Assembly (NCBI RefSeq): GCF_003346775.1
Contig: NZ_CP031219.1
Span: 1,736,001-1,800,000, forward strand
Source of the DNA: Malaciobacter mytili LMG 24559
Lineage (GTDB): Bacteria > Campylobacterota > Campylobacteria > Campylobacterales > Arcobacteraceae
DNA length: 64,000 nucleotides
Direction: 5' to 3'
The stretch's first letter is position 1, and each line of letters opens with the position of its first letter. Below, in pieces: positions 1-64,000 of this stretch. The translations under genes and the position numbers were made by a program. Below the pieces are notes generated by a model. That model saw nothing but the letters and a program-made list of their open reading frames with translations. It was not told the DNA's origin and did no database searches.

Positions 1-1
1 A

Positions 2-457
2 GATTATTTAAGTAAAGAAGTGTGTTTGGATTCTGCTCATTTTGTTTGTATGCAACAAATAAATGGTGTAATTGCAGGAGAAAACCTTTTTGTTATTGAT
101 AAAGAATCAGCTTATAATATAGCTTTAAAATTTGGTTTAGAAGAAGATGAAATTACAAATAATGAATTAAGTGATATTATACTTGAAATTACAAATATCC
201 TATCTTCATCTACTATTAGTAAACTTGCTGAAGATATGCACGTATCAGTATCTTTTTCTCCACCAGATGTAAAAATTCTTGATACAATTTCAAAACTAGA
301 TAATCAATTTATTGAAAAATATCAAAATGTAATTATTATCTCTACAAGATTAAAGTTTGAAGATTTAGATATTGATGGGGAATTACTTATATTAACTACT
401 GATAAATCAATAGATTATATAAAAAAAATAATAAATAAAATACTAGAAGAGTTATAA
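2..457 (+). CDS. CheC/CheX-like chemotaxis phosphatase-type protein, 5' end outside window
   Basis: The reading frame is open to the left edge of the window, so the start lies upstream; a GTG at 20 is not the likely start. The segment around EITNILSSS followed by a PPDV turn resembles the E-x-x-N helix signature of the CheC/CheX phosphatase fold, in which Glu and Asn act on phospho-CheY-type receivers (family knowledge). The visible 151 residues are cytoplasmic, with no signal peptide or membrane segment. The stop is one base before the ATG of the next gene, a histidine kinase, so the two are probably co-translated and may act in one signalling pathway. An inactive CheX-like domain of a larger response regulator is an alternative. 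Confidence 0.6.
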   Translation, partial: DYLSKEVCLDSAHFVCMQQINGVIAGENLFVIDKESAYNIALKFGLEEDEITNNELSDIILEITNILSSSTISKLAEDMHVSVSFSPPDVKILDTISKLDNQFIEKYQNVIIISTRLKFEDLDIDGELLILTTDKSIDYIKKIINKILEEL

Positions 458-458
458 G

Positions 459-1946
459 ATGGCTTTTAAAAAATTTGATTTTATTTGTAATACTGTTGAT
501 AACGGGGTAATTATACTAGATAAAGAACTTAATGTTTACTTTTGGAATAACTGGCTAGAGTCAAGAACAAATATAAAAGCAGATGAAATTATAAAAAACA
601 ATCTAATAGACTTTTTTCCAGAAATAAATAAAAAAACTTTACAAAGAAAAATCAAAGCTTCATTAGCCTTAAATTCTTCTACTTTTTATCATACAGGGAT
701 AAATAAATATTTACTTACTATTGAGCTTAGTAAAGTTACAAATAAAGTATTTGACAATATGCAACAAGGTGTTACAATTACTCCTTATGATAAAGAAAAA
801 GGTTTAGTTGTTTTATATATCTATGATAATACTTTATTATGTGAAATAAACTATGAATTAGAAAAAACAAAAAACCATTTAGAAGACTCTTTGGAAGAGA
901 TAAATCTTATTTTAAATGCAACTCTTGAAGCTATTTTTTTATTTGAAAATGATAAATGTGTAAATGCTAATAAAATCGCTTTAGACCTTTTTAATTATAG
1001 TTCAAAAGAGGAAATTATAAATAAAGAAATAAGTGAATTTATAAATAAAGATTCACTAAAAAATCTAAAATATTTAGATGATAAAGCTATTGAAACTATT
1101 ATGTCAACAAAAGAAAAAAATAAATTTCCTGCATTAATTAAAATAAAAGATACAAAACTAAAAAATAAACACTTTAAAATCCTAACAGTTGTAAATTTAA
1201 CAGAATTAAAAGAAAAAGATAAACTTCTTTTAGAACAAACAAAAATGGCTGCATTAGGAGAAATGATAGGAAATATTGCCCATCAATGGAGACAACCTTT
1301 AAGCACAATTAGTACAGCAGCTAGTGGTATAAAAATGCATAAAGAATTAGATATTTTAACAGATAATATTTTTGATGAATCTATTGAAGCAATTATTAGA
1401 AATTCAAAACATTTATCTCAAACAATTGATGATTTTAGAGACTTTTTAAGAGGTGATAAAAAGAAAGTTAAATTTGATATAAAAGAAAATTTACTTAAAA
1501 ATATTCTAATTTTAGAAGGAATGTTAAAAAATCAATCAATTGAATTAATAATTACTTGTAATGAAAGTATTGTTATAAAAAGTTTTCCAAATGAACTAAC
1601 ACAAGCTTTTTTAAATATTATAAATAACTCAAAAGATGCTTTTTTAGACAAAGAAATAGATATAAATGAAAGATTTATTTTTATTGATATATATGTAAAA
1701 AGAAACAAAGTAATTATCGAAGTAAAAGATAATGCAGATGGTATTAAAGAAGATATAATTGATAAAATTTTTGAGCCTTATTTTACTACAAAACATAAAG
1801 ATGTTGGTACTGGACTTGGACTTTATATGACACATCAATTAATTGAAATAAGCATGCATGGTAAAATCTATGCAAAAAACATTGAATATAACTATAAAAA
1901 TAAAACTTATAAAGGTGCAAACTTTATAATTGAGCTTCCTCTTTAA
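459..1946 (+). CDS. PAS-domain sensor histidine kinase
   Basis: A 495-residue cytoplasmic kinase with no clear membrane segment. Two PAS-like regions occur at about residues 10-120 and 145-250. The dimerisation helix carries the phospho-acceptor His275 in NIAHQWRQPLS. The ATPase domain has an N-box near residue 387 (NIINNSKDAF) and G-boxes DNADGI and GTGLGLYM. It would autophosphorylate and pass phosphate to a response regulator, but none is encoded downstream in the window. It directly follows the CheC/CheX-like gene with a 1-base gap and is probably in the same operon. The H-box is nearly the same as in the kinase at 33396-35564. Confidence 0.85.
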   Translation: MAFKKFDFICNTVDNGVIILDKELNVYFWNNWLESRTNIKADEIIKNNLIDFFPEINKKTLQRKIKASLALNSSTFYHTGINKYLLTIELSKVTNKVFDNMQQGVTITPYDKEKGLVVLYIYDNTLLCEINYELEKTKNHLEDSLEEINLILNATLEAIFLFENDKCVNANKIALDLFNYSSKEEIINKEISEFINKDSLKNLKYLDDKAIETIMSTKEKNKFPALIKIKDTKLKNKHFKILTVVNLTELKEKDKLLLEQTKMAALGEMIGNIAHQWRQPLSTISTAASGIKMHKELDILTDNIFDESIEAIIRNSKHLSQTIDDFRDFLRGDKKKVKFDIKENLLKNILILEGMLKNQSIELIITCNESIVIKSFPNELTQAFLNIINNSKDAFLDKEIDINERFIFIDIYVKRNKVIIEVKDNADGIKEDIIDKIFEPYFTTKHKDVGTGLGLYMTHQLIEISMHGKIYAKNIEYNYKNKTYKGANFIIELPL

Positions 1947-1984
1947 GCATACTGTAGTCAATCATGCTAAAACCTTTCTTTAAA

Positions 1985-2005
1985 CTTGATTGACTTTGAC
2001 TCAAC
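1985..2005. promoter_or_regulatory. HAIR-type operator for HspR upstream of cbpA-hspR
   Basis: CTTGATT at 1985-1991, a 7-base spacer, and ACTCAAC at 1999-2005 match the HAIR consensus CTTGAGT-N7-ACTCAAG at 12 of 14 positions. HAIR is the known binding site of HspR, which is encoded two genes downstream. The site covers the -35 hexamer of the promoter, as expected for autorepression. A further inverted repeat, AGTCAATCA (1956-1964) with TGATTGACT (1987-1995), overlaps it and could extend the bound region. Confidence 0.75.
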
Positions 2006-2018
2006 TTTATGATATAAT
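1990..2018 (+). promoter_or_regulatory. Sigma-70 promoter of cbpA-hspR
   Basis: TTGACT at 1990-1995 and a perfect TATAAT at 2013-2018 are separated by 17 bases, ideal spacing for the housekeeping sigma factor. Transcription should start near 2025, giving a leader of about 30 bases before the cbpA ATG, which is preceded by a GGAG SD. The -35 lies inside the HAIR-like operator. Confidence 0.7.
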
Positions 2019-2053
2019 AATATCAAAATACAAACAATTATATTGGAGAATTT

Positions 2054-2941
2054 ATGGCAAAAAGTTTATATGAAACACTTGAGGTTTCAGATAAAGCAAC
2101 AATGGATGAAATTAAAAAAGCATATAGAAAACTAGCAAGAAAATACCATCCAGATGTTAATAAAGATCCTCAAGCAGAAGAGAAATTTAAAGAAATAAAT
2201 GCAGCTTATGAAGTATTAAGCGACCCTAAGAAAAAACAACAATATGATCAATATGGAGATTCAATGTTTGGAGGGCAAAATTTCCATGATTTTGCAAGAG
2301 GTCAAGCAGGCTCTGGAATTGATTTAGATGAAATATTAAGACAAATGTTTGGTCAAAGTGGAGGTTTTGCTGGAGGTTTTTCTAGTGCCTTTGGTCAAAA
2401 TGGTTTTGGAAGTAGCGGTTTTGGTGGATATGAAGAACCCGACCTGGATATGAATGCACAAATTACTATTGCGTTTGATGTATCTATTTTAGGAGGGAAA
2501 CAACATATATCTATTAATAATGAGTCTTTTGATATTAAAATTCCAGAAGGAATTAAAGATGGACAAAAAATTAGAGCAAAAGGTAAAGGAAAAGCTTTAG
2601 GTTCTAAAAGAGGTGATTTGATTATTAAAGTAAATGTTGCTTCTAGTCCTGAATATGAAAGAGAAGATGATACTTTAATCAAAACTTTTGATATTTCACT
2701 AAGAACTGCTTTATTTGGTGGAAAAGTTGAAATAAAAACTATTCATAAAACAATAACTTTAAAAGTTCCACAAAATACTAAACAAAATCAAAAGTTTAGA
2801 GTTAAAGAGCTTGGAGTTTTAAATAGAAGCACAAATATAAAAGGTGATCTTTATCTAAAAGCAAATATTGTATTACCTAAAATAGAAGAGTTAGATGAAG
2901 ATTTAGTTGAGATGTTACAAGAAAAACTACCAAAGGATTAA
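2054..2941 (+). CDS. cbpA: DnaJ-class co-chaperone CbpA
   Basis: 295 residues. An N-terminal J domain (about 1-70) carries the HPD tripeptide in KYHPDVN, which stimulates the ATPase of DnaK. It is followed by a Gly/Phe-rich linker (about 75-130) and two beta-rich substrate-binding domains. The four CxxCxGxG zinc repeats of true DnaJ are absent, so this is a type II, CbpA-like protein. It is the first gene of a unit with hspR one base downstream, an order known from Helicobacter and Campylobacter. The promoter carries a HAIR-like operator, so expression should rise on heat shock. Confidence 0.9.
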
Positions 2942-2942
2942 T

Positions 2943-3323
2943 ATGAAAAATAATGCTTATAATGAGCCTGTTTATCTAATCTCAGCTGTAGCACAAATAC
3001 TTAATATACATCCACAAACATTAAGACAATATGAAAGGGAGGGTTTAATTAAACCTTCTCGTACAAATGGTAAAATAAGATTATATTCACAAAAAGATAT
3101 AGACCATATAAAATATGTATTAACCCTAACAAGAGAATTAGGAATAAATCTTGCAGGAGTTGATTTAATTTTAAGGCTTAATAATAAAATAGAAAAACTA
3201 GAAGAAGATATTGATAAGTATAAAAAAAGATTAAGAGAAGCTAATAGATTTGGGGTAGTTCCTGATTCAAAAGCCTTAGTAATTAAAAAAAGCTCTTATG
3301 ATATTGTAATATTTGAAGAGTAA
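2943..3323 (+). CDS. hspR: HspR, MerR-family heat-shock repressor
   Basis: 126 residues, counted from the ATG at 2943, which has an AAAGGA SD overlapping the end of cbpA; an upstream start at 2907 would run inside cbpA. The N-terminal MerR helix-turn-helix (about 6-75) includes HPQTLRQYEREGLIKPSR, and a coiled coil follows. HspR represses chaperone operons by binding HAIR sequences, with DnaK-type chaperones as co-regulators in some species (family knowledge). The candidate site at 1985-2005 implies autoregulation. It is tail-to-tail with ftsZ. Confidence 0.92.
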   Translation: MKNNAYNEPVYLISAVAQILNIHPQTLRQYEREGLIKPSRTNGKIRLYSQKDIDHIKYVLTLTRELGINLAGVDLILRLNNKIEKLEEDIDKYKKRLREANRFGVVPDSKALVIKKSSYDIVIFEE

Positions 3324-3334
3324 AACTACTCTTC
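3315..3334. terminator. Bidirectional hairpin between hspR and ftsZ
   Basis: GAAGAGTA and TACTCTTC form a perfect 8-bp stem with a 4-base AAAC loop. The hspR stop codon lies at the foot of the loop. The plus strand continues into a moderately T-rich stretch. It serves two convergent genes only 18 bases apart. Confidence 0.65.
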
Positions 3335-3341
3335 ATCTATT

Positions 3342-4472
3342 TTATAAGTGATATTGAACTACGTAGTCTCTCATTAAAGGTGGAATATCTAAATAGTTTT
3401 CATCATTTACTGATAAATTAACTTTAGTTGTCTCAGGTTTATTATCTTCTAAATCATCATTCATATCATTTTTAGACTCAAATCCTGTTGCTACAATAGT
3501 AATTTTAACTTCATCTTTTTCTAAAGTACTATCTGATGTTGTACCAAAAATAATCTCTGCATTTGAGTCAATATTATCATGAATTGAACCCATAACATTA
3601 TTAATAGCAAATAGTGAAACTTGAGGGTGAATATTAAAGTGAATTAAAATACCCTTTGCCCCACTTAAGGATACTTTATCTAAAAGTGGTGAATCAATAG
3701 CATCTTCTAAAGCTCTTTGAGCAGCATCTTCACCCTTAGCTTTACCAATCCCCATCAATGCCATACCTTTATGCTGCATAATTGTTTTAACATCAGCAAA
3801 GTCAGTATTTATATCTGAATTTCCAGGATTTAAGATAACTTCACTCATTCCATTAACTGCTTGATATAAAATATTGTCAATTATTTTAAAGGCATCTTTC
3901 ATACCTACATTTTCATCAATAATATCCAATAATCTATCATTAGGAACAACAATTATAGAATCACTTACTTTTTTAAGTTCTTCAAGACCAAGATTTGCCA
4001 ACCCTGCTCTTTTTTTACCTTCCCAAGTAAAAGGTTTTGTTACAACAGAAACTGTTAAGGCCCCTACTTCTTTTGCAGCTTTTGCAATAATTGCAGCAGC
4101 TCCTGTTCCTGTACCTCCACCAAGTCCAGCAGCAATAAATATAATATCCGTACCTTTTAGGGCATTTTTTATATCTTCATAACTTTCAACTGCTGAATCT
4201 CTACCAACTTCAGGTTTCATTCCAGCACCTAATCCTTTAGTTAGTTTTACACCAAGTTGGATTTTTTTAGGTGCTTTTGAAATATTTAAAACTTGCAAAT
4301 CTGTATTTGCAGCAATTAAATCAATTTTGTGAGTTCCTTCTTGTATCATGTGGTTTATCATATTACAACCACCTCCACCAACTCCAATTACTGAAATTTT
4401 TGCTATATTATCTCCAATTGTTTGATTAGGCATTTCCACTGTAATATCATCCACATTAAATAAACTATCCAT
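3342..4472 (-). CDS. ftsZ: Cell division protein FtsZ
   Basis: 376 residues of the tubulin-like GTPase that forms the division ring. The nucleotide-binding glycine-rich loop GGGTGTG lies at about 118-124, and the N-terminal VGGGGCN motif is present. A variable linker leads to a C-terminal LDIPPLMRDY segment that should bind FtsA. The ATG at 4472 is chosen over a GTG nine bases upstream because a GGAG sits 8 bases before it and it overlaps the ftsA stop as TAATG. It is the last gene of ppiD-ftsA-ftsZ and probably translationally coupled to ftsA. Confidence 0.95.
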   Translation of the reverse strand: MDSLFNVDDITVEMPNQTIGDNIAKISVIGVGGGGCNMINHMIQEGTHKIDLIAANTDLQVLNISKAPKKIQLGVKLTKGLGAGMKPEVGRDSAVESYEDIKNALKGTDIIFIAAGLGGGTGTGAAAIIAKAAKEVGALTVSVVTKPFTWEGKKRAGLANLGLEELKKVSDSIIVVPNDRLLDIIDENVGMKDAFKIIDNILYQAVNGMSEVILNPGNSDINTDFADVKTIMQHKGMALMGIGKAKGEDAAQRALEDAIDSPLLDKVSLSGAKGILIHFNIHPQVSLFAINNVMGSIHDNIDSNAEIIFGTTSDSTLEKDEVKITIVATGFESKNDMNDDLEDNKPETTKVNLSVNDENYLDIPPLMRDYVVQYHL

Positions 4473-5863
4473 TAAAACCACTCCGAAACTTTGCTCCAGA
4501 ATCTAGACATACCTTTACCTTTATCTTTTTTAGATAATGTTGGTAATTTTGTAGTATCTTCTTTTTCTAAAGTATTAGTTGTTTTCTCTTTTACTTTTTC
4601 ATCTTTAACAATAATCTTTTCTTCTTTTACTATAGATGTAACAATAGGTTCTTCTTTTTTAATAGCTTTTTTAATTAAATTCTTATTTGAATCTAACTCA
4701 TAAGTTCTATTATCATTTAAAGAATAAAATAGCAAACCAACAATAGTTGACATTGTTGGATCATCAAAATTCATATATCCATTTTTTATATTAATAGGAT
4801 TTGAAATTTTAACAGGAGTATTTTCAAAAACTTTCATTGCTAGTTCTTTAATACCTGATAGCTGACTCATTCCACCAGTTATTACAATTCCAGCACCAAT
4901 ATTCTCTTGTATTCCACTTTGTTTTAGCTTATTTCTAATAAGGACAAGTATCTCTTCAACTCTTGCATGAATAATTGTTTGAATATGCTCTAAAGAGACT
5001 TCCGAAGTATTTTGTTCATCACCAATTCTTGGAATTTTAACTTTTTTTATAGCTAAATCATCATTTTCATTTATTTTTAAAAGATTTCCATATTTTACTT
5101 TAAGCATCTCTGCAGCATTAGGAGGAGTATGTAACATTACAGATAAATCATTTGTAATGTGATTAGAACCAACAGGGATGAAACCATTAAAAATAATGGC
5201 ACTTCCCTTATAAGAGACAAACTCCGTAGTAGTTCCTCCTATATTTATAACTGTAGAACCAAATTTATTTTGTTGCTCATCAAGTAAAGAAATAGCACTT
5301 GCATATCCATCTAATACAAAATTAGTAAGTTCAATCCCAGCTGATTTTAAAGCAGATTTTATATTAGTTAAAGCAGTTCTTTTTGCAGTAACAATATAAA
5401 CTGATACTTCAAGTCTTGAACCATTCATATTTAAAGGGTTTTCAACATCTTTTGAATCATCTACTTTAAAGAAAATAGGAAGTACATGAACCACTTCATA
5501 TTCTGGAATAATAGTTGCATTATATAAAGCCATTTGCATAACTTGATTTATTTCAGTTTCAGTAATAAGTCCATTTGGAACATTAACTGAACCTAAACTT
5601 CTTAATCCTTTTGTATATGCTCCTGAGATTGATACAACTGAAGAATCAATTACTTCTGCTGTACTTCCTCTTGCTATATTAACTGCATTTTTAATAGCTT
5701 TTGAAGCCACTTCAATATTAGTAATTGACCCTTTATTTATACCTTCACTTTTACTTGTTCCTGTACCTAATATATTAATCTTACCATCTAAATTATTCTT
5801 AGCAATTACTGCAGTTATACTTGAAGAACCAATATCAATAGCTAAAAGAGTCTTACTGCTCAA
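4472..5863 (-). CDS. ftsA: Cell division protein FtsA
   Basis: 463 residues of the actin-like ATPase that tethers FtsZ to the membrane. The N-terminal phosphate-1 motif is IDIGSSSI. The SHS2 insertion and the phosphate-2 region (INIGGTTTEF) follow. The C-terminus is a long Lys/Glu-rich linker ending in a short amphipathic helix (about 450-463, SRFWSKVSEWF), the membrane anchor. The start is TTG with AAGGA 7 bases upstream. The gene lies 3 bases after ppiD and overlaps ftsZ by one base. Confidence 0.93.
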   Translation of the reverse strand: MSSKTLLAIDIGSSSITAVIAKNNLDGKINILGTGTSKSEGINKGSITNIEVASKAIKNAVNIARGSTAEVIDSSVVSISGAYTKGLRSLGSVNVPNGLITETEINQVMQMALYNATIIPEYEVVHVLPIFFKVDDSKDVENPLNMNGSRLEVSVYIVTAKRTALTNIKSALKSAGIELTNFVLDGYASAISLLDEQQNKFGSTVINIGGTTTEFVSYKGSAIIFNGFIPVGSNHITNDLSVMLHTPPNAAEMLKVKYGNLLKINENDDLAIKKVKIPRIGDEQNTSEVSLEHIQTIIHARVEEILVLIRNKLKQSGIQENIGAGIVITGGMSQLSGIKELAMKVFENTPVKISNPINIKNGYMNFDDPTMSTIVGLLFYSLNDNRTYELDSNKNLIKKAIKKEEPIVTSIVKEEKIIVKDEKVKEKTTNTLEKEDTTKLPTLSKKDKGKGMSRFWSKVSEWF

Positions 5864-5866
5864 TGA

Positions 5867-7327
5867 TTATTCCTTTGTACCTAATGAAGATTGAATTTCA
5901 TATCTATCTTCTAAACTTTTTATTAGATTTGTCATCAACTCTGTATTTTGTAGATTTTCAAGTGTTCTTCTTACACTTTCATCTCTTTTTGAATCATATG
6001 CTGAAAATCTTGAATCATTAATTTTATAAAGTACCACTTTATTTCCTAAATTAATCTCTCCAAGTTTATTATTTACACTAAATAATTGGTTAAAGAATTG
6101 TGCTGCTTCCATTTGGTTTAAACCTTCTATATTAGAAACAGAACTTCTGTTTACCCAACCTATATTCTTACCTTTAAAATTAGCTAACTCTTTCTTAGAT
6201 AGTGCTTTTAATTTTAAAGATTTTGCATTATTTATAAAATCTTTTGTTACATTTTCTTTTGCTTGTTCAAAACTTAACTCTTTTGGAGGAAGTTTCTTAT
6301 TAAGCTTAACAATAACATACTCATTTTTAATTAAAAACGGTTTAAATAAAGTTCCTTCTTTTGAACTAATTATATCATTATTATTTTCACCAAAAGATAA
6401 GTCAGTTTGGAAAATAATAGAGTTTTTAGAAAATTTCTTTTCATCTTTTTTATATTTAATATATTCTTTTAATGCAATTTTTTTTGTTTCTTGTAAATCT
6501 AAAGCTAATTTAACATCATCTAAAGCTTCTTCAAAAGTTTTGATTGTATCATCAGTATTTCTATAATCACTTTTAAATTTTTCATAATAATCTTTTAATT
6601 CTTCTTGTGAGTATTCACCTTTTTTTAAAGCAATAACTTCATAATCAATATCATAAGAGTTTTCTGACATATAATTCAATTTATTTTCTGACCAATATTT
6701 TTTAATTTCTTCTAAAGAGTTTGATACTTCAATATTATTAATATCTAAAACTTTTACATCAATATTATCTTCTAAAAATAGTAATTCATTTAAAGCTTTT
6801 ACTTCATTTTCATTTGCTTTTAATTGAAATAATTCTTCAACTTTTTGTAATAAAATATTTCTTTTTAAAGAGTTTTCAAATTCACTTACTGTTGTACCAT
6901 TTCTATTTAAAACTTTTATATAAGTATCTTTATCAAATTTTCCATCTTTAATAAAAGCTTCATATTTAACTAATTCTTTTGCAATATCTTCATTAGTTAC
7001 ACTTAAGCCTAATTCATCACCATAAGATAAAATAAGATTTTTTTCAATAGCCATTTTATAAGCTACATCTTTTAGTTTTAACTTATCAGCCATTTCTTGA
7101 TTAAACTCTTTTCCAAAGATTTGTGCGTATTGTTCATAAAGAGTTGAATATTCTCTTTGATATTCATCAATTGTAATAGTTCTGTCTCCAACAACTGCTA
7201 CTGCTCCACCTGACTTACCAAAGTCATAGCTTCCCCAACCAACAAATCCTGCACCAACAAATGCTATTGTACTAATCCAAATAGTACTAACTAGCCATTT
7301 TTTGTGTCTTTGCATCCAAGTTAACAT
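5867..7327 (-). CDS. ppiD: PpiD-like periplasmic folding factor (SurA_N/peptidyl-prolyl isomerase family)
   Basis: 486 residues. A short cytoplasmic start (MLTWMQRHKKW) precedes one membrane anchor (about 11-32), so most of the protein is periplasmic. The N-terminal part resembles the SurA/PpiD chaperone domain. A central parvulin-like region contains a SFEQAKENV stretch typical of these proteins, but I did not see a clear catalytic parvulin signature, so it may be a chaperone only. A gene of this type directly upstream of ftsA is a known arrangement in Campylobacter. It heads the division operon here. Confidence 0.8.
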   Translation of the reverse strand: MLTWMQRHKKWLVSTIWISTIAFVGAGFVGWGSYDFGKSGGAVAVVGDRTITIDEYQREYSTLYEQYAQIFGKEFNQEMADKLKLKDVAYKMAIEKNLILSYGDELGLSVTNEDIAKELVKYEAFIKDGKFDKDTYIKVLNRNGTTVSEFENSLKRNILLQKVEELFQLKANENEVKALNELLFLEDNIDVKVLDINNIEVSNSLEEIKKYWSENKLNYMSENSYDIDYEVIALKKGEYSQEELKDYYEKFKSDYRNTDDTIKTFEEALDDVKLALDLQETKKIALKEYIKYKKDEKKFSKNSIIFQTDLSFGENNNDIISSKEGTLFKPFLIKNEYVIVKLNKKLPPKELSFEQAKENVTKDFINNAKSLKLKALSKKELANFKGKNIGWVNRSSVSNIEGLNQMEAAQFFNQLFSVNNKLGEINLGNKVVLYKINDSRFSAYDSKRDESVRRTLENLQNTELMTNLIKSLEDRYEIQSSLGTKE

Positions 7328-7386
7328 ATAATATATTCCTCTAAATTTTTTATAAATATATTACATAAAAGTTGCTTTTAGTTATG

Positions 7387-9675
7387 TTAAATGCTAATTT
7401 GCATTAAATCATTTATAACAGATTCTCGTTTAGTTGTCTCTATTCTTTTACATGCACTTTTAAAAGCATCATCTTCACCTACAATATAACACATTTTTTT
7501 TGCTCTTGTAATTGCTGTATATAAAAGTTTAGTATTATGCATAATATAGTGAGAAAAACTCATAGGAATTAAAGCATTTTCATATTCCATTCCTTGAGTT
7601 TTATGTATTGTTAAACAATAAGCTAATGATAAAAGAGAGTTTAATTCATCAAAATCATAAAAAACAACCATATCATCATTTGGATATAAAACAATACACT
7701 TTTTTTCTTCAAAATCAAGTTTTATAATAAGTCCTAATTGACCATTAAAAACCCTTCTTTCAATAAAATCAATAGAGTTTGATTTATACATACTCATTGT
7801 TTGACATTTCATATTTTCATTTTTAATATGAATTACCTTATCACTTAATTTATATTCATAAAGTTTTGCTTTATAAGATTGTTCTCTTGAACTATTAAAT
7901 AATCTTTGAAGCTGAATATTTAGATTTTCTACTCCTAAAAGCCCACCTTTCATAGGAGTAATAACTTGAAATAAAATCAAGGCTTTTGAAATATCTTTTT
8001 GTTTTATTAAAGTATAAAAAGAAGCAATAAAAGAAGCTGAAATATTTAAAATATTATGCAAAATCATATCAGAATTTTCTAATCTTAAAGAGGCAAAATC
8101 ATTTGAAGAAACTGAGTTTTTTAAAGCATAATAATTATTTATAGAAACATCTATAAATTTAAAATCCTCATAATCTTCTTTATATTCAGGTACTTCTCCT
8201 TGCCTAATATCATTTGCAATAACAGCAATTGCTTGATTTTCATTTTGTCTATAAATTTTTGTAAGTTTACAAATAGAAGCTAACTCGTATTTAATAGCAT
8301 CAGAAAGTATATTCCCTGCTCCAATTGCAGGTAATTGCCCATCATCACCAACTATTATAAAAATCGTATCATCACTAATTTTTGAAATTATTTGATAAAA
8401 AGTTACAGAGTTTACCATAGAAGCTTCATCTAAAAGTATAACTTTATAAGGGAAAAAATCTTTCTCTTTATGTTTTACTAATAAAGATTGAATTGTTGAA
8501 CTTGTATAGCCTGTTGTATCTGATATTCTTTGGCTTGCAATTCCACTTAATGCAATAGTAATAATATCGTCAAAACCAACTATTTCTTCAAGAAGCTCTA
8601 AAATTGCCCTACTTGAAGTTGATTTTCCAGTACCTGCATATCCTATTAAAAAAAGTGTATTTTGTCCATCATTTATAAGTTCAACTGCTTTTTTTTGCTC
8701 TTGACTTAATTTAAAGCCTAAAGTCTGTTCTTTTCTTAAAAGATATTCATCTAAATTTGCAACAATTTTCCTAAAAAGTCTTTCATCTTTTCTTCTTTTA
8801 AAAAACTCTAAAATTCTCTTTTCAGCATAATAAAGCATTGAAGGAGCAATTCTATTTTCACTTGTTACAAAAAGTTCTTCTTTTGCTAACATTTGAACAA
8901 TACAATCTTCATATAAAAGTTCTTGATTATTAAATCTTAAAGCTTCATCTAAAAGCCTGTATAAATGGTACTTATCAATAGATGAATTTCCATTGTTATC
9001 ACAAAATTCTCTTAAAGTATAATTTAAACAAGCCATTATTCTAAACTCTGATTTTTCATCAATTCCTAATGATTTTGCTATTTCATCTGCTTTTTTAAAT
9101 CCAATTCCTTTTATATTTATTAAAATATATGGATTTTCTTTTATTTTTTCTATTAGGTTTTCTACTTCAGAAAAGTTAGAATAAATCTTAGTAATTAAAG
9201 TAGAAGTAACTCCATATTTAGATAAAAAACTTCCTAATTCTCTTAAATGTTGAAATTTCTGCCAAGAAGCTACAATAGTATTTAGTTTTTTCTCTTTTAT
9301 CCCCTTAAACTCAAGTAGTTTTTCAGGAGTTTCATTTAAGATTTTTATTAACTCTTCTTCTTCATATTTATCAAGTAACTCTTTTGCAAATTTTTGACCA
9401 ATACCTTTTACAATTTTAGTAAGAAAGAAAAAAAGTTCTGCTTCTTTTATCTCTAAAGTATCAAAAACAAACTGTATTCCATACTTTTTATGAGTTACCC
9501 AATTACCAGTCATAACTATCTCTTCACCAACAATTTTTTCTATATCAGTATCAAAATAAACGCCACAAACTCTTTGATTATTTTCTAAAACTGCTGTGAT
9601 AAATTTTGTTTCTTCATTTTTATAAAAAACTTTTTTTAATACTCCTGATAACTTAAACCTTTTTTCTTCTTCCAT
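7387..9675 (-). CDS. recD2: RecD2-type ATP-dependent DNA helicase
   Basis: 762 residues of a superfamily 1B 5'-3' helicase. The N-terminal domain is followed by helix-hairpin-helix motifs (about 88-200), the mark of RecD2 as opposed to the RecD subunit of RecBCD. Walker A is GYAGTGKS at 345-352, Walker B is LLDEASMVN, and the C-terminal motifs include TIHKTQGMEYENALIP and TAITRAKK. No recB or recC is nearby, which fits a stand-alone enzyme in DNA repair and replication stress. Its ATG overlaps the stop of the 117-residue upstream gene (TAATG). Confidence 0.9.
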   Translation of the reverse strand: MEEEKRFKLSGVLKKVFYKNEETKFITAVLENNQRVCGVYFDTDIEKIVGEEIVMTGNWVTHKKYGIQFVFDTLEIKEAELFFFLTKIVKGIGQKFAKELLDKYEEEELIKILNETPEKLLEFKGIKEKKLNTIVASWQKFQHLRELGSFLSKYGVTSTLITKIYSNFSEVENLIEKIKENPYILINIKGIGFKKADEIAKSLGIDEKSEFRIMACLNYTLREFCDNNGNSSIDKYHLYRLLDEALRFNNQELLYEDCIVQMLAKEELFVTSENRIAPSMLYYAEKRILEFFKRRKDERLFRKIVANLDEYLLRKEQTLGFKLSQEQKKAVELINDGQNTLFLIGYAGTGKSTSSRAILELLEEIVGFDDIITIALSGIASQRISDTTGYTSSTIQSLLVKHKEKDFFPYKVILLDEASMVNSVTFYQIISKISDDTIFIIVGDDGQLPAIGAGNILSDAIKYELASICKLTKIYRQNENQAIAVIANDIRQGEVPEYKEDYEDFKFIDVSINNYYALKNSVSSNDFASLRLENSDMILHNILNISASFIASFYTLIKQKDISKALILFQVITPMKGGLLGVENLNIQLQRLFNSSREQSYKAKLYEYKLSDKVIHIKNENMKCQTMSMYKSNSIDFIERRVFNGQLGLIIKLDFEEKKCIVLYPNDDMVVFYDFDELNSLLSLAYCLTIHKTQGMEYENALIPMSFSHYIMHNTKLLYTAITRAKKMCYIVGEDDAFKSACKRIETTKRESVINDLMQISI

Positions 9676-10028
9676 TAGTATCCATCATTATATTTATGTT
9701 TTTTATGCTTATCTTTTTTATAGTTTTTATTGTTTTTTTCTTTTTGTAGTAAATTTGCATCTTTAAGTAAAGTTGCTCTTTCATCTTCAAAAGAAGAAGA
9801 GTGTTCTTGAGTGTAATACATAGTTTTATTAATAAAATCTTTTAATTGAGTTAAATAGTTTGAGTGAAGTTCAACAGCACTTACCCTATTCATATCTTCA
9901 TAATTTTTTTTAGTTCTTTGTATAAATAACTGCTTATCAAAATTTTCTAATTTTAATAAAGAAAGAGTTCTATTAAAAAATTTTTCTAAAACTCTTATAT
10001 ATCTTATTCGTTGTTGTTTTTCATGCAT
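9675..10028 (-). CDS. Unknown basic protein coupled to recD2
   Basis: 117 residues that I do not recognise. It is predicted helical, with a charged body and a very Lys-rich C-terminus (about 95-117, repeated K, N, H and D). No signal peptide or membrane segment is visible. It is joined by one-base TAATG overlaps to arsC upstream and recD2 downstream, so all three should be co-translated. The basic tail could contact nucleic acid, and the tight link to recD2 makes a helicase partner conceivable (inference only). Confidence 0.6.
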   Translation of the reverse strand: MHEKQQRIRYIRVLEKFFNRTLSLLKLENFDKQLFIQRTKKNYEDMNRVSAVELHSNYLTQLKDFINKTMYYTQEHSSSFEDERATLLKDANLLQKEKNNKNYKKDKHKKHKYNDGY

Positions 10029-10375
10029 TATGCTAATAACTTTACAATTTTTTCTTTTGGTCTTGCAATAACAGCACTTCCATTTTTTATTACAATTGGT
10101 CTTTCAATTAATTTTGGATATTGTGCCATTGCTTTAATAAGTTCAGTTTCACTTGCATCTTTTAAATTTAGTTCTTTGAAAAGCTCTTCTTTGCTTCTAA
10201 CTAAATCTTTTGCTGATATTCCTAACATAAGTAAAATCTCTTTTATCTCTTTTTCATTTGGTTGAGACTCAAGATATTTTACAATTTTAATATCTAACTT
10301 TCTCTCTTCTAAAAAACTTAAAGCATCTCTTGATTTTGAACATCTTGGATTGTGCCAAATTGTCACATCTTGCAT
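10028..10375 (-). CDS. arsC: ArsC-family arsenate reductase
   Basis: 115 residues of the thioredoxin-fold ArsC/Spx family. The N-terminal NPRCSKSR carries the reactive cysteine at 11. Arginines in ERPIV and IARP match those that bind arsenate in the glutaredoxin-linked enzyme. The full motif set favours arsenate reductase over Spx or YffB. There is no arsR, arsB or acr3 gene next to it; instead it leads a coupled unit with an unknown gene and recD2. The specific substrate is therefore inferred from family motifs only. Confidence 0.8.
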   Translation of the reverse strand: MQDVTIWHNPRCSKSRDALSFLEERKLDIKIVKYLESQPNEKEIKEILLMLGISAKDLVRSKEELFKELNLKDASETELIKAMAQYPKLIERPIVIKNGSAVIARPKEKIVKLLA

Positions 10376-10453
10376 ATAAATCCTTTGTTAAATTTTAAAA
10401 GATTATACCAAAAAAAATTTTATACAATATAAATTATTTCATTTTGAAATATT

Positions 10454-10828
10454 TTAAAAGTTTGGAAGAAGGTCATTTAAGCCTTCTAAACCCAGCTCTT
10501 TTAAGTCTAAATGTATTTGTCCCATTTTCTTTGTCCTATTATTTGTAATAATTGGAGCAAAAGTATTTAAACTATTTTCACTAGTAGCAGATTGTAAGAC
10601 AAAAACATAGTATATTGAGATTTCTTCTATATTTTGTATATCAAGCTTAGTTTTAAACTCTTGAGGTAATTCAAAATTTAAAGCTTTTAAAGCTCCAAAA
10701 CTCATTAGTCTAATAGTACTATTTGTCTCAACTCCTTTTATTATTGAAAAAAAATCATCCATTTTTTCAAAAATAAAACTCTTTTCCTCTTCAAATCCAT
10801 CAATAGTAACTACAACTTCATATTCCAT
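10454..10828 (-). CDS. fliW: Flagellar assembly factor FliW
   Basis: 124 residues. The C-terminal pattern, with FAPIITNN followed by KMGQIHLD, and the N-terminal GFEEEKSF are typical of FliW, which binds flagellin and the translational regulator CsrA and so controls flagellin synthesis (family knowledge). It is cytoplasmic. An AAGG SD precedes the ATG. It is divergent from the fliK-like gene at 10925, and both belong to flagellar assembly. Confidence 0.85.
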   Translation of the reverse strand: MEYEVVVTIDGFEEEKSFIFEKMDDFFSIIKGVETNSTIRLMSFGALKALNFELPQEFKTKLDIQNIEEISIYYVFVLQSATSENSLNTFAPIITNNRTKKMGQIHLDLKELGLEGLNDLLPNF

Positions 10829-10924
10829 AAGTTTTGCCTTTTTATAAAGTTAAAGCATTTTACAAAAACAAATTGTATAAGTCAATTTGATAAAAGAAGA
10901 TAATTTTATGATATACTTAATTTT

Positions 10925-13123
10925 ATGTTAATAGGAAATAGTAATACACTTTTAAATATACTTTTACCAAACCAAGATAATAAAGTGCTAAAAGAGGTAC
11001 TTAAAGAAGCAGATAATAAAGAATTAACTAATATGCTTAAAAATAATACTTCTATGAAAGAGGTATTAAAAAATCTTTTTGAAGATATTAAAAGTGGAAA
11101 TAAAAGTAATGAAACTATTCAAAATATTTTAAAAAATTCTTCTATATTTAAGGATTTAGGCAGTTTTACAGCAACTTTAAAAACCTTAGTATCCCAATTA
11201 CAAAATGATGAAAAACTTTCTAAATTTAAACCCTTATTAGAATCATTTTTAACTCAAATTGATAATTTAGATGAAAATACCTTAAAAGATTTAATAGGGA
11301 AATCAGGAGTATTTTTAGAATCAAAAATTCTAGAAAAAGCTACAAATTCAAACTTACCACCAAAAGTAAATGAATTATTAAATCAAATAAAAAATATACT
11401 TCAAAAGATAAATACTCCTGAAGCAAAACAGATTAATGAATTAATTGATAAATTAGTTTCAACGCCAAATCAAACACCAAATCAAATTCAAACAGATATA
11501 AAAAGTGTAATAAATCTTTTGCAAAATATCTCAAAAAATTTAACACAAGATAATACACAAAATTTAAATATTTTAACAAATCAACTAAAAAGTATTACAC
11601 AAGAAGCTCAATTAGTTGAATCAAAACTTCAAAATACTTTTACAAATGATAGTATTAAAAACCTAGTAGAGCAAATAAAATCTCAATTATCTTTAAATAA
11701 AAATTTTGAAGCTACAAATTTACTAAGAACTATAAATACTTTACCAAACAATGATTTTAGCCAACTTGAAACAAAACAAGCTTTACAAAATATACTAATG
11801 AATTTAGATTTCCAAGCCCCAAGTATAAAAACACCAACAATTGAATTTTTAACTACAAAATTACAAGAGTTAATTCAAACTCCACAAAATTCAAATATAA
11901 ATTTAAATGATGAGAAATCTCAAATTTTAAATCAAACAAAACAAATACTTTTTCAATTAAAAAGTGAAGTTTTATCAAATAAAGCAATAGAACCAAATAA
12001 GCTTTTATCTCAAATAGATAATCTTTTAAATATGAAAGATATGTTTTTAGAAGAAGCAAAACTTGAACCTAAAAATATTTTGCAACAATTTTTAAATAGT
12101 AATGAATTAAAAAATAGTTCTTCATTAAATTCAAATATTTCTAATTTAGTAAATCAATTAAAAAATCTAACAGATGAAATAGGTACTTTAGAAAATAAAA
12201 TACAAAATAATCAGCCAATTTTAAATGAAAAACCTGCTTTATTAACTCAAATAAAAGAGAATTTAAATCTTTTAAAAAATGAACTTTTATTTACAAATAC
12301 AATACAAACAAAAGTTTTAAATCAAGTAATTGACAAGCTGTTAAATATACAAAATCTTTTCGATAAAATAGAGCTTCCAACAGATTTTAAAATGTTGCAA
12401 GTTCAAAATAATAACATCTCCTCATTTCAAAGTAATTTTGCATCTAATATTAATAGTTTACTTTTAAATTTAAAGGAAAATATTACAAATATTTCTTCAA
12501 ATCCTAATGCAACAAATCTTCAAAATGAGATTTTAAAAACAGTAGATAAAATAGAAGATATTATTAAACAAGGAGTTCTTACAACTACAAGTTTATCAAA
12601 ACCTGATAACTCTATTTTACAAGAAGATATGAAAAGCGTACTTTTACAAATGCAAGATATGATTCCAGATAAAAATAGTGAAACTTCAAAAGCTGTGGAT
12701 AAACTTCTATTTCAAGTGGATTATTATCAACTTCTTTCCCTAACTTCAAATTCAAATTATGTTTATCTTCCTTTTTTATGGGATATGCTAGAAGATGGTT
12801 CTATTTCAATGAAAAAAACAAATGAAAAGAAGTTTTACTGTGAGATAAATTTAACACTTAAAGATTATGGACAAACACAGTTACTTTTAGGACTATATGA
12901 TAAAAATAAACTCGATTTAACAATCTTTGCCTCAAGAGACAGTTTTAAAAAATTAATAAGAGAAAATTTAACATCTTTAAAACAATCATTAAATGCTGCT
13001 GGGCTTATCCCTATGGATATAAAATTAATTGATTTAAAGAAAAATGAAGAAAAAAAACAAGAAGTTAAAAGTATCTATGAACAAAATAGTAATTTTGGCT
13101 TTGGGGTTGATATAAGGGCTTAA
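10925..13123 (+). CDS. fliK: Flagellar hook-length control protein, FliK-like
   Basis: 732 residues. The first ~560 are low-complexity, rich in Asn, Leu, Gln, Ile and Lys with repeating helical NLLNQ-type segments, as in ruler-like FliK proteins. The C-terminal part (about 590-710) matches the Flg_hook domain, with YVYLPFLWDML and LLLGLYDKNKLDLTIFA. FliK measures the hook and triggers the export switch through FlhB. The next gene encodes an FlhB C-terminal homologue, which supports the call. No SD is visible before the ATG and TATACT lies only 7 bases upstream of it, so a leaderless or near-leaderless mRNA is possible. Confidence 0.75.
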   Translation: MLIGNSNTLLNILLPNQDNKVLKEVLKEADNKELTNMLKNNTSMKEVLKNLFEDIKSGNKSNETIQNILKNSSIFKDLGSFTATLKTLVSQLQNDEKLSKFKPLLESFLTQIDNLDENTLKDLIGKSGVFLESKILEKATNSNLPPKVNELLNQIKNILQKINTPEAKQINELIDKLVSTPNQTPNQIQTDIKSVINLLQNISKNLTQDNTQNLNILTNQLKSITQEAQLVESKLQNTFTNDSIKNLVEQIKSQLSLNKNFEATNLLRTINTLPNNDFSQLETKQALQNILMNLDFQAPSIKTPTIEFLTTKLQELIQTPQNSNINLNDEKSQILNQTKQILFQLKSEVLSNKAIEPNKLLSQIDNLLNMKDMFLEEAKLEPKNILQQFLNSNELKNSSSLNSNISNLVNQLKNLTDEIGTLENKIQNNQPILNEKPALLTQIKENLNLLKNELLFTNTIQTKVLNQVIDKLLNIQNLFDKIELPTDFKMLQVQNNNISSFQSNFASNINSLLLNLKENITNISSNPNATNLQNEILKTVDKIEDIIKQGVLTTTSLSKPDNSILQEDMKSVLLQMQDMIPDKNSETSKAVDKLLFQVDYYQLLSLTSNSNYVYLPFLWDMLEDGSISMKKTNEKKFYCEINLTLKDYGQTQLLLGLYDKNKLDLTIFASRDSFKKLIRENLTSLKQSLNAAGLIPMDIKLIDLKKNEEKKQEVKSIYEQNSNFGFGVDIRA

Positions 13124-13124
13124 A

Positions 13125-13400
13125 ATGGAAAAAAAATTTATTCAAAAAGCAGCAGCCTTAAAATATGATATACAAAATGACAATGCTCCAAAATTAGTTG
13201 CAAAAGGGGAAGCCCAAATTGCTAAAAATATAATAAAAATTGCACAAGATAATAATCTTCCTATTAAAAAAGATGAAGATTTAATTGAATTACTATCAAA
13301 ACTAGATATTGATAAAGAGATTCCTGCTAGTATGTATAAAGCAGTTGCTGAAATTTTTAGCTTTATTTATAAACTAACAAATCAACCTAAAAAAGATTAG
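13125..13400 (+). CDS. flhX: FlhX, FlhB C-terminal-domain homologue
   Basis: 91 residues resembling only the cytoplasmic C-terminal domain of FlhB/YscU export-switch proteins. It lacks the FlhB membrane part. The NPTH autocleavage motif is not present; the equivalent stretch reads NDNAPKLVAKG. Stand-alone homologues of this kind are known in Campylobacter as FlhX. It starts one base after the fliK-like stop, so the two are co-translated and likely act together at the export gate. Confidence 0.8.
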   Translation: MEKKFIQKAAALKYDIQNDNAPKLVAKGEAQIAKNIIKIAQDNNLPIKKDEDLIELLSKLDIDKEIPASMYKAVAEIFSFIYKLTNQPKKD

Positions 13401-13466
13401 AGCTAGAACCTAAAATTAAGAGTTTTTATATTATAATCTTCGAACTTTTAAAGAAGAAAATGCCTA

Positions 13467-13907
13467 ATGAAGAAAACCATATTTGATAATTTATTAACTG
13501 TTATTTTAGTATTTATTTTTCCTATTTTAATAAACTTTTTATCATCTATTTATTTTAATCCAGTATTTTTAATTGGTATTTTATTTTTAACTTTTATAAA
13601 TATTTTGAAAAAAGAGTTTTATTACAGTGCCTTTTTTTTAGCACTAGGTATATTTTTTATAGAGTTAAATAATGGATTTAAACCTTTTAGTTTAATTCTT
13701 CTTAGCTTTTTTATTTATGCTTTTATTGTACCTTATATAAAAAGAGTTGTTTCATATAGTCAATTAAATGATTACTTATATATTTTGATTTTCTATTTTG
13801 GATTTACACTTTTATATATAGCAAATAATAGCTATTCCCATGAACTTCTTTTTACAATTTTTATAAATATTGTTATTGATTTTATTATTGTTGGACTTAT
13901 GATATGA
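13467..13907 (+). CDS. MreD-like membrane protein preceding mrdA
   Basis: 146 residues with about five hydrophobic membrane helices and almost no soluble part. The stop overlaps the start of mrdA (ATGA). Its size, topology and position directly before penicillin-binding protein 2 fit a rod-shape factor of the MreD type, which links MreC/MreB to the elongation synthase. Sequence motifs of MreD are weak, so the name rests on context. A TATTATAAT-like promoter element lies about 35 bases upstream. Confidence 0.5.
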   Translation: MKKTIFDNLLTVILVFIFPILINFLSSIYFNPVFLIGILFLTFINILKKEFYYSAFFLALGIFFIELNNGFKPFSLILLSFFIYAFIVPYIKRVVSYSQLNDYLYILIFYFGFTLLYIANNSYSHELLFTIFINIVIDFIIVGLMI

Positions 13908-15673
13908 GAAGATTAAATTTTATACTTATTTTTATTGCTATTTTGATGATTGTTTTACTTGCAAGAATATACTTTTTAAGTATTAAATCAAATACTTATT
14001 ATGAAGAATTATCAAAACAAAACTATATTAAAAGAGTTTATATTGCTCCATCAAGAGGGATTATTGAAGATAGAAATGGTATTCCTTTAGCTATTAATAA
14101 TCTTGGATTTTCTATAACTATAAAACCTCATTTACGTTCTTATAAAAATAAAGATAAATTACTAGAAATTATAGATTTTATTACAAAACATTTTCCAGAA
14201 TATGATAAAGATGAATTATTAAAAAAATATAAAAGATTAGATTCTGCATATAAGCATGATTATGTTCAATTAATAGATTATATAGCATATGATGATTTTT
14301 TCTCAAAATTTACACTATTTAATTCAATAGAAGATATAAAAGTAGAACCAGCTGTAAAAAGGTATTATCCATATCATAATATAGCTTCTCATGTTATTGG
14401 GTATGTGGGAAAATCTTCTAAAAAAGATATAGAAGAGAATGAACTTTCTAAATATAGTGGAATAGTTGGAAAAAATGGTTTAGAAAAATATTATAATAAA
14501 AAACTTCAAGGGGAGCTTGGATATAAAGATGTAAAAGTAAATGCTTTAAATAAAGAATTGGAAATTTTAGAAGAGAAAAAACCTAAAGAAGATAATACTT
14601 TAAAAACTACAATAGATATAGAACTTCAAAAATATATTCAAGATAATTTCAATCATAAAAGTGGTGCTGTAATTGTTATGAATGCCCAAAATGGTGAACT
14701 TTTAGCAGCGGCATCTTTTCCTGAATATGATAATAATATTTTTGTTGGAGGAATTACTCAAAAAGAGTGGGATGCTATGAGAAATAGCTTTGATCATCCA
14801 TTTACAAATAAACTTGTAAATGGTTTATATCCTCCAGGTTCTGTTCATAAAATGGGTGTAGCTTTAGCTTTATTAGAAAATGGTATTCAACCTGATTATA
14901 CAGTTTATTGTAATGGTGAACTTCAAATAGGAAATAGAAAATTTAGATGTTGGAAAACAACAGGACATGGAACTGTTAATTTTAGAAAAGCATTAAGAGA
15001 AAGTTGTGATGATTTCTTTTATAAAGCAAGCTTAAAAGTTGGTATAAGTAAAATTGCAAATACTTTAGAAAAATATGGATTTGGACAAGAAACGGGAGTT
15101 GATCAAATCAATGAATTTATAGGTGTAAATCCAAGTAAAGAGTGGAAAAAAGAAAGATATAACCAACCTTGGTATATAGGAGAGACAGTAATTACTTCTA
15201 TTGGTCAAGGATATACTTTAGTAACTCCAATGCAAGTTGCTAGATATACTGCTTTTTTAGCAACAGGAAAACTTCCTAAACCACATTTTTATAAAGATAA
15301 TTATGAAGAACCTGTTGAAATACCAACAAAACCAAGATATTTAAGAATTATAAGAAATGGTATGTATGATGTGGCAAATGAAGAATTGGGTACTGCTTCA
15401 AAACATATTAAATCAAAAATTAAAATTGCAGCAAAAACAGGAACTGCACAAGTTATTTCTATTCCTCAATCTGAAAAGAAAAGAATGAAAGAGAGTGAAT
15501 TGGAATATTACCATAGATCTCATGCTTGGTTAAATACTTATGGTCCATTTGATGACCCACAGTATGTAGTTGTTGCTTTAGTTGAACATGGAGGACATGG
15601 AGGTTCAGCAGCAGGTCCTATGGTAACAAAAATCTATAATAAGTTACATGAGTTAGGTTATATTAAAAAATAA
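13904..15673 (+). CDS. mrdA: Penicillin-binding protein 2 (elongation transpeptidase)
   Basis: 589 residues. One N-terminal membrane anchor (about 5-25) is followed by the dimerisation domain and a C-terminal transpeptidase domain. The active-site SxxK is SVHK within YPPGSVHKMG, the SxN-type motif is SCD, and the KTGT box occurs in AAKTGTAQV. It cross-links peptidoglycan during cell elongation in the periplasm. It overlaps the MreD-like gene by four bases. The active-site pattern and length match MrdA/PBP2 rather than division PBP3. Confidence 0.93.
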   Translation: MRRLNFILIFIAILMIVLLARIYFLSIKSNTYYEELSKQNYIKRVYIAPSRGIIEDRNGIPLAINNLGFSITIKPHLRSYKNKDKLLEIIDFITKHFPEYDKDELLKKYKRLDSAYKHDYVQLIDYIAYDDFFSKFTLFNSIEDIKVEPAVKRYYPYHNIASHVIGYVGKSSKKDIEENELSKYSGIVGKNGLEKYYNKKLQGELGYKDVKVNALNKELEILEEKKPKEDNTLKTTIDIELQKYIQDNFNHKSGAVIVMNAQNGELLAAASFPEYDNNIFVGGITQKEWDAMRNSFDHPFTNKLVNGLYPPGSVHKMGVALALLENGIQPDYTVYCNGELQIGNRKFRCWKTTGHGTVNFRKALRESCDDFFYKASLKVGISKIANTLEKYGFGQETGVDQINEFIGVNPSKEWKKERYNQPWYIGETVITSIGQGYTLVTPMQVARYTAFLATGKLPKPHFYKDNYEEPVEIPTKPRYLRIIRNGMYDVANEELGTASKHIKSKIKIAAKTGTAQVISIPQSEKKRMKESELEYYHRSHAWLNTYGPFDDPQYVVVALVEHGGHGGSAAGPMVTKIYNKLHELGYIKK

Positions 15674-15725
15674 GCCTTTAATTGATTTTTAGTTATTATT
15701 TTACCATTAAAAAAAGGATATATTT

Positions 15726-16454
15726 TTGAAATTTTTTGCATATTTATTATTTTTTACTTCATTTTTATTTGCAGCTGATACACCACCTGTTGTAAATCTC
15801 TCTGTTGCAGCACTTGAAGAACCTGCACAGTTTGTAAGAACTATAAATATAGCAATTATTTTAGGATTATTAGTATTAGCTCCTACTTTACTTTTAATGG
15901 CTACAAGTTTTACAAGACTTTTAATTGTTTTTTCACTATTAAAACAAGCCTTAGGATTACAACAAACTCCTCCTTCTCAAGTAATTGTATCAATGGCTTT
16001 AATCCTAACTATTTTTATTATGGAACCCTATGCAAAAAAATCATGGAATGAAGCAATAGTTCCTTATATGGATGAAAAAATAGGATATGAAGAGGCTTTT
16101 GAAAAAGGAACTAAACCTTTTAAAGAGTTTATGATAAAAAATACAAGAGAATCTGATTTGGGATTATTTTATAGAATAAAAAAACAAGAAAATCCTAAAA
16201 ATATTGATGATGTTCCATTAACACTTTTAATGCCTGCTTTTATTGTAAGTGAATTAAGAACTGCCTTTGAAATAGGTTTTTTAATATTTTTACCCTTTTT
16301 AGTTATTGATATTATTGTATCTTCTATTCTTATGAGTTTAGGTATGATGATGCTTCCACCTGTAATGATCTCCTTACCTATAAAACTAATCTTTTTTATT
16401 GTAATTGATGGTTGGTTTTTAATAATAGGAAATCTAGCCCAATCCTTTAAATAG
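15726..16454 (+). CDS. fliP: Flagellar biosynthesis protein FliP
   Basis: 242 residues. An N-terminal signal peptide (about 1-16) precedes four membrane helices. The stretch FSLLKQALGLQQTPPSQV and the C-terminal MMMLPPVMISLPIK are hallmarks of FliP, a core subunit of the type III export gate with FliQ and FliR. The start is TTG with an AAGGA SD; an ATG is not available near the signal peptide. FliQ and FliR are not adjacent, so the export genes are scattered, as in related species. Confidence 0.93.
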   Translation: MKFFAYLLFFTSFLFAADTPPVVNLSVAALEEPAQFVRTINIAIILGLLVLAPTLLLMATSFTRLLIVFSLLKQALGLQQTPPSQVIVSMALILTIFIMEPYAKKSWNEAIVPYMDEKIGYEEAFEKGTKPFKEFMIKNTRESDLGLFYRIKKQENPKNIDDVPLTLLMPAFIVSELRTAFEIGFLIFLPFLVIDIIVSSILMSLGMMMLPPVMISLPIKLIFFIVIDGWFLIIGNLAQSFK

Positions 16455-16542
16455 TCTTTTAAGTATAAAAGTATAAATATAATTCTTATTTTTATATAAT
16501 TTTGCTATTATTTTATAGCTAAACAATTAAAAAGGAATTAAA

Positions 16543-17334
16543 ATGAAAAGAAGTATTTTAAAAATATTAAGTTCAAGTTTATTTGCTATTTTTATCCTTA
16601 CAGGATGCGGAATAAATAAAGTATATAATGTACCCTCTAAAACTTTCAAAGAAAAACCAGAAAACCAAACTGTTTACAATGCTATTATTAAAGCAGGAGA
16701 GTATTTAGGTTGGAATATGAAACAAGTTGATAATAATACAATTATTGGAAATCTTGTAATTAGAGAACATATTGCAAAAATACAAATAACTTATGATAAA
16801 AACTCTTACAATATAAAGCTTTTAGAAGCACAGAATTTAAATTATGATAAAAGTAATAATACTATTCATAATAACTACAATGGTTGGATAAGAAACTTAG
16901 AAAACCAAATTGATTCTAAATTGATAGTTTTAAAAATGAATGAAAAATTAAAAATAGAAGAACAACTTGCCGCTAATTATAAAAAAGATCAAATGCCAGC
17001 AGGAAATAATAAATATAAACCAATTTATGATGTGGAAAATAAAAGCATAAATAAAAAATATGAAAATATTCAACAAATAAGCCAAAAAATACTTAATGTT
17101 GGAGATAAAACAAATTGGGTTATGTCTAAACAAAAAGAGGGATTTATTTTGGCAAAAGTTGTAAGAAGAGTTCATACTGCAATAGTTAGAATTGATTATA
17201 CTTTAGACTCTTATAGTATTAAATATATTACAAGTACAAACTTAGGTGCAGATACACATTATAATATTCATAATAACTATAATATTTGGATAAAAGAGTT
17301 AGAAGAAGGAATAGATTTTACTTTAAATAACTAA
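16543..17334 (+). CDS. Lipoprotein with a tandemly duplicated unknown domain
   Basis: 263 residues with a lipoprotein signal (LTGC, lipidated Cys at about 22). The mature part has two copies of one domain, about 40-130 and 165-260. Each ends in a shared segment: IHNNYNGWIRNLENQID in copy 1 and IHNNYNIWIKELEEGID in copy 2. I do not know its function. It stands alone between fliP and a convergent acetyltransferase. A good AAAAAGG SD precedes the ATG. Duplication with retained length suggests two similar binding sites in an envelope protein (inference). Confidence 0.75.
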   Translation: MKRSILKILSSSLFAIFILTGCGINKVYNVPSKTFKEKPENQTVYNAIIKAGEYLGWNMKQVDNNTIIGNLVIREHIAKIQITYDKNSYNIKLLEAQNLNYDKSNNTIHNNYNGWIRNLENQIDSKLIVLKMNEKLKIEEQLAANYKKDQMPAGNNKYKPIYDVENKSINKKYENIQQISQKILNVGDKTNWVMSKQKEGFILAKVVRRVHTAIVRIDYTLDSYSIKYITSTNLGADTHYNIHNNYNIWIKELEEGIDFTLNN

Positions 17335-17335
17335 A

Positions 17336-17357
17336 GCTAGAAGAGTTTTCTTCTAGC
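17336..17357. terminator. Bidirectional hairpin after the duplicated-domain lipoprotein
   Basis: GCTAGAAGA and TCTTCTAGC form a perfect 9-bp stem with a GTTT loop. It fills the 24-base gap between two convergent genes. A T-rich run follows on the minus strand. Confidence 0.75.
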
Positions 17358-17358
17358 C

Positions 17359-17820
17359 TTATAAATCATATACCATAGCAATTTCATTACAAACAGGAAA
17401 ATGCTTACATCTAATACAGTCTGCCCATATTTTATGTTCTGGAATATCTTCTTTATCTATAACTTTAAAACCTAAGCTTTCAAAGAAACCTTGTTCATAA
17501 GTTAGTGATAAGATTTGTTCCAATCCTAGTTTCTTACCTTCTTCAATACAGTGTTCTACTAATTGTTTACCAAGTTTTAAACCTCTATACTCTTTACCTA
17601 CAATTAAACTTCTAACTTCTGATAATCTAATTGAATGTATATGCAAAGCTGTAAAACCTGCAATTTTTCCATCTACACTTACAACAGTGTATGACCTAAT
17701 TGTATTGGCCATCTCATCTTCTGTTCTTAAAAGAATTTTTCCACTTTCAACTTCAGGTTTTACTAAAGCTTGCATTTGTTTAATATGCGATACATTTGGT
17801 TTAAAAAACTTGATTTCCAA
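17359..17820 (-). CDS. GNAT N-acetyltransferase, short ArgA-type
   Basis: 153 residues of the GNAT fold. The acetyl-CoA binding signature lies around YRGLKLGKQLVEHC, and the C-terminus has CIRCKHFPVCNE, a Cys-rich ending typical of the acetyltransferase domain of ArgA-like N-acetylglutamate synthases. Stand-alone forms serve arginine synthesis in some bacteria (family knowledge), but other substrates are possible. The start is TTG at 17820 with GGAG 7 bases upstream, inside the 3' end of engB (20-base overlap). It is the last gene of the envelope operon. Confidence 0.7.
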   Translation of the reverse strand: MEIKFFKPNVSHIKQMQALVKPEVESGKILLRTEDEMANTIRSYTVVSVDGKIAGFTALHIHSIRLSEVRSLIVGKEYRGLKLGKQLVEHCIEEGKKLGLEQILSLTYEQGFFESLGFKVIDKEDIPEHKIWADCIRCKHFPVCNEIAMVYDL

Positions 17821-18412
17821 ATAGATGCTCCGTTATTGCATTTTGTAAAGAGTCCATACCTTTTTTCTTTAAATTTGAAATAAAAATACCATTAGGATAC
17901 TCTCTTTTTAATTTTGCTAAATCATTTTGTTTTAATTTATCTGTTTTTGTAAAAGCGTGTATAATAATTTGGTCACCTCTTTTAATACTTGATAAAAATT
18001 CATCAACATTTTTATCAATATCTAAAGAAGGATGCCTAGAATCAATTAAATGAACAAATATTTGTAAACAAGGTCTTTGCTCTAAATAATTAGTTAAGTT
18101 TCTATTCCAATCTTTTTTTAAGCCTTTAGATACTTTTGCATATCCAAAACCTGGTAAATCAACAAACCTTGCAAATAAATAAGGCATTTCTTCATTTGAA
18201 GTTTTAAATTTAATATTAAAATAGTTTATTAACTGAGTTTTCCCAGGAGTAGAAGAAGATTTTGCCAAACCTTTTCTATTTGTTAAAGTATTTAATAATG
18301 AAGATTTACCAACATTACTTCTTCCTAAAAATGCAACTTCAGCCACATTGGGATCAGGAGAGTCAGCTATACTTTGAGCTGACTGCAAAAATGTTGCATC
18401 AACTATTTTCAT
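17801..18412 (-). CDS. engB: Ribosome-biogenesis GTPase EngB (YihA/YsxC)
   Basis: 203 residues of a TrmE-Era-EngA-EngB-Septin-like GTPase. G1 is GRSNVGKS near residue 30, G3 is DLPGFG, and G4 is TKTDK. EngB helps late assembly of the large ribosomal subunit. The ATG overlaps the lptA stop by one base, and the 3' end overlaps the acetyltransferase start. Position after lptA is conserved in Campylobacter. Confidence 0.93.
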   Translation of the reverse strand: MKIVDATFLQSAQSIADSPDPNVAEVAFLGRSNVGKSSLLNTLTNRKGLAKSSSTPGKTQLINYFNIKFKTSNEEMPYLFARFVDLPGFGYAKVSKGLKKDWNRNLTNYLEQRPCLQIFVHLIDSRHPSLDIDKNVDEFLSSIKRGDQIIIHAFTKTDKLKQNDLAKLKREYPNGIFISNLKKKGMDSLQNAITEHLFGNQVF

Positions 18413-18906
18413 TATTTATCAGCCTTTGCACTATCTTTATTATTATCTAAATTTATAATAAATCTAACGGGCTTATCTTCAGTTCCACTAACTTTTGCTT
18501 CACCTGTTGTTTGGTTTATAAAGATTTTATCTCCATAGATTTTTCTATCTTCTACTTTTTCTTTTATATATCCATTTCCAATAATCTCATATTCTTCTTT
18601 ATTTGGATAATATATTACTTTATTACCTTTTCCTTCATACTCTTTATCTTTTGAAATAATATCAAAAGAGACATTTCCAATGGCTATATATTTTAAAGGT
18701 ACTCTTTTTTCTGAATCTTTTGAAGACATATAGACTTCTAATCTATCCGCATCTAATTTATCTTTAGCTTTTCTAAGTTTAACATCTCCTGTAAAAATAG
18801 AAATTCCTTTTGCATCATTTGCTTCAAATTTTTTAGCATCTATAACTAATTTTTCTTGTGCAAAAAGCATTGAAGAAGCTACTAAACTTAATAAAAAATA
18901 TTTCAT
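18412..18906 (-). CDS. lptA: LptA, periplasmic lipopolysaccharide bridge protein
   Basis: 164 residues with a signal peptide (about 1-16, cut after MLFA). The OstA/LptA beta-jellyroll spans about 20-150, with repeats such as FTGDVKLRKA, IGNVSF and IIGNGYIK. LptA polymerises across the periplasm to carry lipopolysaccharide from LptC to LptD. It lies directly after lptC and is coupled to engB by a TAATG overlap. Confidence 0.88.
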   Translation of the reverse strand: MKYFLLSLVASSMLFAQEKLVIDAKKFEANDAKGISIFTGDVKLRKAKDKLDADRLEVYMSSKDSEKRVPLKYIAIGNVSFDIISKDKEYEGKGNKVIYYPNKEEYEIIGNGYIKEKVEDRKIYGDKIFINQTTGEAKVSGTEDKPVRFIINLDNNKDSAKADK

Positions 18907-18914
18907 ATCTATCC

Positions 18915-19445
18915 TTAATTTTTTGTTATATCAATTTCAAAATGAGAGTTCTTTGATTTCATAATCTCATTATTCATATCTAAATATAAATTTGTTCCAT
19001 TTAATTTATGATTATAATATGTACCACTAAAATATATTGTATTTCTTGCTATTTTTGTTTTATCATTATAAAAAAGTTCTTGAGTATTTAAAGTCATAAA
19101 ATTATCTCTTCTAAATTTTACATTATTAATAAAAGTAAACTCTTCTTTTTGCTTTATAATAACATCTGCACTTACATAATCAGTTGCATTTTTTACTTTT
19201 TTATCATTTGCTTTTAGTATAAAATTACCTTCATACATAATATCTTTAGTTTCAAATCTTGAAGCTTTTTTTGAATTAACTATTTTTGTAACAGTCTGCT
19301 CATTTAAAGTATACATTGTAGAATTATTAAAACTTACAAGAGGTATTTCTTTTTTATTTTCTTTATCTTGTATATTAGCTATTGGTACAAAATATATTAA
19401 TGTAGAGATTAATAAAATAGCATAAATAAAAGATTTTATAACCAT
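18915..19445 (-). CDS. lptC: LptC, inner-membrane lipopolysaccharide export protein
   Basis: 176 residues with one N-terminal membrane anchor (about 5-22) and a periplasmic beta-jellyroll. LptC takes lipopolysaccharide from LptB2FG and hands it to LptA. Sequence conservation in this family is low; the call rests on topology, length and position between kdsC and lptA. It overlaps kdsC by 10 bases and ends 8 bases before lptA. Confidence 0.82.
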   Translation of the reverse strand: MVIKSFIYAILLISTLIYFVPIANIQDKENKKEIPLVSFNNSTMYTLNEQTVTKIVNSKKASRFETKDIMYEGNFILKANDKKVKNATDYVSADVIIKQKEEFTFINNVKFRRDNFMTLNTQELFYNDKTKIARNTIYFSGTYYNHKLNGTNLYLDMNNEIMKSKNSHFEIDITKN

Positions 19446-19933
19446 GCTTTTAAAAACTCCTCTTCTAAATTATCTTTTTTTATAATATATTCTATCATTT
19501 CTCTTACTGCACCATTTCCACCACTATTTTTACAAACAACATCAACAAACTCTTTTAAATAATGAGTTCCATTTGAAGGAGTAAAAGATAAATTTACTTT
19601 TTTTAACATTTTATAATCATTTAAATCATCACCTATAGCTGCAACTTGATCCCAAGTTAAATTCTCTTTTTTTAAAATTTCTTCTAAAATCTCATCTTTA
19701 TTATGTACTTTTTGATAAAGATGGTTTATTTGTAAATCTTGTGCTCTTTGTTCTACTATTTTAGATGTTCTTCCTGTAATAATTGCAGCTTTTTTACCAA
19801 GTTTTTTAGTCCAAGTTGCAATTGCAAGCCCATCAGATACATCAAAAGATTTTAACTCATCTCCACTATTAGTATAAGTTATTTTTCCATCAGTTAATGT
19901 ACCATCAACATCTAAAACAAGTAGTTCTATCAT
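19436..19933 (-). CDS. kdsC: KdsC, KDO 8-phosphate phosphatase
   Basis: 165 residues of a HAD-superfamily phosphatase without cap domain. The nucleophile motif is DVDGTLTDG, motif II is ITGRTS and the metal-binding motif is IGDDLNDYKML. It removes phosphate from 3-deoxy-D-manno-octulosonate 8-phosphate in the synthesis of the inner core sugar of lipopolysaccharide. It lies between hisB (4-base overlap) and lptC, with lipopolysaccharide transport genes directly downstream. Confidence 0.93.
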   Translation of the reverse strand: MIELLVLDVDGTLTDGKITYTNSGDELKSFDVSDGLAIATWTKKLGKKAAIITGRTSKIVEQRAQDLQINHLYQKVHNKDEILEEILKKENLTWDQVAAIGDDLNDYKMLKKVNLSFTPSNGTHYLKEFVDVVCKNSGGNGAVREMIEYIIKKDNLEEEFLKAWL

Positions 19934-20502
19934 AAAACACCTTTTGTACTAGGTATTCCTAATTTTTCATTTGGTATTAAAGCTCTTCTTAAAGCTACAG
20001 CAACTGATTTAAAAGCAGCTTCTAAGATATGATGTTTATTTTTTCCTCTTTCATACACAATATGACAAGTAAGACCTGCATTTGTTATAAAAGCATGAAA
20101 AAACTCTTCAGCTAATTCAACATCAAATTCCCCTACTTTCCCACTTAGATTTATATCATAAACTAAAAAAGGTCTATTACTTAAATCAAGGGCACATGTA
20201 ACTGCTGCTTCATCCATAACAACTGTTGCATTACCATATCTTTCCACAGCTTTTATAGGAAAAATTGCTTGTTTTAATGCCTTACCTAAAACAATACCAC
20301 AATCCTCCACACTATGATGAAAATCTATATGCAAATCACCTTCACATATAAGCTCAATATCAATACCACTATGTTTTGAAAGAGCCTCTAACATATGATC
20401 AAAAAAACCAATACCAGTTTTTATATTTGATTTACCTACACCCTCTACATTAAGCTTGCATTTTATATCTGTTTCTTTTGTTTTTCTATTAAATTCAACC
20501 AT
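19930..20502 (-). CDS. hisB: HisB, imidazoleglycerol-phosphate dehydratase
   Basis: 190 residues of a monofunctional dehydratase (histidine synthesis). The manganese-binding signatures are GIGFFDHML with DLHIDFHHSVEDCG, and FHAFITNAGLTCH with GKNKHHILEAAFK. The second ATG at 20502 is chosen because an AGGA lies 6 bases before it and most HisB proteins begin MVE-. It has no phosphatase domain, unlike the bifunctional enterobacterial form. It lies within an envelope operon rather than a his operon, as in related genomes where his genes are dispersed. Confidence 0.94.
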   Translation of the reverse strand: MVEFNRKTKETDIKCKLNVEGVGKSNIKTGIGFFDHMLEALSKHSGIDIELICEGDLHIDFHHSVEDCGIVLGKALKQAIFPIKAVERYGNATVVMDEAAVTCALDLSNRPFLVYDINLSGKVGEFDVELAEEFFHAFITNAGLTCHIVYERGKNKHHILEAAFKSVAVALRRALIPNEKLGIPSTKGVL

Positions 20503-20510
20503 CTTCATTC

Positions 20511-21314
20511 CTATTGTGCAATTATCATAGCACCATTAATTCCAAGTTTAGCTTTAAAGTCATTAGCCTCTTCCTCACTTCTAAACCCACTTACCCAAAC
20601 TCTATTTATAGGTGCATTTTCAAAATATCCCTCTTTTATAATAACATTATAGTTATTTCCAATAATATTTTCAAATTTTCTTTTTGTAATTTGAGCACCT
20701 TCAATTCTTCTAAATGCTCCTACTTGTACATAATATTTACCAACACTCATAACTTCATTTTTCTCTATTGAAGTTTTTGCAATTTTACCGTGGAAACCTA
20801 AAACTGTTATTTTTACTTTTGCTGTTCCATTTTTCACCATATCAATAGCATGTGCTGCTTTATTTGAAAGGTCAATAATTCTTCCAGTAACAAAAGGTCC
20901 CCTATCATTTATTCTTACAACTATTGATCTTCCATTCTCAAGATTATCTACTTTTACCATTGTATTCATTGGTAAAGTTTTATGTGCTGCTGTCATAGCA
21001 TACATATTATATATCTCTCCATTTGAAGTCTTTTTAGCATGAAAATTTGGCCCATACCAAGAGGCAATTCCTCTTTGTTCATCTGCAACTTTTGCCAATG
21101 TGGGATAATACCACTTTCCAGAAATTTGATAAGGTCTCATCGTAGCTCTATGCATAGCTTGCGAATTTTTCATTTCTTGAGGAGGAATTTTTTTATAACT
21201 TCCACCACCATAACTATAACTACTATATTTAGAAGAACATCCTGCTAAAAAGCCACCAACTAAAAAAGTAGTTACTACTATAGAATACTTTGAAAAACTA
21301 TTTTTTAATAACAA
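20511..21314 (-). CDS. rlpA: RlpA, septal-ring lytic transglycosylase lipoprotein
   Basis: About 267 residues. A lipoprotein signal ends in LAGC (lipid on Cys at about 26). The double-psi beta-barrel (about 85-175) has GIASWYGPNFHAKKTSNGE and VRINDRGPFV, including the catalytic Asp. A C-terminal SPOR domain (about 195-267) would bind denuded peptidoglycan at the septum. The TTG at 21314 has GGAG 6 bases upstream and is preferred over a TTG 12 bases further up. It overlaps the end of mltD by 17 bases. RlpA and MltD probably act together on glycan strands. Confidence 0.88.
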   Translation of the reverse strand: MLLKNSFSKYSIVVTTFLVGGFLAGCSSKYSSYSYGGGSYKKIPPQEMKNSQAMHRATMRPYQISGKWYYPTLAKVADEQRGIASWYGPNFHAKKTSNGEIYNMYAMTAAHKTLPMNTMVKVDNLENGRSIVVRINDRGPFVTGRIIDLSNKAAHAIDMVKNGTAKVKITVLGFHGKIAKTSIEKNEVMSVGKYYVQVGAFRRIEGAQITKRKFENIIGNNYNVIIKEGYFENAPINRVWVSGFRSEEEANDFKAKLGINGAMIIAQ

Positions 21315-22710
21315 TTTTATCTCCAATACCTATTAAATTTGTTCTAAGTTTATTATCAGTTTTTAACTTACTTAGATTGATATTATATCTTTTAGCAATA
21401 GAATAAAGAGTCTCTCCATTTTTTACTTGATGAATAATTTTACTCTCTTCTTTTCTAAGTTTTGCCACTTTTAAAACTTCATTTTTCCCACTTTTTGCAG
21501 TAATTGGAATAATAAGTTTTTGATTTAAAGATAAAAAATTTGTATTTAATTTATTAAAGTCTTTAATTACATTATATGAAATATTATATTTTTTTCCTAT
21601 TTTTAAAAGTGAATCGCCACTTTTTACAACATGAACCATATATCTACTATCTTTAATTAAGTCTTTATTTGCTTGAAATCTTGCAAGTCTACTATAAGGA
21701 ATATAAATATCATAATTTTTTTCATAAGGAGGAATAATTTGTAGCTTTAAATGTTTATTTAAAGCCTTTAATTCTTCATAATTAAGACCAACTGCACTTG
21801 AAATAGATTGTAAATGTAAACCACCTTTTACACTAATAGTAGCAACAGAAGAAGTAGCTCCAATATTTAAAAGGTGTGCATTATCATTTTCTGTAATAAA
21901 ACTTTGATTATTCATCATACCAAGAGCAATAATCTTTCTAATATACATTCTACTTTCACTAGGAATATATTGTCTTGTAATATTATTTTGTTCAGTTAAA
22001 AAATCATCAATATCAAGAGAAATACCCCATTGTTTAACTTCTTTATAAATTCTATTAATTTTATAAAAACGTTCATTTCCATTTTGATATGCTGCAATTG
22101 TTTTTCTAAACTCTTTAATTTTTTCACTTTTTTCTTGTTTTGGATATAGTTTTACATATTTATCAATAGTAGCTCTTGTAATTGCTTCTATTACTCTACC
22201 TTCACCACAGTTATATGCAAGTGCAGCTAAATACCATTTTCCAAATCTATGATGTAAAGACCTTAAATATTTAGTTGCAGCTTTTGTAGATTTAACTAAA
22301 TCCATTCTTTCATCAACATATAAATTATTATCTAAACCAAAAGTTTTCCCTGTTTCTGACATAAATTGCCAAATACCTATTGCTTTAACATTTGATTTTG
22401 CATCAATTGTAAAATCAGATTCAGCCATTGCCATATATAAAAAAACTGAAGGTATTTTTTCTTCTCTTAAAATCTTTTTTATTTTTGGAACAAACAGTGA
22501 AGCATCACTTAGTTTTTTTACATAATTATTTTGATTATGCTCTTTTAAAAGATTATTATATGTTCTTTGAAGTTTGTAATCAGTAATAAAAGACGATTTA
22601 ATATCAAGTTCTTCAAGTATTTGTAAATCTCTTTGACTATAATTAGTACCTATAAGCGAAGCAAACGAATAAGTAATTGTTAATAATAAAAATATAGCTA
22701 TTTTATTCAA
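21298..22710 (-). CDS. mltD: MltD, lytic transglycosylase with LysM repeats
   Basis: 470 residues with a signal peptide (about 1-17). The SLT domain (about 75-220) shows the catalytic Glu in YMAMAESDF and the motifs GIWQFMSETGK and ALAYNCGEGRV. Two LysM peptidoglycan-binding repeats follow, at about 350-395 and 420-465 (VKSGDSLLKIGKKYN and VKNGETLYSIAKRYN). The start is TTG. No lipobox is visible, unlike E. coli MltD. It sits between tatD and rlpA in the envelope operon. Confidence 0.9.
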   Translation of the reverse strand: MNKIAIFLLLTITYSFASLIGTNYSQRDLQILEELDIKSSFITDYKLQRTYNNLLKEHNQNNYVKKLSDASLFVPKIKKILREEKIPSVFLYMAMAESDFTIDAKSNVKAIGIWQFMSETGKTFGLDNNLYVDERMDLVKSTKAATKYLRSLHHRFGKWYLAALAYNCGEGRVIEAITRATIDKYVKLYPKQEKSEKIKEFRKTIAAYQNGNERFYKINRIYKEVKQWGISLDIDDFLTEQNNITRQYIPSESRMYIRKIIALGMMNNQSFITENDNAHLLNIGATSSVATISVKGGLHLQSISSAVGLNYEELKALNKHLKLQIIPPYEKNYDIYIPYSRLARFQANKDLIKDSRYMVHVVKSGDSLLKIGKKYNISYNVIKDFNKLNTNFLSLNQKLIIPITAKSGKNEVLKVAKLRKEESKIIHQVKNGETLYSIAKRYNINLSKLKTDNKLRTNLIGIGDKIVIKK

Positions 22711-22748
22711 AAAATTTATCCTATTTTATAAAATAGCTAATATTTTAT

Positions 22749-23537
22749 CTAAATAATATTAGATAATGGCTTAAATAAATTTACAGCATTTTTAGTAGTT
22801 AATTTTTTAACCTCCTCAATATCCATTTCAAGGAGTTCAGAGATTTTTTCTACAACAAAAGTTGTATATGCTGGTTCATTTCTTTCTCCCCTATGAGGAT
22901 GGGGTGTAAGATAAGGACCATCTGTTTCAACTACAAGTTTTTCTTGTGGTATTTTATTTAATACTTGTACAAGTTTTCTTGCATTTTTAAAAGTTAGAAC
23001 TCCACCTATTCCAAAATAAAAATTCTCTTTTGCTAAGCTTAATAGTTGTTCATCTGCATTATAGCAGTGTAAAACACCACCAACTTCCTTAGCATTATAA
23101 TCTAATAATATTTTTTTTGAATCATTTGAAGCATCACGAATATGCACAATTAAAGGTTTTTTAACTTTTTTTGCAAATTCTATTTGTGCAATAAAAACCT
23201 CTTTTTGTTTTCTTATATTTTCATATTTTTCTTCTTCCTCTAAAGGAAGTCTATAATAATCTAATCCACATTCACCAATTGCAATACACTTTGGGTGAGT
23301 AGCATATTTTTCCAATATTTCATTATCAAAATATTCTATATCATAAGGGTGAACGCCAACTGCAAAAAAAACCTCATCATATCTTTCAGCCAATTCAACA
23401 GCTTTTGGTAAATCTCTTGGATCAGCACCTGGTATAACAAAACCTTTTACATTTGCATTTAAAGCATTAGATATTACTATATCTACATCATCTTGATATT
23501 GTTCATTATCAAGATGACAGTGAGTATCAATGATTAT
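22749..23537 (-). CDS. tatD: TatD-family metal-dependent hydrolase with a non-standard start codon
   Basis: About 262 residues of a TIM-barrel DNase/hydrolase. The conserved N-terminus IIDTHCHLD, with the metal-binding HxH, is encoded just upstream of a GDP-type continuation through GVHPYDIEYF, CGLDYYR, VIHIRDAS and VETDGPYL. No ATG, GTG or TTG precedes IDTHCHLD in frame before a TGA at 23553-23555. The start must be ATT, ATC or ATA; ATA at 23537 gives MIIDTHCHLD, 8 bases after an AAGAGA. A TTG at 23393 would delete the active site. The 5' end overlaps the upstream gene by four bases. Confidence 0.85.
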   Translation of the reverse strand: MIIDTHCHLDNEQYQDDVDIVISNALNANVKGFVIPGADPRDLPKAVELAERYDEVFFAVGVHPYDIEYFDNEILEKYATHPKCIAIGECGLDYYRLPLEEEEKYENIRKQKEVFIAQIEFAKKVKKPLIVHIRDASNDSKKILLDYNAKEVGGVLHCYNADEQLLSLAKENFYFGIGGVLTFKNARKLVQVLNKIPQEKLVVETDGPYLTPHPHRGERNEPAYTTFVVEKISELLEMDIEEVKKLTTKNAVNLFKPLSNII

Positions 23538-23839
23538 GATAGGAATCTCTTTTCAACTAGATTTATAATACCATTAATGTCTTGAATATCTTCACCCTTA
23601 ATCCAAGCATCAATACCAAAGTTTTTAAAAGCATCATAATCACTATCATCATCGATTATTGCAATTGATACAAATTTTTCTTTACAAGAATCATGTTTGT
23701 TTTCTTCAAAATCAAATATTGAATTTATATCTAAAATGGCAATATCTGCTTTTTCACTAATTCCACTATGGAAATGCTCAACAACATGTTTACTATCTAT
23801 AAGTGAACTATCTACATTACAAAAAGTTACAATATTCAT
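23534..23839 (-). CDS. Unknown small protein with a receiver-like pattern
   Basis: 101 residues, cytoplasmic. Short beta-strand-like blocks (NIVTFCN, ADIAILDIN, VSIAIIDDD) alternate with helices, and the end DAWIKGEDIQDINGIINLVEKRF resembles the last strand and helix of a response-regulator receiver domain. A conserved phospho-Asp cannot be assigned with confidence. Its stop overlaps the start of tatD, so it may supply translational coupling for that unusual start. I do not recognise a family. Confidence 0.6.
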   Translation of the reverse strand: MNIVTFCNVDSSLIDSKHVVEHFHSGISEKADIAILDINSIFDFEENKHDSCKEKFVSIAIIDDDSDYDAFKNFGIDAWIKGEDIQDINGIINLVEKRFLS

Positions 23840-23894
23840 AATTGCTCCCTATTTTCTATCTTGGATTTATTTTAGCAAATTAAAAATTAAAATA

Positions 23895-25223
23895 TTACAA
23901 GATATATCTTGCAGTATCTTCATTCTCTACAATCTCATCAAGTTTTTGCTCAACTAGCTCTTTTGTTACAACTATAGTTTCACCACTTTTTTCATCTGCA
24001 TCAAAACTTATATCTTCTATAACTTTTTCAATAACAGTATGTAGTCTTCGTGCACCTATATCTTCTGTTTTTTCATTTGCAGTAACTGAATATTTGGCAA
24101 AAGCTTTAATGGCTTCATCATCAAACTCTAAATTTACACCTTCAACTTCTAATAATGCTTTATATTGTCTAAGTAGTGAATTTTTAGTATTTGTTAATAT
24201 TTTATAAAGTGCTTCTTCATCAAGAGAACTTAATTCAACTCTTAAAGGAAATCTTCCTTGTAATTCTGGAAGTAAGTCACTTGGTTTACTAACATGAAAA
24301 GCCCCAGCAGCAATAAATAAAATATGATCAGTTTTTACTTGACCAAATTTTGTTTGTACAGAACTTCCTTCTACAATTGGAAGTAAATCTCTTTGTACTC
24401 CTTCTTTTGAAGGGTCTTGATTTTGAGTTTTAGAGCTTGTTGCAATTTTATCTATTTCATCTAAGAAAATAATTCCACCATTTTCACTTCTTTTAATTGC
24501 TTCAATTTTAATAGCTTCATGGTCAAGTAATTTTTCACTTGCACTTGCTTTTAATAATATCTTAGCATCTTTAATAGTTACTTCTTTTTTAATTTTTTCT
24601 TTATTTAAGCCACCAAGCATTTTTGAAAGACTCTCTTGCATAGAAGTCATATCAAGAGGAAGTGAAGAATCAATTATTTCCACATGGGTTTTCTTAGGAA
24701 CCTCAATTTCAATTTTTTTATCATCTAACTGACCACTTAATAACTTCTCTTCCATTTTATTATATGTTTTAATAAATGACTCTTTTGCAGTTTCTGTTGC
24801 ACCCTCAGGTAGAGGTGGTACAAGTTTTTCAATAATTTGTCTATTTACTTCTTCATCAATTTTATCTACAATTTTTTCTTCAAACTCTTTAGTAACTAAG
24901 TTTATTGATTCATAAACTAAATCTCTAATCATAGACTCAACATCTCTTCCAACAAATCCAACTTCAGTATATTTACTAGCTTCTACTTTTACAAAAGGTA
25001 ATCCCATCATTTTTGCTAATCTTCTAGCAATTTCAGTTTTACCTACCCCTGTACTTCCAATCATTAGAATATTTTTAGGCATTATTTCTTCTTGAAGAAC
25101 AGGTTCAACTCTCATTCTTCTATATCTATTTCTTAAAGCTAAAGCAATAGTTTTTTTAGCATCATTTTGCCCAATAATATAATCATCTAAATATTCAACT
25201 ATTTGTTTAGGAGTTAAATCCAT
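23895..25223 (-). CDS. hslU: HslU, AAA+ unfoldase of the HslUV protease
   Basis: 442 residues. Walker A is GSTGVGKTE near residue 57, Walker B is IIFLDEID, and the C-terminal sensor-2 segment GARRLHTVIEKV is present. The inserted I-domain lies at about 110-240. HslU hexamers unfold proteins and feed them to HslV. The C-terminus ends in DTARYIL, as needed for docking into HslV. It starts one base after hslV. Confidence 0.96.
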   Translation of the reverse strand: MDLTPKQIVEYLDDYIIGQNDAKKTIALALRNRYRRMRVEPVLQEEIMPKNILMIGSTGVGKTEIARRLAKMMGLPFVKVEASKYTEVGFVGRDVESMIRDLVYESINLVTKEFEEKIVDKIDEEVNRQIIEKLVPPLPEGATETAKESFIKTYNKMEEKLLSGQLDDKKIEIEVPKKTHVEIIDSSLPLDMTSMQESLSKMLGGLNKEKIKKEVTIKDAKILLKASASEKLLDHEAIKIEAIKRSENGGIIFLDEIDKIATSSKTQNQDPSKEGVQRDLLPIVEGSSVQTKFGQVKTDHILFIAAGAFHVSKPSDLLPELQGRFPLRVELSSLDEEALYKILTNTKNSLLRQYKALLEVEGVNLEFDDEAIKAFAKYSVTANEKTEDIGARRLHTVIEKVIEDISFDADEKSGETIVVTKELVEQKLDEIVENEDTARYIL

Positions 25224-25224
25224 A

Positions 25225-25761
25225 TTATTCCTCTATTTTTAATATTTTAATATTTTGATTTGTATATATACATAATTCACCTGCTATCATTAATGACTCT
25301 TTTACTAATGCTTCAGGTTCTAAGTTTGAATGCTTATCAAGTGCCCTTGCAGCAGAAATTGCAAAATTTCCACCACTTCCAATTGAAGCTATTTTCCCAT
25401 CTTCTGGTTCAACAACATCTCCTGTTCCACTTAAAATAAAAATATGTTCTTTATTTAAAACAATCATCATAGCTTCTAATCTTCTTAGAACTTTATCTTT
25501 TCTCCAAGCTTTAGAAAAAGCAATAACAGCTTTAAGCAAATCACCCTTTGTTGTTTGTAGATGTTCTTCAAACATATCAAAAAGATTAAAAGCATCTGCT
25601 GTACTTCCTGCAAATCCAGCTAAAATTTTTCCATTATATAAAGTTCTAATTTTTGTAGCATTACCTTTTAAAACAGAGTTTCCAAAAGTAACTTGACCAT
25701 CACCACCAATTACTGCTTGGTTTTCACCTTTATAAGCTAATATCGTAGTTGCTTCAAACAT
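25225..25761 (-). CDS. hslV: HslV, proteasome-like peptidase
   Basis: 178 residues. The mature enzyme should begin at a Thr in the N-terminal FEATTILAY segment, which acts as nucleophile after removal of a four-residue propeptide. The [10 protein letters not shown] and [11 protein letters not shown] motifs are those of HslV. It forms the protease core with HslU, which follows one base downstream, and rplI precedes it by 5 bases. The order rplI-hslV-hslU is known in Campylobacter. Confidence 0.96.
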
Positions 25762-25766
25762 CTATT

Positions 25767-26213
25767 TTACTCTTCAATAATATCTATTTTTAAAGTTGCA
25801 TGAACTGCATGTCCTAATTTACAATCAACTTCAAAAATACCTGGTGTTTTAATTTTTTTATCTAATGTAATATGTTTTTTATCTAATTCTATATCAAACT
25901 GAGATTTTAAAGCCTCACTAATTTCTTTATTAGTAACTGAACCAATTAAATGTCCATTTGCTCCAATTTTATGTTTGATTGTAAGTTTTGTTGAGTTTAT
26001 AGTTTCTGCTAAAGTTTTAGCTTCTTCTATTTCTAAAGCTTCTTGCTCTTTTGCTTTTCTTTCTTGAGCTTCATATTTTTTTAATACTTCATTTGTAGCG
26101 TGTAAAGCAAGACCTTTTCCTATTAAAAAGTTTTTCCCATATCCGTCTTTTACTTCTTTTACTTCTCCAGCTTTTCCTAAGCCTTTTACATCTTTAATTA
26201 ATAATACTTTCAC
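25767..26213 (-). CDS. rplI: Ribosomal protein L9
   Basis: 148 residues of large-subunit protein L9. The N-terminal rRNA-binding domain has the signature GKAGEVKEVKDGYGKNFLI, then a long central helix and the C-terminal domain with GSVTNKEI. The start is GTG with GGAG 5 bases upstream. The SD lies in one arm of an inverted repeat (26215-26246), which could affect initiation if it is transcribed. It leads the rplI-hslV-hslU operon. Confidence 0.96.
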   Translation of the reverse strand: MKVLLIKDVKGLGKAGEVKEVKDGYGKNFLIGKGLALHATNEVLKKYEAQERKAKEQEALEIEEAKTLAETINSTKLTIKHKIGANGHLIGSVTNKEISEALKSQFDIELDKKHITLDKKIKTPGIFEVDCKLGHAVHATLKIDIIEE

Positions 26214-26214
26214 A

Positions 26215-26256
26215 ATAACTCCAATTTTTGTTTAATTGGTGGTTATTGTACAATAA
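26215..26256 (-). promoter_or_regulatory. Leader/promoter repeats of rplI
   Basis: Two overlapping symmetric elements are seen. The first pairs CCAATT (26221-26226) with AATTGG (26234-26239), flanked by ATAAC (26215-26219) and GTTAT (26242-26246); it includes the rplI SD. The second is a perfect 14-bp palindrome TTATTGTACAATAA (26243-26256) that contains a TACAAT -10-like hexamer for rplI. If that hexamer is used, transcription starts inside the first repeat and the hairpin would be incomplete. Confidence 0.4.
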
Positions 26257-26280
26257 TTAGTTTAAAGTGAAAATTAATGC

Positions 26281-26304
26281 GCTCTAGCTTGCTAAATCTA
26301 GAGC
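26281..26304 (-). terminator. Hairpin at the end of the recombinase gene
   Basis: GCTCTAG (26281-26287) and CTAGAGC (26298-26304) form a 7-bp stem with a 10-base loop, extended by TAAT/ATTA across a bulge. The recombinase stop codon is inside the stem. The minus strand continues with an AATTTT stretch. Confidence 0.55.
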
Positions 26305-26925
26305 ATTAGGCAAATTTTGTCTAATATTCCTTTTTTTAACATAATTATTAAGTCCTATATGATTATTATAACCAAGTAATTTTGCTATTTTTCTAACTGA
26401 TAAACCAACAGATAATAGCTCTTCAATTTTCTCTCTTTGATTATCAAATTTAGATTTTTGAATTGTACCTTTTGGTTTTCCTAAACTTGCACCTTCTAAT
26501 TTTTTTGCAGTTAAAGCCTCTTTTGTTCGAATACTCATTAAATCTTTTTCAAGTTTTAAAGTCATAGAAATTACACCTAAAATCATTTGAGTTAGCATAT
26601 CATTATCATCTATTAAATCAAGATTTTGACTAACAACAATTATTCTAATTTTATTACTAAGTAAAAACTTAACTATCTCTAAAATCGTCTCAATTGTTCT
26701 TCCAAAAACTGTTAAATCTGAAACTAATAATGTTGATTTATTTTGACAGTTTTTTAAAAAATCCAATATATTTTTTTCATCATTTGGAGTATTTATTTCT
26801 ATTTCAATTGATTGGTATATTTTAATATTTTGTCTTTTGATATATTCATTAATCACTTCAACTTGATGAGTAGTATATTCCTCATAATTCCTATTTATTC
26901 GAATAAAACTAAAAATTTTAGACAT
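26284..26925 (-). CDS. Serine-recombinase (resolvase/invertase) homologue lacking catalytic residues
   Basis: 213 residues from the ATG at 26925 (AAAGGA SD); an upstream start would add a 46-residue hydrophobic extension not seen in the family. The fold matches Hin/resolvase: N-terminal catalytic domain (about 1-140), helix E (about 110-145), linker LGKPKG, and a C-terminal helix-turn-helix (about 180-210). But the catalytic Ser of the R-x-S motif is Asn (IRIN), the paired Arg of the LxRLGRS box is Val (LTVFGRT), and the ElER motif reads KLEKD. It is probably not a recombinase and may act as a DNA-binding regulator. It stands alone, with no mobile element around it. Confidence 0.8.
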   Translation of the reverse strand: MSKIFSFIRINRNYEEYTTHQVEVINEYIKRQNIKIYQSIEIEINTPNDEKNILDFLKNCQNKSTLLVSDLTVFGRTIETILEIVKFLLSNKIRIIVVSQNLDLIDDNDMLTQMILGVISMTLKLEKDLMSIRTKEALTAKKLEGASLGKPKGTIQKSKFDNQREKIEELLSVGLSVRKIAKLLGYNNHIGLNNYVKKRNIRQNLPNALDLAS

Positions 26926-27243
26926 TAAAAATCCTTTAACAATAAGTAGTATTATAACTAAATAGTTTAGACATCTTGTTATAATTATATTATTTAATAT
27001 TATACGAAATGTTAATATGTTTTTTATAAATAATAGCTTAATTTTTATTTTCAGTATTACCATTTTTTCAATCTTTTGATTTTTTTGTTATACAACTATT
27101 GCTTATACATTTTGAAAAGTTTGAAAAAGGAAAGCCTTATTCCTCTATTTAAGAAAATTATTTTTTCATTTTTTGATTTGCTCTAAAGTATTTTTTAGCT
27201 ATTATCTATATTTAAAATTTACTAATCTAAAAAGGATTTTGTA
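26926..27243. other. 318-base intergenic region between the recombinase and ubiX
   Basis: The left part is the recombinase promoter region with an 8-bp inverted repeat (26951-26985). The rest, 26986-27243, is AT-rich and non-coding in my reading; a run of codons on the minus strand up to 27063 is hydrophobic and not convincing. The ubiX side ends in an AAGGA SD. I see no tRNA, riboswitch or conserved RNA in it. Confidence 0.5.
26951..26985. promoter_or_regulatory. Inverted repeat in the recombinase promoter region
   Basis: ATTATAAC (26951-26958) and GTTATAAT (26978-26985) are perfect reverse complements, 19 bases apart, and centre-to-centre 27 bases. Each arm contains a TATAAT-like -10 on one strand (26951-26956 on minus, 26980-26985 on plus). 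It could be a regulator-binding site or a pair of back-to-back promoters; chance is possible in AT-rich DNA. Confidence 0.35.
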
Positions 27244-27798
27244 TTGAAATTAATTGTTGCAATTACTGGAGCAAGTGGAGCAAGTTTAGCTTTGAAATTT
27301 ATAAATAAACTTCCAAGTGAAATTGAACTTTTTCTAGTTGCTTCACAAAGTGCAAAAACTGCTTTAAAATTAGAAGAAAATATCTCTTTAAATAAATATT
27401 TTGAAGATAAAAAAAATATAAAAATATTTAAAGATAATGATATTGCAGCTTCTATTGCTTCTGGTTCTTTTGGAGTTGATAAAATGATAATACTCCCTTG
27501 TTCAATGAATACCTTAGCAAAATGCTCAGTTGGAATATCTGATTCATTAATCACTAGAGCTTTTACAGTTATGCTTAAACAAAAAAAAGATGTAATTTTA
27601 GCCCCAAGAGAGATGCCATACAATACTATCAATTTAGAAAATATGTATAAATTATCTCAACTTGGAGTAATAATTGCACCTCCTATTTTAGGTTATTATT
27701 CAAATCAACAATCATTAGAAGAGATGGAAAACTTTCTAATAGGTAAATGGTTTGATTTATTAGAAATTAAAAATAATTTATATAAAAGATGGGAATAG
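27244..27798 (+). CDS. ubiX: UbiX, flavin prenyltransferase
   Basis: 184 residues. The N-terminal ITGASGASLALK binds FMN, and the C-terminal part with REMPYNTINLENM and ILGYYSNQQS matches the UbiX/Pad1 family. It makes the prenylated flavin cofactor used by UbiD-type decarboxylases. The start is TTG with AAGGA 7 bases upstream. It leads the ubiX-coaD-tmk-hisS-speA-cysE run, an order shared with Campylobacter. Confidence 0.94.
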   Translation: MKLIVAITGASGASLALKFINKLPSEIELFLVASQSAKTALKLEENISLNKYFEDKKNIKIFKDNDIAASIASGSFGVDKMIILPCSMNTLAKCSVGISDSLITRAFTVMLKQKKDVILAPREMPYNTINLENMYKLSQLGVIIAPPILGYYSNQQSLEEMENFLIGKWFDLLEIKNNLYKRWE

Positions 27799-27801
27799 CT
27801 T

Positions 27802-28299
27802 ATGGATAAGAAAGTTGATACAAATAATATAGCTTCATATAAAAAAGCTATATACAGTGGAACATTTGATCCAATTACAAATGGCCATATGGATATTGTA
27901 AGAAGAGCTTCAAATATTTTTGATGAAGTTATTATTGCAGTAGCAAAAAGTGAAAGAAAAAGTCCTATGTTCTCCCATGAACAAAGAGTAAAATTTGCAC
28001 AAGAGGCAACTAAAAATATGCCTGGTGTAAAAGTAATAGGATTTGATACTTTATTAGTTGAGCTTGCAACTTCTATGAAAATAAATACAATTATTAGAGG
28101 ATTAAGAGCAGTTAGTGATTTTGAATATGAATTACAAATGGGGTATGCAAACTCTTCAATTAATAAAAATTTAGAAACACTTTATTTAATGCCAACTTTG
28201 GAAAATGCCTTTGTAAGTTCTACAATTGTAAGGGAACTTATTTTATTTAATGGAAGCTTTTGCCATCTTGTACCAAAAGAAGTTTTAAAATGTATGTAG
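27802..28299 (+). CDS. coaD: CoaD, phosphopantetheine adenylyltransferase
   Basis: 165 residues of a nucleotidyltransferase. The motif SGTFDPITNGHMDIV carries the T/HxGH-type site, and IRGLRAVSDFEYELQM is the second signature. It makes dephospho-CoA in coenzyme A synthesis. The N-terminus has about 14 extra residues before the core. It starts 3 bases after ubiX, and its end overlaps tmk by 10 bases. Confidence 0.95.
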   Translation: MDKKVDTNNIASYKKAIYSGTFDPITNGHMDIVRRASNIFDEVIIAVAKSERKSPMFSHEQRVKFAQEATKNMPGVKVIGFDTLLVELATSMKINTIIRGLRAVSDFEYELQMGYANSSINKNLETLYLMPTLENAFVSSTIVRELILFNGSFCHLVPKEVLKCM

Positions 28300-28856
28300 T
28301 AATTGAAGGAATTGATACGGCTGGAAAATCTACTCAATTAGAAATTTTAGCTAAAAAATATAAAGAGGCAATTTTTACAAAAGAGCCTGGTGGAACACAA
28401 ATTGGAATAAAGCTTAGACAGATGGCTTTAGAAGGTGAAGCAAAATCAAAACTTGCTGAAATGTTTCTTTTTTTAGCAGATCGAGCAGAACATATATATG
28501 AAGTAATTTTAGCAAATAAAGATAAGATGGTTATCTCTGATAGATCAATGATCTCAGGAATTGCCTATGCAAAAAATTTATCTTTACAAACAGTAATAGA
28601 TTTAAATCTAATTGCAACAAATAATACTTTACCAACCCATGTAATTTTATTAAAACTTTCAAAAGAAGAGTTGCAAAATAGATTATCTAAAAAAGAGCAT
28701 GATTCAATTGAAGCAAGAGGGATTGATTATCTTCTTGAAATTCAAAATAGAATGGAAGAAACAATAAAAAAATTAAATTTAAATTATAGATTTATAGATG
28801 CTAGTTTAAGCATTGAAGATATTTCAAAAGATATAGAGGATTTTTTAAATGAGTAA
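28290..28856 (+). CDS. tmk: Tmk, thymidylate kinase
   Basis: 188 residues from the ATG at 28290 inside the end of coaD; a TTG 30 bases upstream would add a non-conserved tail. The P-loop is GIDTAGKST, the substrate loop has TKEPGG, and DRSMISGIAYA holds the DR motif. It converts dTMP to dTDP. It overlaps hisS by 8 bases. Confidence 0.95.
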   Translation: MYVVIEGIDTAGKSTQLEILAKKYKEAIFTKEPGGTQIGIKLRQMALEGEAKSKLAEMFLFLADRAEHIYEVILANKDKMVISDRSMISGIAYAKNLSLQTVIDLNLIATNNTLPTHVILLKLSKEELQNRLSKKEHDSIEARGIDYLLEIQNRMEETIKKLNLNYRFIDASLSIEDISKDIEDFLNE

Positions 28857-30066
28857 TATACAAAGTTTAAGAGGTATGAAAGATATATTAGCAAATGATA
28901 GTAAATTATTTACATACTTTTGTGAGAATGCTTCTAAAATTGCAAAAAATTATGGATTTGAATATATAGAAACACCAATATTAGAAGAGACAGCTTTATT
29001 TAAAAGAAGTGTGGGTGAGAGTTCTGATATTGTAAATAAAGAGATGTATCAATTTATAGATAAAGGTGACAATGATGTTTGCCTAAGACCGGAGGGGACT
29101 GCTGGAGTAGTTAGAAGTTTTATTCAAAATAAATTTGATAAAGCAGGTGGAATAAAAAGATGGTACTACTATGGTCCTATGTTTAGATATGAAAGACCTC
29201 AAAAAGGAAGATTAAGAGAGTTCCACCAATTTGGAGCAGAAGTATTTGGTGTAAGTAGTGTTTATGAAGATGCAAATATTATAATGATGATAAAAGATAT
29301 TTTAGATTTCTTTGGTATCTCATTTAGCTTAAAATTAAACTCTCTTGGTTGTAAAGAGTGTATGCCAACTTATAAAGAAAATTTGGTAACTCATTTAAGC
29401 AGTTTCAAAACAGAACTTTGTGAAGATTGCAACAGAAGAATTGAAACAAACCCTATTAGAGTATTAGACTGTAAAAATGAAAAGTGTCAATCTCTTTTAC
29501 AAAATGCACCTAAAATAACAAATAATCTATGTGCTTCTTGTGATAGTGATTTTGAAAAATTAAAAGAGATTTTAGATTTTAATAAAGTTTCATATGAGAT
29601 TGATTCAAATTTAGTTAGAGGTTTAGATTACTACTCAAAAACTGCATTTGAATTTGTAAGTAATGAAATTGGTGCTCAAAGTGCAATTGCAGGTGGAGGA
29701 AGATACGATAGACTTGTTGAGTTCTTAGGTGGAAAATCAACTGCTGGAATTGGATTTGCTATTGGAATTGAAAGATTACTTGAACTTGTAAAAATAAAAG
29801 AAGAAGCAGAAGATATTTACTATATTGGTGCTTTAAGTGAAAAAGCTTTAAATCAAGTAATGAAAGTGGCAAATATTAAAAGAAAAACAAACTTGACTTT
29901 TATTGAATATACTTCAAGAGGTTTTGCAAAACATTTTACAAATGCTGAAAAAGTAGGTGCAAATGTAGTAGTTCTAATTGGAGAAGATGAGTTAAATGAT
30001 AATACAGTGTATGTTAAGAACTTAACTACAAAAATTGAAAATAAAATTAATATTGAGGATTTATAA
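28849..30066 (+). CDS. hisS: HisS, histidyl-tRNA synthetase
   Basis: 405 residues of a class II synthetase. Motif 2 is FRYERPQKGRLREFHQFGAE, and the histidine motifs are GLDYYSKTAFEF and AGGGRYDRL. The C-terminal anticodon-binding domain (about 310-405) ends normally. A zinc-ribbon-like insertion with paired cysteines (LGCKECMP, CEDCNRR, CASC) lies in the middle domain. It overlaps tmk by 8 bases and ends just before speA. Confidence 0.95.
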   Translation: MSNIQSLRGMKDILANDSKLFTYFCENASKIAKNYGFEYIETPILEETALFKRSVGESSDIVNKEMYQFIDKGDNDVCLRPEGTAGVVRSFIQNKFDKAGGIKRWYYYGPMFRYERPQKGRLREFHQFGAEVFGVSSVYEDANIIMMIKDILDFFGISFSLKLNSLGCKECMPTYKENLVTHLSSFKTELCEDCNRRIETNPIRVLDCKNEKCQSLLQNAPKITNNLCASCDSDFEKLKEILDFNKVSYEIDSNLVRGLDYYSKTAFEFVSNEIGAQSAIAGGGRYDRLVEFLGGKSTAGIGFAIGIERLLELVKIKEEAEDIYYIGALSEKALNQVMKVANIKRKTNLTFIEYTSRGFAKHFTNAEKVGANVVVLIGEDELNDNTVYVKNLTTKIENKINIEDL

Positions 30067-30067
30067 A

Positions 30068-31867
30068 TTGGATACTTTTGGTATAGATATATGGAGTGAT
30101 AATAACTTTTTTATTGAAGATGGGTTACTTAAAATTAATTATAAAAGTAAACCCTCACTAATCTCATTAGTTAAAAATATAAGAAAACAAAATTATAAAG
30201 GACCTTTACTTTTTAGGTTCCCTCACCTAATAGAAAAGCAAATAAATAGACTTTTTGATACATATAACAAAGCAATAAAAGAAAACTCTTATAATGGAAC
30301 TTTTAATGCAGTATTCCCTTTAAAGGTTAATCAATTCCCTACTTTTGTTCAACCTTTAATAAAATCTGGACAAAAACATAATTATGGATTAGAAGCTGGA
30401 AGTAAAGCTGAACTTTTTATTGCTATGACATATAATAAAAATGCACCTATTACAGTAAATGGTTTTAAAGATAAAGAGATGATTCATTTAGGCTTTATTG
30501 CTAAAAAAATGGGACATAATATAACTTTAATTATTGAAGGATTAAATGAACTTGAAACTATAGTTCAAGTAGCAAAAGAGACAAACCTTCCATGCCCAAG
30601 TATTGGTTTAAGAGTTAGACTATTTAATAGTGGAAGTGGAGCATGGGCAAAATCAGGGGGAATTGATTCTAAATTTGGATTAAGTTCAACTGAGATTTTA
30701 GAAGCTTATGAGATGTTAGAAAATAATAATCTTTGTGAATATCTAACTATGATTCATTTTCATATTGGTTCTGCTATGAATACTATTAAGCCTTTAAAAA
30801 ATGCACTAAAAGAATCAGGGCATATTTATGCTGAACTTAAAAATCTTGGTGCAAAAAATCTACAAGCAATTAATATTGGTGGTGGATTAGCAATTGAATA
30901 TTCTCAATTTAATAGAACAATTAACTACTCTTTACAAGAGTTTGCAAATGATGTTGTATTTACACTTAAAAATATTGCAAGACAAAAAAATGTTGAAGAA
31001 CCAAATATTTTCACAGAATCAGGAAGATTTATCTCAGCTTCAAGTGCTGTTTTAATTGCACCTGTTTTAGAGCTATTTTCTGCTGAATATGAAGCTGAAC
31101 ACTTAAGACTAAAAGATGTAAATCCTCCTTTAATTGAAGAGTTAAATGATTTATATAAAGATATGAAAAAAAGAACAGCATTGGAATATATGCACGATAG
31201 TATTGACCACTTAGAGTCATTATTAAAGCTATTTGATTTAGGATATATTGATTTAACAGATAGATCAAATGCAGAAATTTTAGCAAATCTAATTATTAAA
31301 AAAGCTATCTCATTTTTAGAAGTTGATGATTATGAGGAGTTAAAAAGAATAGATAATAAAATTCAAGAAAAATATCTATTAAATTTTTCTATTTTCCAAT
31401 CTCTTCCTGATTTTTGGGGAATTGACCAAGAGTTTCCAATTATGCCAATAACTCATCTAAATAAAAAACCTACAAGAAGTGCTTCTTTATGGGATATTAC
31501 TTGTGATAGTGATGGAGAAATAGAATTTAATCCAAATAAACCTTTATATTTACATGATGTGGATTTAAATAAAGAGGATTATTTCTTAGGTTTCTTCCAA
31601 GTTGGAGCATATCAAGATGTTTTAGGTATGAAACATAACCTATTCTCTCATCCAACAGAAGTAAATGTAAACTTTGATAAAAATGGTGAAGTTAAACTTG
31701 AACAAATTATTGAATCACAAAAAATTATAGATATATTAGAAGATATTGATTATGATACTAATGAAATTAAATCAATTTTAAATTCAAAATTAGATGATAA
31801 AGAAACTTATGAAATTTTAGAAAAATATTTAAATGATAATTCATATCTAAAAACAACTTGGAGTTAA
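30068..31867 (+). CDS. speA: SpeA, biosynthetic arginine decarboxylase
   Basis: 599 residues of the PLP-dependent fold III decarboxylases. The PLP lysine is in FPLKVNQ, and HFHIGSAM and GGGLAIEY mark the phosphate site. It turns arginine into agmatine for polyamine synthesis. The TTG at 30068, one base after the hisS stop, has GAGGA 8 bases upstream and gives the expected M-DTFGIDIW start; an ATG further up lies within hisS. It is followed by cysE. Confidence 0.93.
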   Translation: MDTFGIDIWSDNNFFIEDGLLKINYKSKPSLISLVKNIRKQNYKGPLLFRFPHLIEKQINRLFDTYNKAIKENSYNGTFNAVFPLKVNQFPTFVQPLIKSGQKHNYGLEAGSKAELFIAMTYNKNAPITVNGFKDKEMIHLGFIAKKMGHNITLIIEGLNELETIVQVAKETNLPCPSIGLRVRLFNSGSGAWAKSGGIDSKFGLSSTEILEAYEMLENNNLCEYLTMIHFHIGSAMNTIKPLKNALKESGHIYAELKNLGAKNLQAINIGGGLAIEYSQFNRTINYSLQEFANDVVFTLKNIARQKNVEEPNIFTESGRFISASSAVLIAPVLELFSAEYEAEHLRLKDVNPPLIEELNDLYKDMKKRTALEYMHDSIDHLESLLKLFDLGYIDLTDRSNAEILANLIIKKAISFLEVDDYEELKRIDNKIQEKYLLNFSIFQSLPDFWGIDQEFPIMPITHLNKKPTRSASLWDITCDSDGEIEFNPNKPLYLHDVDLNKEDYFLGFFQVGAYQDVLGMKHNLFSHPTEVNVNFDKNGEVKLEQIIESQKIIDILEDIDYDTNEIKSILNSKLDDKETYEILEKYLNDNSYLKTTWS

Positions 31868-31869
31868 AT

Positions 31870-32607
31870 ATGCATGATACACAAGAAGAGGAATTATCTC
31901 TTTGGCAATTAATAAAAGAAGATTTTACAGTTCCAAAAAAAAATGACCCAGCATTAAACTCAACGCTGGAGTTATTTTTTAACTACCCAGGAGTTTGGGC
32001 AATAATAAATTATAGAGTAGCAAATGCTTTATACAAAAAGAATTTTAAAAGATTATCAAGAATAATAAGTGGAATTTCTACTTTTTTAACTAAAACAGAT
32101 ATTCATCCAGGATGTCAAATAGGAAGAAGAGTATTTATAGACCATGCAATTGGAGTTGTAATTGGAGAGACTGCAATTGTTGAAAATGATGTGCTTATCT
32201 ACCAAGGAGTAACACTAGGTGGAGTTTCTTTAAATAAAGGGAAAAGACATCCTACAATTAAATCAAATTGTGTAATTGGTAGTGGAGCAAAGGTTTTAGG
32301 AAATATTACTATTGGAAAAAACTCAAGAATAGGAGCAAACTCTGTAGTAATTTGCGATGTTCCAAAAAATTGTACAGCAGTAGGAGTACCTGCAAAAATC
32401 ATTAAAAGAGATGATAAAAAATGCAAATTATCTCATGATGATTTACCAGATATTAATAAAGAGATGTTTGATTATCTTCTAAAAAGAGTAGCAGTATTAG
32501 AAAATGCAGTTAAAAAATATGAAGGTATAGATTTAAGTAGTGAAGATAAAGAACTTGAAGAGATTTATGAAAGATTTATTCAAGCAATGAACTCAATAAA
32601 AAAATGA
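31870..32607 (+). CDS. cysE: CysE, serine O-acetyltransferase
   Basis: 245 residues. A helical N-terminal region (about 1-95) is followed by left-handed beta-helix hexapeptide repeats with DIHPGCQIG, FIDHAIGVVIGETA and GVTLGGVSL. It makes O-acetylserine for cysteine synthesis. The ATG at 31870 is chosen because GGAG lies 6 bases upstream, within the end of speA. It overlaps the following permease gene by 4 bases (ATGA), and that permease may carry a sulfur compound. Confidence 0.93.
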   Translation: MHDTQEEELSLWQLIKEDFTVPKKNDPALNSTLELFFNYPGVWAIINYRVANALYKKNFKRLSRIISGISTFLTKTDIHPGCQIGRRVFIDHAIGVVIGETAIVENDVLIYQGVTLGGVSLNKGKRHPTIKSNCVIGSGAKVLGNITIGKNSRIGANSVVICDVPKNCTAVGVPAKIIKRDDKKCKLSHDDLPDINKEMFDYLLKRVAVLENAVKKYEGIDLSSEDKELEEIYERFIQAMNSIKK

Positions 32608-33338
32608 TTATTGAACTTTTATTTTTAGGACTTATTACAGGATTTATTTCTGGGTTCTTTGGAGTTGGTGGAGGAATGATATTAGTTCCTTTACTTATCT
32701 TTATTGGCTTTACAATGAAAGAAGCTATTGCTATTTCTATAATGCAAATGGTTTTTAGTTCAATCTTTGGAAGCTTTTTAAACCTTAAAAAAAGTCTTGA
32801 TGTTCTAAAAGATGGGATATTTATTGGATTGGGTGGAACTATTGGTGGATTATTTAGTGGATATATTATCTCTAATGTATCCAATTTATCTTTACAATAT
32901 TTATTTATTGCCATAGTTGTTTTTTCAATTGTACGAATCTTTTTTTCTCCTGCTGAACCAAAAGAAGAACCAAAAAAACAAAATATACTTTTATTAATGT
33001 TTATTGGTTTTATTATCGGGCTTATTGCAATGAGTATTGGAGTTGGTGGCTCAATTATGCTAACACCTATTTTAGTTGGATTTATGAATTATAGTTTAAA
33101 AAAAGCAACTTCACTAGGTCTATTTTTTGTAGTTTTTTCATCAATTGCAGGGTTTAGTTCACTTTCATATCATGGTCAAATGTTATATGAAGAAGGATTT
33201 TATGTGGGAATTGCTTCTTTAGTGGGAGTATATTTTGGAATAAAAGCTAAGAATTTAATACATTCGAACTCTTATAAAAAATATATTCTTTTCTTAAATC
33301 TTTCTGTTTTAATCTTAATGATAAGTAAAACCTTTTAA
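32604..33338 (+). CDS. TauE/SafE-family membrane permease
   Basis: 244 residues with about eight membrane helices and two related halves, each starting with a glycine-rich GFxSGxxGxGGG-type motif (FISGFFGVGGGMILVPLL and IAMSIGVGGSIMLTPILV). TauE/SafE proteins export sulfite, sulfoacetate or other anions. The 4-base overlap with cysE suggests a role in sulfur metabolism, but the substrate is not known. Confidence 0.85.
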   Translation: MIIELLFLGLITGFISGFFGVGGGMILVPLLIFIGFTMKEAIAISIMQMVFSSIFGSFLNLKKSLDVLKDGIFIGLGGTIGGLFSGYIISNVSNLSLQYLFIAIVVFSIVRIFFSPAEPKEEPKKQNILLLMFIGFIIGLIAMSIGVGGSIMLTPILVGFMNYSLKKATSLGLFFVVFSSIAGFSSLSYHGQMLYEEGFYVGIASLVGVYFGIKAKNLIHSNSYKKYILFLNLSVLILMISKTF

Positions 33339-33395
33339 AATTTAGTTATTTTTTTGTAACATATTAAAGAAATAAATACAAAAAAAGGGTTTACT

Positions 33396-35564
33396 ATGAA
33401 AAGTAATTTTATTAGATTATTAAAAGAAAACTCTTCAAATCTTATTTATGAATGGAATCCTAAAACAAAAGAACTTATTTGGCATACAAAAAATAAGTTC
33501 TTTTCAATAAATAATCCCAATTCTTCAAACTTTGAAAATTTATTTGCTCAAATAATTTTAGAAGATAAAAAACTCTTTTCTTTTAATAAACTTGAAAATA
33601 AAAAAGACTATATAGAATTTACTTTTCATATTTTTGATAAAAATAATAAATCAAAATCTTTTATGGATAAATCAACAAAAATTATTTTAAATAATGAAGA
33701 GGTTTATATTGGAAGTATTGAAGAGTTAGCATTTAATAAAACTCAACTTAAAATTAATAATATTCTAAACTCAATTGATGACTTGATTTTTTATAAAAAT
33801 TTAAATTTCGAATATATAGAGTGTAATGATGCCTTTTGTAAATTTGTAAATTTAGAAAAAAAAGAGCTTCTAGGTAAAAAAGATAAAGATTTTATAAATA
33901 AAGAACTAGCACATTTTATTAACTCATTTGATAAAGAGCTTTTAAAAACAGGGAAAACTCAATGTTATGAGTTTTGGATAAAAAATCATAAAAATCAAAA
34001 AAGATATATTCAAACAAAAAAAATCTTATTACTAAATGAAAATAACAAACCCTTTGCTATTTTTGCAATTGCTAGGGATTTAACAGATAAAATCAAAAAT
34101 CAAAAACTTCTTGAAGATAGTAAAAAAAGTTATATACAACTTTTTGAAGCAAATAAAGTTCCTGTACTATTTATAGATCCAAAAGATGGAAAAATTTTAG
34201 ATGCAAATAAAGCTGCTTTGAATTTTTATGGATATAGTTTAGAAGAGATAAAAAAGATTTTTATTTCTAATATAAATACTTTATCAAAAGAAGAGATTCA
34301 ATATGAAATGAAATTAGCAAAAGAAGAAAAAAGAGATAGCTTTTTATTTAGACATAAATTAAAATCAAATGAAATTAAAGATGTGGAGGTTTTTTCAGGA
34401 CCATTAGAATATGAAAACAAAAAAATTCTTTATTCAATTATTCATGATGTAACAAATAAAGTCAAAGTACAAAAGGCTTTAAGACAAGCAAATACAATCT
34501 ATCAAAATACAAAAGAAGGTATTTTTATTACTAATTTACAAGGAGATATTCTTTCTGCCAATAAAGCTTTTACAGATATTACAGGCTATACAAAAGAGGA
34601 AATATTAGGTAAAAATCCAAAGTTTTTAAAATCAAATAAACATCCAATTTCATTTTATAAAGAACTTTGGGAAGAGATAAATAAAAATGGATATTGGGAA
34701 GGTGAAATTATAAATAAAAATAAAAATGGCAAATGTTACCCCCAATGGCTAACTATTAATACAGTATATGATTTAGATAATGAACCTATTAATTATATTG
34801 CTGTATTTAGTGATTTTACAAAATTAAAAGAGCAAGAAAAGCTTTTAAGAGAAAAAGACCATATTATGTTTCAACAATCAAAAATGGCTTCAATGGGAGA
34901 AATGTTAAGAAATATTGCACACCAATGGAGACAACCTTTAAGTGTTATTAGCTCTTCTGCTTCTGGGTTAAAATTAAAACATGAATTGGAAATTTTACAT
35001 CAAGAAGAGATACCAGAATTTTGTGATGGGATATTAAAATCTTCAAAATATCTTTCTGATACAATTGATGATTTTACTGATTTTTTTAAAAATCAAAATC
35101 AAAAAGCAAATTTTAGTATTAAAGATGCTATACAAAGGGCTATTATACTTTCAAGTGCTTCTTTAAAAAATAATGATATTGAACTAAAAACACAAATTGA
35201 AGAAGTAAGTATATATGGTGTTGAAAATGAATTTGTACAAGTTCTTTTAAATTTAATAAATAATGCAAAAGATGCTTTAAAAAATATTAAAATAGAAAAT
35301 AAAACAATAACTATAAAATCACTAATTGAAAAAAATCTTTTAAAAATATCTATAAAAGATAATGCAGGAGGTGTTCCTTTAAAATTTATTGATAAGATTT
35401 TTGAACCTTATTTTACAACAAAAGATAAATTACAAGGAACAGGAATAGGACTTTATATGTCTCAAGAAATAATAACAAACCATTTAAATGGAACAATTAA
35501 AGTTCTTAATTATAAAAATAAAGAGCAAAAAGGTGCTGAATTTATAATAGAGATTCCCCTATAG
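33396..35564 (+). CDS. Sensor histidine kinase with three PAS domains
   Basis: 722 residues, all cytoplasmic. PAS domains lie at about 118-235, 244-355 and 366-478. The third has the flavin/PAS-like FITNLQGDILSANKAF and GYWEGEI pattern. The phospho-acceptor is His509 in RNIAHQWRQPLS. ATPase motifs are NLINNAKDAL, DNAGGVP and GTGIGLYM. The first 110 residues are of unknown type. It stands alone, between a permease gene and uvrA, with no response regulator. The kinase core is closely similar to that of the gene at 459. Confidence 0.87.
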   Translation: MKSNFIRLLKENSSNLIYEWNPKTKELIWHTKNKFFSINNPNSSNFENLFAQIILEDKKLFSFNKLENKKDYIEFTFHIFDKNNKSKSFMDKSTKIILNNEEVYIGSIEELAFNKTQLKINNILNSIDDLIFYKNLNFEYIECNDAFCKFVNLEKKELLGKKDKDFINKELAHFINSFDKELLKTGKTQCYEFWIKNHKNQKRYIQTKKILLLNENNKPFAIFAIARDLTDKIKNQKLLEDSKKSYIQLFEANKVPVLFIDPKDGKILDANKAALNFYGYSLEEIKKIFISNINTLSKEEIQYEMKLAKEEKRDSFLFRHKLKSNEIKDVEVFSGPLEYENKKILYSIIHDVTNKVKVQKALRQANTIYQNTKEGIFITNLQGDILSANKAFTDITGYTKEEILGKNPKFLKSNKHPISFYKELWEEINKNGYWEGEIINKNKNGKCYPQWLTINTVYDLDNEPINYIAVFSDFTKLKEQEKLLREKDHIMFQQSKMASMGEMLRNIAHQWRQPLSVISSSASGLKLKHELEILHQEEIPEFCDGILKSSKYLSDTIDDFTDFFKNQNQKANFSIKDAIQRAIILSSASLKNNDIELKTQIEEVSIYGVENEFVQVLLNLINNAKDALKNIKIENKTITIKSLIEKNLLKISIKDNAGGVPLKFIDKIFEPYFTTKDKLQGTGIGLYMSQEIITNHLNGTIKVLNYKNKEQKGAEFIIEIPL

Positions 35565-35658
35565 CCCTACTTTTAAATCTCAATTCTTTATTATATATTA
35601 GTTTCATTTTTATTTGGTATAATAGGCGTTTTTAAAATTAAAATAAGATGGACTATTT

Positions 35659-38478
35659 ATGCAAGATTCAATCAAAATATATAACGCAAAAGAAAATAAC
35701 TTAAAAAATATAAATTTAGAAATTCCAAAAAATAAACTAATTGTTTTTACTGGATTATCAGGTTCAGGAAAATCAACTCTTGCTTTTGATACTTTATATG
35801 CAGAAGGGCAAAGAAGATATATAGAATCACTATCTGCTTATGCCAGACAGTTTTTAGATAAAGTAGGAAAACCTGATGTGGAAAGAATAGAAGGTTTAAC
35901 TCCAGCAATTGCAATTGATCAAAAAACAACTTCTAAAAATCCAAGATCAACAGTTGGTACTATTACAGAAGTTTATGATTACTTTAGACTTTTATATGCA
36001 AGAGTTGGAAAACAACATTGTCATCAATGTGGACAACCAATTTCACAAATGAGTTCTTCTGATGTTATTGAACAAGTTTTATCTTTGCCAAATGAAGCAA
36101 AAATAGTAATACTAGCCCCACTTATAAATAGAAAAAAAGGAACTTTTGCTGATTTATTAGAAAGCCTTAGAAATAAAGGTTATGTAAGAGCTATGATTGA
36201 TGGAGTTATGGTAAGACTTGATGAAGAGATTGAATTAGAAAAAAATAAAATGCATACAATTAAAATAGTTGTAGATAGGGTTGTAGTAAAAGAAGAAAAT
36301 AGAGATAGAATTGCCCAAGATGTTGAAAAAGCCTTAAAAGAGAGTTTTGGAGAGTTAGAAGTTGAAGTTTTAAACCATGAAGAAGTTGAATGTGAAAAAC
36401 ATATACACTATTCAGAACATATGGCCTGCTTTGATTGTAAAATCTCTTTTGAACCACTTGAACCTTTAAGTTTTTCTTTTAACTCACCAAAAGGTGCTTG
36501 CCCTTCTTGTGATGGTTTAGGGATAAGATATACATTAGATATGAAGAAAATTATAGATGAAGATCTAAGTATTAAAGATGGAGCAATAAAAATAATCTAT
36601 GGATTTAATAAAGGTTACTATTTTAAAATGCTTACTGCTTTTTGTGAAGCTTCCAATATTGATATGAATAAACCATTTTGTGAATTAGAATCACATGAAA
36701 GAAAAGCTATTTTACACGGTGGAGTTGAAGATGCACAATTCACATGGAAAAGACATAAGCTTACTAGAAAATGGGAAGGTATTGTAAAAATCGCATATAA
36801 TATGGTTAAAGATGAAAAAGATATGGCTGATTATATGACAGAAAAAACTTGTGACTCATGTAATGGTAATAGATTAAAGCCCTCTTCATTAAGTGTAAGT
36901 GTTGCTAAAAAAACAATTGCAGATATTATAAACTTACCAATTGAAGATGCCCATGCTTTTTTCCAAGATGAAAAAAACTTTAGCTACTTTAATGAAAGAA
37001 ATAAAATGATAGCTGCACCTATTTTAAAAGAGATAAAAGAAAGAATCTTCTTTTTATATGATGTGGGCTTAGGATATATAACTTTAGGAAGAGATGCTAG
37101 AACTATTTCAGGAGGAGAAGCACAAAGAATTAGAGTTGCTTCACAAATTGGCTCAGGATTAACAGGAGTAATGTATGTATTAGATGAACCTTCAATTGGT
37201 TTACATGAAAGAGATACTACAAAATTAATTAAAACTTTAAAAGCACTACAAGAAAAAGGAAATACTGTAATTGTAGTTGAACATGATAAAGAGACAATAA
37301 AAGAAGCAGATTATATTGTAGATATTGGACCAAAAGCTGGAAAATATGGGGGAGAGATTGTTTTTGCTGGAACTTTAAAACAGATGTTAAAAGCAAATAC
37401 ATTAACTGCTCAATATGTATCAGGAAAAAAACAAATCTCTTATTTACATAATAGACCTCAAGAGGATTTTATTGAAATAAAAAATGTAAATATTAATAAT
37501 ATTAAAAATCTTGATGTACAAATTCCTCTTAGAAATTTATGTTCAATTACAGGAGTTAGTGGTAGTGGAAAATCTTCATTGATTTTACAAACGCTTCTTC
37601 CTGTGGCAAAAGAGTTATTAAATCATGCAAGAAAAGTAAAAAAAGTTGATGGAGTAGAAATTACAGGTCTTGAAAATCTAGATAAAGTTATTTATTTAGA
37701 CCAAAGCCCTATTGGAAGAACTCCAAGAAGTAATCCAGCGACATATACAGGACTTATGGATGAAATAAGAACTCTATTTTCTAAAACAAAAGAAGCAAGT
37801 TTAAGAGGATATAAAGTAGGAAGATTCTCATTTAATGTAAAAGGTGGAAGATGTGAGAAGTGTCAAGGAGAAGGTGAAATAAAAATTGAAATGCACTTCT
37901 TACCAGATATTATGGTTAAATGTGATGAATGTCATGGAAAAAGATACAATAAGCAAACTTTAGAAATTTTATATAAAGGCAAAAGTATTGCAGATGTTCT
38001 TGATATGAGTGTAGATGAAGCTTTAGATTTCTTTGCAAAAGTTCCAAAAGTTTATGCAAAACTTAAAACATTAAGTGATGTGGGATTAGGATATATTACC
38101 CTTGGACAAAATGCAGTAACTTTAAGTGGTGGAGAAGCTCAAAGAATTAAATTAAGTAAAGAGTTAAGTAAAAAAGATACAGGAAATACTTTATATGTTT
38201 TAGATGAACCAACAACAGGATTACATTTTGCTGATGTTGATAGACTTACAAAAGTTTTACATCATTTAGTAGAAGTTGGAAACTCTGTTCTTGTAATTGA
38301 ACACAACTTAGATATTATTAAAAACTCTGATTGGATTATTGATATAGGACCAGAAGGTGGAAGTAAAGGTGGAAAAATAATAGCACAAGGAACACCAGAA
38401 GAGTTAGCAAGAACACATAAACAAACAAACTCATATACAGGTTACTATTTAGATAAAGAGATTAATGGAAGCAATTGA
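35659..38478 (+). CDS. uvrA: UvrA, excinuclease ABC subunit A
   Basis: 939 residues with two ABC ATPase modules. Walker A motifs are GLSGSGKST (about 32) and GVSGSGKSS (about 635); signature motifs ISGGEAQR and LSGGEAQR follow. Zinc-binding cysteines occur in CHQCG, CPSCDGLG and CEKCQGEGE with CDECHGKR. UvrA recognises DNA damage and loads UvrB. TATAAT about 40 bases upstream is a likely promoter -10. The SD is weak. It overlaps the DUF309 gene by 14 bases. Confidence 0.97.
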   Translation: MQDSIKIYNAKENNLKNINLEIPKNKLIVFTGLSGSGKSTLAFDTLYAEGQRRYIESLSAYARQFLDKVGKPDVERIEGLTPAIAIDQKTTSKNPRSTVGTITEVYDYFRLLYARVGKQHCHQCGQPISQMSSSDVIEQVLSLPNEAKIVILAPLINRKKGTFADLLESLRNKGYVRAMIDGVMVRLDEEIELEKNKMHTIKIVVDRVVVKEENRDRIAQDVEKALKESFGELEVEVLNHEEVECEKHIHYSEHMACFDCKISFEPLEPLSFSFNSPKGACPSCDGLGIRYTLDMKKIIDEDLSIKDGAIKIIYGFNKGYYFKMLTAFCEASNIDMNKPFCELESHERKAILHGGVEDAQFTWKRHKLTRKWEGIVKIAYNMVKDEKDMADYMTEKTCDSCNGNRLKPSSLSVSVAKKTIADIINLPIEDAHAFFQDEKNFSYFNERNKMIAAPILKEIKERIFFLYDVGLGYITLGRDARTISGGEAQRIRVASQIGSGLTGVMYVLDEPSIGLHERDTTKLIKTLKALQEKGNTVIVVEHDKETIKEADYIVDIGPKAGKYGGEIVFAGTLKQMLKANTLTAQYVSGKKQISYLHNRPQEDFIEIKNVNINNIKNLDVQIPLRNLCSITGVSGSGKSSLILQTLLPVAKELLNHARKVKKVDGVEITGLENLDKVIYLDQSPIGRTPRSNPATYTGLMDEIRTLFSKTKEASLRGYKVGRFSFNVKGGRCEKCQGEGEIKIEMHFLPDIMVKCDECHGKRYNKQTLEILYKGKSIADVLDMSVDEALDFFAKVPKVYAKLKTLSDVGLGYITLGQNAVTLSGGEAQRIKLSKELSKKDTGNTLYVLDEPTTGLHFADVDRLTKVLHHLVEVGNSVLVIEHNLDIIKNSDWIIDIGPEGGSKGGKIIAQGTPEELARTHKQTNSYTGYYLDKEINGSN

Positions 38479-38785
38479 TAAGTTTATAAAAGCTATTGAA
38501 GAGCATAATTTTATACAAGCACATGAACTTTTAGAGGAAGATTGGAAAGAGTATAAAAAACAAGGCTTAAAAAAAGAAGCAAAAGCTTTACAAGGCCTTA
38601 TAAATGCTGCAACTGCCCTTGCACTTTTTTATAATAAAAAAAGGCCTGAGGGCTTTAAAAAAGTTTGGCCTGTTTATATAAAATATAAACCTCTTTTAAA
38701 GCAGGTTTCTTTTAAAAATATGCCAAAATACTATTATGCTTCTATATTATTAGAAGAGAAAAAAGAAGAGCTGATTAATTTTTAA
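38465..38785 (+). CDS. DUF309 protein
   Basis: 106 residues, all helical. The HELLEEDWKE segment carries the H-E-x-x-E-x-x-W signature of DUF309, a small family of unknown function; KALQGLINAATAL is the second conserved stretch. The ATG lies within the end of uvrA, so translation is coupled. The last three bases overlap the stop of the convergent gene at 38782. Confidence 0.82.
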   Translation: MEAIDKFIKAIEEHNFIQAHELLEEDWKEYKKQGLKKEAKALQGLINAATALALFYNKKRPEGFKKVWPVYIKYKPLLKQVSFKNMPKYYYASILLEEKKEELINF

Positions 38786-38802
38786 GAAATTTCAGCTACT
38801 TC
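38765..38802. terminator. Hairpin spanning both stop codons of the DUF309 gene and its convergent neighbour
   Basis: Nested arms pair across the overlapping stops: GAAG/CTTC, AGCTGA (38769-38774) with TCAGCT (38792-38797), and AATTT with AAATT around a TTAAG loop. One-base and two-base bulges interrupt the stem. The two genes overlap tail-to-tail by four bases, so the hairpin is within coding sequence of both. Confidence 0.55.
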
Positions 38803-39147
38803 ATGTTGTGATTTTAATAAATAGGCTTTTAATCTCATCATTTCATCAGTTGGGTATTGATTTTCAGCTTCTCCTCTAATTGCTCTTACAAAAAATTCAT
38901 TTGAATTATTATTAAATCCAAAATTAAAATTTGTTAAAGTATATTCAATGAAATTACTTTTTGCACTATTTTCAACTTTAGAAACTTTTGTAGTTTCTTC
39001 TGCTTTTAAAATCTCATTATTTATAAAACTAGATGATTCTTTTCCTTCAACTACTTTCGAACTATCATTTGAAGGTTGCACTTTTTGAATCTTTTGTGCT
39101 TGTTCATTTACATAAACATCTAGTTTTGGTACAACTCCATATTCCAT
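38782..39147 (-). CDS. Unknown soluble protein, possibly FlaG-like
   Basis: 121 residues from the ATG at 39147, which follows an excellent AAAGGAGG SD; longer versions run into the promoter region. The first 65 residues are polar and low-complexity (Ser, Lys, Glu, Asn). The C-terminal ~50 (NFIEYTLTNFNFGFNN through QYPTDEMMRLKAYL) look folded. The arrangement of a disordered head, a short beta segment and a PTDEMM end recalls FlaG flagellar proteins, but this is weak. It has no signal peptide and is transcribed alone. Confidence 0.6.
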   Translation of the reverse strand: MEYGVVPKLDVYVNEQAQKIQKVQPSNDSSKVVEGKESSSFINNEILKAEETTKVSKVENSAKSNFIEYTLTNFNFGFNNNSNEFFVRAIRGEAENQYPTDEMMRLKAYLLKSQHEVAEIS

Positions 39148-39237
39148 AACAACCTCCTTTTTAAAAGTTTCTATATTAAAATTATATAAAATTATTATAA
39201 GCTTTGTCAAATATTTTGTTTTAAAGTTTTTTTTAGA

Positions 39238-39350
39238 TATGATGTGGCGTGTTTTTCTGAAAACTACAAGCAACACAAATTATAACTATCAAAGGAGTAT
39301 TTATTGGAAGATAGTTCCCAGAGGTGCAATTTAATTACAGGTGAGAAAAA
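39238..39350 (+). promoter_or_regulatory. Promoter and structured leader of the CNNM/CBS gene
   Basis: TATGAT at 39238-39243, preceded by an 8-T tract, is a Campylobacter-style -10; transcription should start near 39250. The ~100-base leader has an outer GTGTT/AACAC pairing (39249-39253 with 39272-39276) and a 7-bp hairpin AACTATC (39284-39290) with GATAGTT (39310-39316). The loop of that hairpin holds a strong SD and a TTG start for a short upstream reading frame. Confidence 0.45.
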
Positions 39351-39363
39351 ATGGAACTTTTAA
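39304..39363 (+). CDS. Possible 19-residue leader peptide
   Basis: TTG at 39304 is preceded by AAAGGAG with a 6-base spacer. The frame reads M-E-D-S-S-Q-R-C-N-L-I-T-G-E-K-K-W-N-F and stops at 39361-39363, thirteen bases into the CNNM/CBS gene. The downstream gene has its own SD (AGGTGAG). Translation of the short frame could open or block the hairpin around it and so control the main gene. It may also be chance. Confidence 0.35.
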   Translation: MEDSSQRCNLITGEKKWNF

Positions 39364-40406
39364 TTATTCTATTTTTTATTGTAATTGGTACGTCATTCCT
39401 ATGTTCAGTTTTAGAATCAGTGATTCTATCAACAACAATTTCTTATATTTCTGTTTTGGAAGAAAAAGATCCAACAACAGGGAAATTGCTTAAAAAACTA
39501 AAATCAGATATTGATATTTCTATTGCGTCAATTCTTATTATTAATACAATTGCAAATACTCTTGGAGCAACTGCTATTGGAGTACAAGCGCAAAATGTAT
39601 TTGAAGGTCATGCCACAATAGTAATGATAATATCAATAATTCTAACATTTATGATTCTTTTCTTTGCAGAGATTATTCCAAAAACAATTGGTGCAGTATA
39701 TTGGAAACAATTAGCATCTATTGCAGCAAGACTAATCAATATATTTGTATTTATAACATATCCAATAATTGTTATAACTCAATTTGTTACAAAGAAAATA
39801 TCAAAAAACTCTACAAATAATGATTTCTTTTCAAGAGAAGAGTTAATACACTCTACACTTTTAAGTGAAGAAGAAGGAGTTATTGGAGATTTAGAATCAG
39901 ATATTATAGAAAATACATTAACATTAAATGGAGTTAAAGTAAAAGATATTTTAACACCAAGGTCTGTTATGTATGCTGTACCTAAAGATATTGCTATAAA
40001 AGATATTTTAGAAGATAAAAGAACTTTTAAATTTTCAAGAGTACCAGTATATGATGGAACTATTGACAATATCGTTGGGGTAGTTTTAACAAAAAAACTG
40101 TTCAAACAAGCTATAAAAGATAAAAATGTTTCAGTAGAAAATATTATGACTCCGGTATTTACTCTAAATGAGAATATACCAGTTGCAAAAGCATTAAATA
40201 AATTTATTCAGAAAAAAGAGCATATGTTTATCGTTCTTGATAATTATGACCAAACTGAAGGTTTAGTTACACTTGAAGATTGTATTGAAACTTTATTAGG
40301 TTTAGAAATTATGGATGAACTTGATACTATTGCGGATATGAGAAAATTAGCTATAAATAAAATGAAAGCTAAAAGAAAAGAAAAAGGGAATAAAGAGGGG
40401 AAATAA
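39351..40406 (+). CDS. CNNM-domain (DUF21) membrane protein with CBS pair
   Basis: 351 residues. The N-terminal DUF21/CNNM transmembrane domain (about 1-170, four helices) includes FAEIIPKTIG. Two CBS domains (about 200-320) follow, with LTPRSVMYAV and IMTPVFTL. The CorC_HlyC domain usually found at the C-terminus is missing; the protein ends in a Lys-rich tail. Relatives are linked to magnesium or cobalt efflux and to sodium-coupled magnesium export. It has its own promoter and an unusual leader. Confidence 0.87.
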   Translation: MELLIILFFIVIGTSFLCSVLESVILSTTISYISVLEEKDPTTGKLLKKLKSDIDISIASILIINTIANTLGATAIGVQAQNVFEGHATIVMIISIILTFMILFFAEIIPKTIGAVYWKQLASIAARLINIFVFITYPIIVITQFVTKKISKNSTNNDFFSREELIHSTLLSEEEGVIGDLESDIIENTLTLNGVKVKDILTPRSVMYAVPKDIAIKDILEDKRTFKFSRVPVYDGTIDNIVGVVLTKKLFKQAIKDKNVSVENIMTPVFTLNENIPVAKALNKFIQKKEHMFIVLDNYDQTEGLVTLEDCIETLLGLEIMDELDTIADMRKLAINKMKAKRKEKGNKEGK

Positions 40407-40419
40407 TCCTTTCTCTTTA
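40391..40419. terminator. Bidirectional hairpin between the CNNM/CBS gene and the diguanylate cyclase
   Basis: TAAAGAG (40391-40397) and CTCTTTA (40413-40419) form a 7-bp stem, with an inner GGA/TCC pairing across an asymmetric bulge. Stop codons of both convergent genes fall inside it. Confidence 0.6.
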
Positions 40420-41838
40420 TTCTGAAATTTCTACCCTATTCTTCCCTTTATTTTTTGCTTTATATAAAGTCTTATCAACTCTAATAAAAAATTCATCTTT
40501 TGTCTCATTATCTTTTAATGTAGCAATAGAAACACTAACTGTTAATTCTTTTTTTATTATGTTTCTAATTTGCTTATTTTCTTTAATTACAACTCTTATA
40601 TTATCAGCAATTTTAAATAAATTATCATTAGAAGTTTCATTTAAAAGAATAATAAATTCTTCTCCTCCCCATCTAGCAATAAAATCATCTTTTCTAAGAG
40701 TTGCTTTTAAAATCTTTGAAACTATAATAAGTATTTCATCTCCTATTTTATGTCCATAAGTATCATTTATAAATTTAAAATCATCAATATCAAGTAAAAT
40801 AATACTAAATTTATTGTTTTTTTCTATAAGCTTTACAAATTCTATATCAAAAATATTTCTATTATATAAACTTATTAATTTATCAATTTTTGCAAACTCT
40901 TCTAGATTTTTTTGATAAGTAAAAAAGTAAAAATAAGTAAATATTAAAATAACCACTACTACACTAAAAGCAATTAAAATCTCTGAAAATAGATTTTCAT
41001 TAAGTTTTTTTAGAAAATCTTTTTCTTTTGTTTCAACAAATAAAAACAAATCTAATTCATCTATATATCTAATATTTAAATAATAGTTTTCATCCTCAAA
41101 AACATACTCATAAAACTCTTTATTCCCCAAAGAAGCATTATCAATAATCTCTTTTAATTTTGCAATTTTACTAACTTTTATTTTCTCTTTATCATTACTA
41201 CTTAATACTACTTCATATTTGCTATTTACAAAATAAATATCATGTTTATACTTTTTTTTATACTGTTTTAATAAATTTGCAACATGATTTGTCTCTAATC
41301 CAACACCAGTTACTCCTAAAAAATTTCCATTTTTATCAATAATTTTAAAGTTTGTAAAAATTGTTAAAGCATCATTATTTGCTAAACTTAAATCTATATT
41401 TGATTCATAATCACTATGGGAAGCCTTAACCCTATAAAACCAAATATCCCTTTCATTTGAAGCACTTACATATTTTAAAATACCTTTTGAATAATAATAA
41501 GCCTTTGTTTTTTCAGAAACTAAAAAACTAATAGAAGCTTGGTATTTTTTTTCTATCATTTCTAAATAATCTTTTATATTATTTATATTTTTTTCGCCAT
41601 CAATAATCCAATTTTTTAAAAAAGTATCATTTGACATAAAAGAAGAAATTAAATTTGGTTTTATTAAATCTCTTTGAATTTCAGAATAGATATTATCACT
41701 ACTTAAAGGTAGAGATTTATGTTTAACCTCTTCTTTTGTAATCTCTGCTGCAATTTTATAACTACTATATGAAGTAAAACAAAAACCAAAAAAAAGTAAT
41801 AGAATTGTAGAAAGAATCATAGTTTGTTTATTTAACAT
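40417..41838 (-). CDS. Membrane diguanylate cyclase with Cache sensor
   Basis: 473 residues from the ATG at 41838 (GGA 7 bases upstream; a TTG 12 bases further up is the alternative). A membrane helix (about 8-26), a periplasmic double-Cache-like domain (about 35-275), a second helix (about 287-308) and a C-terminal GGDEF domain. The active loop is GGEEF at about 391-395, and the allosteric I-site RKDD lies at about 382-385, so it should make cyclic di-GMP with product inhibition. The ligand of the sensor is unknown. It is a single-gene unit. Confidence 0.9.
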   Translation of the reverse strand: MLNKQTMILSTILLLFFGFCFTSYSSYKIAAEITKEEVKHKSLPLSSDNIYSEIQRDLIKPNLISSFMSNDTFLKNWIIDGEKNINNIKDYLEMIEKKYQASISFLVSEKTKAYYYSKGILKYVSASNERDIWFYRVKASHSDYESNIDLSLANNDALTIFTNFKIIDKNGNFLGVTGVGLETNHVANLLKQYKKKYKHDIYFVNSKYEVVLSSNDKEKIKVSKIAKLKEIIDNASLGNKEFYEYVFEDENYYLNIRYIDELDLFLFVETKEKDFLKKLNENLFSEILIAFSVVVVILIFTYFYFFTYQKNLEEFAKIDKLISLYNRNIFDIEFVKLIEKNNKFSIILLDIDDFKFINDTYGHKIGDEILIIVSKILKATLRKDDFIARWGGEEFIILLNETSNDNLFKIADNIRVVIKENKQIRNIIKKELTVSVSIATLKDNETKDEFFIRVDKTLYKAKNKGKNRVEISE

Positions 41839-41935
41839 AAAAGTGTCCAATTTAAAATAAATTTTTATAAGTATACTTTATTATTATAAAATCTTTTAAA
41901 TTTTTAAAGATATAATCAAAATAAAAAGAGAAAAA

Positions 41936-42403
41936 ATGCTAAATAATTTCCTGAAATCTTTTAAAAGTGTAGTCTTATCTACAATTGATGAAAATGATTT
42001 TCCTTTTACAAGTTATGCACCTTATATAAAAGTACATAACAAATATTACTTTTATCTAAGCAATATGGCAAAACATTCACATAATCTAAAAAAAACTCAA
42101 AAAGTTTCACTATTTTTTATAGAAGATGAACAAAAAACTGAAAATATTTTCGCAAGAAAAAGAGTAGTTTTTCAAGCAAGAGTAGAAGTTATTTCAAAAG
42201 ATATACTTTTATACAAAGAGGTATTAGATAAATTTGAAAAGCTTGATAATACTATTGCAACTTTAAGAAAAATGAGTGATTTTAATCTATATGAAGCAGA
42301 GGTTTTTTATGGAGAAGCTGTTTTTGGGTTTGGAAAAGCTTATGAAATAAAAGGGAAAAATTTTGATGAGTTAATTGCAAAAAAAGCAACAGGACATAAA
42401 TAG
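41936..42403 (+). CDS. PNPOx-fold protein related to HugZ/ChuZ haem oxygenases
   Basis: 155 residues of the split-barrel flavin-binding fold. FTSYAPYIKVHNKYYFYLSN and VVFQARVEV are typical of the pyridoxamine-oxidase-like domain of HugZ. The AVFGFGKAYEIKG segment near the end is also shared. It lacks the C-terminal domain of full HugZ (about 250 residues), though it ends in a His-containing tail. Haem or flavin binding is an inference. It is convergent with pdxH, which has the same fold but a different family. Confidence 0.7.
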   Translation: MLNNFLKSFKSVVLSTIDENDFPFTSYAPYIKVHNKYYFYLSNMAKHSHNLKKTQKVSLFFIEDEQKTENIFARKRVVFQARVEVISKDILLYKEVLDKFEKLDNTIATLRKMSDFNLYEAEVFYGEAVFGFGKAYEIKGKNFDELIAKKATGHK

Positions 42404-42425
42404 ATTAGCTTACGGAGCTAATCTA
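42401..42425. terminator. Bidirectional hairpin between the HugZ-like gene and pdxH
   Basis: TAGATTAGCT and AGCTAATCTA form a perfect 10-bp stem with a TACGG loop. The TAG stop of the plus-strand gene begins the stem, and the pdxH stop overlaps the loop side, so both stops lie inside the structure. Confidence 0.8.
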
Positions 42426-43048
42426 TCTATTTGCCATTTATTATCTTCTTTTAAAGTATAAACAAATCTATCATGCAACCTATGCTTTGCACCTTGCCAA
42501 AACTCAATCTTTTGAGGTTTTAAAATATACCCTCCCCAAAAAGAAGGAAAAGGTATCTCCCCTTTTACAAATTTACTTTTTATCTCATTGAATTTTGCTT
42601 CTAGAACTGACCTTGAGCTTATAACTTGACTTTGTTGTGATACCCAAGCCCCTATTTGACTCCCTTTAGGGCGAGAAAGAAAATATTTTAAAGATTTTGT
42701 TGAAGAAATTCTTTCAATTACTCCTTCAATTTTTACTTGTCTTTCTAAACCTAACCAAGCAAAATGAATTGCTGCTTTTGGGTTTTGTTCTAGTTGTTTT
42801 GCTTTTACACTTTCATAATTTGAAAAAAATACAAAACCACTCTCATCAAAAAACTTTAATAATACAGTCCTAATTGAAGGCATCATATCCTCTCCCACTG
42901 TTGCTAAACTCATAGCATTTGGCTCAATTAAATCTGCACTCATTGCTTGTTCAAACCACTTTTCAAACTGCTTTATAGGATTGTCATCTAAATCCTTTCT
43001 TCGTAAACCTTGATTTACATACTCTTCTCTCATAGAACTTAAGTCCAC
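42410..43048 (-). CDS. pdxH: PdxH, pyridoxamine 5'-phosphate oxidase
   Basis: 212 residues. FMN-binding signatures include SIRTVLLKFF and FFSNYESVKAKQLEQNP; SRPKGSQIGAWVSQQSQ and the C-terminal RLHDRFVY with RLAP are diagnostic for PdxH. It makes pyridoxal 5'-phosphate. The GTG start has GGAG 6 bases upstream. It follows the glutathione peroxidase gene by 9 bases. Confidence 0.95.
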   Translation of the reverse strand: MDLSSMREEYVNQGLRRKDLDDNPIKQFEKWFEQAMSADLIEPNAMSLATVGEDMMPSIRTVLLKFFDESGFVFFSNYESVKAKQLEQNPKAAIHFAWLGLERQVKIEGVIERISSTKSLKYFLSRPKGSQIGAWVSQQSQVISSRSVLEAKFNEIKSKFVKGEIPFPSFWGGYILKPQKIEFWQGAKHRLHDRFVYTLKEDNKWQIDRLAP

Positions 43049-43057
43049 GAAAATCTC

Positions 43058-43591
43058 CTAAAGTAAATTTTCAATCTGTTTTTCTAAACTTTCAGGTGTT
43101 GTAGAAGGAGCAAATCTCTCCACTATTTTTCCTTGTTTATTAACTAAAAATTTTGTAAAATTCCATTTTATTGCCTCTGTTCCCAATACTCCAGAAGCTT
43201 CTTGTTTTAAAAGTTTATATAAATCATGTGTATTTTCTCCATTTACTTCAACTTTTGAAAACATTGGAAAAGTTACATCATATGTTAAAGAACAAAACTC
43301 TTTTATTTTTTGTTCATCTTCTGGTTCTTGATTCATAAACTGATTGCAAGGGAAACCTAAAACTACAAAATCTTTAGTTTTATATTTTTTATAAAGTTTT
43401 TCTAAACCTTCATATTGAGAAGTAAAGCCACAAAAACTTGCAACATTTACAATAAGTAAAACTTTATTTTTATATTCACTCATTTTTATAGTTTTACCTT
43501 CAATTGTTTTAACTTCAATATCATATATACTTTGCATATTCTCTCCTAATAAAGAAGATAAAAATATTAAGAAAATAACTATTATTTTCAT
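43058..43591 (-). CDS. Periplasmic glutathione peroxidase-family protein
   Basis: 177 residues with a signal peptide (about 1-16). The peroxidatic residue is Cys in NVASFCGFT, encoded by TGT, not selenocysteine. The Gln (GFPCNQF) and Trp-Asn (IKWNFTKF) of the catalytic tetrad are present. A second Cys in FPCNQ may form a thioredoxin-reducible disulfide, as in many bacterial members. It would remove peroxides in the periplasm. It overlaps the upstream SRPBCC gene by 4 bases. Confidence 0.9.
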   Translation of the reverse strand: MKIIVIFLIFLSSLLGENMQSIYDIEVKTIEGKTIKMSEYKNKVLLIVNVASFCGFTSQYEGLEKLYKKYKTKDFVVLGFPCNQFMNQEPEDEQKIKEFCSLTYDVTFPMFSKVEVNGENTHDLYKLLKQEASGVLGTEAIKWNFTKFLVNKQGKIVERFAPSTTPESLEKQIENLL

Positions 43592-44037
43592 ATTTTTCCT
43601 TCTAAAATATTTTTTGTTACTTTATGACGAAAATCAAACATCTTTTCTAAATCACTTTGAATAAAACTACTAAAAATCCTTCCAATAAATCCAAAAGGAA
43701 GTTCATATCTTACCACATCTTTAAGTAAAACTTTATTACCTCTTTTTTCAAAGATATGTTGATGTTCCCAAAATTTAAATGGAGATTTTAAAGCTTCATC
43801 TATAAATAACTTTGGATATTCTATTTTTTTTATACGAATAATCCATAAAAAGCTTAAAAAGTTTTTTGTAGTTTTTAAACTAATTACTTGTCCCTCTTTA
43901 GGCTGAATATTTTTTGTTAATAAAGTTGCTTTTATATTACTAGGAGTTATTTTTAAAAGATTATTTGTATCCATATGAAAAGCAAATAATTCTTCTAACG
44001 TTGTATTTATATAAGTTTCTTTTGTAAATGTTTTCAT
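43588..44037 (-). CDS. SRPBCC-fold (START-like) protein
   Basis: 149 residues, cytoplasmic. The N-terminal YINTTLEELFAFHMDTNNL, the central FKFWEHQHIFEKRGNKVLLKDVVRYELPFG and the C-terminal helix with FDFRHKVTKNIL match the polyketide-cyclase/SRPBCC ligand-binding family. The ligand is not known. An AAAAGGAG SD precedes the ATG. It leads the unit with the glutathione peroxidase and pdxH genes. Confidence 0.75.
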   Translation of the reverse strand: MKTFTKETYINTTLEELFAFHMDTNNLLKITPSNIKATLLTKNIQPKEGQVISLKTTKNFLSFLWIIRIKKIEYPKLFIDEALKSPFKFWEHQHIFEKRGNKVLLKDVVRYELPFGFIGRIFSSFIQSDLEKMFDFRHKVTKNILEGKI

Positions 44038-44100
44038 AAATACTCCTTTTTATTTAATTATAACTAGTAAAGAAGTATTTATATATAGTTTTTTTGTCAG

Positions 44101-44661
44101 TTAATTTCGTTTATTAAACTTTGTAATTACACTTTTTATTTGTAATTCATTTGCCAATGAATATGCACTATTACCTAAAGTGTCATTTTCATAAATATTT
44201 GCACCATTTTTTAGTAAGTAATCAATACAATGCAATTTATTATATAAAACTGCATAAATTAATCCTGTTGCATTTATCTCATCTAAAAAGTTCAAATCAA
44301 GTCCACAATTTTTCAAAGTCTTTAACATCTTTACATCATCATTATAAATAGCAAAATGAACTGCTGATAAAGTTGGAGTTACATAAGTATTAATATAATT
44401 TTTTATTAAAAGTCTTACTGCTTCATGATTTTTAAATTTAATTGCCCAATATAAAGCATTTCTTCCTTTTTTATCTCTAATATTAATATTAACTCCTAAA
44501 GAAATAAGAGAGTTTATATTTTCATTATAGGCTATTGATTCAAAAAGTACGCACCAGCCATCTTTATCTTGATAATTAATATCTAACCCACTAAAAAGAA
44601 GTTTTTTTAGTGAAAAACTTTTATTTAAAGATTTATTCTCAATAAAAAAATTTGTACTCAT
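44101..44661 (-). CDS. Ankyrin-repeat protein
   Basis: 186 residues, built of about four ankyrin repeats from residue 25 onward (LLFSGLDINYQDKDGWCVL, ISLGVNINIRDKKGRNALYWA, LKNCGLDLNFLDEINATGLIYA, LKNGANIYENDTLGNSAYSLA). There is no signal peptide. Ankyrin repeats bind other proteins; the partner is unknown. A 17-base symmetric element resembling a Fur site lies 57 bases upstream (44718-44734). It is transcribed alone. Confidence 0.85.
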   Translation of the reverse strand: MSTNFFIENKSLNKSFSLKKLLFSGLDINYQDKDGWCVLFESIAYNENINSLISLGVNINIRDKKGRNALYWAIKFKNHEAVRLLIKNYINTYVTPTLSAVHFAIYNDDVKMLKTLKNCGLDLNFLDEINATGLIYAVLYNKLHCIDYLLKNGANIYENDTLGNSAYSLANELQIKSVITKFNKRN

Positions 44662-44710
44662 AATATGACCTTTTTATTAAACTAAAAAAATCATAGCAAA
44701 AACAAACTTA

Positions 44711-44740
44711 AAATTAATTGATAATAGTTATCAAAATTAA
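44711..44740 (-). promoter_or_regulatory. Symmetric element: terminator of the PnuC-like gene or Fur-like site before the ankyrin gene
   Basis: TTGATAA (44718-44724), a TAG centre and TTATCAA (44728-44734) form a perfect inverted repeat. Flanking AAATTAA/TTAATTT pairs extend it to a 14-bp stem with a two-base bulge, and T-rich sequence follows on the minus strand. That fits a terminator directly after the PnuC-like stop. The core also resembles the GATAAT-type inverted repeat of Fur sites upstream of the ankyrin gene. Confidence 0.45.
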
Positions 44741-45333
44741 TTTTTGCTTTTAAATTTATTTAAATACTCTTGTATCTCTTCTTTCATTGTATTTTTATAC
44801 CCATTTAAAGAAGTATAAATAAAAAATACTGATTGGGCCATAAAGAAATAAAAACCATTTGAATATCCCACATATACATATAAAACATCTGCAAGAAAAA
44901 ATAAAATAAAAGCATACGATCTTCTTATATGACTATGACTTGATAATAAAAAGTTCCCAATAATTGCCATTGAAGCAGCACAAGTATCAATAGGTAAGAT
45001 TTCAAATTCAATTGATGTAATTGATTTAAAATAAAATGCGATTAATAAAATAAGCACATAAATTAAAGTTATAAAAGCTAAGATTCTAAAATCTCTTTTA
45101 GGATTTAAAGACTTTTTTATAACTCCTAAAAAAGCACCAGCATAAAAGAATAGTAATTGCATAATCATAGGAATTTTTCCCTCAAAAAGGAAAAAAGCAA
45201 ATAAGCAAAGATTTGCACATAAAAAGCTAATAAAGGCTAGATACAAAGGTCTTTGGTTATCTTTTGTACTTAAAGACATTAAATATGCCCCTAAAATAGA
45301 AAATACCGCACCAAAAGCCTCAAGAAATACCAT
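44737..45333 (-). CDS. PnuC-like inner-membrane protein
   Basis: 198 residues with six or seven membrane helices. The second half, with IDTCAASMAIIGNFLLSSHSHIR and FFIYTSLNGYKNT, follows the pattern of PnuC vitamin transporters (LD....A..L...) and related YgjV proteins. The first residues AFGAVFSILGAYLMS fit the same fold. PnuC carries nicotinamide riboside or, in related proteins, thiamine or riboflavin by facilitated diffusion; no NAD or vitamin gene is adjacent, so the substrate is open. Confidence 0.55.
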   Translation of the reverse strand: MVFLEAFGAVFSILGAYLMSLSTKDNQRPLYLAFISFLCANLCLFAFFLFEGKIPMIMQLLFFYAGAFLGVIKKSLNPKRDFRILAFITLIYVLILLIAFYFKSITSIEFEILPIDTCAASMAIIGNFLLSSHSHIRRSYAFILFFLADVLYVYVGYSNGFYFFMAQSVFFIYTSLNGYKNTMKEEIQEYLNKFKSKN

Positions 45334-45411
45334 TTAAACTCCAAATTTTTTGTCTATTATAATAGCTTTTAATAAAAGCAATATAAAACCTATATTTTGA
45401 TTACTTTTTAA

Positions 45412-46548
45412 TTACATTGAAGTAATTATGCCCTCTTGAAGTTTTTTACTTATATTATTTATATTTTTAATAAGAAGTCTATGTTCTGGTTTAAATATTT
45501 TTGCAATAAATCTTGTCTCTTTATTTGTAAAGCCCTCTGGGTCTTTATCTTCAACTTGTAATTTATCATCTAAAAAAAACACTCTTTTTAATTTATAGTT
45601 TGTATGTCTTACATAATAAACTATTGCAAATTTTTTCTGATTTATCTTTTCAATAGTAACAATTACTCTATTTTCTTTTATACTCTCTTTATATGGAACA
45701 ATTTGTTTAAAATCTTTTATTTGTATATAACCAATATAAAGTTTTGTAAAAACATCAAAATATAAAGATAGTTTATAAGTTCTAAAAAAATTCAAATCTA
45801 CTGCATGAGTTTTATGAGACCTACTTTTTAATAAAATCCACTCTAAAGTTTGAAAATATGAAAACTTTTTATAATTAACATTTATTGCTTCAATATACTT
45901 TTCTTCTGTGTATTTAATTAGTTTTCCATGATTGGTATTTTTAAAAATCAAATCTTTAAGAAGTTTATCATCATTAAAATCTTTTGTTATCCAAATAGTA
46001 CAATAATCAGGAAATCTACTTATTCCTGTTGAACCCTCTGTTAAAACTATCAAAGCTTTTATTTGAAGATTTGGAAATAGAATTTTTAAAAGTGCTGATT
46101 TTTTAAAAAGTCTTTTATTTAAACCTGCTGTTTTTTTTGATTTACTCATTTCTACAAAATAAATACTATCTTTTGTAAAAAATAAAGCATCAAATTCACT
46201 TATATCTTTATAAACAGATTTATAAACAATTTGCGCACCTTTATCTATTAGTAACCCATTTTTTTTAAAAATATTATTTTTATTTTGATGGGGACCTTTT
46301 AAAACAAAACTAGTAATATTTTCATTTTCTTTAGCATATCTTAGTAAATGTTCATAGATGATATTTTCAAAAACTTCTCCTTTAAAACTATGATAAGCTG
46401 CACTTTCATAAGATTCTTCTTTTAAGTTTTTATTTTCATCGTAAAGTAGTGTTAAATTTTTATTATCATATTTATAAAAAAATAGATTATCTTTTATATA
46501 ATTTAAATCTAAATTTTTTATCTCGTTGCTAATTTTAAATTCTTGCAA
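45412..46548 (-). CDS. Unknown protein with a possible PD-(D/E)XK-like nuclease core
   Basis: 378 residues, soluble. FKGEVFENIIYEHL at about 55-68, SEFDALFF near 115 and FVEMSKSK near 130 recall the E...D...ExK arrangement of PD-(D/E)XK nucleases, but the last motif has Ser where Lys is usual. The region after about 200 is unassigned. The start is TTG without a visible SD, which is unusual here. It is a single-gene unit next to the PnuC-like gene. A nuclease or a DNA-binding relic are possibilities. Confidence 0.55.
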   Translation of the reverse strand: MQEFKISNEIKNLDLNYIKDNLFFYKYDNKNLTLLYDENKNLKEESYESAAYHSFKGEVFENIIYEHLLRYAKENENITSFVLKGPHQNKNNIFKKNGLLIDKGAQIVYKSVYKDISEFDALFFTKDSIYFVEMSKSKKTAGLNKRLFKKSALLKILFPNLQIKALIVLTEGSTGISRFPDYCTIWITKDFNDDKLLKDLIFKNTNHGKLIKYTEEKYIEAINVNYKKFSYFQTLEWILLKSRSHKTHAVDLNFFRTYKLSLYFDVFTKLYIGYIQIKDFKQIVPYKESIKENRVIVTIEKINQKKFAIVYYVRHTNYKLKRVFFLDDKLQVEDKDPEGFTNKETRFIAKIFKPEHRLLIKNINNISKKLQEGIITSM

Positions 46549-46636
46549 AATTCTATTTTAGTATCTTCTGATACGTTTTTTCCTTTTATAATTTTTATGA
46601 TTATAGCTAAAGGGGAGTTGATTGTAAAGTAAAAAG

Positions 46637-46668
46637 TTAAAAAAGAGGACAAAAATCCTCTTTTTTAA
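46637..46668 (-). terminator. Strong terminator of the metNIQ operon
   Basis: TTAAAAAAGAGGA (46637-46649) and TCCTCTTTTTTAA (46656-46668) form a perfect 13-bp stem with a 6-base loop, directly after the metQ stop. On the minus strand the stem ends in a T run, the standard intrinsic form. Confidence 0.9.
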
Positions 46669-47472
46669 TTAGAATGCTTCTATTATAGCACCTTGGTATT
46701 TAGTTCTTATAAATGTTTTAATTTCTTCTGAATTAATAGCTTTATTTAAAGCTTGAATATAAGGTTTATTTTCATTTCCAGCTTTAACTGAAACAATATT
46801 TGCATAAGGAGAATCTTTTGATTCAATTGCTAAAGCATCTTTTAATGGATTTAAATTTGATAATAAAGCATAGTTTGTATTAATAACTGCTGCTGTTACT
46901 TCATCTAATACTCTTGGTAATTGTGGAGCATCTAACTCTTCAATTTTTAAATTTTTTGGATTATCTAAAATATCTTTTGCAGTTTTTAATTCAACATCTT
47001 TAAATGTTAAAAGCCCTTCTCTTTGTAAAATATCTAAAGCTCTACTTTCATTTGTAGGGTCATTTGGAACAGCAATTGTATCACCATCTTTAATATCTTT
47101 TAAAGATTTGATTTTACTTGAATAAACACCCATTGGCTCTAAATGAACATTTACAGTTTTAACTATATGAGTATTTTTATTTTTATTAAACTCATCCATA
47201 TATGGCACGTGTTGGAAGAAGTTAGCATCTAATTCACCCTCTTCTACTGCAATATTTGGAGTTACATAATCAGTAAATTCTACTATTTCTAGTGTATATC
47301 CCTCTTTTGCTAAGATTTTTTTTACTTCTTGTAAAATTTCAGCATGTGGAATTGGAGTTGCCCCAACTTTAATAACTGTTTTTTCTTGTTCTTTTGGTTT
47401 TTCATTATCAGAACAAGCACCTAAAAATAATGCAACAAGTGCAACTAAAACAATCTTAAAAATGTTTTTCAT
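46669..47472 (-). CDS. metQ: MetQ, methionine-binding lipoprotein
   Basis: 267 residues with a lipoprotein signal (LGAC, Cys at about 20). The NLPA family motifs include GATPIPHAEIL, ANFFQHVPYMDEFN and AVPNDPTNESRALD. It binds D/L-methionine in the periplasm and delivers it to the MetNI transporter. It is the last gene of metN-metI-metQ, 12 bases after metI. Confidence 0.93.
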   Translation of the reverse strand: MKNIFKIVLVALVALFLGACSDNEKPKEQEKTVIKVGATPIPHAEILQEVKKILAKEGYTLEIVEFTDYVTPNIAVEEGELDANFFQHVPYMDEFNKNKNTHIVKTVNVHLEPMGVYSSKIKSLKDIKDGDTIAVPNDPTNESRALDILQREGLLTFKDVELKTAKDILDNPKNLKIEELDAPQLPRVLDEVTAAVINTNYALLSNLNPLKDALAIESKDSPYANIVSVKAGNENKPYIQALNKAINSEEIKTFIRTKYQGAIIEAF

Positions 47473-47484
47473 TTATATCCTTTC

Positions 47485-48123
47485 TTATTTTTTAGTAATT
47501 TTATATAAATAGTCACCTAAACTTTGAAAAATCTGTACAAGCACTATTAAAATTAAAACTGTATATAGCATAATATCCGTTTGAAATCTATAATATCCAA
47601 ACTTAATAGCCACATCTCCTAATCCACCTCCACCAACAGCACCAGCCATTGCAGAGAAACCAATAACAGTAATCAAAGTCAAAGTTATGGCTGAAATAAT
47701 ACCAGGTAATGCTTCAACTAACATTATTTTAAAAACTATTTGAAAATTTCCAGCTCCAAATGATTTTGCAGCTTCAATCACTCCATTATCTACCTCTTTT
47801 AATGCACTTTCAATTAATCTTGCAATAAAAGGTGCTGCACCAATAGTTAAAGGAATTATAGCAGCAGTAGTTCCAATACTTTTCCCCACAATTAGCTTTG
47901 TTAAAGGGAAAAGAACAATCATAAGTATAATAAAGGGAAATGACCTTAAAGTGTTTATTACCACATCTAAAACTCTATAAAGTTTAATATTTTCCATAAG
48001 TCCATCTTTTTGAGTCAAAATAAGAACTATTGCAGTAAAAAAACCAATAATAACAGCTAAAAGCGTAGAAACTAAACTCATATATAAAGTTTCACCAATT
48101 GCTGGCAGTAAAATATCCATCAT
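47485..48123 (-). CDS. metI: MetI, methionine ABC transporter permease
   Basis: 212 residues with five membrane helices. The coupling-loop region is [26 protein letters not shown], the EAA motif. The ATG at 48123 has GGGAG 8 bases upstream; a TTG 15 bases earlier is less likely. It overlaps the metN stop by four bases (ATGA). Confidence 0.92.
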
Positions 48124-49079
48124 TTTAAAATCTCCCAAGTAATAGCTCTATTTTCCAAATATTTACAAACAATTTCTTTTTGTTCTTCTTTTATATTTAT
48201 AACCATATTTCCAATAATATGAGTATTTATCTCTTCTAGTTTACCCCATACAATACTAAAATCAATATCAAGTTCTCTTGCCATTGAAGTAATTAGTGAT
48301 TGATAAGCATTATCTTTTGGAAAATATAGCTTAATATTAACACCCTCTTTTGGTACAACTTCTTCTTCTCCTAAGAAGTGTTTCATTTTCTCATCAGGTT
48401 TTAAAAATAAATCTTCTGTTACATCAAGACCTATAATATTACCATGCTCAAGAAGTAAAGCTTTTTGAGCTATTTGTTTTACAACTTCCATCTCGTGAGT
48501 AACTAGAATAATTGTAATATTTAACTGCTTATTAATCTTTTTTAAAAGATTTAATATTGAAGTAGTTGTATTTGGATCAAGTGCAGAAGTTGCTTCATCT
48601 GAAAGTAAAATTTCAGGGTCTAAAGTTAAAGCTCTTGCTATTGCAACTCTTTGTTTTTGACCTCCACTTAACTCTTTTGGATAAGAATTAACTTTACTTT
48701 CTAAACCAACAAGTTCTAAAAGATTTAAAACTTTTTTCTCTATTTCATCTTTAGAGTATCCCCAAAGTTCCATAGGTAAAGAAACATTTTCAAATACTGT
48801 TTTTCTTTGAAGAAGTGAAAAATGTTGAAATATCATTCCAATATTTTTTCTAAACTCTCTTAACTTTAATTTTGTTAAGTTTTTAACCTCTTTTTTATTT
48901 ACTAAAAGTGAGCCTTCATGGTAATCTTCCAGTCCATTTATACATCTTAAAAGTGTAGATTTACCTGCTCCACTATGCCCAACAATAGCAAAAATATCAC
49001 CTTTATCAATAGAAAGATTGATATTATTTAATACTTTTATTTGCCCATAGTATTTATTTAAATTTTTTATCTCTATCAA
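48120..49079 (-). CDS. metN: MetN, methionine ABC transporter ATPase
   Basis: 319 residues. Walker A is GHSGAGKST, the signature is LSGGQKQRV, and Walker B is [12 protein letters not shown]. The C-terminal ~75 residues form the ACT-like NIL domain that binds methionine and inhibits transport. The start is TTG with AAGG 7 bases upstream. No S-box or other known methionine riboswitch is visible in the 175-base upstream region, so regulation is not evident. Confidence 0.95.
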
Positions 49080-49254
49080 AAGTAAACCTTATAATATTTT
49101 TAACTGAATATAATATTAAAATACTACTAATAAAACCCTTTAATAAAAACTTTTAGAAATTTTTCAATAACTAAATGCTTATTTTATACTCAAAAATTTA
49201 CTTAATCTAAATTTACTAAAAATTTTAATAATATTTAAAACAAAAAGGCTTTTT

Positions 49255-49944
49255 ATGAAAAAAAATATCTTAATTACTGGCTGTAGCTCAGGCTTGGGAC
49301 TTGCACTTACTAATTTATATTTACAAAAAGGTTATAAGGTATTTGGTCTTTCAAGAAAAAAACCTCCAATAGAAAATAAAGATTTTGAATTTAAACAAAT
49401 TGATTTATCAAAGACTTTAAAAATTAAAAAACTTTTAGAAGAATATTTACTAAATATTAAAGAGTTTGAATTAGTATATTTAAATGCAGGAATATTAGGT
49501 GAGATAAAAACCCTTGATTTATTAAGTTTAGATGAAATGAAAGAGGTTTTTGAAATAAATGTTTTTGCAAATAAAGAAATACTTGATATTTTAGCAAAAT
49601 GTAAAGTAGAAAAAATATTAGCAATTTCATCAGGAGCTTCAATAAATGGCTCAAAAGGTTGGGCTTCTTATAGTTTATCAAAAGCTGGAATTAATATGCT
49701 TATTAATTTATATGCAAAAGAGTTAATAAACACTAAACTTTATGCAATTGCCCCTGGAGTAATAAAAACACCAATGACAGATTATATTAGATTTGAAATT
49801 GATGAAGAGATTTTTCCTTCTGCAAAAAGATTAAAAGAAGGTGAAATACAAACACCAAAAGAGGCTGCACAAAGAGTTGATAAAACTTTAGAAAAACTTG
49901 AAACTATTCCTAGTGGTAGTTTTATTGATGTTCGAAAAATTTAA
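49255..49944 (+). CDS. Short-chain dehydrogenase/reductase
   Basis: 229 residues of the SDR family. The cofactor-binding motif is TGCSSGLGLAL at about 7-17, NAG occurs in YLNAGILG, and the catalytic Ser and YxxxK are in AISSGASIN and YSLSKAG. An AAAAAGG SD precedes the ATG. Substrate unknown. It is divergent from metN and convergent with the OFA transporter gene. Confidence 0.88.
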   Translation: MKKNILITGCSSGLGLALTNLYLQKGYKVFGLSRKKPPIENKDFEFKQIDLSKTLKIKKLLEEYLLNIKEFELVYLNAGILGEIKTLDLLSLDEMKEVFEINVFANKEILDILAKCKVEKILAISSGASINGSKGWASYSLSKAGINMLINLYAKELINTKLYAIAPGVIKTPMTDYIRFEIDEEIFPSAKRLKEGEIQTPKEAAQRVDKTLEKLETIPSGSFIDVRKI

Positions 49945-49969
49945 CAAAAGAGAGTTTCTCTTTTGTTAA
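49941..49969. terminator. Bidirectional hairpin between the SDR and OFA transporter genes
   Basis: TTAACAAAAGAGA and TCTCTTTTGTTAA form a perfect 13-bp stem with a three-base GTT loop. The SDR stop codon lies in the left arm and the OFA stop begins at the base after the right arm. T-rich sequence on both strands suits termination in both directions. Confidence 0.9.
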
Positions 49970-51208
49970 TTAGTGATTATTTTGTTTTTTAATTTTTTTA
50001 ATATTAATTAACATTGCAATTGATACAACCAATGCAATACAGAAAAACCCTGCAAAAACATAAAGCGTTTGAGCATAACTTCCTGTCATATCTTTTACAT
50101 TTGAAATAATTAGTGGTCCAACAAGTCCAGCAGCTGCCCAAGCTGTTAAAATATACCCATGAATAGCACCTAATTCTTTTGTTCCAAAAATATCTCCAAT
50201 ATAAGCTGGTATTGAAGCAAAACCTCCACCATAACAAGACATTATAAAATATAAAATAATTTGAAATAAGATAAGCTCACTAATACTAGGTAATGCATAA
50301 AAAGCTATTGCTTGTGTTGCAAAAAAGATAATATAAACAACTGGTCTAGTTAAAAAATCAGAAATACTAGCCCAAAAGATTCTTCCTGCCCCATTAAATA
50401 CTCCCATAAGACCAACAGCAGCAGCTGCTGCTAAAGCACTCATACCCATTGCTTCTTGTAATAAAGGAGAAGCTACTCCAATAATTGCAATTCCACAAGT
50501 AACATTTATAAAAAGCATAATCCAAAGACCATAAAATCTAGGAGTTTTAACTGCTTCATTTAATCCCATAGAAGATAAATCTTTTTTAAGTTTTTTCTTT
50601 CCACTTTCTAATTTTTTCTTAAATTTTTTTGGCATATAACCTTCTTGAGGTTTTTCTAAATAAATTGCAGATAAAAACATAATTACAAAGTAAACTGCCC
50701 CAAGAATAAAAAAAGTATTTGCAATACCAACAGAACCTATTAAAAGTTTAATTGCAGGCCCTGAAATTGCTGAAGCAAATCCAAATCCCATAATAGCTAA
50801 ACCTGTAGCCATTCCTCTTTTATCAGGAAACCATTTTACTAAAGTTGAAACAGGAGAGATATAACCTATTCCTAAACCACAACCACCTAAAACTCCATAA
50901 AAAAAGTATAAAAGAAGTTTTGATTCCATTAAAATAGCAAGTCCTGAACCTGCTGTTCCAATACCAAAAGCAAAAGCTGCAATAGTTGCAGAAACTCTAG
51001 GACCATTTTTTTCTACAAATTTACCCATAAGTGCAGCTGATAATCCAAGAAAGAAAATAGCTATACTAAAAGCAATAGTTACATCTGTTAAATTCCAATT
51101 CATCTGTTGTTGGATTGGATTTACATATACACTCCAAGCGTAAACAGAACCGATACAAATATGAACTCCAACAGCAGCTAAAGCCATAAGCCAACGATTT
51201 TTTTCCAT
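49970..51208 (-). CDS. OFA-family major facilitator transporter
   Basis: 412 residues with twelve predicted membrane helices. The N-terminal VHICIGSVYAWSVYVNPI is the start typical of the oxalate/formate antiporter (OFA) family, and GFASAISGPAIKLLIG and GLMGVFNGAGRIFWA are shared motifs. The substrate may be a carboxylate, but members vary. A GGGGAAATAT leader gives a strong SD. A hairpin at 51247-51274 separates it from the ZIP gene upstream. Confidence 0.85.
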   Translation of the reverse strand: MEKNRWLMALAAVGVHICIGSVYAWSVYVNPIQQQMNWNLTDVTIAFSIAIFFLGLSAALMGKFVEKNGPRVSATIAAFAFGIGTAGSGLAILMESKLLLYFFYGVLGGCGLGIGYISPVSTLVKWFPDKRGMATGLAIMGFGFASAISGPAIKLLIGSVGIANTFFILGAVYFVIMFLSAIYLEKPQEGYMPKKFKKKLESGKKKLKKDLSSMGLNEAVKTPRFYGLWIMLFINVTCGIAIIGVASPLLQEAMGMSALAAAAAVGLMGVFNGAGRIFWASISDFLTRPVVYIIFFATQAIAFYALPSISELILFQIILYFIMSCYGGGFASIPAYIGDIFGTKELGAIHGYILTAWAAAGLVGPLIISNVKDMTGSYAQTLYVFAGFFCIALVVSIAMLINIKKIKKQNNH

Positions 51209-51246
51209 ATATATTTCCCCATGATTTGTGTGTGTAAAATAAATGC

Positions 51247-51274
51247 GGATTTTATCATAAGAAGAATAAAATCC
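51247..51274 (-). terminator. Hairpin after the ZIP-family gene
   Basis: GGATTTTAT (51247-51255) and ATAAAATCC (51266-51274) form a perfect 9-bp stem with a 10-base loop. It lies 30 bases after the ZIP-family stop and upstream of the OFA gene. The following T run is short, so strength is uncertain. Confidence 0.5.
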
Positions 51275-51304
51275 CTATTTTATATAACTTTTAATTATAA
51301 TTTA

Positions 51305-52021
51305 TTATATAGAAAAAGTTTTGGAAAAAATTCCCACAATAAATCCAATATTTACTCCAATTGCAATAAGTCTATTGTTTTTATATCTTAAACTTGGAGC
51401 TATATCTTGAAAAATAAGATATAAAATTCCACCACTTGCAAAAAGCATTAAAGCAGAAGTTATATTTTGATTTGAAGATAATAAGTAGTATCCTAAAAGT
51501 GAAAAAATCACACCTACAAAACTTAATAAAAAAAGTATCAATAAAGTTTTTTTTATAGAAAATCTTGATTTTCTAAGTTCTAAATAAGAGTTAAAAGCTT
51601 CAGGAAAGTTTTGCAATCCTATAAATAATGCCAATATAATTCCTATTTTATAATCATATGCAAAAAGAGCTCCTAAGGCTATGGATTCTGGAATAAAGTC
51701 TAAAAGCATAGCCATTATTTGTGCTATATTTCCAGCTTTACTTTGTATATAACCATCAATTAAATAAAAAATTATTCCCCCAAATAAAAAAAGAGTAATA
51801 GCCAATAAAACTGATGTTTTTTCTAAACCTTGAGGAACTAAAACAAAAGAGATTGCACTTAACATAATTCCCGTACCAAAAGCTATAAAAAAATGAACTA
51901 TTTCATCTTTTAAAAAACCTTTTTTAAAGTTTTTTTCAAAAAATAAAGAAAAAAGTCCACCTAAAAAAACAGTAATACCAGAAAGAAGAGAATAAAAAAT
52001 AATTGAAGAAATAATACTCAT
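51305..52021 (-). CDS. ZIP-family metal transporter with altered metal-site residues
   Basis: 238 residues with about eight membrane helices. The family motifs of helices 4 and 5 are present but changed: DFIPESIALG in place of H-N-x-P-E-G, and LQNFPEAF in place of the second H-N-x-P-E-G. Both His ligands are replaced (Asp and Gln), while both Glu remain. It may carry another divalent cation or another solute. A soluble loop between helices 3 and 4 is short and has no His cluster. Confidence 0.72.
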   Translation of the reverse strand: MSIISSIIFYSLLSGITVFLGGLFSLFFEKNFKKGFLKDEIVHFFIAFGTGIMLSAISFVLVPQGLEKTSVLLAITLFLFGGIIFYLIDGYIQSKAGNIAQIMAMLLDFIPESIALGALFAYDYKIGIILALFIGLQNFPEAFNSYLELRKSRFSIKKTLLILFLLSFVGVIFSLLGYYLLSSNQNITSALMLFASGGILYLIFQDIAPSLRYKNNRLIAIGVNIGFIVGIFSKTFSI

Positions 52022-52070
52022 ATACTATAACCTTAAAAATTATTTTAAGATTATAGCATATTAAAATAAG

Positions 52071-53273
52071 TTAAGACTTTGAAGCACAACAAGCAGTAAA
52101 TAAAACATCTGTTGAAGAGTTTAGTGCTGTCTCCATTGAATCTTGAACTACTCCAATAACAAACCCAATTGCCACAACTTGAAGTGCAATATCATTAGTA
52201 ATTCCAAATAATGAGCAAGCTAAAGGTATTAAAAGAAGTGAACCACCAGCAACACCAGAAGCCCCACACGCAGCTAATGAAGCAATAACACTTAATAGCA
52301 ATGCAGTAAAAATATCTACATTTATACCTAAAGTATGAACTGTTGCTAAAGTTAAAATAGTAATTGTAACTGCTGCTCCTGCCATATTTGTTGTTGCACC
52401 TAAAGGAATAGATACAGAATAAGTATTTTCATCTAAATTTAACTTTTTACATAAATTCATATTTACAGGTATATTTGCAGCACTACTTCTTGTAAAAAAA
52501 GCAGTAATTGCACTTTCTTTTATACAAATAAATAATAAAGGGAAAGGGTTTTTCTTAGTTTTAATAAATACAATTAAAGGATTTATTACAAAAAGCATAA
52601 AAAGCATTGTTCCAACTAATAAAACCAAAATTCTTCCATAACTTAAAAGTGAAGCCATACCTGTTTTTGCAAAAGTATCGGCAACCAAACCAAAAATCCC
52701 AAAAGGTGCAAGTCTTATTATAAACTGTACGATTTTTGTAACACCTGTTGAAACATCAAAAAATACTTTTTTAGTTTCAGCACTACTATAGTGCATGGCA
52801 ATACCAAGTCCAATTGCCCAAGCCAAAATTCCCATAAAATTTCCAGTTAATAAAGCATGTACAGGATTATCTACAATATTAAAAAGAACTCCTTGAAGTA
52901 CACTTACCACACTATCTGGGGGATTTAAAGGTTCATTTGCTTTTAGTAAAACTAAAGTTGTAGGAAATAAGTAACTAACAATGATAGAAACAAAAGCAGC
53001 TAAAAAAGTACCAACTAAATATAAAAATATAATTGGTTTTATATTTGTTTGAACACCCATTTCTTTAGTTGCAATTGCAGTTGAAACTAAAATAAAAACC
53101 AAAATAGGAGCAATTGCTTTTAATGCATCAACAAATAATTTTCCTAAAATTGAAACACTAGAAGCAACCTCTTTAAAAAAAGCTCCAACAATAACACCTA
53201 ATACAATTCCCACTGAAATTTGTAGTACCAAATTTCCATTGAAATATCTACTAACTAAACTATTTTTATTCAT
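52071..53273 (-). CDS. sstT: SstT, sodium/serine-threonine symporter
   Basis: 400 residues of the dicarboxylate/amino-acid:cation symporter (DAACS) family with eight helices and two re-entrant loops. [16 protein letters not shown] matches the serine-rich hairpin, and [18 protein letters not shown] matches the NMDGT-type motif in its SstT form. The ATG at 53273 has AGGA 5 bases upstream; one codon pair earlier is another ATG without room for an SD. It imports serine and threonine, important carbon sources in this phylum. Confidence 0.92.
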
Positions 53274-53368
53274 GAACATCCTATTAAAAAAGAGAGTATA
53301 ACAAATTTTTATCTTAAATTAAAAATTTTTGAAACTATTTACTAATTTTTATATTTAAGCTAAAATTT

Positions 53369-53374
53369 TATAAT
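53369..53374 (+). promoter_or_regulatory. Putative -10 element of the 37-residue gene
   Basis: TATAAT lies about 66 bases upstream of the ATG at 53441. No good -35 is seen, which is common for this phylum. The predicted leader is about 60 bases. Confidence 0.4.
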
Positions 53375-53440
53375 GAAACCAAAATGTAATAATTAAATTG
53401 TAAGATTTCAATATATCAACAATATAAAAAGGAGGAAAAA

Positions 53441-53554
53441 ATGTTAAAAGCTAGTTTATCATTAGTTGCAATTAGTACAATGTTTTGTATTTATGCAAGT
53501 ATAACTTTATTTAAAGAATATATTTTAACTTCAAATACAAATATAGCCTCATAA
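53441..53554 (+). CDS. Small single-span membrane protein
   Basis: 37 residues (M-L-K-A-S-L-S-L-V-A-I-S-T-M-F-C and on). A near-ideal AAAAGGAGG SD lies 5 bases before the ATG, a TATAAT is upstream, and a strong hairpin begins within the last codons. Residues 5-22 form one hydrophobic span followed by a short charged and polar tail. Function unknown; small membrane proteins often modify larger complexes. The surrounding signals make it more convincing than length alone would. Confidence 0.7.
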   Translation: MLKASLSLVAISTMFCIYASITLFKEYILTSNTNIAS

Positions 53555-53569
53555 GCTGTTATGAGGCTA
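53544..53569. terminator. Bidirectional hairpin after the small membrane protein gene
   Basis: TAGCCTCATAA and TTATGAGGCTA form a perfect 11-bp stem with a GCTG loop. It includes the stop codon of the plus-strand gene and the stop of the convergent Cys-rich gene (53567-53569). Confidence 0.85.
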
Positions 53570-53770
53570 TAAAGAAGGAATAAATTTCTTTTTAAATAAT
53601 TCTTTATCTTTTAAAAATAAATCTACACAACTTTCACAAATACAGCTTTTTTCTTTAAAAAAAGAGCTCAAAGAGATTAATTCTTTAGGAATATTTTTAT
53701 TCTTGCACCAGCAGCTATTTATATTTAAACTATTACAGTTATTGTGTTTTTTACAAAAAGGACAAAACAA
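53567..53770 (-). CDS. Cysteine-rich CWC-type protein
   Basis: 67 residues. CPFCKKHNNC, SCWC and SCICESCV give the CxxC...CWC...C.C..C pattern of the small cysteine-rich CWC family, which probably binds zinc. The start is TTG with an AGAAG-type SD, one base after the stop of the methyltransferase gene upstream. Function unknown, but a gene of this kind often sits beside RNA-modification enzymes. Confidence 0.75.
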   Translation of the reverse strand: MFCPFCKKHNNCNSLNINSCWCKNKNIPKELISLSSFFKEKSCICESCVDLFLKDKELFKKKFIPSL

Positions 53771-53771
53771 T

Positions 53772-54677
53772 TTATCTTCTTTTAAATATCATATTTTTTA
53801 AACTTTTTTCTTCATTATTTGAAGGATAATTTTCTAAATTTGGTATTCTTTGTATAAATTCAAACTCTTTTGCAAATTCAGTAAAAATATTTTTAATAAA
53901 ATTTGTATCTAATTCAGGGGCATTTAAAGCACTTAAAATTATAGAATCTTTAGTTGTTAATTCTTCTAATCTTTTTATAATTTTTTCATAATCTTTTGAA
54001 GCTGCAAAACTTCCCTTTTGAAAAGAAGGGGGATCTATTACAATAATATCATAAGGAGCATATTTTTTTATTCTACTCCATGATTTTAATATATTATAAG
54101 GCAAAAACTTAACTTTTTTGGTATCTAAATCATTTAGGTGATGGTTTATTCTTCCTATTGTTAAAGCATTTTTTGCCATATCTACATTTATAACCTCTTT
54201 TGCTCCACCTTTTATAGCACAAACACTAAAAGCACAAGTATAAGAAAATAGATTTAAAACTTTTTTATCTTTTGAATTATTTAAAATATATTCTCTTCCA
54301 TTTTTCATATCAGCAAAAAAACCTATATTTTTATTATAGAAATTTATAGAATATTTTAAACCATTTTCAACTAAATAATTTTCTTGTTTTAACTTTCCTT
54401 TTAAAACCTCATTTTCACCATTATTTAAATATCTTCTTTGAAGAATTAAAACTTCAAAACCATATTTTTCATAAATTTCATCTAATAAAATAAGTAATTG
54501 CTCTTCTAAATTCTTTTGTATTTCTTCAAAAAACACAATAAATAAAATTTTATCAATTGAATCTACAGTTAAAAAATTAAATTTTTCATAAAAGTTACCT
54601 CTTCCATGGAAAACTCTTTTAAATTCATTTGTTTTATTTTCAAGATTTTTTTCTATAATTTCTTTTAGTTTTTCCAT
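53772..54677 (-). CDS. Class I SAM-dependent methyltransferase, RlmI/RlmK-like
   Basis: 301 residues. The SAM-binding motif is VLNLFSYTCAFSVCAIKGGA near residue 140, and the catalytic motif DPPSFQKGSF resembles the (N/D)PP(F/S) loop of 23S rRNA methyltransferases such as RlmI. The N-terminal half is probably an RNA-binding region but lacks a clear PUA domain. It follows greB directly and precedes the CWC-type gene, and the three are likely one operon. Confidence 0.82.
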   Translation of the reverse strand: MEKLKEIIEKNLENKTNEFKRVFHGRGNFYEKFNFLTVDSIDKILFIVFFEEIQKNLEEQLLILLDEIYEKYGFEVLILQRRYLNNGENEVLKGKLKQENYLVENGLKYSINFYNKNIGFFADMKNGREYILNNSKDKKVLNLFSYTCAFSVCAIKGGAKEVINVDMAKNALTIGRINHHLNDLDTKKVKFLPYNILKSWSRIKKYAPYDIIVIDPPSFQKGSFAASKDYEKIIKRLEELTTKDSIILSALNAPELDTNFIKNIFTEFAKEFEFIQRIPNLENYPSNNEEKSLKNMIFKRR

Positions 54678-55166
54678 TTACTCTTCTTTAAAATTATATT
54701 TTTCTATTTTTATAATTTCATATTCAAAAATCTCTTCATTTATAGAAAATTCAACCTCTTGAAAAACTTTTTTTCCCATTAGTTCCCTTCCTAAAGGAGA
54801 TTTATTTGAAATTTGATTTTTATTTGGATTTGTTTCATATGTTCCAACAATTATAAACTCTTTTTGCACTTGTGTATTTAAATCAACTAAAGTTACTTTT
54901 GAACCAAAATTTACCCTATCATGGGGAATTTCATCAATATTAACAACCTCACTATTTTGAATAATTTTATCTAAAAATCTTAATCGTTTATCTATATTTC
55001 TTATTTGTTCTTTTGCACTTATATATTCAGCATTTTCACTTCTATCACCAAATTGTGCAGCAATTTCTTTTTCTTTAACCCAAAAAGGTTTTTCAACTTT
55101 TAAAAGATGATTAAATTCATCTAAAAAATTTTTATATCCATATATCGTTATTAAATCTTTTTTCAT
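54678..55166 (-). CDS. greB: Transcript cleavage factor GreB
   Basis: 162 residues. The N-terminal coiled coil carries the tip loop with GDRSENAEYISAKEQIR, where acidic residues stimulate RNA cleavage by RNA polymerase. The C-terminal FKBP-like domain has SPLGRELMGKK. Length and loop type favour GreB over GreA. It rescues backtracked polymerase. Promoter region is shared with a divergent gene at 55259. Confidence 0.92.
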   Translation of the reverse strand: MKKDLITIYGYKNFLDEFNHLLKVEKPFWVKEKEIAAQFGDRSENAEYISAKEQIRNIDKRLRFLDKIIQNSEVVNIDEIPHDRVNFGSKVTLVDLNTQVQKEFIIVGTYETNPNKNQISNKSPLGRELMGKKVFQEVEFSINEEIFEYEIIKIEKYNFKEE

Positions 55167-55258
55167 TTTGCAATTGTATCAAATATGCATAAAAAATGGT
55201 TTTAATAACTTATGGTTAAGTTGTAAAAAGCTAAGATATTTACAAAAAAAGGTTTTAA

Positions 55259-55855
55259 ATGTCTAATAATAGTAAAATAAATGAAATATATGAAAAAATA
55301 AAAGAACTTGAAGAAGATTTAAAAAAAGAGTATGAAAAAAATAAAGAAAATTTTCATTTTCAAAAAGCTTTTAATAAATTTCAATTTGATACTGAATATA
55401 TAAAAGAATATAAAAGCAAAGTTATTAATTCATTTAAATATCTTTGGAAAGAAAGAATAAGTATTATTTTAACAATACCAATTATTTGGTCAGTTCTTAT
55501 TCCTGCTTTTTTATTAGATATTTTTGTTAGTTTATATCAAGCAATTTGTTTTCCAATATATAAAATCCCAAAAGTAAAAAGAAAAGATTATATTATAATA
55601 GATAGATATAATTTATTTTATTTAAATAAAATACAACAAATAAACTGTTTATACTGTGAATATTTTAATGGTCTAATAGGATATGTAAGAGAAGTTGCAG
55701 GAAGAACAGAACAATATTGGTGTCCTATTAAACATGCAGAAAAAATGAAAGATACACACTCTAGATATAAAAACTTTTTTGATTATGGTGATGCAAAAGC
55801 TTATCAAGAAGAAGTAGATATTATTAGAGAAGATTTTAATGATTTAAAAAAGTAA
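55259..55855 (+). CDS. Conserved membrane protein of unknown function with Cys/His motif
   Basis: 198 residues. A charged coiled-coil N-terminus (about 1-50), a membrane region of one or two helices (about 65-105), and a C-terminal soluble domain with CLYC, then EVAGRTEQYWCPIKHA. The CxxC plus CxxxH arrangement suggests a metal site. I recall a similar GRTEQYWCPIKH sequence in uncharacterised marine proteobacterial proteins, but have no function for it. It is followed 4 bases on by a DUF2391-type gene. Confidence 0.65.
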   Translation: MSNNSKINEIYEKIKELEEDLKKEYEKNKENFHFQKAFNKFQFDTEYIKEYKSKVINSFKYLWKERISIILTIPIIWSVLIPAFLLDIFVSLYQAICFPIYKIPKVKRKDYIIIDRYNLFYLNKIQQINCLYCEYFNGLIGYVREVAGRTEQYWCPIKHAEKMKDTHSRYKNFFDYGDAKAYQEEVDIIREDFNDLKK

Positions 55856-55859
55856 AACA

Positions 55860-56258
55860 ATGAATAAACTAAGATTTAATTTAGAAGATATTTCCCAAAT
55901 TATAATAGGCTCTTTTGCTTTATGTGTTCCTATCTCTTTTTCACAAGAGGCTTGGGAGATTGCAAAAACTCTACCAAATTTAAATCTATTTTTATTGATA
56001 TTATTAACTTTGTTTTTTTTAGGATTTTATTCTTATCAAAGTATTTTCCAAACAAATATAAAAAAAAGAATTCCTATTTTTATTTTTAGAATTTTTATAG
56101 CTTATTTTATAACTATTATTGTAGTGGGTTTAACTTTACTTGCATTGGATAAACTTCCACTTTTAACAGATGCCTATCTTGCTATTAAAAGAGTAATAAT
56201 TATTTCAATGCCAGCTTCAATTGGAGCAATAATTGTGGATAGTTTGGATAAAGAGTAG
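55860..56258 (+). CDS. DUF2391-type integral membrane protein
   Basis: 132 residues with four membrane helices and short loops. IIIGSFALCVPISFSQEAWEIA and ASIGAIIVDSLDKE are typical of the DUF2391 family of unknown function. It starts four bases after the gene at 55259 and ends 11 bases before the convergent sulP stop. The function is not known. Confidence 0.7.
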   Translation: MNKLRFNLEDISQIIIGSFALCVPISFSQEAWEIAKTLPNLNLFLLILLTLFFLGFYSYQSIFQTNIKKRIPIFIFRIFIAYFITIIVVGLTLLALDKLPLLTDAYLAIKRVIIISMPASIGAIIVDSLDKE

Positions 56259-56274
56259 AGATTTTTTCTCTACT
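56254..56274. terminator. Bidirectional hairpin between the DUF2391 and SulP genes
   Basis: AGTAGAGA and TCTCTACT form a perfect 8-bp stem with a five-T loop. Both stop codons lie in the arms. Confidence 0.75.
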
Positions 56275-57814
56275 TCATATCCTCAAGAGCATCATTTAAA
56301 TTTTTATAAATAGTTATATTTTCAAAAACCTTTGTTTTATCAACCATTTTAATTTTATCAAGATGCCTTTGTTTTAAAACTAATGAAATCTCAATTTCCA
56401 AATCTTTTAATTTTAAAATTAATTCTTCTAAAGTAAAAATAGCCGAAATATCCATAAAAGGTACATGTGTACAGTTTATTATCATCTTTTTTGTATCAAG
56501 TAATTTATTTATTTCTTCTTCATAAAAAGAAGCCGAACCAAAGAAAAAAGCCCCATCTATATCTAAAACTCTAATATTTTCAAATATTAAATCACTATTT
56601 TCTTTCTTTGCTTGTGTAATAGTTAGTTTTGCTTCTTTTGAAATTCTATAAACAATTAAAATAGAAGCAAGAGTTATCCCCACTCCAACAGCCATAATTA
56701 AATCTACAAAAACTGTAAGTAAAAAAACAATAATCATTACAATAAGATCATTTTTAGGTGCATTTTTTATAACTCTTAAAAATTTATAATCTAAAATATC
56801 TATTCCAACTTTCATTAAAATCCCAGCAAGTACAGCTAAAGGAATTTGAGAAGCAATTGGTGCTAAAAAAAGTGCAATGATTAAAAGAGTTAAAGAGTGT
56901 ATCATTCCTGAAAATTTTGTTTGTCCACCACTTTTAACATTTATTACTGTTCTCATAGTTGCTCCAGCCCCAGGAACTCCACCAACTAAAGCAACTAAAC
57001 TATTACCAAGTCCTTGCCCAATTAATTCTTTATTTGAATTATGTTTTGTTTTAGTAATAGAATCAGCAACCAAAGAAGTAAGTAAAGTATCAATTGTTCC
57101 AAGTAAAGCTAAAGTAATAGCTAAAACTAAAATATCCCTACTTTTTTCAAATTCAAAAGAAGGAATACTAAAAGAAGGTAAAGAGCTAGGTATTTCTCCA
57201 ATTGTACTAACATTAAAGTTTAGAACAACACTTAAAATAGTCATTAAAACCAAAGCTAATAAAGCAGGAGGAAAAACTCTTGCTATACTTTTTGGAGTAA
57301 TAAACATTATTGTTAAAGTTAATGTAGATAAAATTAAAGCTTCAAAATTTAAATTACTTAAAGAAGAGGGGAACAAATATAAAGTATTTATTACTGAATT
57401 TTGAGACTCCAAGCCTATAAAAGGATTTAATTGTAAAATGATAATAATAATACCAATTCCACTCATAAAACCAGAAATTACAGGATAAGGAATATATTTT
57501 ACATATTTTCCAACTTTTAATACTCCAAATAAAATTTGAAAAATACCTGCAAGTAAAACTACACTCATTACTGCATTTATATCATTTGAAAAAAGAGCAA
57601 CAGCACTTGCAAAAACTATCGTCATAGGTCCTGTTGGTCCAGAAATTTGAGAAGGTGTACCTCCAAATAAAGAAGCAAAAAAACCTAAAATTATCGCACC
57701 ATAAAGTCCAGCAACTGCCCCTGCACCACTTGCAACCCCAAAAGCTAAAGCTAAAGGCAAAGCTATAACTGCTGCTGTAATACCACCAAAGAAATCACCT
57801 TTAAAAGAAGACAA
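56270..57814 (-). CDS. SulP-family anion transporter with STAS domain
   Basis: 514 residues from the TTG at 57814 (GGA 6 bases upstream); a TTG 33 bases earlier would overlap the upstream gene. The transmembrane domain (about 1-390, 12-14 helices) has GLYGAIILGFFASLFGGTPSQISGPTGPM, the sulfate-transporter signature, and a C-terminal STAS domain (about 425-514). Members carry sulfate, bicarbonate or other anions with sodium or protons. The substrate cannot be read from sequence. Confidence 0.87.
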   Translation of the reverse strand: MSSFKGDFFGGITAAVIALPLALAFGVASGAGAVAGLYGAIILGFFASLFGGTPSQISGPTGPMTIVFASAVALFSNDINAVMSVVLLAGIFQILFGVLKVGKYVKYIPYPVISGFMSGIGIIIIILQLNPFIGLESQNSVINTLYLFPSSLSNLNFEALILSTLTLTIMFITPKSIARVFPPALLALVLMTILSVVLNFNVSTIGEIPSSLPSFSIPSFEFEKSRDILVLAITLALLGTIDTLLTSLVADSITKTKHNSNKELIGQGLGNSLVALVGGVPGAGATMRTVINVKSGGQTKFSGMIHSLTLLIIALFLAPIASQIPLAVLAGILMKVGIDILDYKFLRVIKNAPKNDLIVMIIVFLLTVFVDLIMAVGVGITLASILIVYRISKEAKLTITQAKKENSDLIFENIRVLDIDGAFFFGSASFYEEEINKLLDTKKMIINCTHVPFMDISAIFTLEELILKLKDLEIEISLVLKQRHLDKIKMVDKTKVFENITIYKNLNDALEDMK

Positions 57815-57824
57815 GACTATTCCT

Positions 57825-58280
57825 TTATATAATGTTTTTAAAAGCAATTAATAAGTAGAGCTTATCAATTTTTAGTTTTAGTCTACTCCTTTTTTCCTTA
57901 TAAATATGTTTATTATTGTGGTTTATAGCTTTTTTTATAAATAAGTGATGCTTATATATTCTATTTTTATATTTAATCCAAAATCTATTTTTATCATAAA
58001 GAATAAAAAAAATTTCTTTATGTTTAAACTTTAGATATTTTTTCTTTTTTTTAAACTCAATAGTTACTTTATATAAATTTTTATCAATTTTTTTAATATT
58101 ACTACTATTAAAAATATATTTACCATTGGCAAAACCTGCTATTTTATTTAGTTTTATATAACCATCAACTATATAAAAAGGATTATTAAAACTTTGTATT
58201 TGTTTATAAGTAAAAGAAGTAGAACTTTCACTAAAACCAAAAGTGAAAATAAAAATAAAAACTAAAAAGTATTTTTTCAT
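57825..58280 (-). CDS. Secreted basic protein of unknown function
   Basis: 151 residues with a signal peptide (about 1-17, ending FGFS). The mature part is strongly basic, with Lys-rich strands and a His-rich patch (HHLFIKKAINHNNKH). It lacks recognisable domains. It lies 10 bases upstream of sulP and is probably co-transcribed. A periplasmic role near the anion transporter is only a guess. Confidence 0.65.
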   Translation of the reverse strand: MKKYFLVFIFIFTFGFSESSTSFTYKQIQSFNNPFYIVDGYIKLNKIAGFANGKYIFNSSNIKKIDKNLYKVTIEFKKKKKYLKFKHKEIFFILYDKNRFWIKYKNRIYKHHLFIKKAINHNNKHIYKEKRSRLKLKIDKLYLLIAFKNII

Positions 58281-58393
58281 TTAAAATCCTTTTTTATTTG
58301 ATAGAATGATTTTTACTAAAAGAAGTGAAATAATTGTAAAAGCAACAAAAACTAAACAAAATATTTGTAAAATTATTTATAAAAGGATAAAAG

Positions 58394-59773
58394 ATGAAAG
58401 AGTTTGATTTAATTATTATTGGAGCAGGAAGAGCAAGCAACCTTGCAGCAAAAGCTGGAAAACTTGGACTTAAAGTTGCACTTATTGAAAAATCTTCTTT
58501 AGGAGGAACTTGCCCAAATAGAGGTTGTGTTCCCTCAAAACTTCTAATTGGGTATGCAAATAAAATAAGAGAGATTAAAGAGTCTAAAACACATTTTATT
58601 AAATCAAAAATTGAACATATAGATATAGAAAAAATTTTTAAAGAAACAAATAAATATATAGACTCAATAGATGAAAATTATCAAAAAAAATTTAATGAAA
58701 ATGTAATTATTTTTAGAGGTGAAGGAAAATTTATTGCAAATAAAATAGTTGAAGTAAATAATGAAAAATTAACAGCACCAACTATAATAATAGCCACAGG
58801 AACTAGACCTGCAAAAGTACCATATGAAAAAGCTTGGAGTAGTGATAATATTTTCCCTTTAAAAGATAAAATCCCAAATTCTATTACAATCGTGGGAGCT
58901 GGGTTTATCGCTTGTGAACTTACAAACTTTTTTGATGCGATTGGAATAAAAACAAAACAACTAGTAAGAAGCAATACTTTACTTTCAAATGAAGATGAAG
59001 AAATTTCTTCAATTTTTAAAGAAGAATATTGTAAAAATATTGATGTTGAATTTGAGACAAATATAAAAGAAGTAAAATACCAAAATGAAAAATTTTATAT
59101 TACTTTAGAAAAAAATGATGGAACAATAAAAGAACATATAAGTGAAGCTTTACTTTATGCCACAGGAAGAGTATCAAATGCTGATAAGTTAGGCCTTGAA
59201 AATACAGATATTGAACTTAATAAAAAAGGTTTTATAAAAAGAGATGAGTTTTTTCAAACAAAAGTAAAAGGAGTATATGTAGTAGGAGATGCAAGTGGAG
59301 AGCATATGCTTCAACACGCAGCTGCCTATGAAATAAATCATTTAAGTAAAATACTTTTTGAAAATGAAAAAGAGCCTTTAAAATTTAAATATATGCCCCA
59401 TGCAGTATTTTCATTTCCTGAAATTGCAAGTGTAGGTTTAACTGAGCAAAAAGCAAAAGAACTTAATATTAATTATATAACAACCACTACAAATTGGCTT
59501 GCAAGTGCAAAAGCACTATCTTTAAAAATAAAATATCCAAGAACAAAATTTATTTTAAATCCTAAAACTTATGAAATATTAGGGTGTCATTTAATAGGTT
59601 TTGAAAGTGCAACTATGATACATCAAGTTTTAGCAATTATGCATATAAACAATGATATTAGACATTTAAAAGAGATGTTATATATACATCCAGCTTTAAG
59701 TGAAGCACTACTGCCAGCAGCAGTTGAAGCAGTTGCAAAGATACAAGAGTATAAAAAGAGTCACAAGAAGTGA
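58394..59773 (+). CDS. Class I pyridine nucleotide-disulfide oxidoreductase
   Basis: 459 residues. FAD-binding IIGAGRASNLAAKAGKLG and the redox-active GGTCPNRGCVPSK disulfide are at the N-terminus; an NAD(P) site VGAGFIACELTNFF follows; the C-terminal dimer domain has HPALSE with the catalytic His-Glu. This fits dihydrolipoamide dehydrogenase or mercuric-reductase-like proteins; no MerA-type N-terminal metal domain or C-terminal CysCys pair is present, and no dehydrogenase complex genes are near. The natural substrate is open. It is convergent with sodB. Confidence 0.85.
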   Translation: MKEFDLIIIGAGRASNLAAKAGKLGLKVALIEKSSLGGTCPNRGCVPSKLLIGYANKIREIKESKTHFIKSKIEHIDIEKIFKETNKYIDSIDENYQKKFNENVIIFRGEGKFIANKIVEVNNEKLTAPTIIIATGTRPAKVPYEKAWSSDNIFPLKDKIPNSITIVGAGFIACELTNFFDAIGIKTKQLVRSNTLLSNEDEEISSIFKEEYCKNIDVEFETNIKEVKYQNEKFYITLEKNDGTIKEHISEALLYATGRVSNADKLGLENTDIELNKKGFIKRDEFFQTKVKGVYVVGDASGEHMLQHAAAYEINHLSKILFENEKEPLKFKYMPHAVFSFPEIASVGLTEQKAKELNINYITTTTNWLASAKALSLKIKYPRTKFILNPKTYEILGCHLIGFESATMIHQVLAIMHINNDIRHLKEMLYIHPALSEALLPAAVEAVAKIQEYKKSHKK

Positions 59774-59779
59774 CTCTTT
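59755..59779. terminator. Bidirectional hairpin between the oxidoreductase and sodB
   Basis: AAAGAGTCAC and GTGACTCTTT form a perfect 10-bp stem with an AAGAA loop. The stop of the plus-strand gene (59771-59773) lies in the right arm. An AGATTATTT stretch follows. Confidence 0.85.
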
Positions 59780-59783
59780 AAGA

Positions 59784-60362
59784 TTATTTAGCTAAATTTT
59801 CAGCTACAAAATCCCAATTTACTAATTTCCAGAAGTTTTCTAAATATGCAGGTCTTGCATTTCTACAGTCGATATAATATGCATGTTCCCAAACATCACA
59901 TGTTAAAAGAGGAGTTAATTCTTCTGTAATTGGTGTTGCTGCATTTGATGTTGAAACAATTGATAATTTTCCAGCATTATCTTTTACTAACCACGCCCAA
60001 CCTGAACCAAAGTGTCCAATTGCTTTATTTGTAAATTCAGTTTTAAAGTTCTCTACTGAACCAAAGTTTTCCACTAAAGCTGCTTCAACTTCACTTGAAA
60101 TTTCAGTTTGTTTAGGAGATAAACTATTCCAGAAAAAATCATGGTTAAATACTTGTGCAGCATTGTTAAAAACTCCGCCTTCTGATTCTTTAATGATTTC
60201 AACTAATGATAGATTTTCAAATTTAGTACCTGCAATTAATTCATTTAATTTATTTACATATGTTTGATGATGTTTTCCATAGTGAAACTCTAAAGTCTCT
60301 TTTGACATTAAAGGTGCTAAAGCATCTAATTCATAAGGTAAAGTCATTAATACATGTTTCAT
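59784..60362 (-). CDS. sodB: Iron superoxide dismutase SodB
   Basis: 192 residues. [11 protein letters not shown], the central [18 protein letters not shown] and [19 protein letters not shown] give the four metal ligands and the Fe/Mn-SOD core. Sequence features around [11 protein letters not shown] favour iron. It removes superoxide in the cytoplasm. An AAAAGGA SD precedes the ATG. A perfect 19-bp palindrome lies 96 bases upstream (60458-60476) and may take part in control. Confidence 0.94.
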
Positions 60363-60457
60363 AATTTATCCTTTTTTATAATAATTTTGTTTTTGTAAAG
60401 TAAGAATACTCCGATTTATTTAAAATATATATTATGGATACAAACTAATTTTTTATT

Positions 60458-60476
60458 TAAGACAAAATTTGTCTTA
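60458..60476. promoter_or_regulatory. Perfect 19-bp palindrome upstream of sodB
   Basis: TAAGACAAA, a one-base A centre and TTTGTCTTA match exactly as reverse complements. It lies 96 bases before the sodB start and 22 bases after the HPP gene stop. It is not followed by a T run on the minus strand, so a terminator is less likely than a protein-binding site. Confidence 0.5.
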
Positions 60477-60497
60477 TTTATAACTTTAAGTAACATT

Positions 60498-61007
60498 TTA
60501 AAACCAATATAAAGGATAATGTCTATTTTTACTAATATTATTATAAGTTACTCCCACAAGTATTAAAATAATTGCGCCCAAAGCTGTTGGAAAAATTAAA
60601 TAATCCCAATTTGCTTGCATTATAAATACAATTAAAGGATTTGAACCAGCAGGAGGATGAACTGTTCTTGTTAATAACATTAAAGAACTAGCACTAGCAA
60701 GAGCTAAGGCCATACTCCACCAATAATCCCCAACCAAATGAAAAAATGCTAAACCAACAAAAGTAGAAATAAGATGCCCAAATAAGATATTTCTTGGTTG
60801 AGAAAAAGGACTTTTGGGAAAACCAAAAAGTAAAACACAAGTTGCTCCAAAAGAACCCATAACAAAAATATTATTATAACTATTTGTTAAATAACCAACT
60901 ATTGCTATTGCAATAAAACCACCAAAAAATACAAAAAAAACTTCTAAATAAGAACTTTTTGCAGGTAAAGGTTCTCTTAAACCTTTTATTTTTTTTAAAT
61001 AATTCAT
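60498..61007 (-). CDS. HPP-family membrane protein under TetR control
   Basis: 169 residues from the ATG at 61007 (AAAAGGA 6 bases upstream). Four membrane helices follow a short cytoplasmic start; TVHPPAGSNPL is the HPP signature. Members are linked to nitrite uptake in chloroplasts and some bacteria, but most are uncharacterised. The promoter region has an operator identical to that in front of the adjacent tetR gene, so both should respond to the same signal. Confidence 0.8.
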   Translation of the reverse strand: MNYLKKIKGLREPLPAKSSYLEVFFVFFGGFIAIAIVGYLTNSYNNIFVMGSFGATCVLLFGFPKSPFSQPRNILFGHLISTFVGLAFFHLVGDYWWSMALALASASSLMLLTRTVHPPAGSNPLIVFIMQANWDYLIFPTALGAIILILVGVTYNNISKNRHYPLYWF

Positions 61008-61026
61008 AGTTTTCCTTTTATTCAAA

Positions 61027-61045
61027 CAAACGATTGTTTGGTAAA
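61027..61045. promoter_or_regulatory. TetR operator, copy 1 (before the HPP gene)
   Basis: CAAAC-GATT-GTTTG is an inverted repeat with a four-base centre, followed by GTAAA. The 19-base sequence is identical to copy 2 at 61621-61639. It lies 20 bases upstream of the HPP start. Confidence 0.75.
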
Positions 61046-61059
61046 TATATAAAAAAATT

Positions 61060-61611
61060 TTAAACTTTTTCTTTTAATTTTTTTCCAATTTCTAAATAGC
61101 TTGAAGTATTATCAGTTAAATTCATCATAATTATTGCACCTTGTAAAGCACAAATATATTCATAAGAAAAAAAATTTGCTTTATCTTTATCTAATTTTTC
61201 ATTTAAAATTTGATAAATTGAATCTTGCCATTTTTTAAAATATAAAGTTATTATAGTTTTAAACTCACTATTTTGTCTTGAAACCTCTGAAGCTAAATTT
61301 CCAAGTAAACATCCACCTTCACTCTTTAAAAAATACTCATCTGTTTTTGTTACAATCTTTTCTAACTTCTCTTTTGTAGTTATATTCTCATCTTTTATTA
61401 TAAAAATATTTTTTTCAAAAAACTCATCAATATATTTTAAAGCTTCAAGTCCAATCTCTTCTTTATTTTTAAAATGATGATAAATACTTCCTTTTATTAA
61501 ACCACAGGCTTTTCCTATATCTGCCATTGAAGTATTGTAATAACCTTTAGTTTTAAAAAGTTTTATTGCTTCAAGAAGTATCTCTTCTTTACTAGTCTTT
61601 TTTATTGCCAT
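61060..61611 (-). CDS. TetR-family transcriptional regulator
   Basis: 183 residues from the ATG at 61611 (GGGA 6 bases upstream). The N-terminal helix-turn-helix (about 10-55) includes MADIGKACGLIKGSIYHHFKNKEE. The ligand domain has GGCLLGNLASE with a Cys, similar to NemR-type regulators that sense electrophiles through cysteine (inference). An operator copy lies 9 bases upstream, which means autoregulation. The HPP gene follows on the same strand with a second operator. Confidence 0.88.
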   Translation of the reverse strand: MAIKKTSKEEILLEAIKLFKTKGYYNTSMADIGKACGLIKGSIYHHFKNKEEIGLEALKYIDEFFEKNIFIIKDENITTKEKLEKIVTKTDEYFLKSEGGCLLGNLASEVSRQNSEFKTIITLYFKKWQDSIYQILNEKLDKDKANFFSYEYICALQGAIIMMNLTDNTSSYLEIGKKLKEKV

Positions 61612-61619
61612 ATATTTTC

Positions 61620-61639
61620 CCAAACGATTGTTTGGTAAA
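61620..61639. promoter_or_regulatory. TetR operator, copy 2 (before the tetR gene)
   Basis: CCAAAC-GATT-GTTTGG (61620-61635) is a 6-bp-arm inverted repeat; with the GTAAA that follows it repeats copy 1 exactly over 19 bases. It is directly upstream of the tetR gene. Confidence 0.8.
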
Positions 61640-61727
61640 ATTTTATCTTATTTAAATTTTTTTGTCAAATAACTTTATAAAAAGATAAGTAAACTTTTAT
61701 ACAATAAGAAAAAAATAAAGGTTTCTA

Positions 61728-62414
61728 ATGAATTTTGATAAGCTATATAAAGGAAAATTAGTAAAAAGATATAAAAGATTTTTAGCAGATATTATACTTG
61801 AAGATGGACAAGAAATAATTGCGCATGTACCAAACAGTGGTGCAATGACCTCTTGTATTGAGCCAAATTGTGATGTTTGGGTAAGTTTTCATAATATTGC
61901 TACTAGAAAATTAAAATATACTTTAGAACTTACACAAATAAAAGAAAATTTAATCTGCACAAATACTAATATTGCTAATAAAATTGCAATTGAAGCTATA
62001 AAAAACAATATCATAAAAGAGTTACAAGGTTATAAAAGTATAAAACCAGAACAAAAATATGGACAAAATAGTAGAATTGATATTTTATTAGAAAATGAAA
62101 ATGAAAAATGTTATGTTGAAATAAAAAGTGTAAGTTTAAAAATTCAAAAAGATTTAGCTTTTCCTGATGCGGTAACATCAAGGGGAACTAAACATCTAAA
62201 TGAACTAATACAGATGGTAAAAGATGGGCATAGAGCTGTAATGTTATATATAATTCAAAGAACTGATAAAGCAGACTTTAGAATTGCAAAGGAAATAGAC
62301 CCAAAATATTATGATACTTTTAAAGAAGCAATAAAACAAGGAGTTGAAGTATTAGTTTATCAATCATATATTTCACACAAAGAGATTTATATAAGTAAAA
62401 GTATTAATTTTTAG
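61728..62414 (+). CDS. sfsA: SfsA-family protein
   Basis: 228 residues. The family motifs HVPNSGAMTSC near the start, the middle RIDILLEN with CYVEIKSVSL and the GHRAVMLYIIQR stretch are all present. SfsA was named for sugar fermentation stimulation, and the RID...E-x-K arrangement suggests a nuclease fold with a possible DNA-binding OB part. AAAGG precedes the ATG. It is transcribed divergently from tetR. Confidence 0.9.
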   Translation: MNFDKLYKGKLVKRYKRFLADIILEDGQEIIAHVPNSGAMTSCIEPNCDVWVSFHNIATRKLKYTLELTQIKENLICTNTNIANKIAIEAIKNNIIKELQGYKSIKPEQKYGQNSRIDILLENENEKCYVEIKSVSLKIQKDLAFPDAVTSRGTKHLNELIQMVKDGHRAVMLYIIQRTDKADFRIAKEIDPKYYDTFKEAIKQGVEVLVYQSYISHKEIYISKSINF

Positions 62415-62488
62415 ATAAGTTATCCTTATAAAATAGTTTTAATTTTACATAAGTTATAATTATGAAAAATTTATAATTAGGATTTATA

Positions 62489-62671
62489 ATGTTTGATAAA
62501 ATTAGAAAATTTTGCAGACCATTTAGAATTGTATTAGGTTTAGCGCTTATTGCAATTGGATTTATTTTTGAAAATCCTTGGTTTTATCTTGGAATTATTC
62601 CATTGATTGTGGGAGTATTGGATTTTTGTCCTTTATGTACAATAACAAAAAAATGTTCAATAAAAAACTAA
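62489..62671 (+). CDS. DUF2892 membrane protein
   Basis: 60 residues. Two hydrophobic helices (about 12-28 and 33-48) and the FCPLCTITKKC ending with three Cys match the small DUF2892/YgaP-tail family, found in some sulfurtransferases as a membrane anchor. It stands alone here. A TTAGGA-type SD precedes the ATG. Confidence 0.75.
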   Translation: MFDKIRKFCRPFRIVLGLALIAIGFIFENPWFYLGIIPLIVGVLDFCPLCTITKKCSIKN

Positions 62672-62695
62672 AGGGTATTTACTCTTTAGTTTTTT
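62662..62695. terminator. Bidirectional hairpin between the DUF2892 and sugar dehydrogenase genes
   Basis: AAAAAACTAAAG (62662-62673) pairs with CTTTAGTTTTTT (62684-62695), and the inner GGTA/TACT pairing (with one G-T) leaves a two-base TT loop region. Stop codons of both convergent genes are in the arms. A run of six T ends the plus-strand arm. Confidence 0.88.
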
Positions 62696-63768
62696 AAAGA
62701 TAAAACTTTATAAATATTTCCATTATCCGTAGAAAAATATAAATCACCCTTACTATTTTGAACTAGGCTTCTAATCCTTTCTTTTAACTCTTTAAATACT
62801 CTTTTTTCTTCAATAATTTTAAAATCATTATCTATTTTTATAAGATTTAGATGAGTCATTATTAAGGCACTTGAAAAAAGGTATCCTTCAAACTCTTTAA
62901 ATTTTTTACCATTATATACAAGTAAAGAACTAGGTGCAATAGAAGGAGTAAAAACTACTATTGGTTCTGCAACTCCTTCTTTTGAATTCCCCTCTCCTAC
63001 TTGTATAGGTGCCCAATACTCTTTTCCATAAGATACAATTGGCCAGCCGTAATTACTTGCTTTTTTTATAATATTTATCTCATCTCCACCTTTTGGACCA
63101 TGTTCATTTGAAAAAAGAACTTCTCTTTTTTTATCATAAAAAAGTCCTTGGGGATTTCTATGTCCATAACTATAAATCTCTGCTAGTGCATTTTTATTTT
63201 TAATAAATGGATTTGATAAAGGAATTGTTCCATCAAGATTTAATCTTAAAATTTTTCCAGAATGTGTTCTTAGATTTTGTGAATTATTTCTAATTCCCCT
63301 ATCTCCAATGGAAAAATAAAGATAATTTTTATTATCAAAAGCTATTCTACTTCCAAAATGCCTAGTAGTAGAAGAATAAGAGTTTGTAACTAAAATATCT
63401 TTTAATTCCTGCAAACTATCATTTTCAAAAGTAGCTTTTGCCAATGTTGTAAGTCCAATATCTTTCTCATTTTTTACATAAGTAAAAAAAACTGTTTTAT
63501 CTTTTTTAAAATTTGGAGAAACCTTTATATCCAAAAGTCCACCTTGTCCTTTTGTATATAAATTATTTAGTTGTTTTATAACTTTTAATTTTTTTGTATT
63601 TAAATCTAAAAGTGCAATTTGCCCACTTTTAAAACTTAAAATTAATTTTTTATCATCTAAAAAATCCATACCCCAAACAATTGATTTTGTATTAAGAACT
63701 TTTTCAACATTTGAAGCATTTAAAATAGTAAAAAAAATAAAACAGCCTATAAAAACTAATTTTTTCAT
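62686..63768 (-). CDS. PQQ-type sugar dehydrogenase family protein, periplasmic
   Basis: 360 residues with a signal peptide (about 1-18). The six-bladed propeller of soluble glucose/sorbosone dehydrogenases is seen in GGLLDIKVSPNF, HSGKILRLNLDGTIP, SYGHRNPQGLFYD and NEHGPKGGDEINII. The His-Arg-Asn motif is at HRNPQG. Related proteins oxidise aldoses with pyrroloquinoline quinone; no PQQ synthesis genes are in the window. It is the only gene of its unit. Confidence 0.85.
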   Translation of the reverse strand: MKKLVFIGCFIFFTILNASNVEKVLNTKSIVWGMDFLDDKKLILSFKSGQIALLDLNTKKLKVIKQLNNLYTKGQGGLLDIKVSPNFKKDKTVFFTYVKNEKDIGLTTLAKATFENDSLQELKDILVTNSYSSTTRHFGSRIAFDNKNYLYFSIGDRGIRNNSQNLRTHSGKILRLNLDGTIPLSNPFIKNKNALAEIYSYGHRNPQGLFYDKKREVLFSNEHGPKGGDEINIIKKASNYGWPIVSYGKEYWAPIQVGEGNSKEGVAEPIVVFTPSIAPSSLLVYNGKKFKEFEGYLFSSALIMTHLNLIKIDNDFKIIEEKRVFKELKERIRSLVQNSKGDLYFSTDNGNIYKVLSLKN

Positions 63769-63822
63769 CTTGTTACTTTACATTTTCTTTTTTTATTTTA
63801 CAATTAAGTTATAAAAAATAGT

Positions 63823-64000
63823 TTAACAGTAATAAAATAAAATTTATATAAACATTTAGGATTAATTATAAATATTCTAACTTTTAAACATCTGTTTTTT
63901 TGTAAATTTTGTAGCTATTGCTTCGTAAGGATTATCTGGCCAATAATGTTTGGGATACTTTCCTTTTAGCTCTTTTTTTACTTCTTCATAAGAGTTTTTC
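63823..64000 (-). CDS. hrpB: ATP-dependent helicase HrpB, C-terminal end only
   Basis: The frame is open to the right edge. EVKKELKGKYPKHYWP with DNPYEAIATKFTKN matches the conserved end of HrpB helicases. Beyond that point the frame runs another 20 or so residues (CLKVRIFIIN...) to a stop at 63823, unlike the family, which ends about there. In a +1 frame the same place would end after K-K-Q-M-F-K-S. So the tail may be an extension or a one-base change in a six-A run (63896-63901). Confidence 0.75.

Follow-up and report, generated by a model that had tools for sequence, protein, structure and literature searches.

SRX, a 213-residue protein encoded on the minus strand of the window (the whole stretch of Malaciobacter mytili DNA analysed, 64,000 nucleotides), is probably a domesticated TnpR-type resolvase, a dead catalyst that keeps a res-like operator in front of its own gene and would bind this three-site array to repress srx. 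Judged from sequence, it most likely serves in gene regulation, with its own gene as a target at the least. The ORF begins with the ATG at 26925 and its stop codon ends at 26284. The gene and its parts are as follows:

26284 to 26925, minus strand: the SRX gene, identified by its ORF, a Pfam Resolvase match, conserved dead-site residues, and model and fold matches
26491 to 26925, minus strand: former catalytic domain and helix E (residues 1–145), with the fold kept and the equivalents of Ser10, Arg45, Arg68 and Arg125 lost
26320 to 26490, minus strand: linker and helix-turn-helix DNA-binding domain (residues 146–202), nearly invariant in the family and 55–73% identical to that of Tn3-type TnpR
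26932 to 26937, minus strand: Shine-Dalgarno sequence AAAGGA, conserved in the upstream alignment of orthologues

An earlier note, made from the DNA letters, had described the product as a recombinase homologue over its full length, and this is borne out. Pfam Resolvase matches residues 18–146 (E 3e-14), and the AlphaFold model (mean pLDDT 85, pTM 0.58) superposes on the Tn3, gamma-delta and Sin resolvases from end to end, with the Tn3 resolvase bound to site III as the top structural match (5cy1, E 9.6e-8). SRX displays the resolvase fold, the helix E and the C-terminal helix-turn-helix that characterize small serine recombinases. The best NCBIfam model, that of the Mpi invertase (NF009949), also spans the full length (E 2.7e-24), with a score of 86 bits that does not reach the curated cut-off of 272 bits. 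The good Shine-Dalgarno sequence that had been claimed is present as AAAGGA; the equally claimed good terminator did not hold up, as a consensus scan gave no match and the stem found by eye has no T-run. At the C-terminus, 44 of 62 orthologues terminate in (I/L)AS (window 26284–26310), an ending that might serve as a functional tail or stem from a DNA-level constraint at the gene end.

The active site was examined by aligning 62 distinct orthologues, drawn from related genomes that are not independent of each other, and setting each position against intact homologues. The nucleophile Ser10 is replaced by N11, an Asn in all 62 proteins, and the Arg of the ER motif (Arg125) by K127, a Lys in all 62, both as read from the single sequence. 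The claim that the Arg of the L-x-R-L-G-R box had become Val applies to the first Arg (Arg68, here V73; Val in 60/62) and not to the second (Arg71), retained as R76 next to G75. The Arg45 position is K51, mostly Lys in the family with an Arg in only 7 of the 62, and the SS/ST motif of intact recombinases is lost as well. The full catalytic set (Ser10, Arg45, Arg68, Arg71 and Arg125) is therefore broken, with R9 (Arg8) and R76 (Arg71) kept; E126, the Glu124 equivalent, is retained in 60 of 62 orthologues and Y17 is invariant. No other invariant Ser lies near the nucleophile position across the 62 proteins, and none of them is a same-locus relative with an intact Ser, the finding that would have spoken against the earlier description. 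SRX has the complete architecture of a small serine recombinase and a dead active site. The replacements are constant over 62 orthologues and are no chance or local defect.

The gene is maintained by purifying selection. dN/dS lies at ~0.01–0.15 for most close pairs and at 0–0.07 in the binding domain, where residues 148–199 are almost invariant across orthologues; the check proposed earlier has thus been run, and the statement that the gene is not decaying stands. Matches were found in 99 of 104 Arcobacteraceae genomes, one of them just a recombinase-like match at 33%, and SRX itself is carried by ~98 of the 104, in single copy: it is a single-copy core gene of the Arcobacteraceae. Four of the ~98 genomes, in genus g6, hold a diverged form (41–43% identity); in this small-genome group (L101, L159, L160) no upstream array is recognisable. 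The genes downstream of SRX vary, and the ubiX-coaD-tmk-hisS cluster is divergent from it in nearly all loci:

27244 to 27798, plus strand: ubiX, the divergent neighbour of SRX, named from its sequence and operon context and conserved in nearly all Arcobacteraceae

This is the position that tnpA holds in a Tn3-type transposon; no linked tnpA lies beside SRX, the divergent neighbour being ubiX in nearly all loci. In one locus (L066), the SRX gene has moved away from ubiX. A typical Arcobacteraceae locus also turns up in two records whose titles read Helicobacter pylori PMSS1 (MAG) and Desulfosporosinus (MAG) (L058 and L063); their bins look misassigned or contaminated.

Upstream of SRX, the conserved DNA resolves into three sites:

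27000 to 27014, minus strand: candidate site A, TAACATTTCGTATAA (family consensus TAWCATTTTGTATAA), at about −87
26971 to 26979, minus strand: core of candidate site B, ACAAGATGT (family consensus TTAAACATTATGTTTAA), at about −53
26939 to 26947, minus strand: core of candidate site C, ACTTATTGT (family consensus TATACTTAATGTAAAAGGA), at about −22, abutting the Shine-Dalgarno sequence
26928 to 27016, minus strand: the whole SRX promoter array, recovered by model R1 with 43.2 bits

Sites A, B and C are common to the upstream regions of ~60 orthologues, at spacings of 31–34 bp (A to B) and 29–32 bp (B to C), or about three helical turns. Site A occurs in 57 of 62 upstream regions, whereas none of 50 shuffled sets contains it. 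The half-sites are inverted in two pairs: one joins the right end of A and the left end of B over ~31 bp, bounded on the outside by TGT...ACA, and the other joins the right end of B and the left end of C over ~28 bp. Resolvase sites carry their recognition elements at the outer ends, around an AT-rich middle, and the half-sites in front of SRX are arranged in this way. An inverted repeat at 26951–26985, proposed in the earlier note as the site to which the protein might bind, falls within this region and is just a part of the conserved array (~26939–27014); it was dropped as the sole site since its spacing is not conserved across species.

The array is confined to one place. Model R1, built from Arcobacteraceae only, scores 40–51 bits at the srx promoter of each of six genus genomes and at most 17 bits at the next best position, with no second comparable array outside that promoter. 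Paired half-sites elsewhere are rarer than in the reversed control (0–2 versus 3–6 per genome). The exact site A recurs once outside the srx promoter; it was considered as a further target and, lying inside a coding gene, was taken as chance. By comparison between genomes, SRX has a conserved candidate operator at its own promoter, as expected for an autoregulator. Regulation of ubiX may still occur but is not favoured: next to ubiX, the intergenic region carries a separate conserved promoter-like block and shows no array.

Several loci depart from the common pattern. In L066, a TTAACATTATGTATA site followed by TATAC still precedes SRX, weakly scored by R1 (8.6 bits). The distant members L083 and L084 keep site A and have lost B and C; an additional TGTATAA lies upstream of their site A, which suggests that the array has shifted rather than vanished, as far as sequence can tell. 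Genus-specific extra TGTATAA half-sites form a direct repeat (AATGTATAA...TTGTATAA) in the interval between array and ubiX, at window 27040–27200 upstream of ubiX and in the genus g1 loci L003, L005 and L006. A direct repeat TTAARN6TTAAK is present at about −118 to −103 in 17 of 62 loci; we take its resemblance to an HsrA/CosR-type box as that of a candidate. With 17/62 loci it was rejected as a general feature of the promoter and kept as a lead.

The origin of SRX is best seen in its DNA-binding half. Plasmid records contain recombinases that share 37–42% identity with SRX from end to end; four of these are TnpRs encoded divergently from a Tn3-family tnpA, in Legionella fallonii, Ca. Megaera, Moellerella and Persicobacter (L165–L168), and a fifth intact relative is a recombinase on a Cardinium plasmid (L169). 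All five retain the Ser, the ELSRLGR-type box and ELERD. The closest intact kin of SRX are Tn3-family TnpR resolvases rather than Hin, which the earlier note had named beside resolvase. The N-terminal domains of the five are ~30% identical to that of SRX, no closer than those of other recombinases. The binding domain of SRX, by comparison, is 55–73% identical to that of Tn3-type TnpR, versus 43–53% for other intact recombinases and 35–47% for a second dead lineage, linked to ccoG and termed type 2. In the trees, grouping SRX with the TnpRs or with the ccoG-linked lineage is equally acceptable (p-AU 0.48; support 72/83); because the protein trees do not choose, the descent from TnpR rests on the binding domain together with the half-sites.

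These half-sites recur in the DNA of the relatives. TGTATA/TATACA is found 10 times in the five TnpR res regions, where 2.2 copies would be expected and none of 2000 dinucleotide shuffles reached that number, and the Legionella res region has the arrangement TGTATA-AACGGACGTT-TATACA. When R1 was run on 54 kb, its three best matches fell in the upstream regions of the Cardinium and Moellerella genes (E 1.6e-4, 0.008 and 0.012); it recovered no res region of Legionella, Megaera or Persicobacter, and TGTATA is absent from that of Persicobacter. SRX hence combines a TnpR-like binding domain with the half-sites upstream, as a Tn3-type TnpR does with its res. Most of the five res regions contain AACGnnCGTT, the crossover core of res site I, which none of the 62 SRX upstream regions has. 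A search of Arcobacteraceae genomes gave no cognate intact TnpR with more than ~37% identity. We conclude that a TnpR's DNA specificity and a res-like region appear to survive in SRX, and that its nucleophile and the crossover core are gone.

The events leading to SRX can be outlined as follows. An ancestor of the Arcobacteraceae would have retained the resolvase gene from a Tn3-type transposon, or from something closely related, along with the res-like sequence preceding it. Catalysis would then have been lost through the changes Ser to Asn, Arg68 to Val and Arg125 to Lys, and the AACGnnCGTT core would have vanished from the upstream DNA. What remained would be the minor-groove linker, the helix-turn-helix and the resolvase fold with its dimerisation and helix E. 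Resolvases are known to act as repressors of their own genes when bound to res. By analogy, SRX would bind A, B and C as dimers, on TGTATAA/TTWAACA half-sites set in inverted repeats of ~31 bp and ~28 bp, and the bound dimers would cover the srx promoter and the ribosome-binding site, repressing srx as TnpR does on res; the TnpR of Tn3 autoregulates both tnpR and tnpA in this way (PMC7157771). We infer the dimer and loop geometry, the Tn3 descent, and any further target genes or signal of SRX. Beyond its own promoter, SRX could realistically have either a narrow regulon or single, isolated sites, as no second array turned up in the six genomes.

Other readings of the same data were weighed. 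Sites A and C contain, respectively, TGTATAA(T), an extended −10-like element, and TATACT; −10-like hexamers overlap the array, and part of its conservation may be that of the promoter. It could then be that the array is a plain core promoter or the site of another regulator, such as an HsrA/CosR-like one that may recognise the TTAARN6TTAAK repeat upstream in 17/62 loci, and that SRX has some other DNA-related or structural role. We regard this as unlikely: a promoter by itself leaves unexplained the three phased near-palindromes and their uniqueness in each genome, and the same half-site stands in the res regions of those TnpRs that share the SRX binding domain. The suggestion that the recombinase fold has been reused in a DNA-binding protein is upheld for a regulator, the most likely role given purifying selection and a conserved array, and given up for a nucleoid factor. 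A nucleoid-associated or global DNA-bending protein with many degenerate sites would suit the strongly conserved binding domain, the AT-rich half-site and the core-gene status; the scan for arrays and paired half-sites returned one array per genome across six genomes, a depletion of paired half-sites and a single stray site A in a coding gene. The uniqueness of the array argues against such a factor and for local autoregulation, and we rejected the former as very improbable.

Residual recombination, through another nucleophile or a mixed oligomer with an intact recombinase, would draw on the retained R9, R76 and E126, the invariant Y17 and a full-length helix E of the tetramer-forming kind. 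Several catalytic positions are lost together, however, and the array has no crossover core; furthermore, no other Resolvase-domain gene was found in the 3.04-Mb M. mytili genome, which leaves no intact partner there, so that an active SRX is extremely unlikely. Finally, the binding domain and half-site shared with Tn3-type elements could allow SRX to act in trans as a shield, occupying the res of incoming elements with TGTATA half-sites and repressing or blocking them. This would be surprising, given that Arcobacteraceae genomes yielded no cognate intact TnpR above the identity quoted and that the chromosomal array alone suffices to account for the conserved specificity. The preferred reading thus remains that of an autoregulator derived from a TnpR-type resolvase.

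A comparable loss has occurred in the type 2 lineage, found in other families of the order. Its ~220-residue proteins are 25–32% identical to SRX and are encoded directly upstream of ccoG (for example L085:4422-5090, with ccoG at 5116-6483), which was identified by TIGR02745 in three loci and elsewhere taken from a neighbouring ORF of suitable length on the same strand. The Ser and the box Arg are lost and helix E is shortened, with the binding domain and two invariant Cys kept. About 100 of 397 sampled genomes give a strong match (>170 bits); in Arcobacteraceae the type 2 model matches only SRX and recombinases. Nearly all of the 16 upstream regions compared (L085–L100) contain the inverted repeat TGACGAWAAA...TTGACTTTTTACGTCA, ~39 bp in span and overlapping the −35 box. 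A strict version of this operator pattern, in fact too strict, matched in 2 of 7 genomes, at a single place upstream of ccoG on one or both strands. We lean slightly towards the view that dead small serine recombinases serve as dedicated regulators in two long-lived lineages, SRX with a res-like operator and the ccoG-linked proteins with TGACG over −35; by way of their two Cys, the latter may couple the assembly of cbb3 oxidase to a signal from redox state or copper. The ccoG-linked lineage is a candidate regulator of cbb3-oxidase assembly in this order.

In annotation, genes of the SRX type go under ‘recombinase family protein’ and are tallied with the mobile elements, which would be misleading here. 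In the open-access literature, we found no description of either lineage and no serine resolvase without catalysis retained as a core-genome regulator; a term search of a 2022 review of recruited mobile elements (PMC8987985) likewise brought up no such case. SRX and its array provide a ready test of whether looping or cooperative regulation can be achieved by a recombinase fold alone.

Among known systems, SRX is most like the TnpRs of Tn3-family transposons and the Cardinium recombinase, with which it shares the full-length architecture, the binding domain, the upstream TGTATA and a divergent neighbour; autoregulation is expected for SRX and the Tn3-family TnpRs alike. The TnpRs keep the Ser, both box Arg, the ER motif and mostly AACGnnCGTT, whereas SRX is a chromosomal core gene without an intact catalytic set, crossover core or tnpA. 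The Mpi master DNA invertase, despite being the best NCBIfam match over the length of SRX, differs in that SRX stays under its cut-off and has lost the catalytic residues. The ccoG-linked lineage resembles SRX in being catalytically dead, with a conserved binding domain, an inverted-repeat operator before its own gene and one copy per genome; it is set apart by the shortened helix E, the TGACG half-site, the 39-bp span over −35, the operon with ccoG, the two invariant Cys and its occurrence in other families. A transposon protein that lost catalysis and turned regulator is also the principle behind TldR. These transcription factors, derived from dead TnpB nucleases (named in PMC13418256), share that principle with SRX and, unlike it, have an unrelated fold and are RNA-guided.
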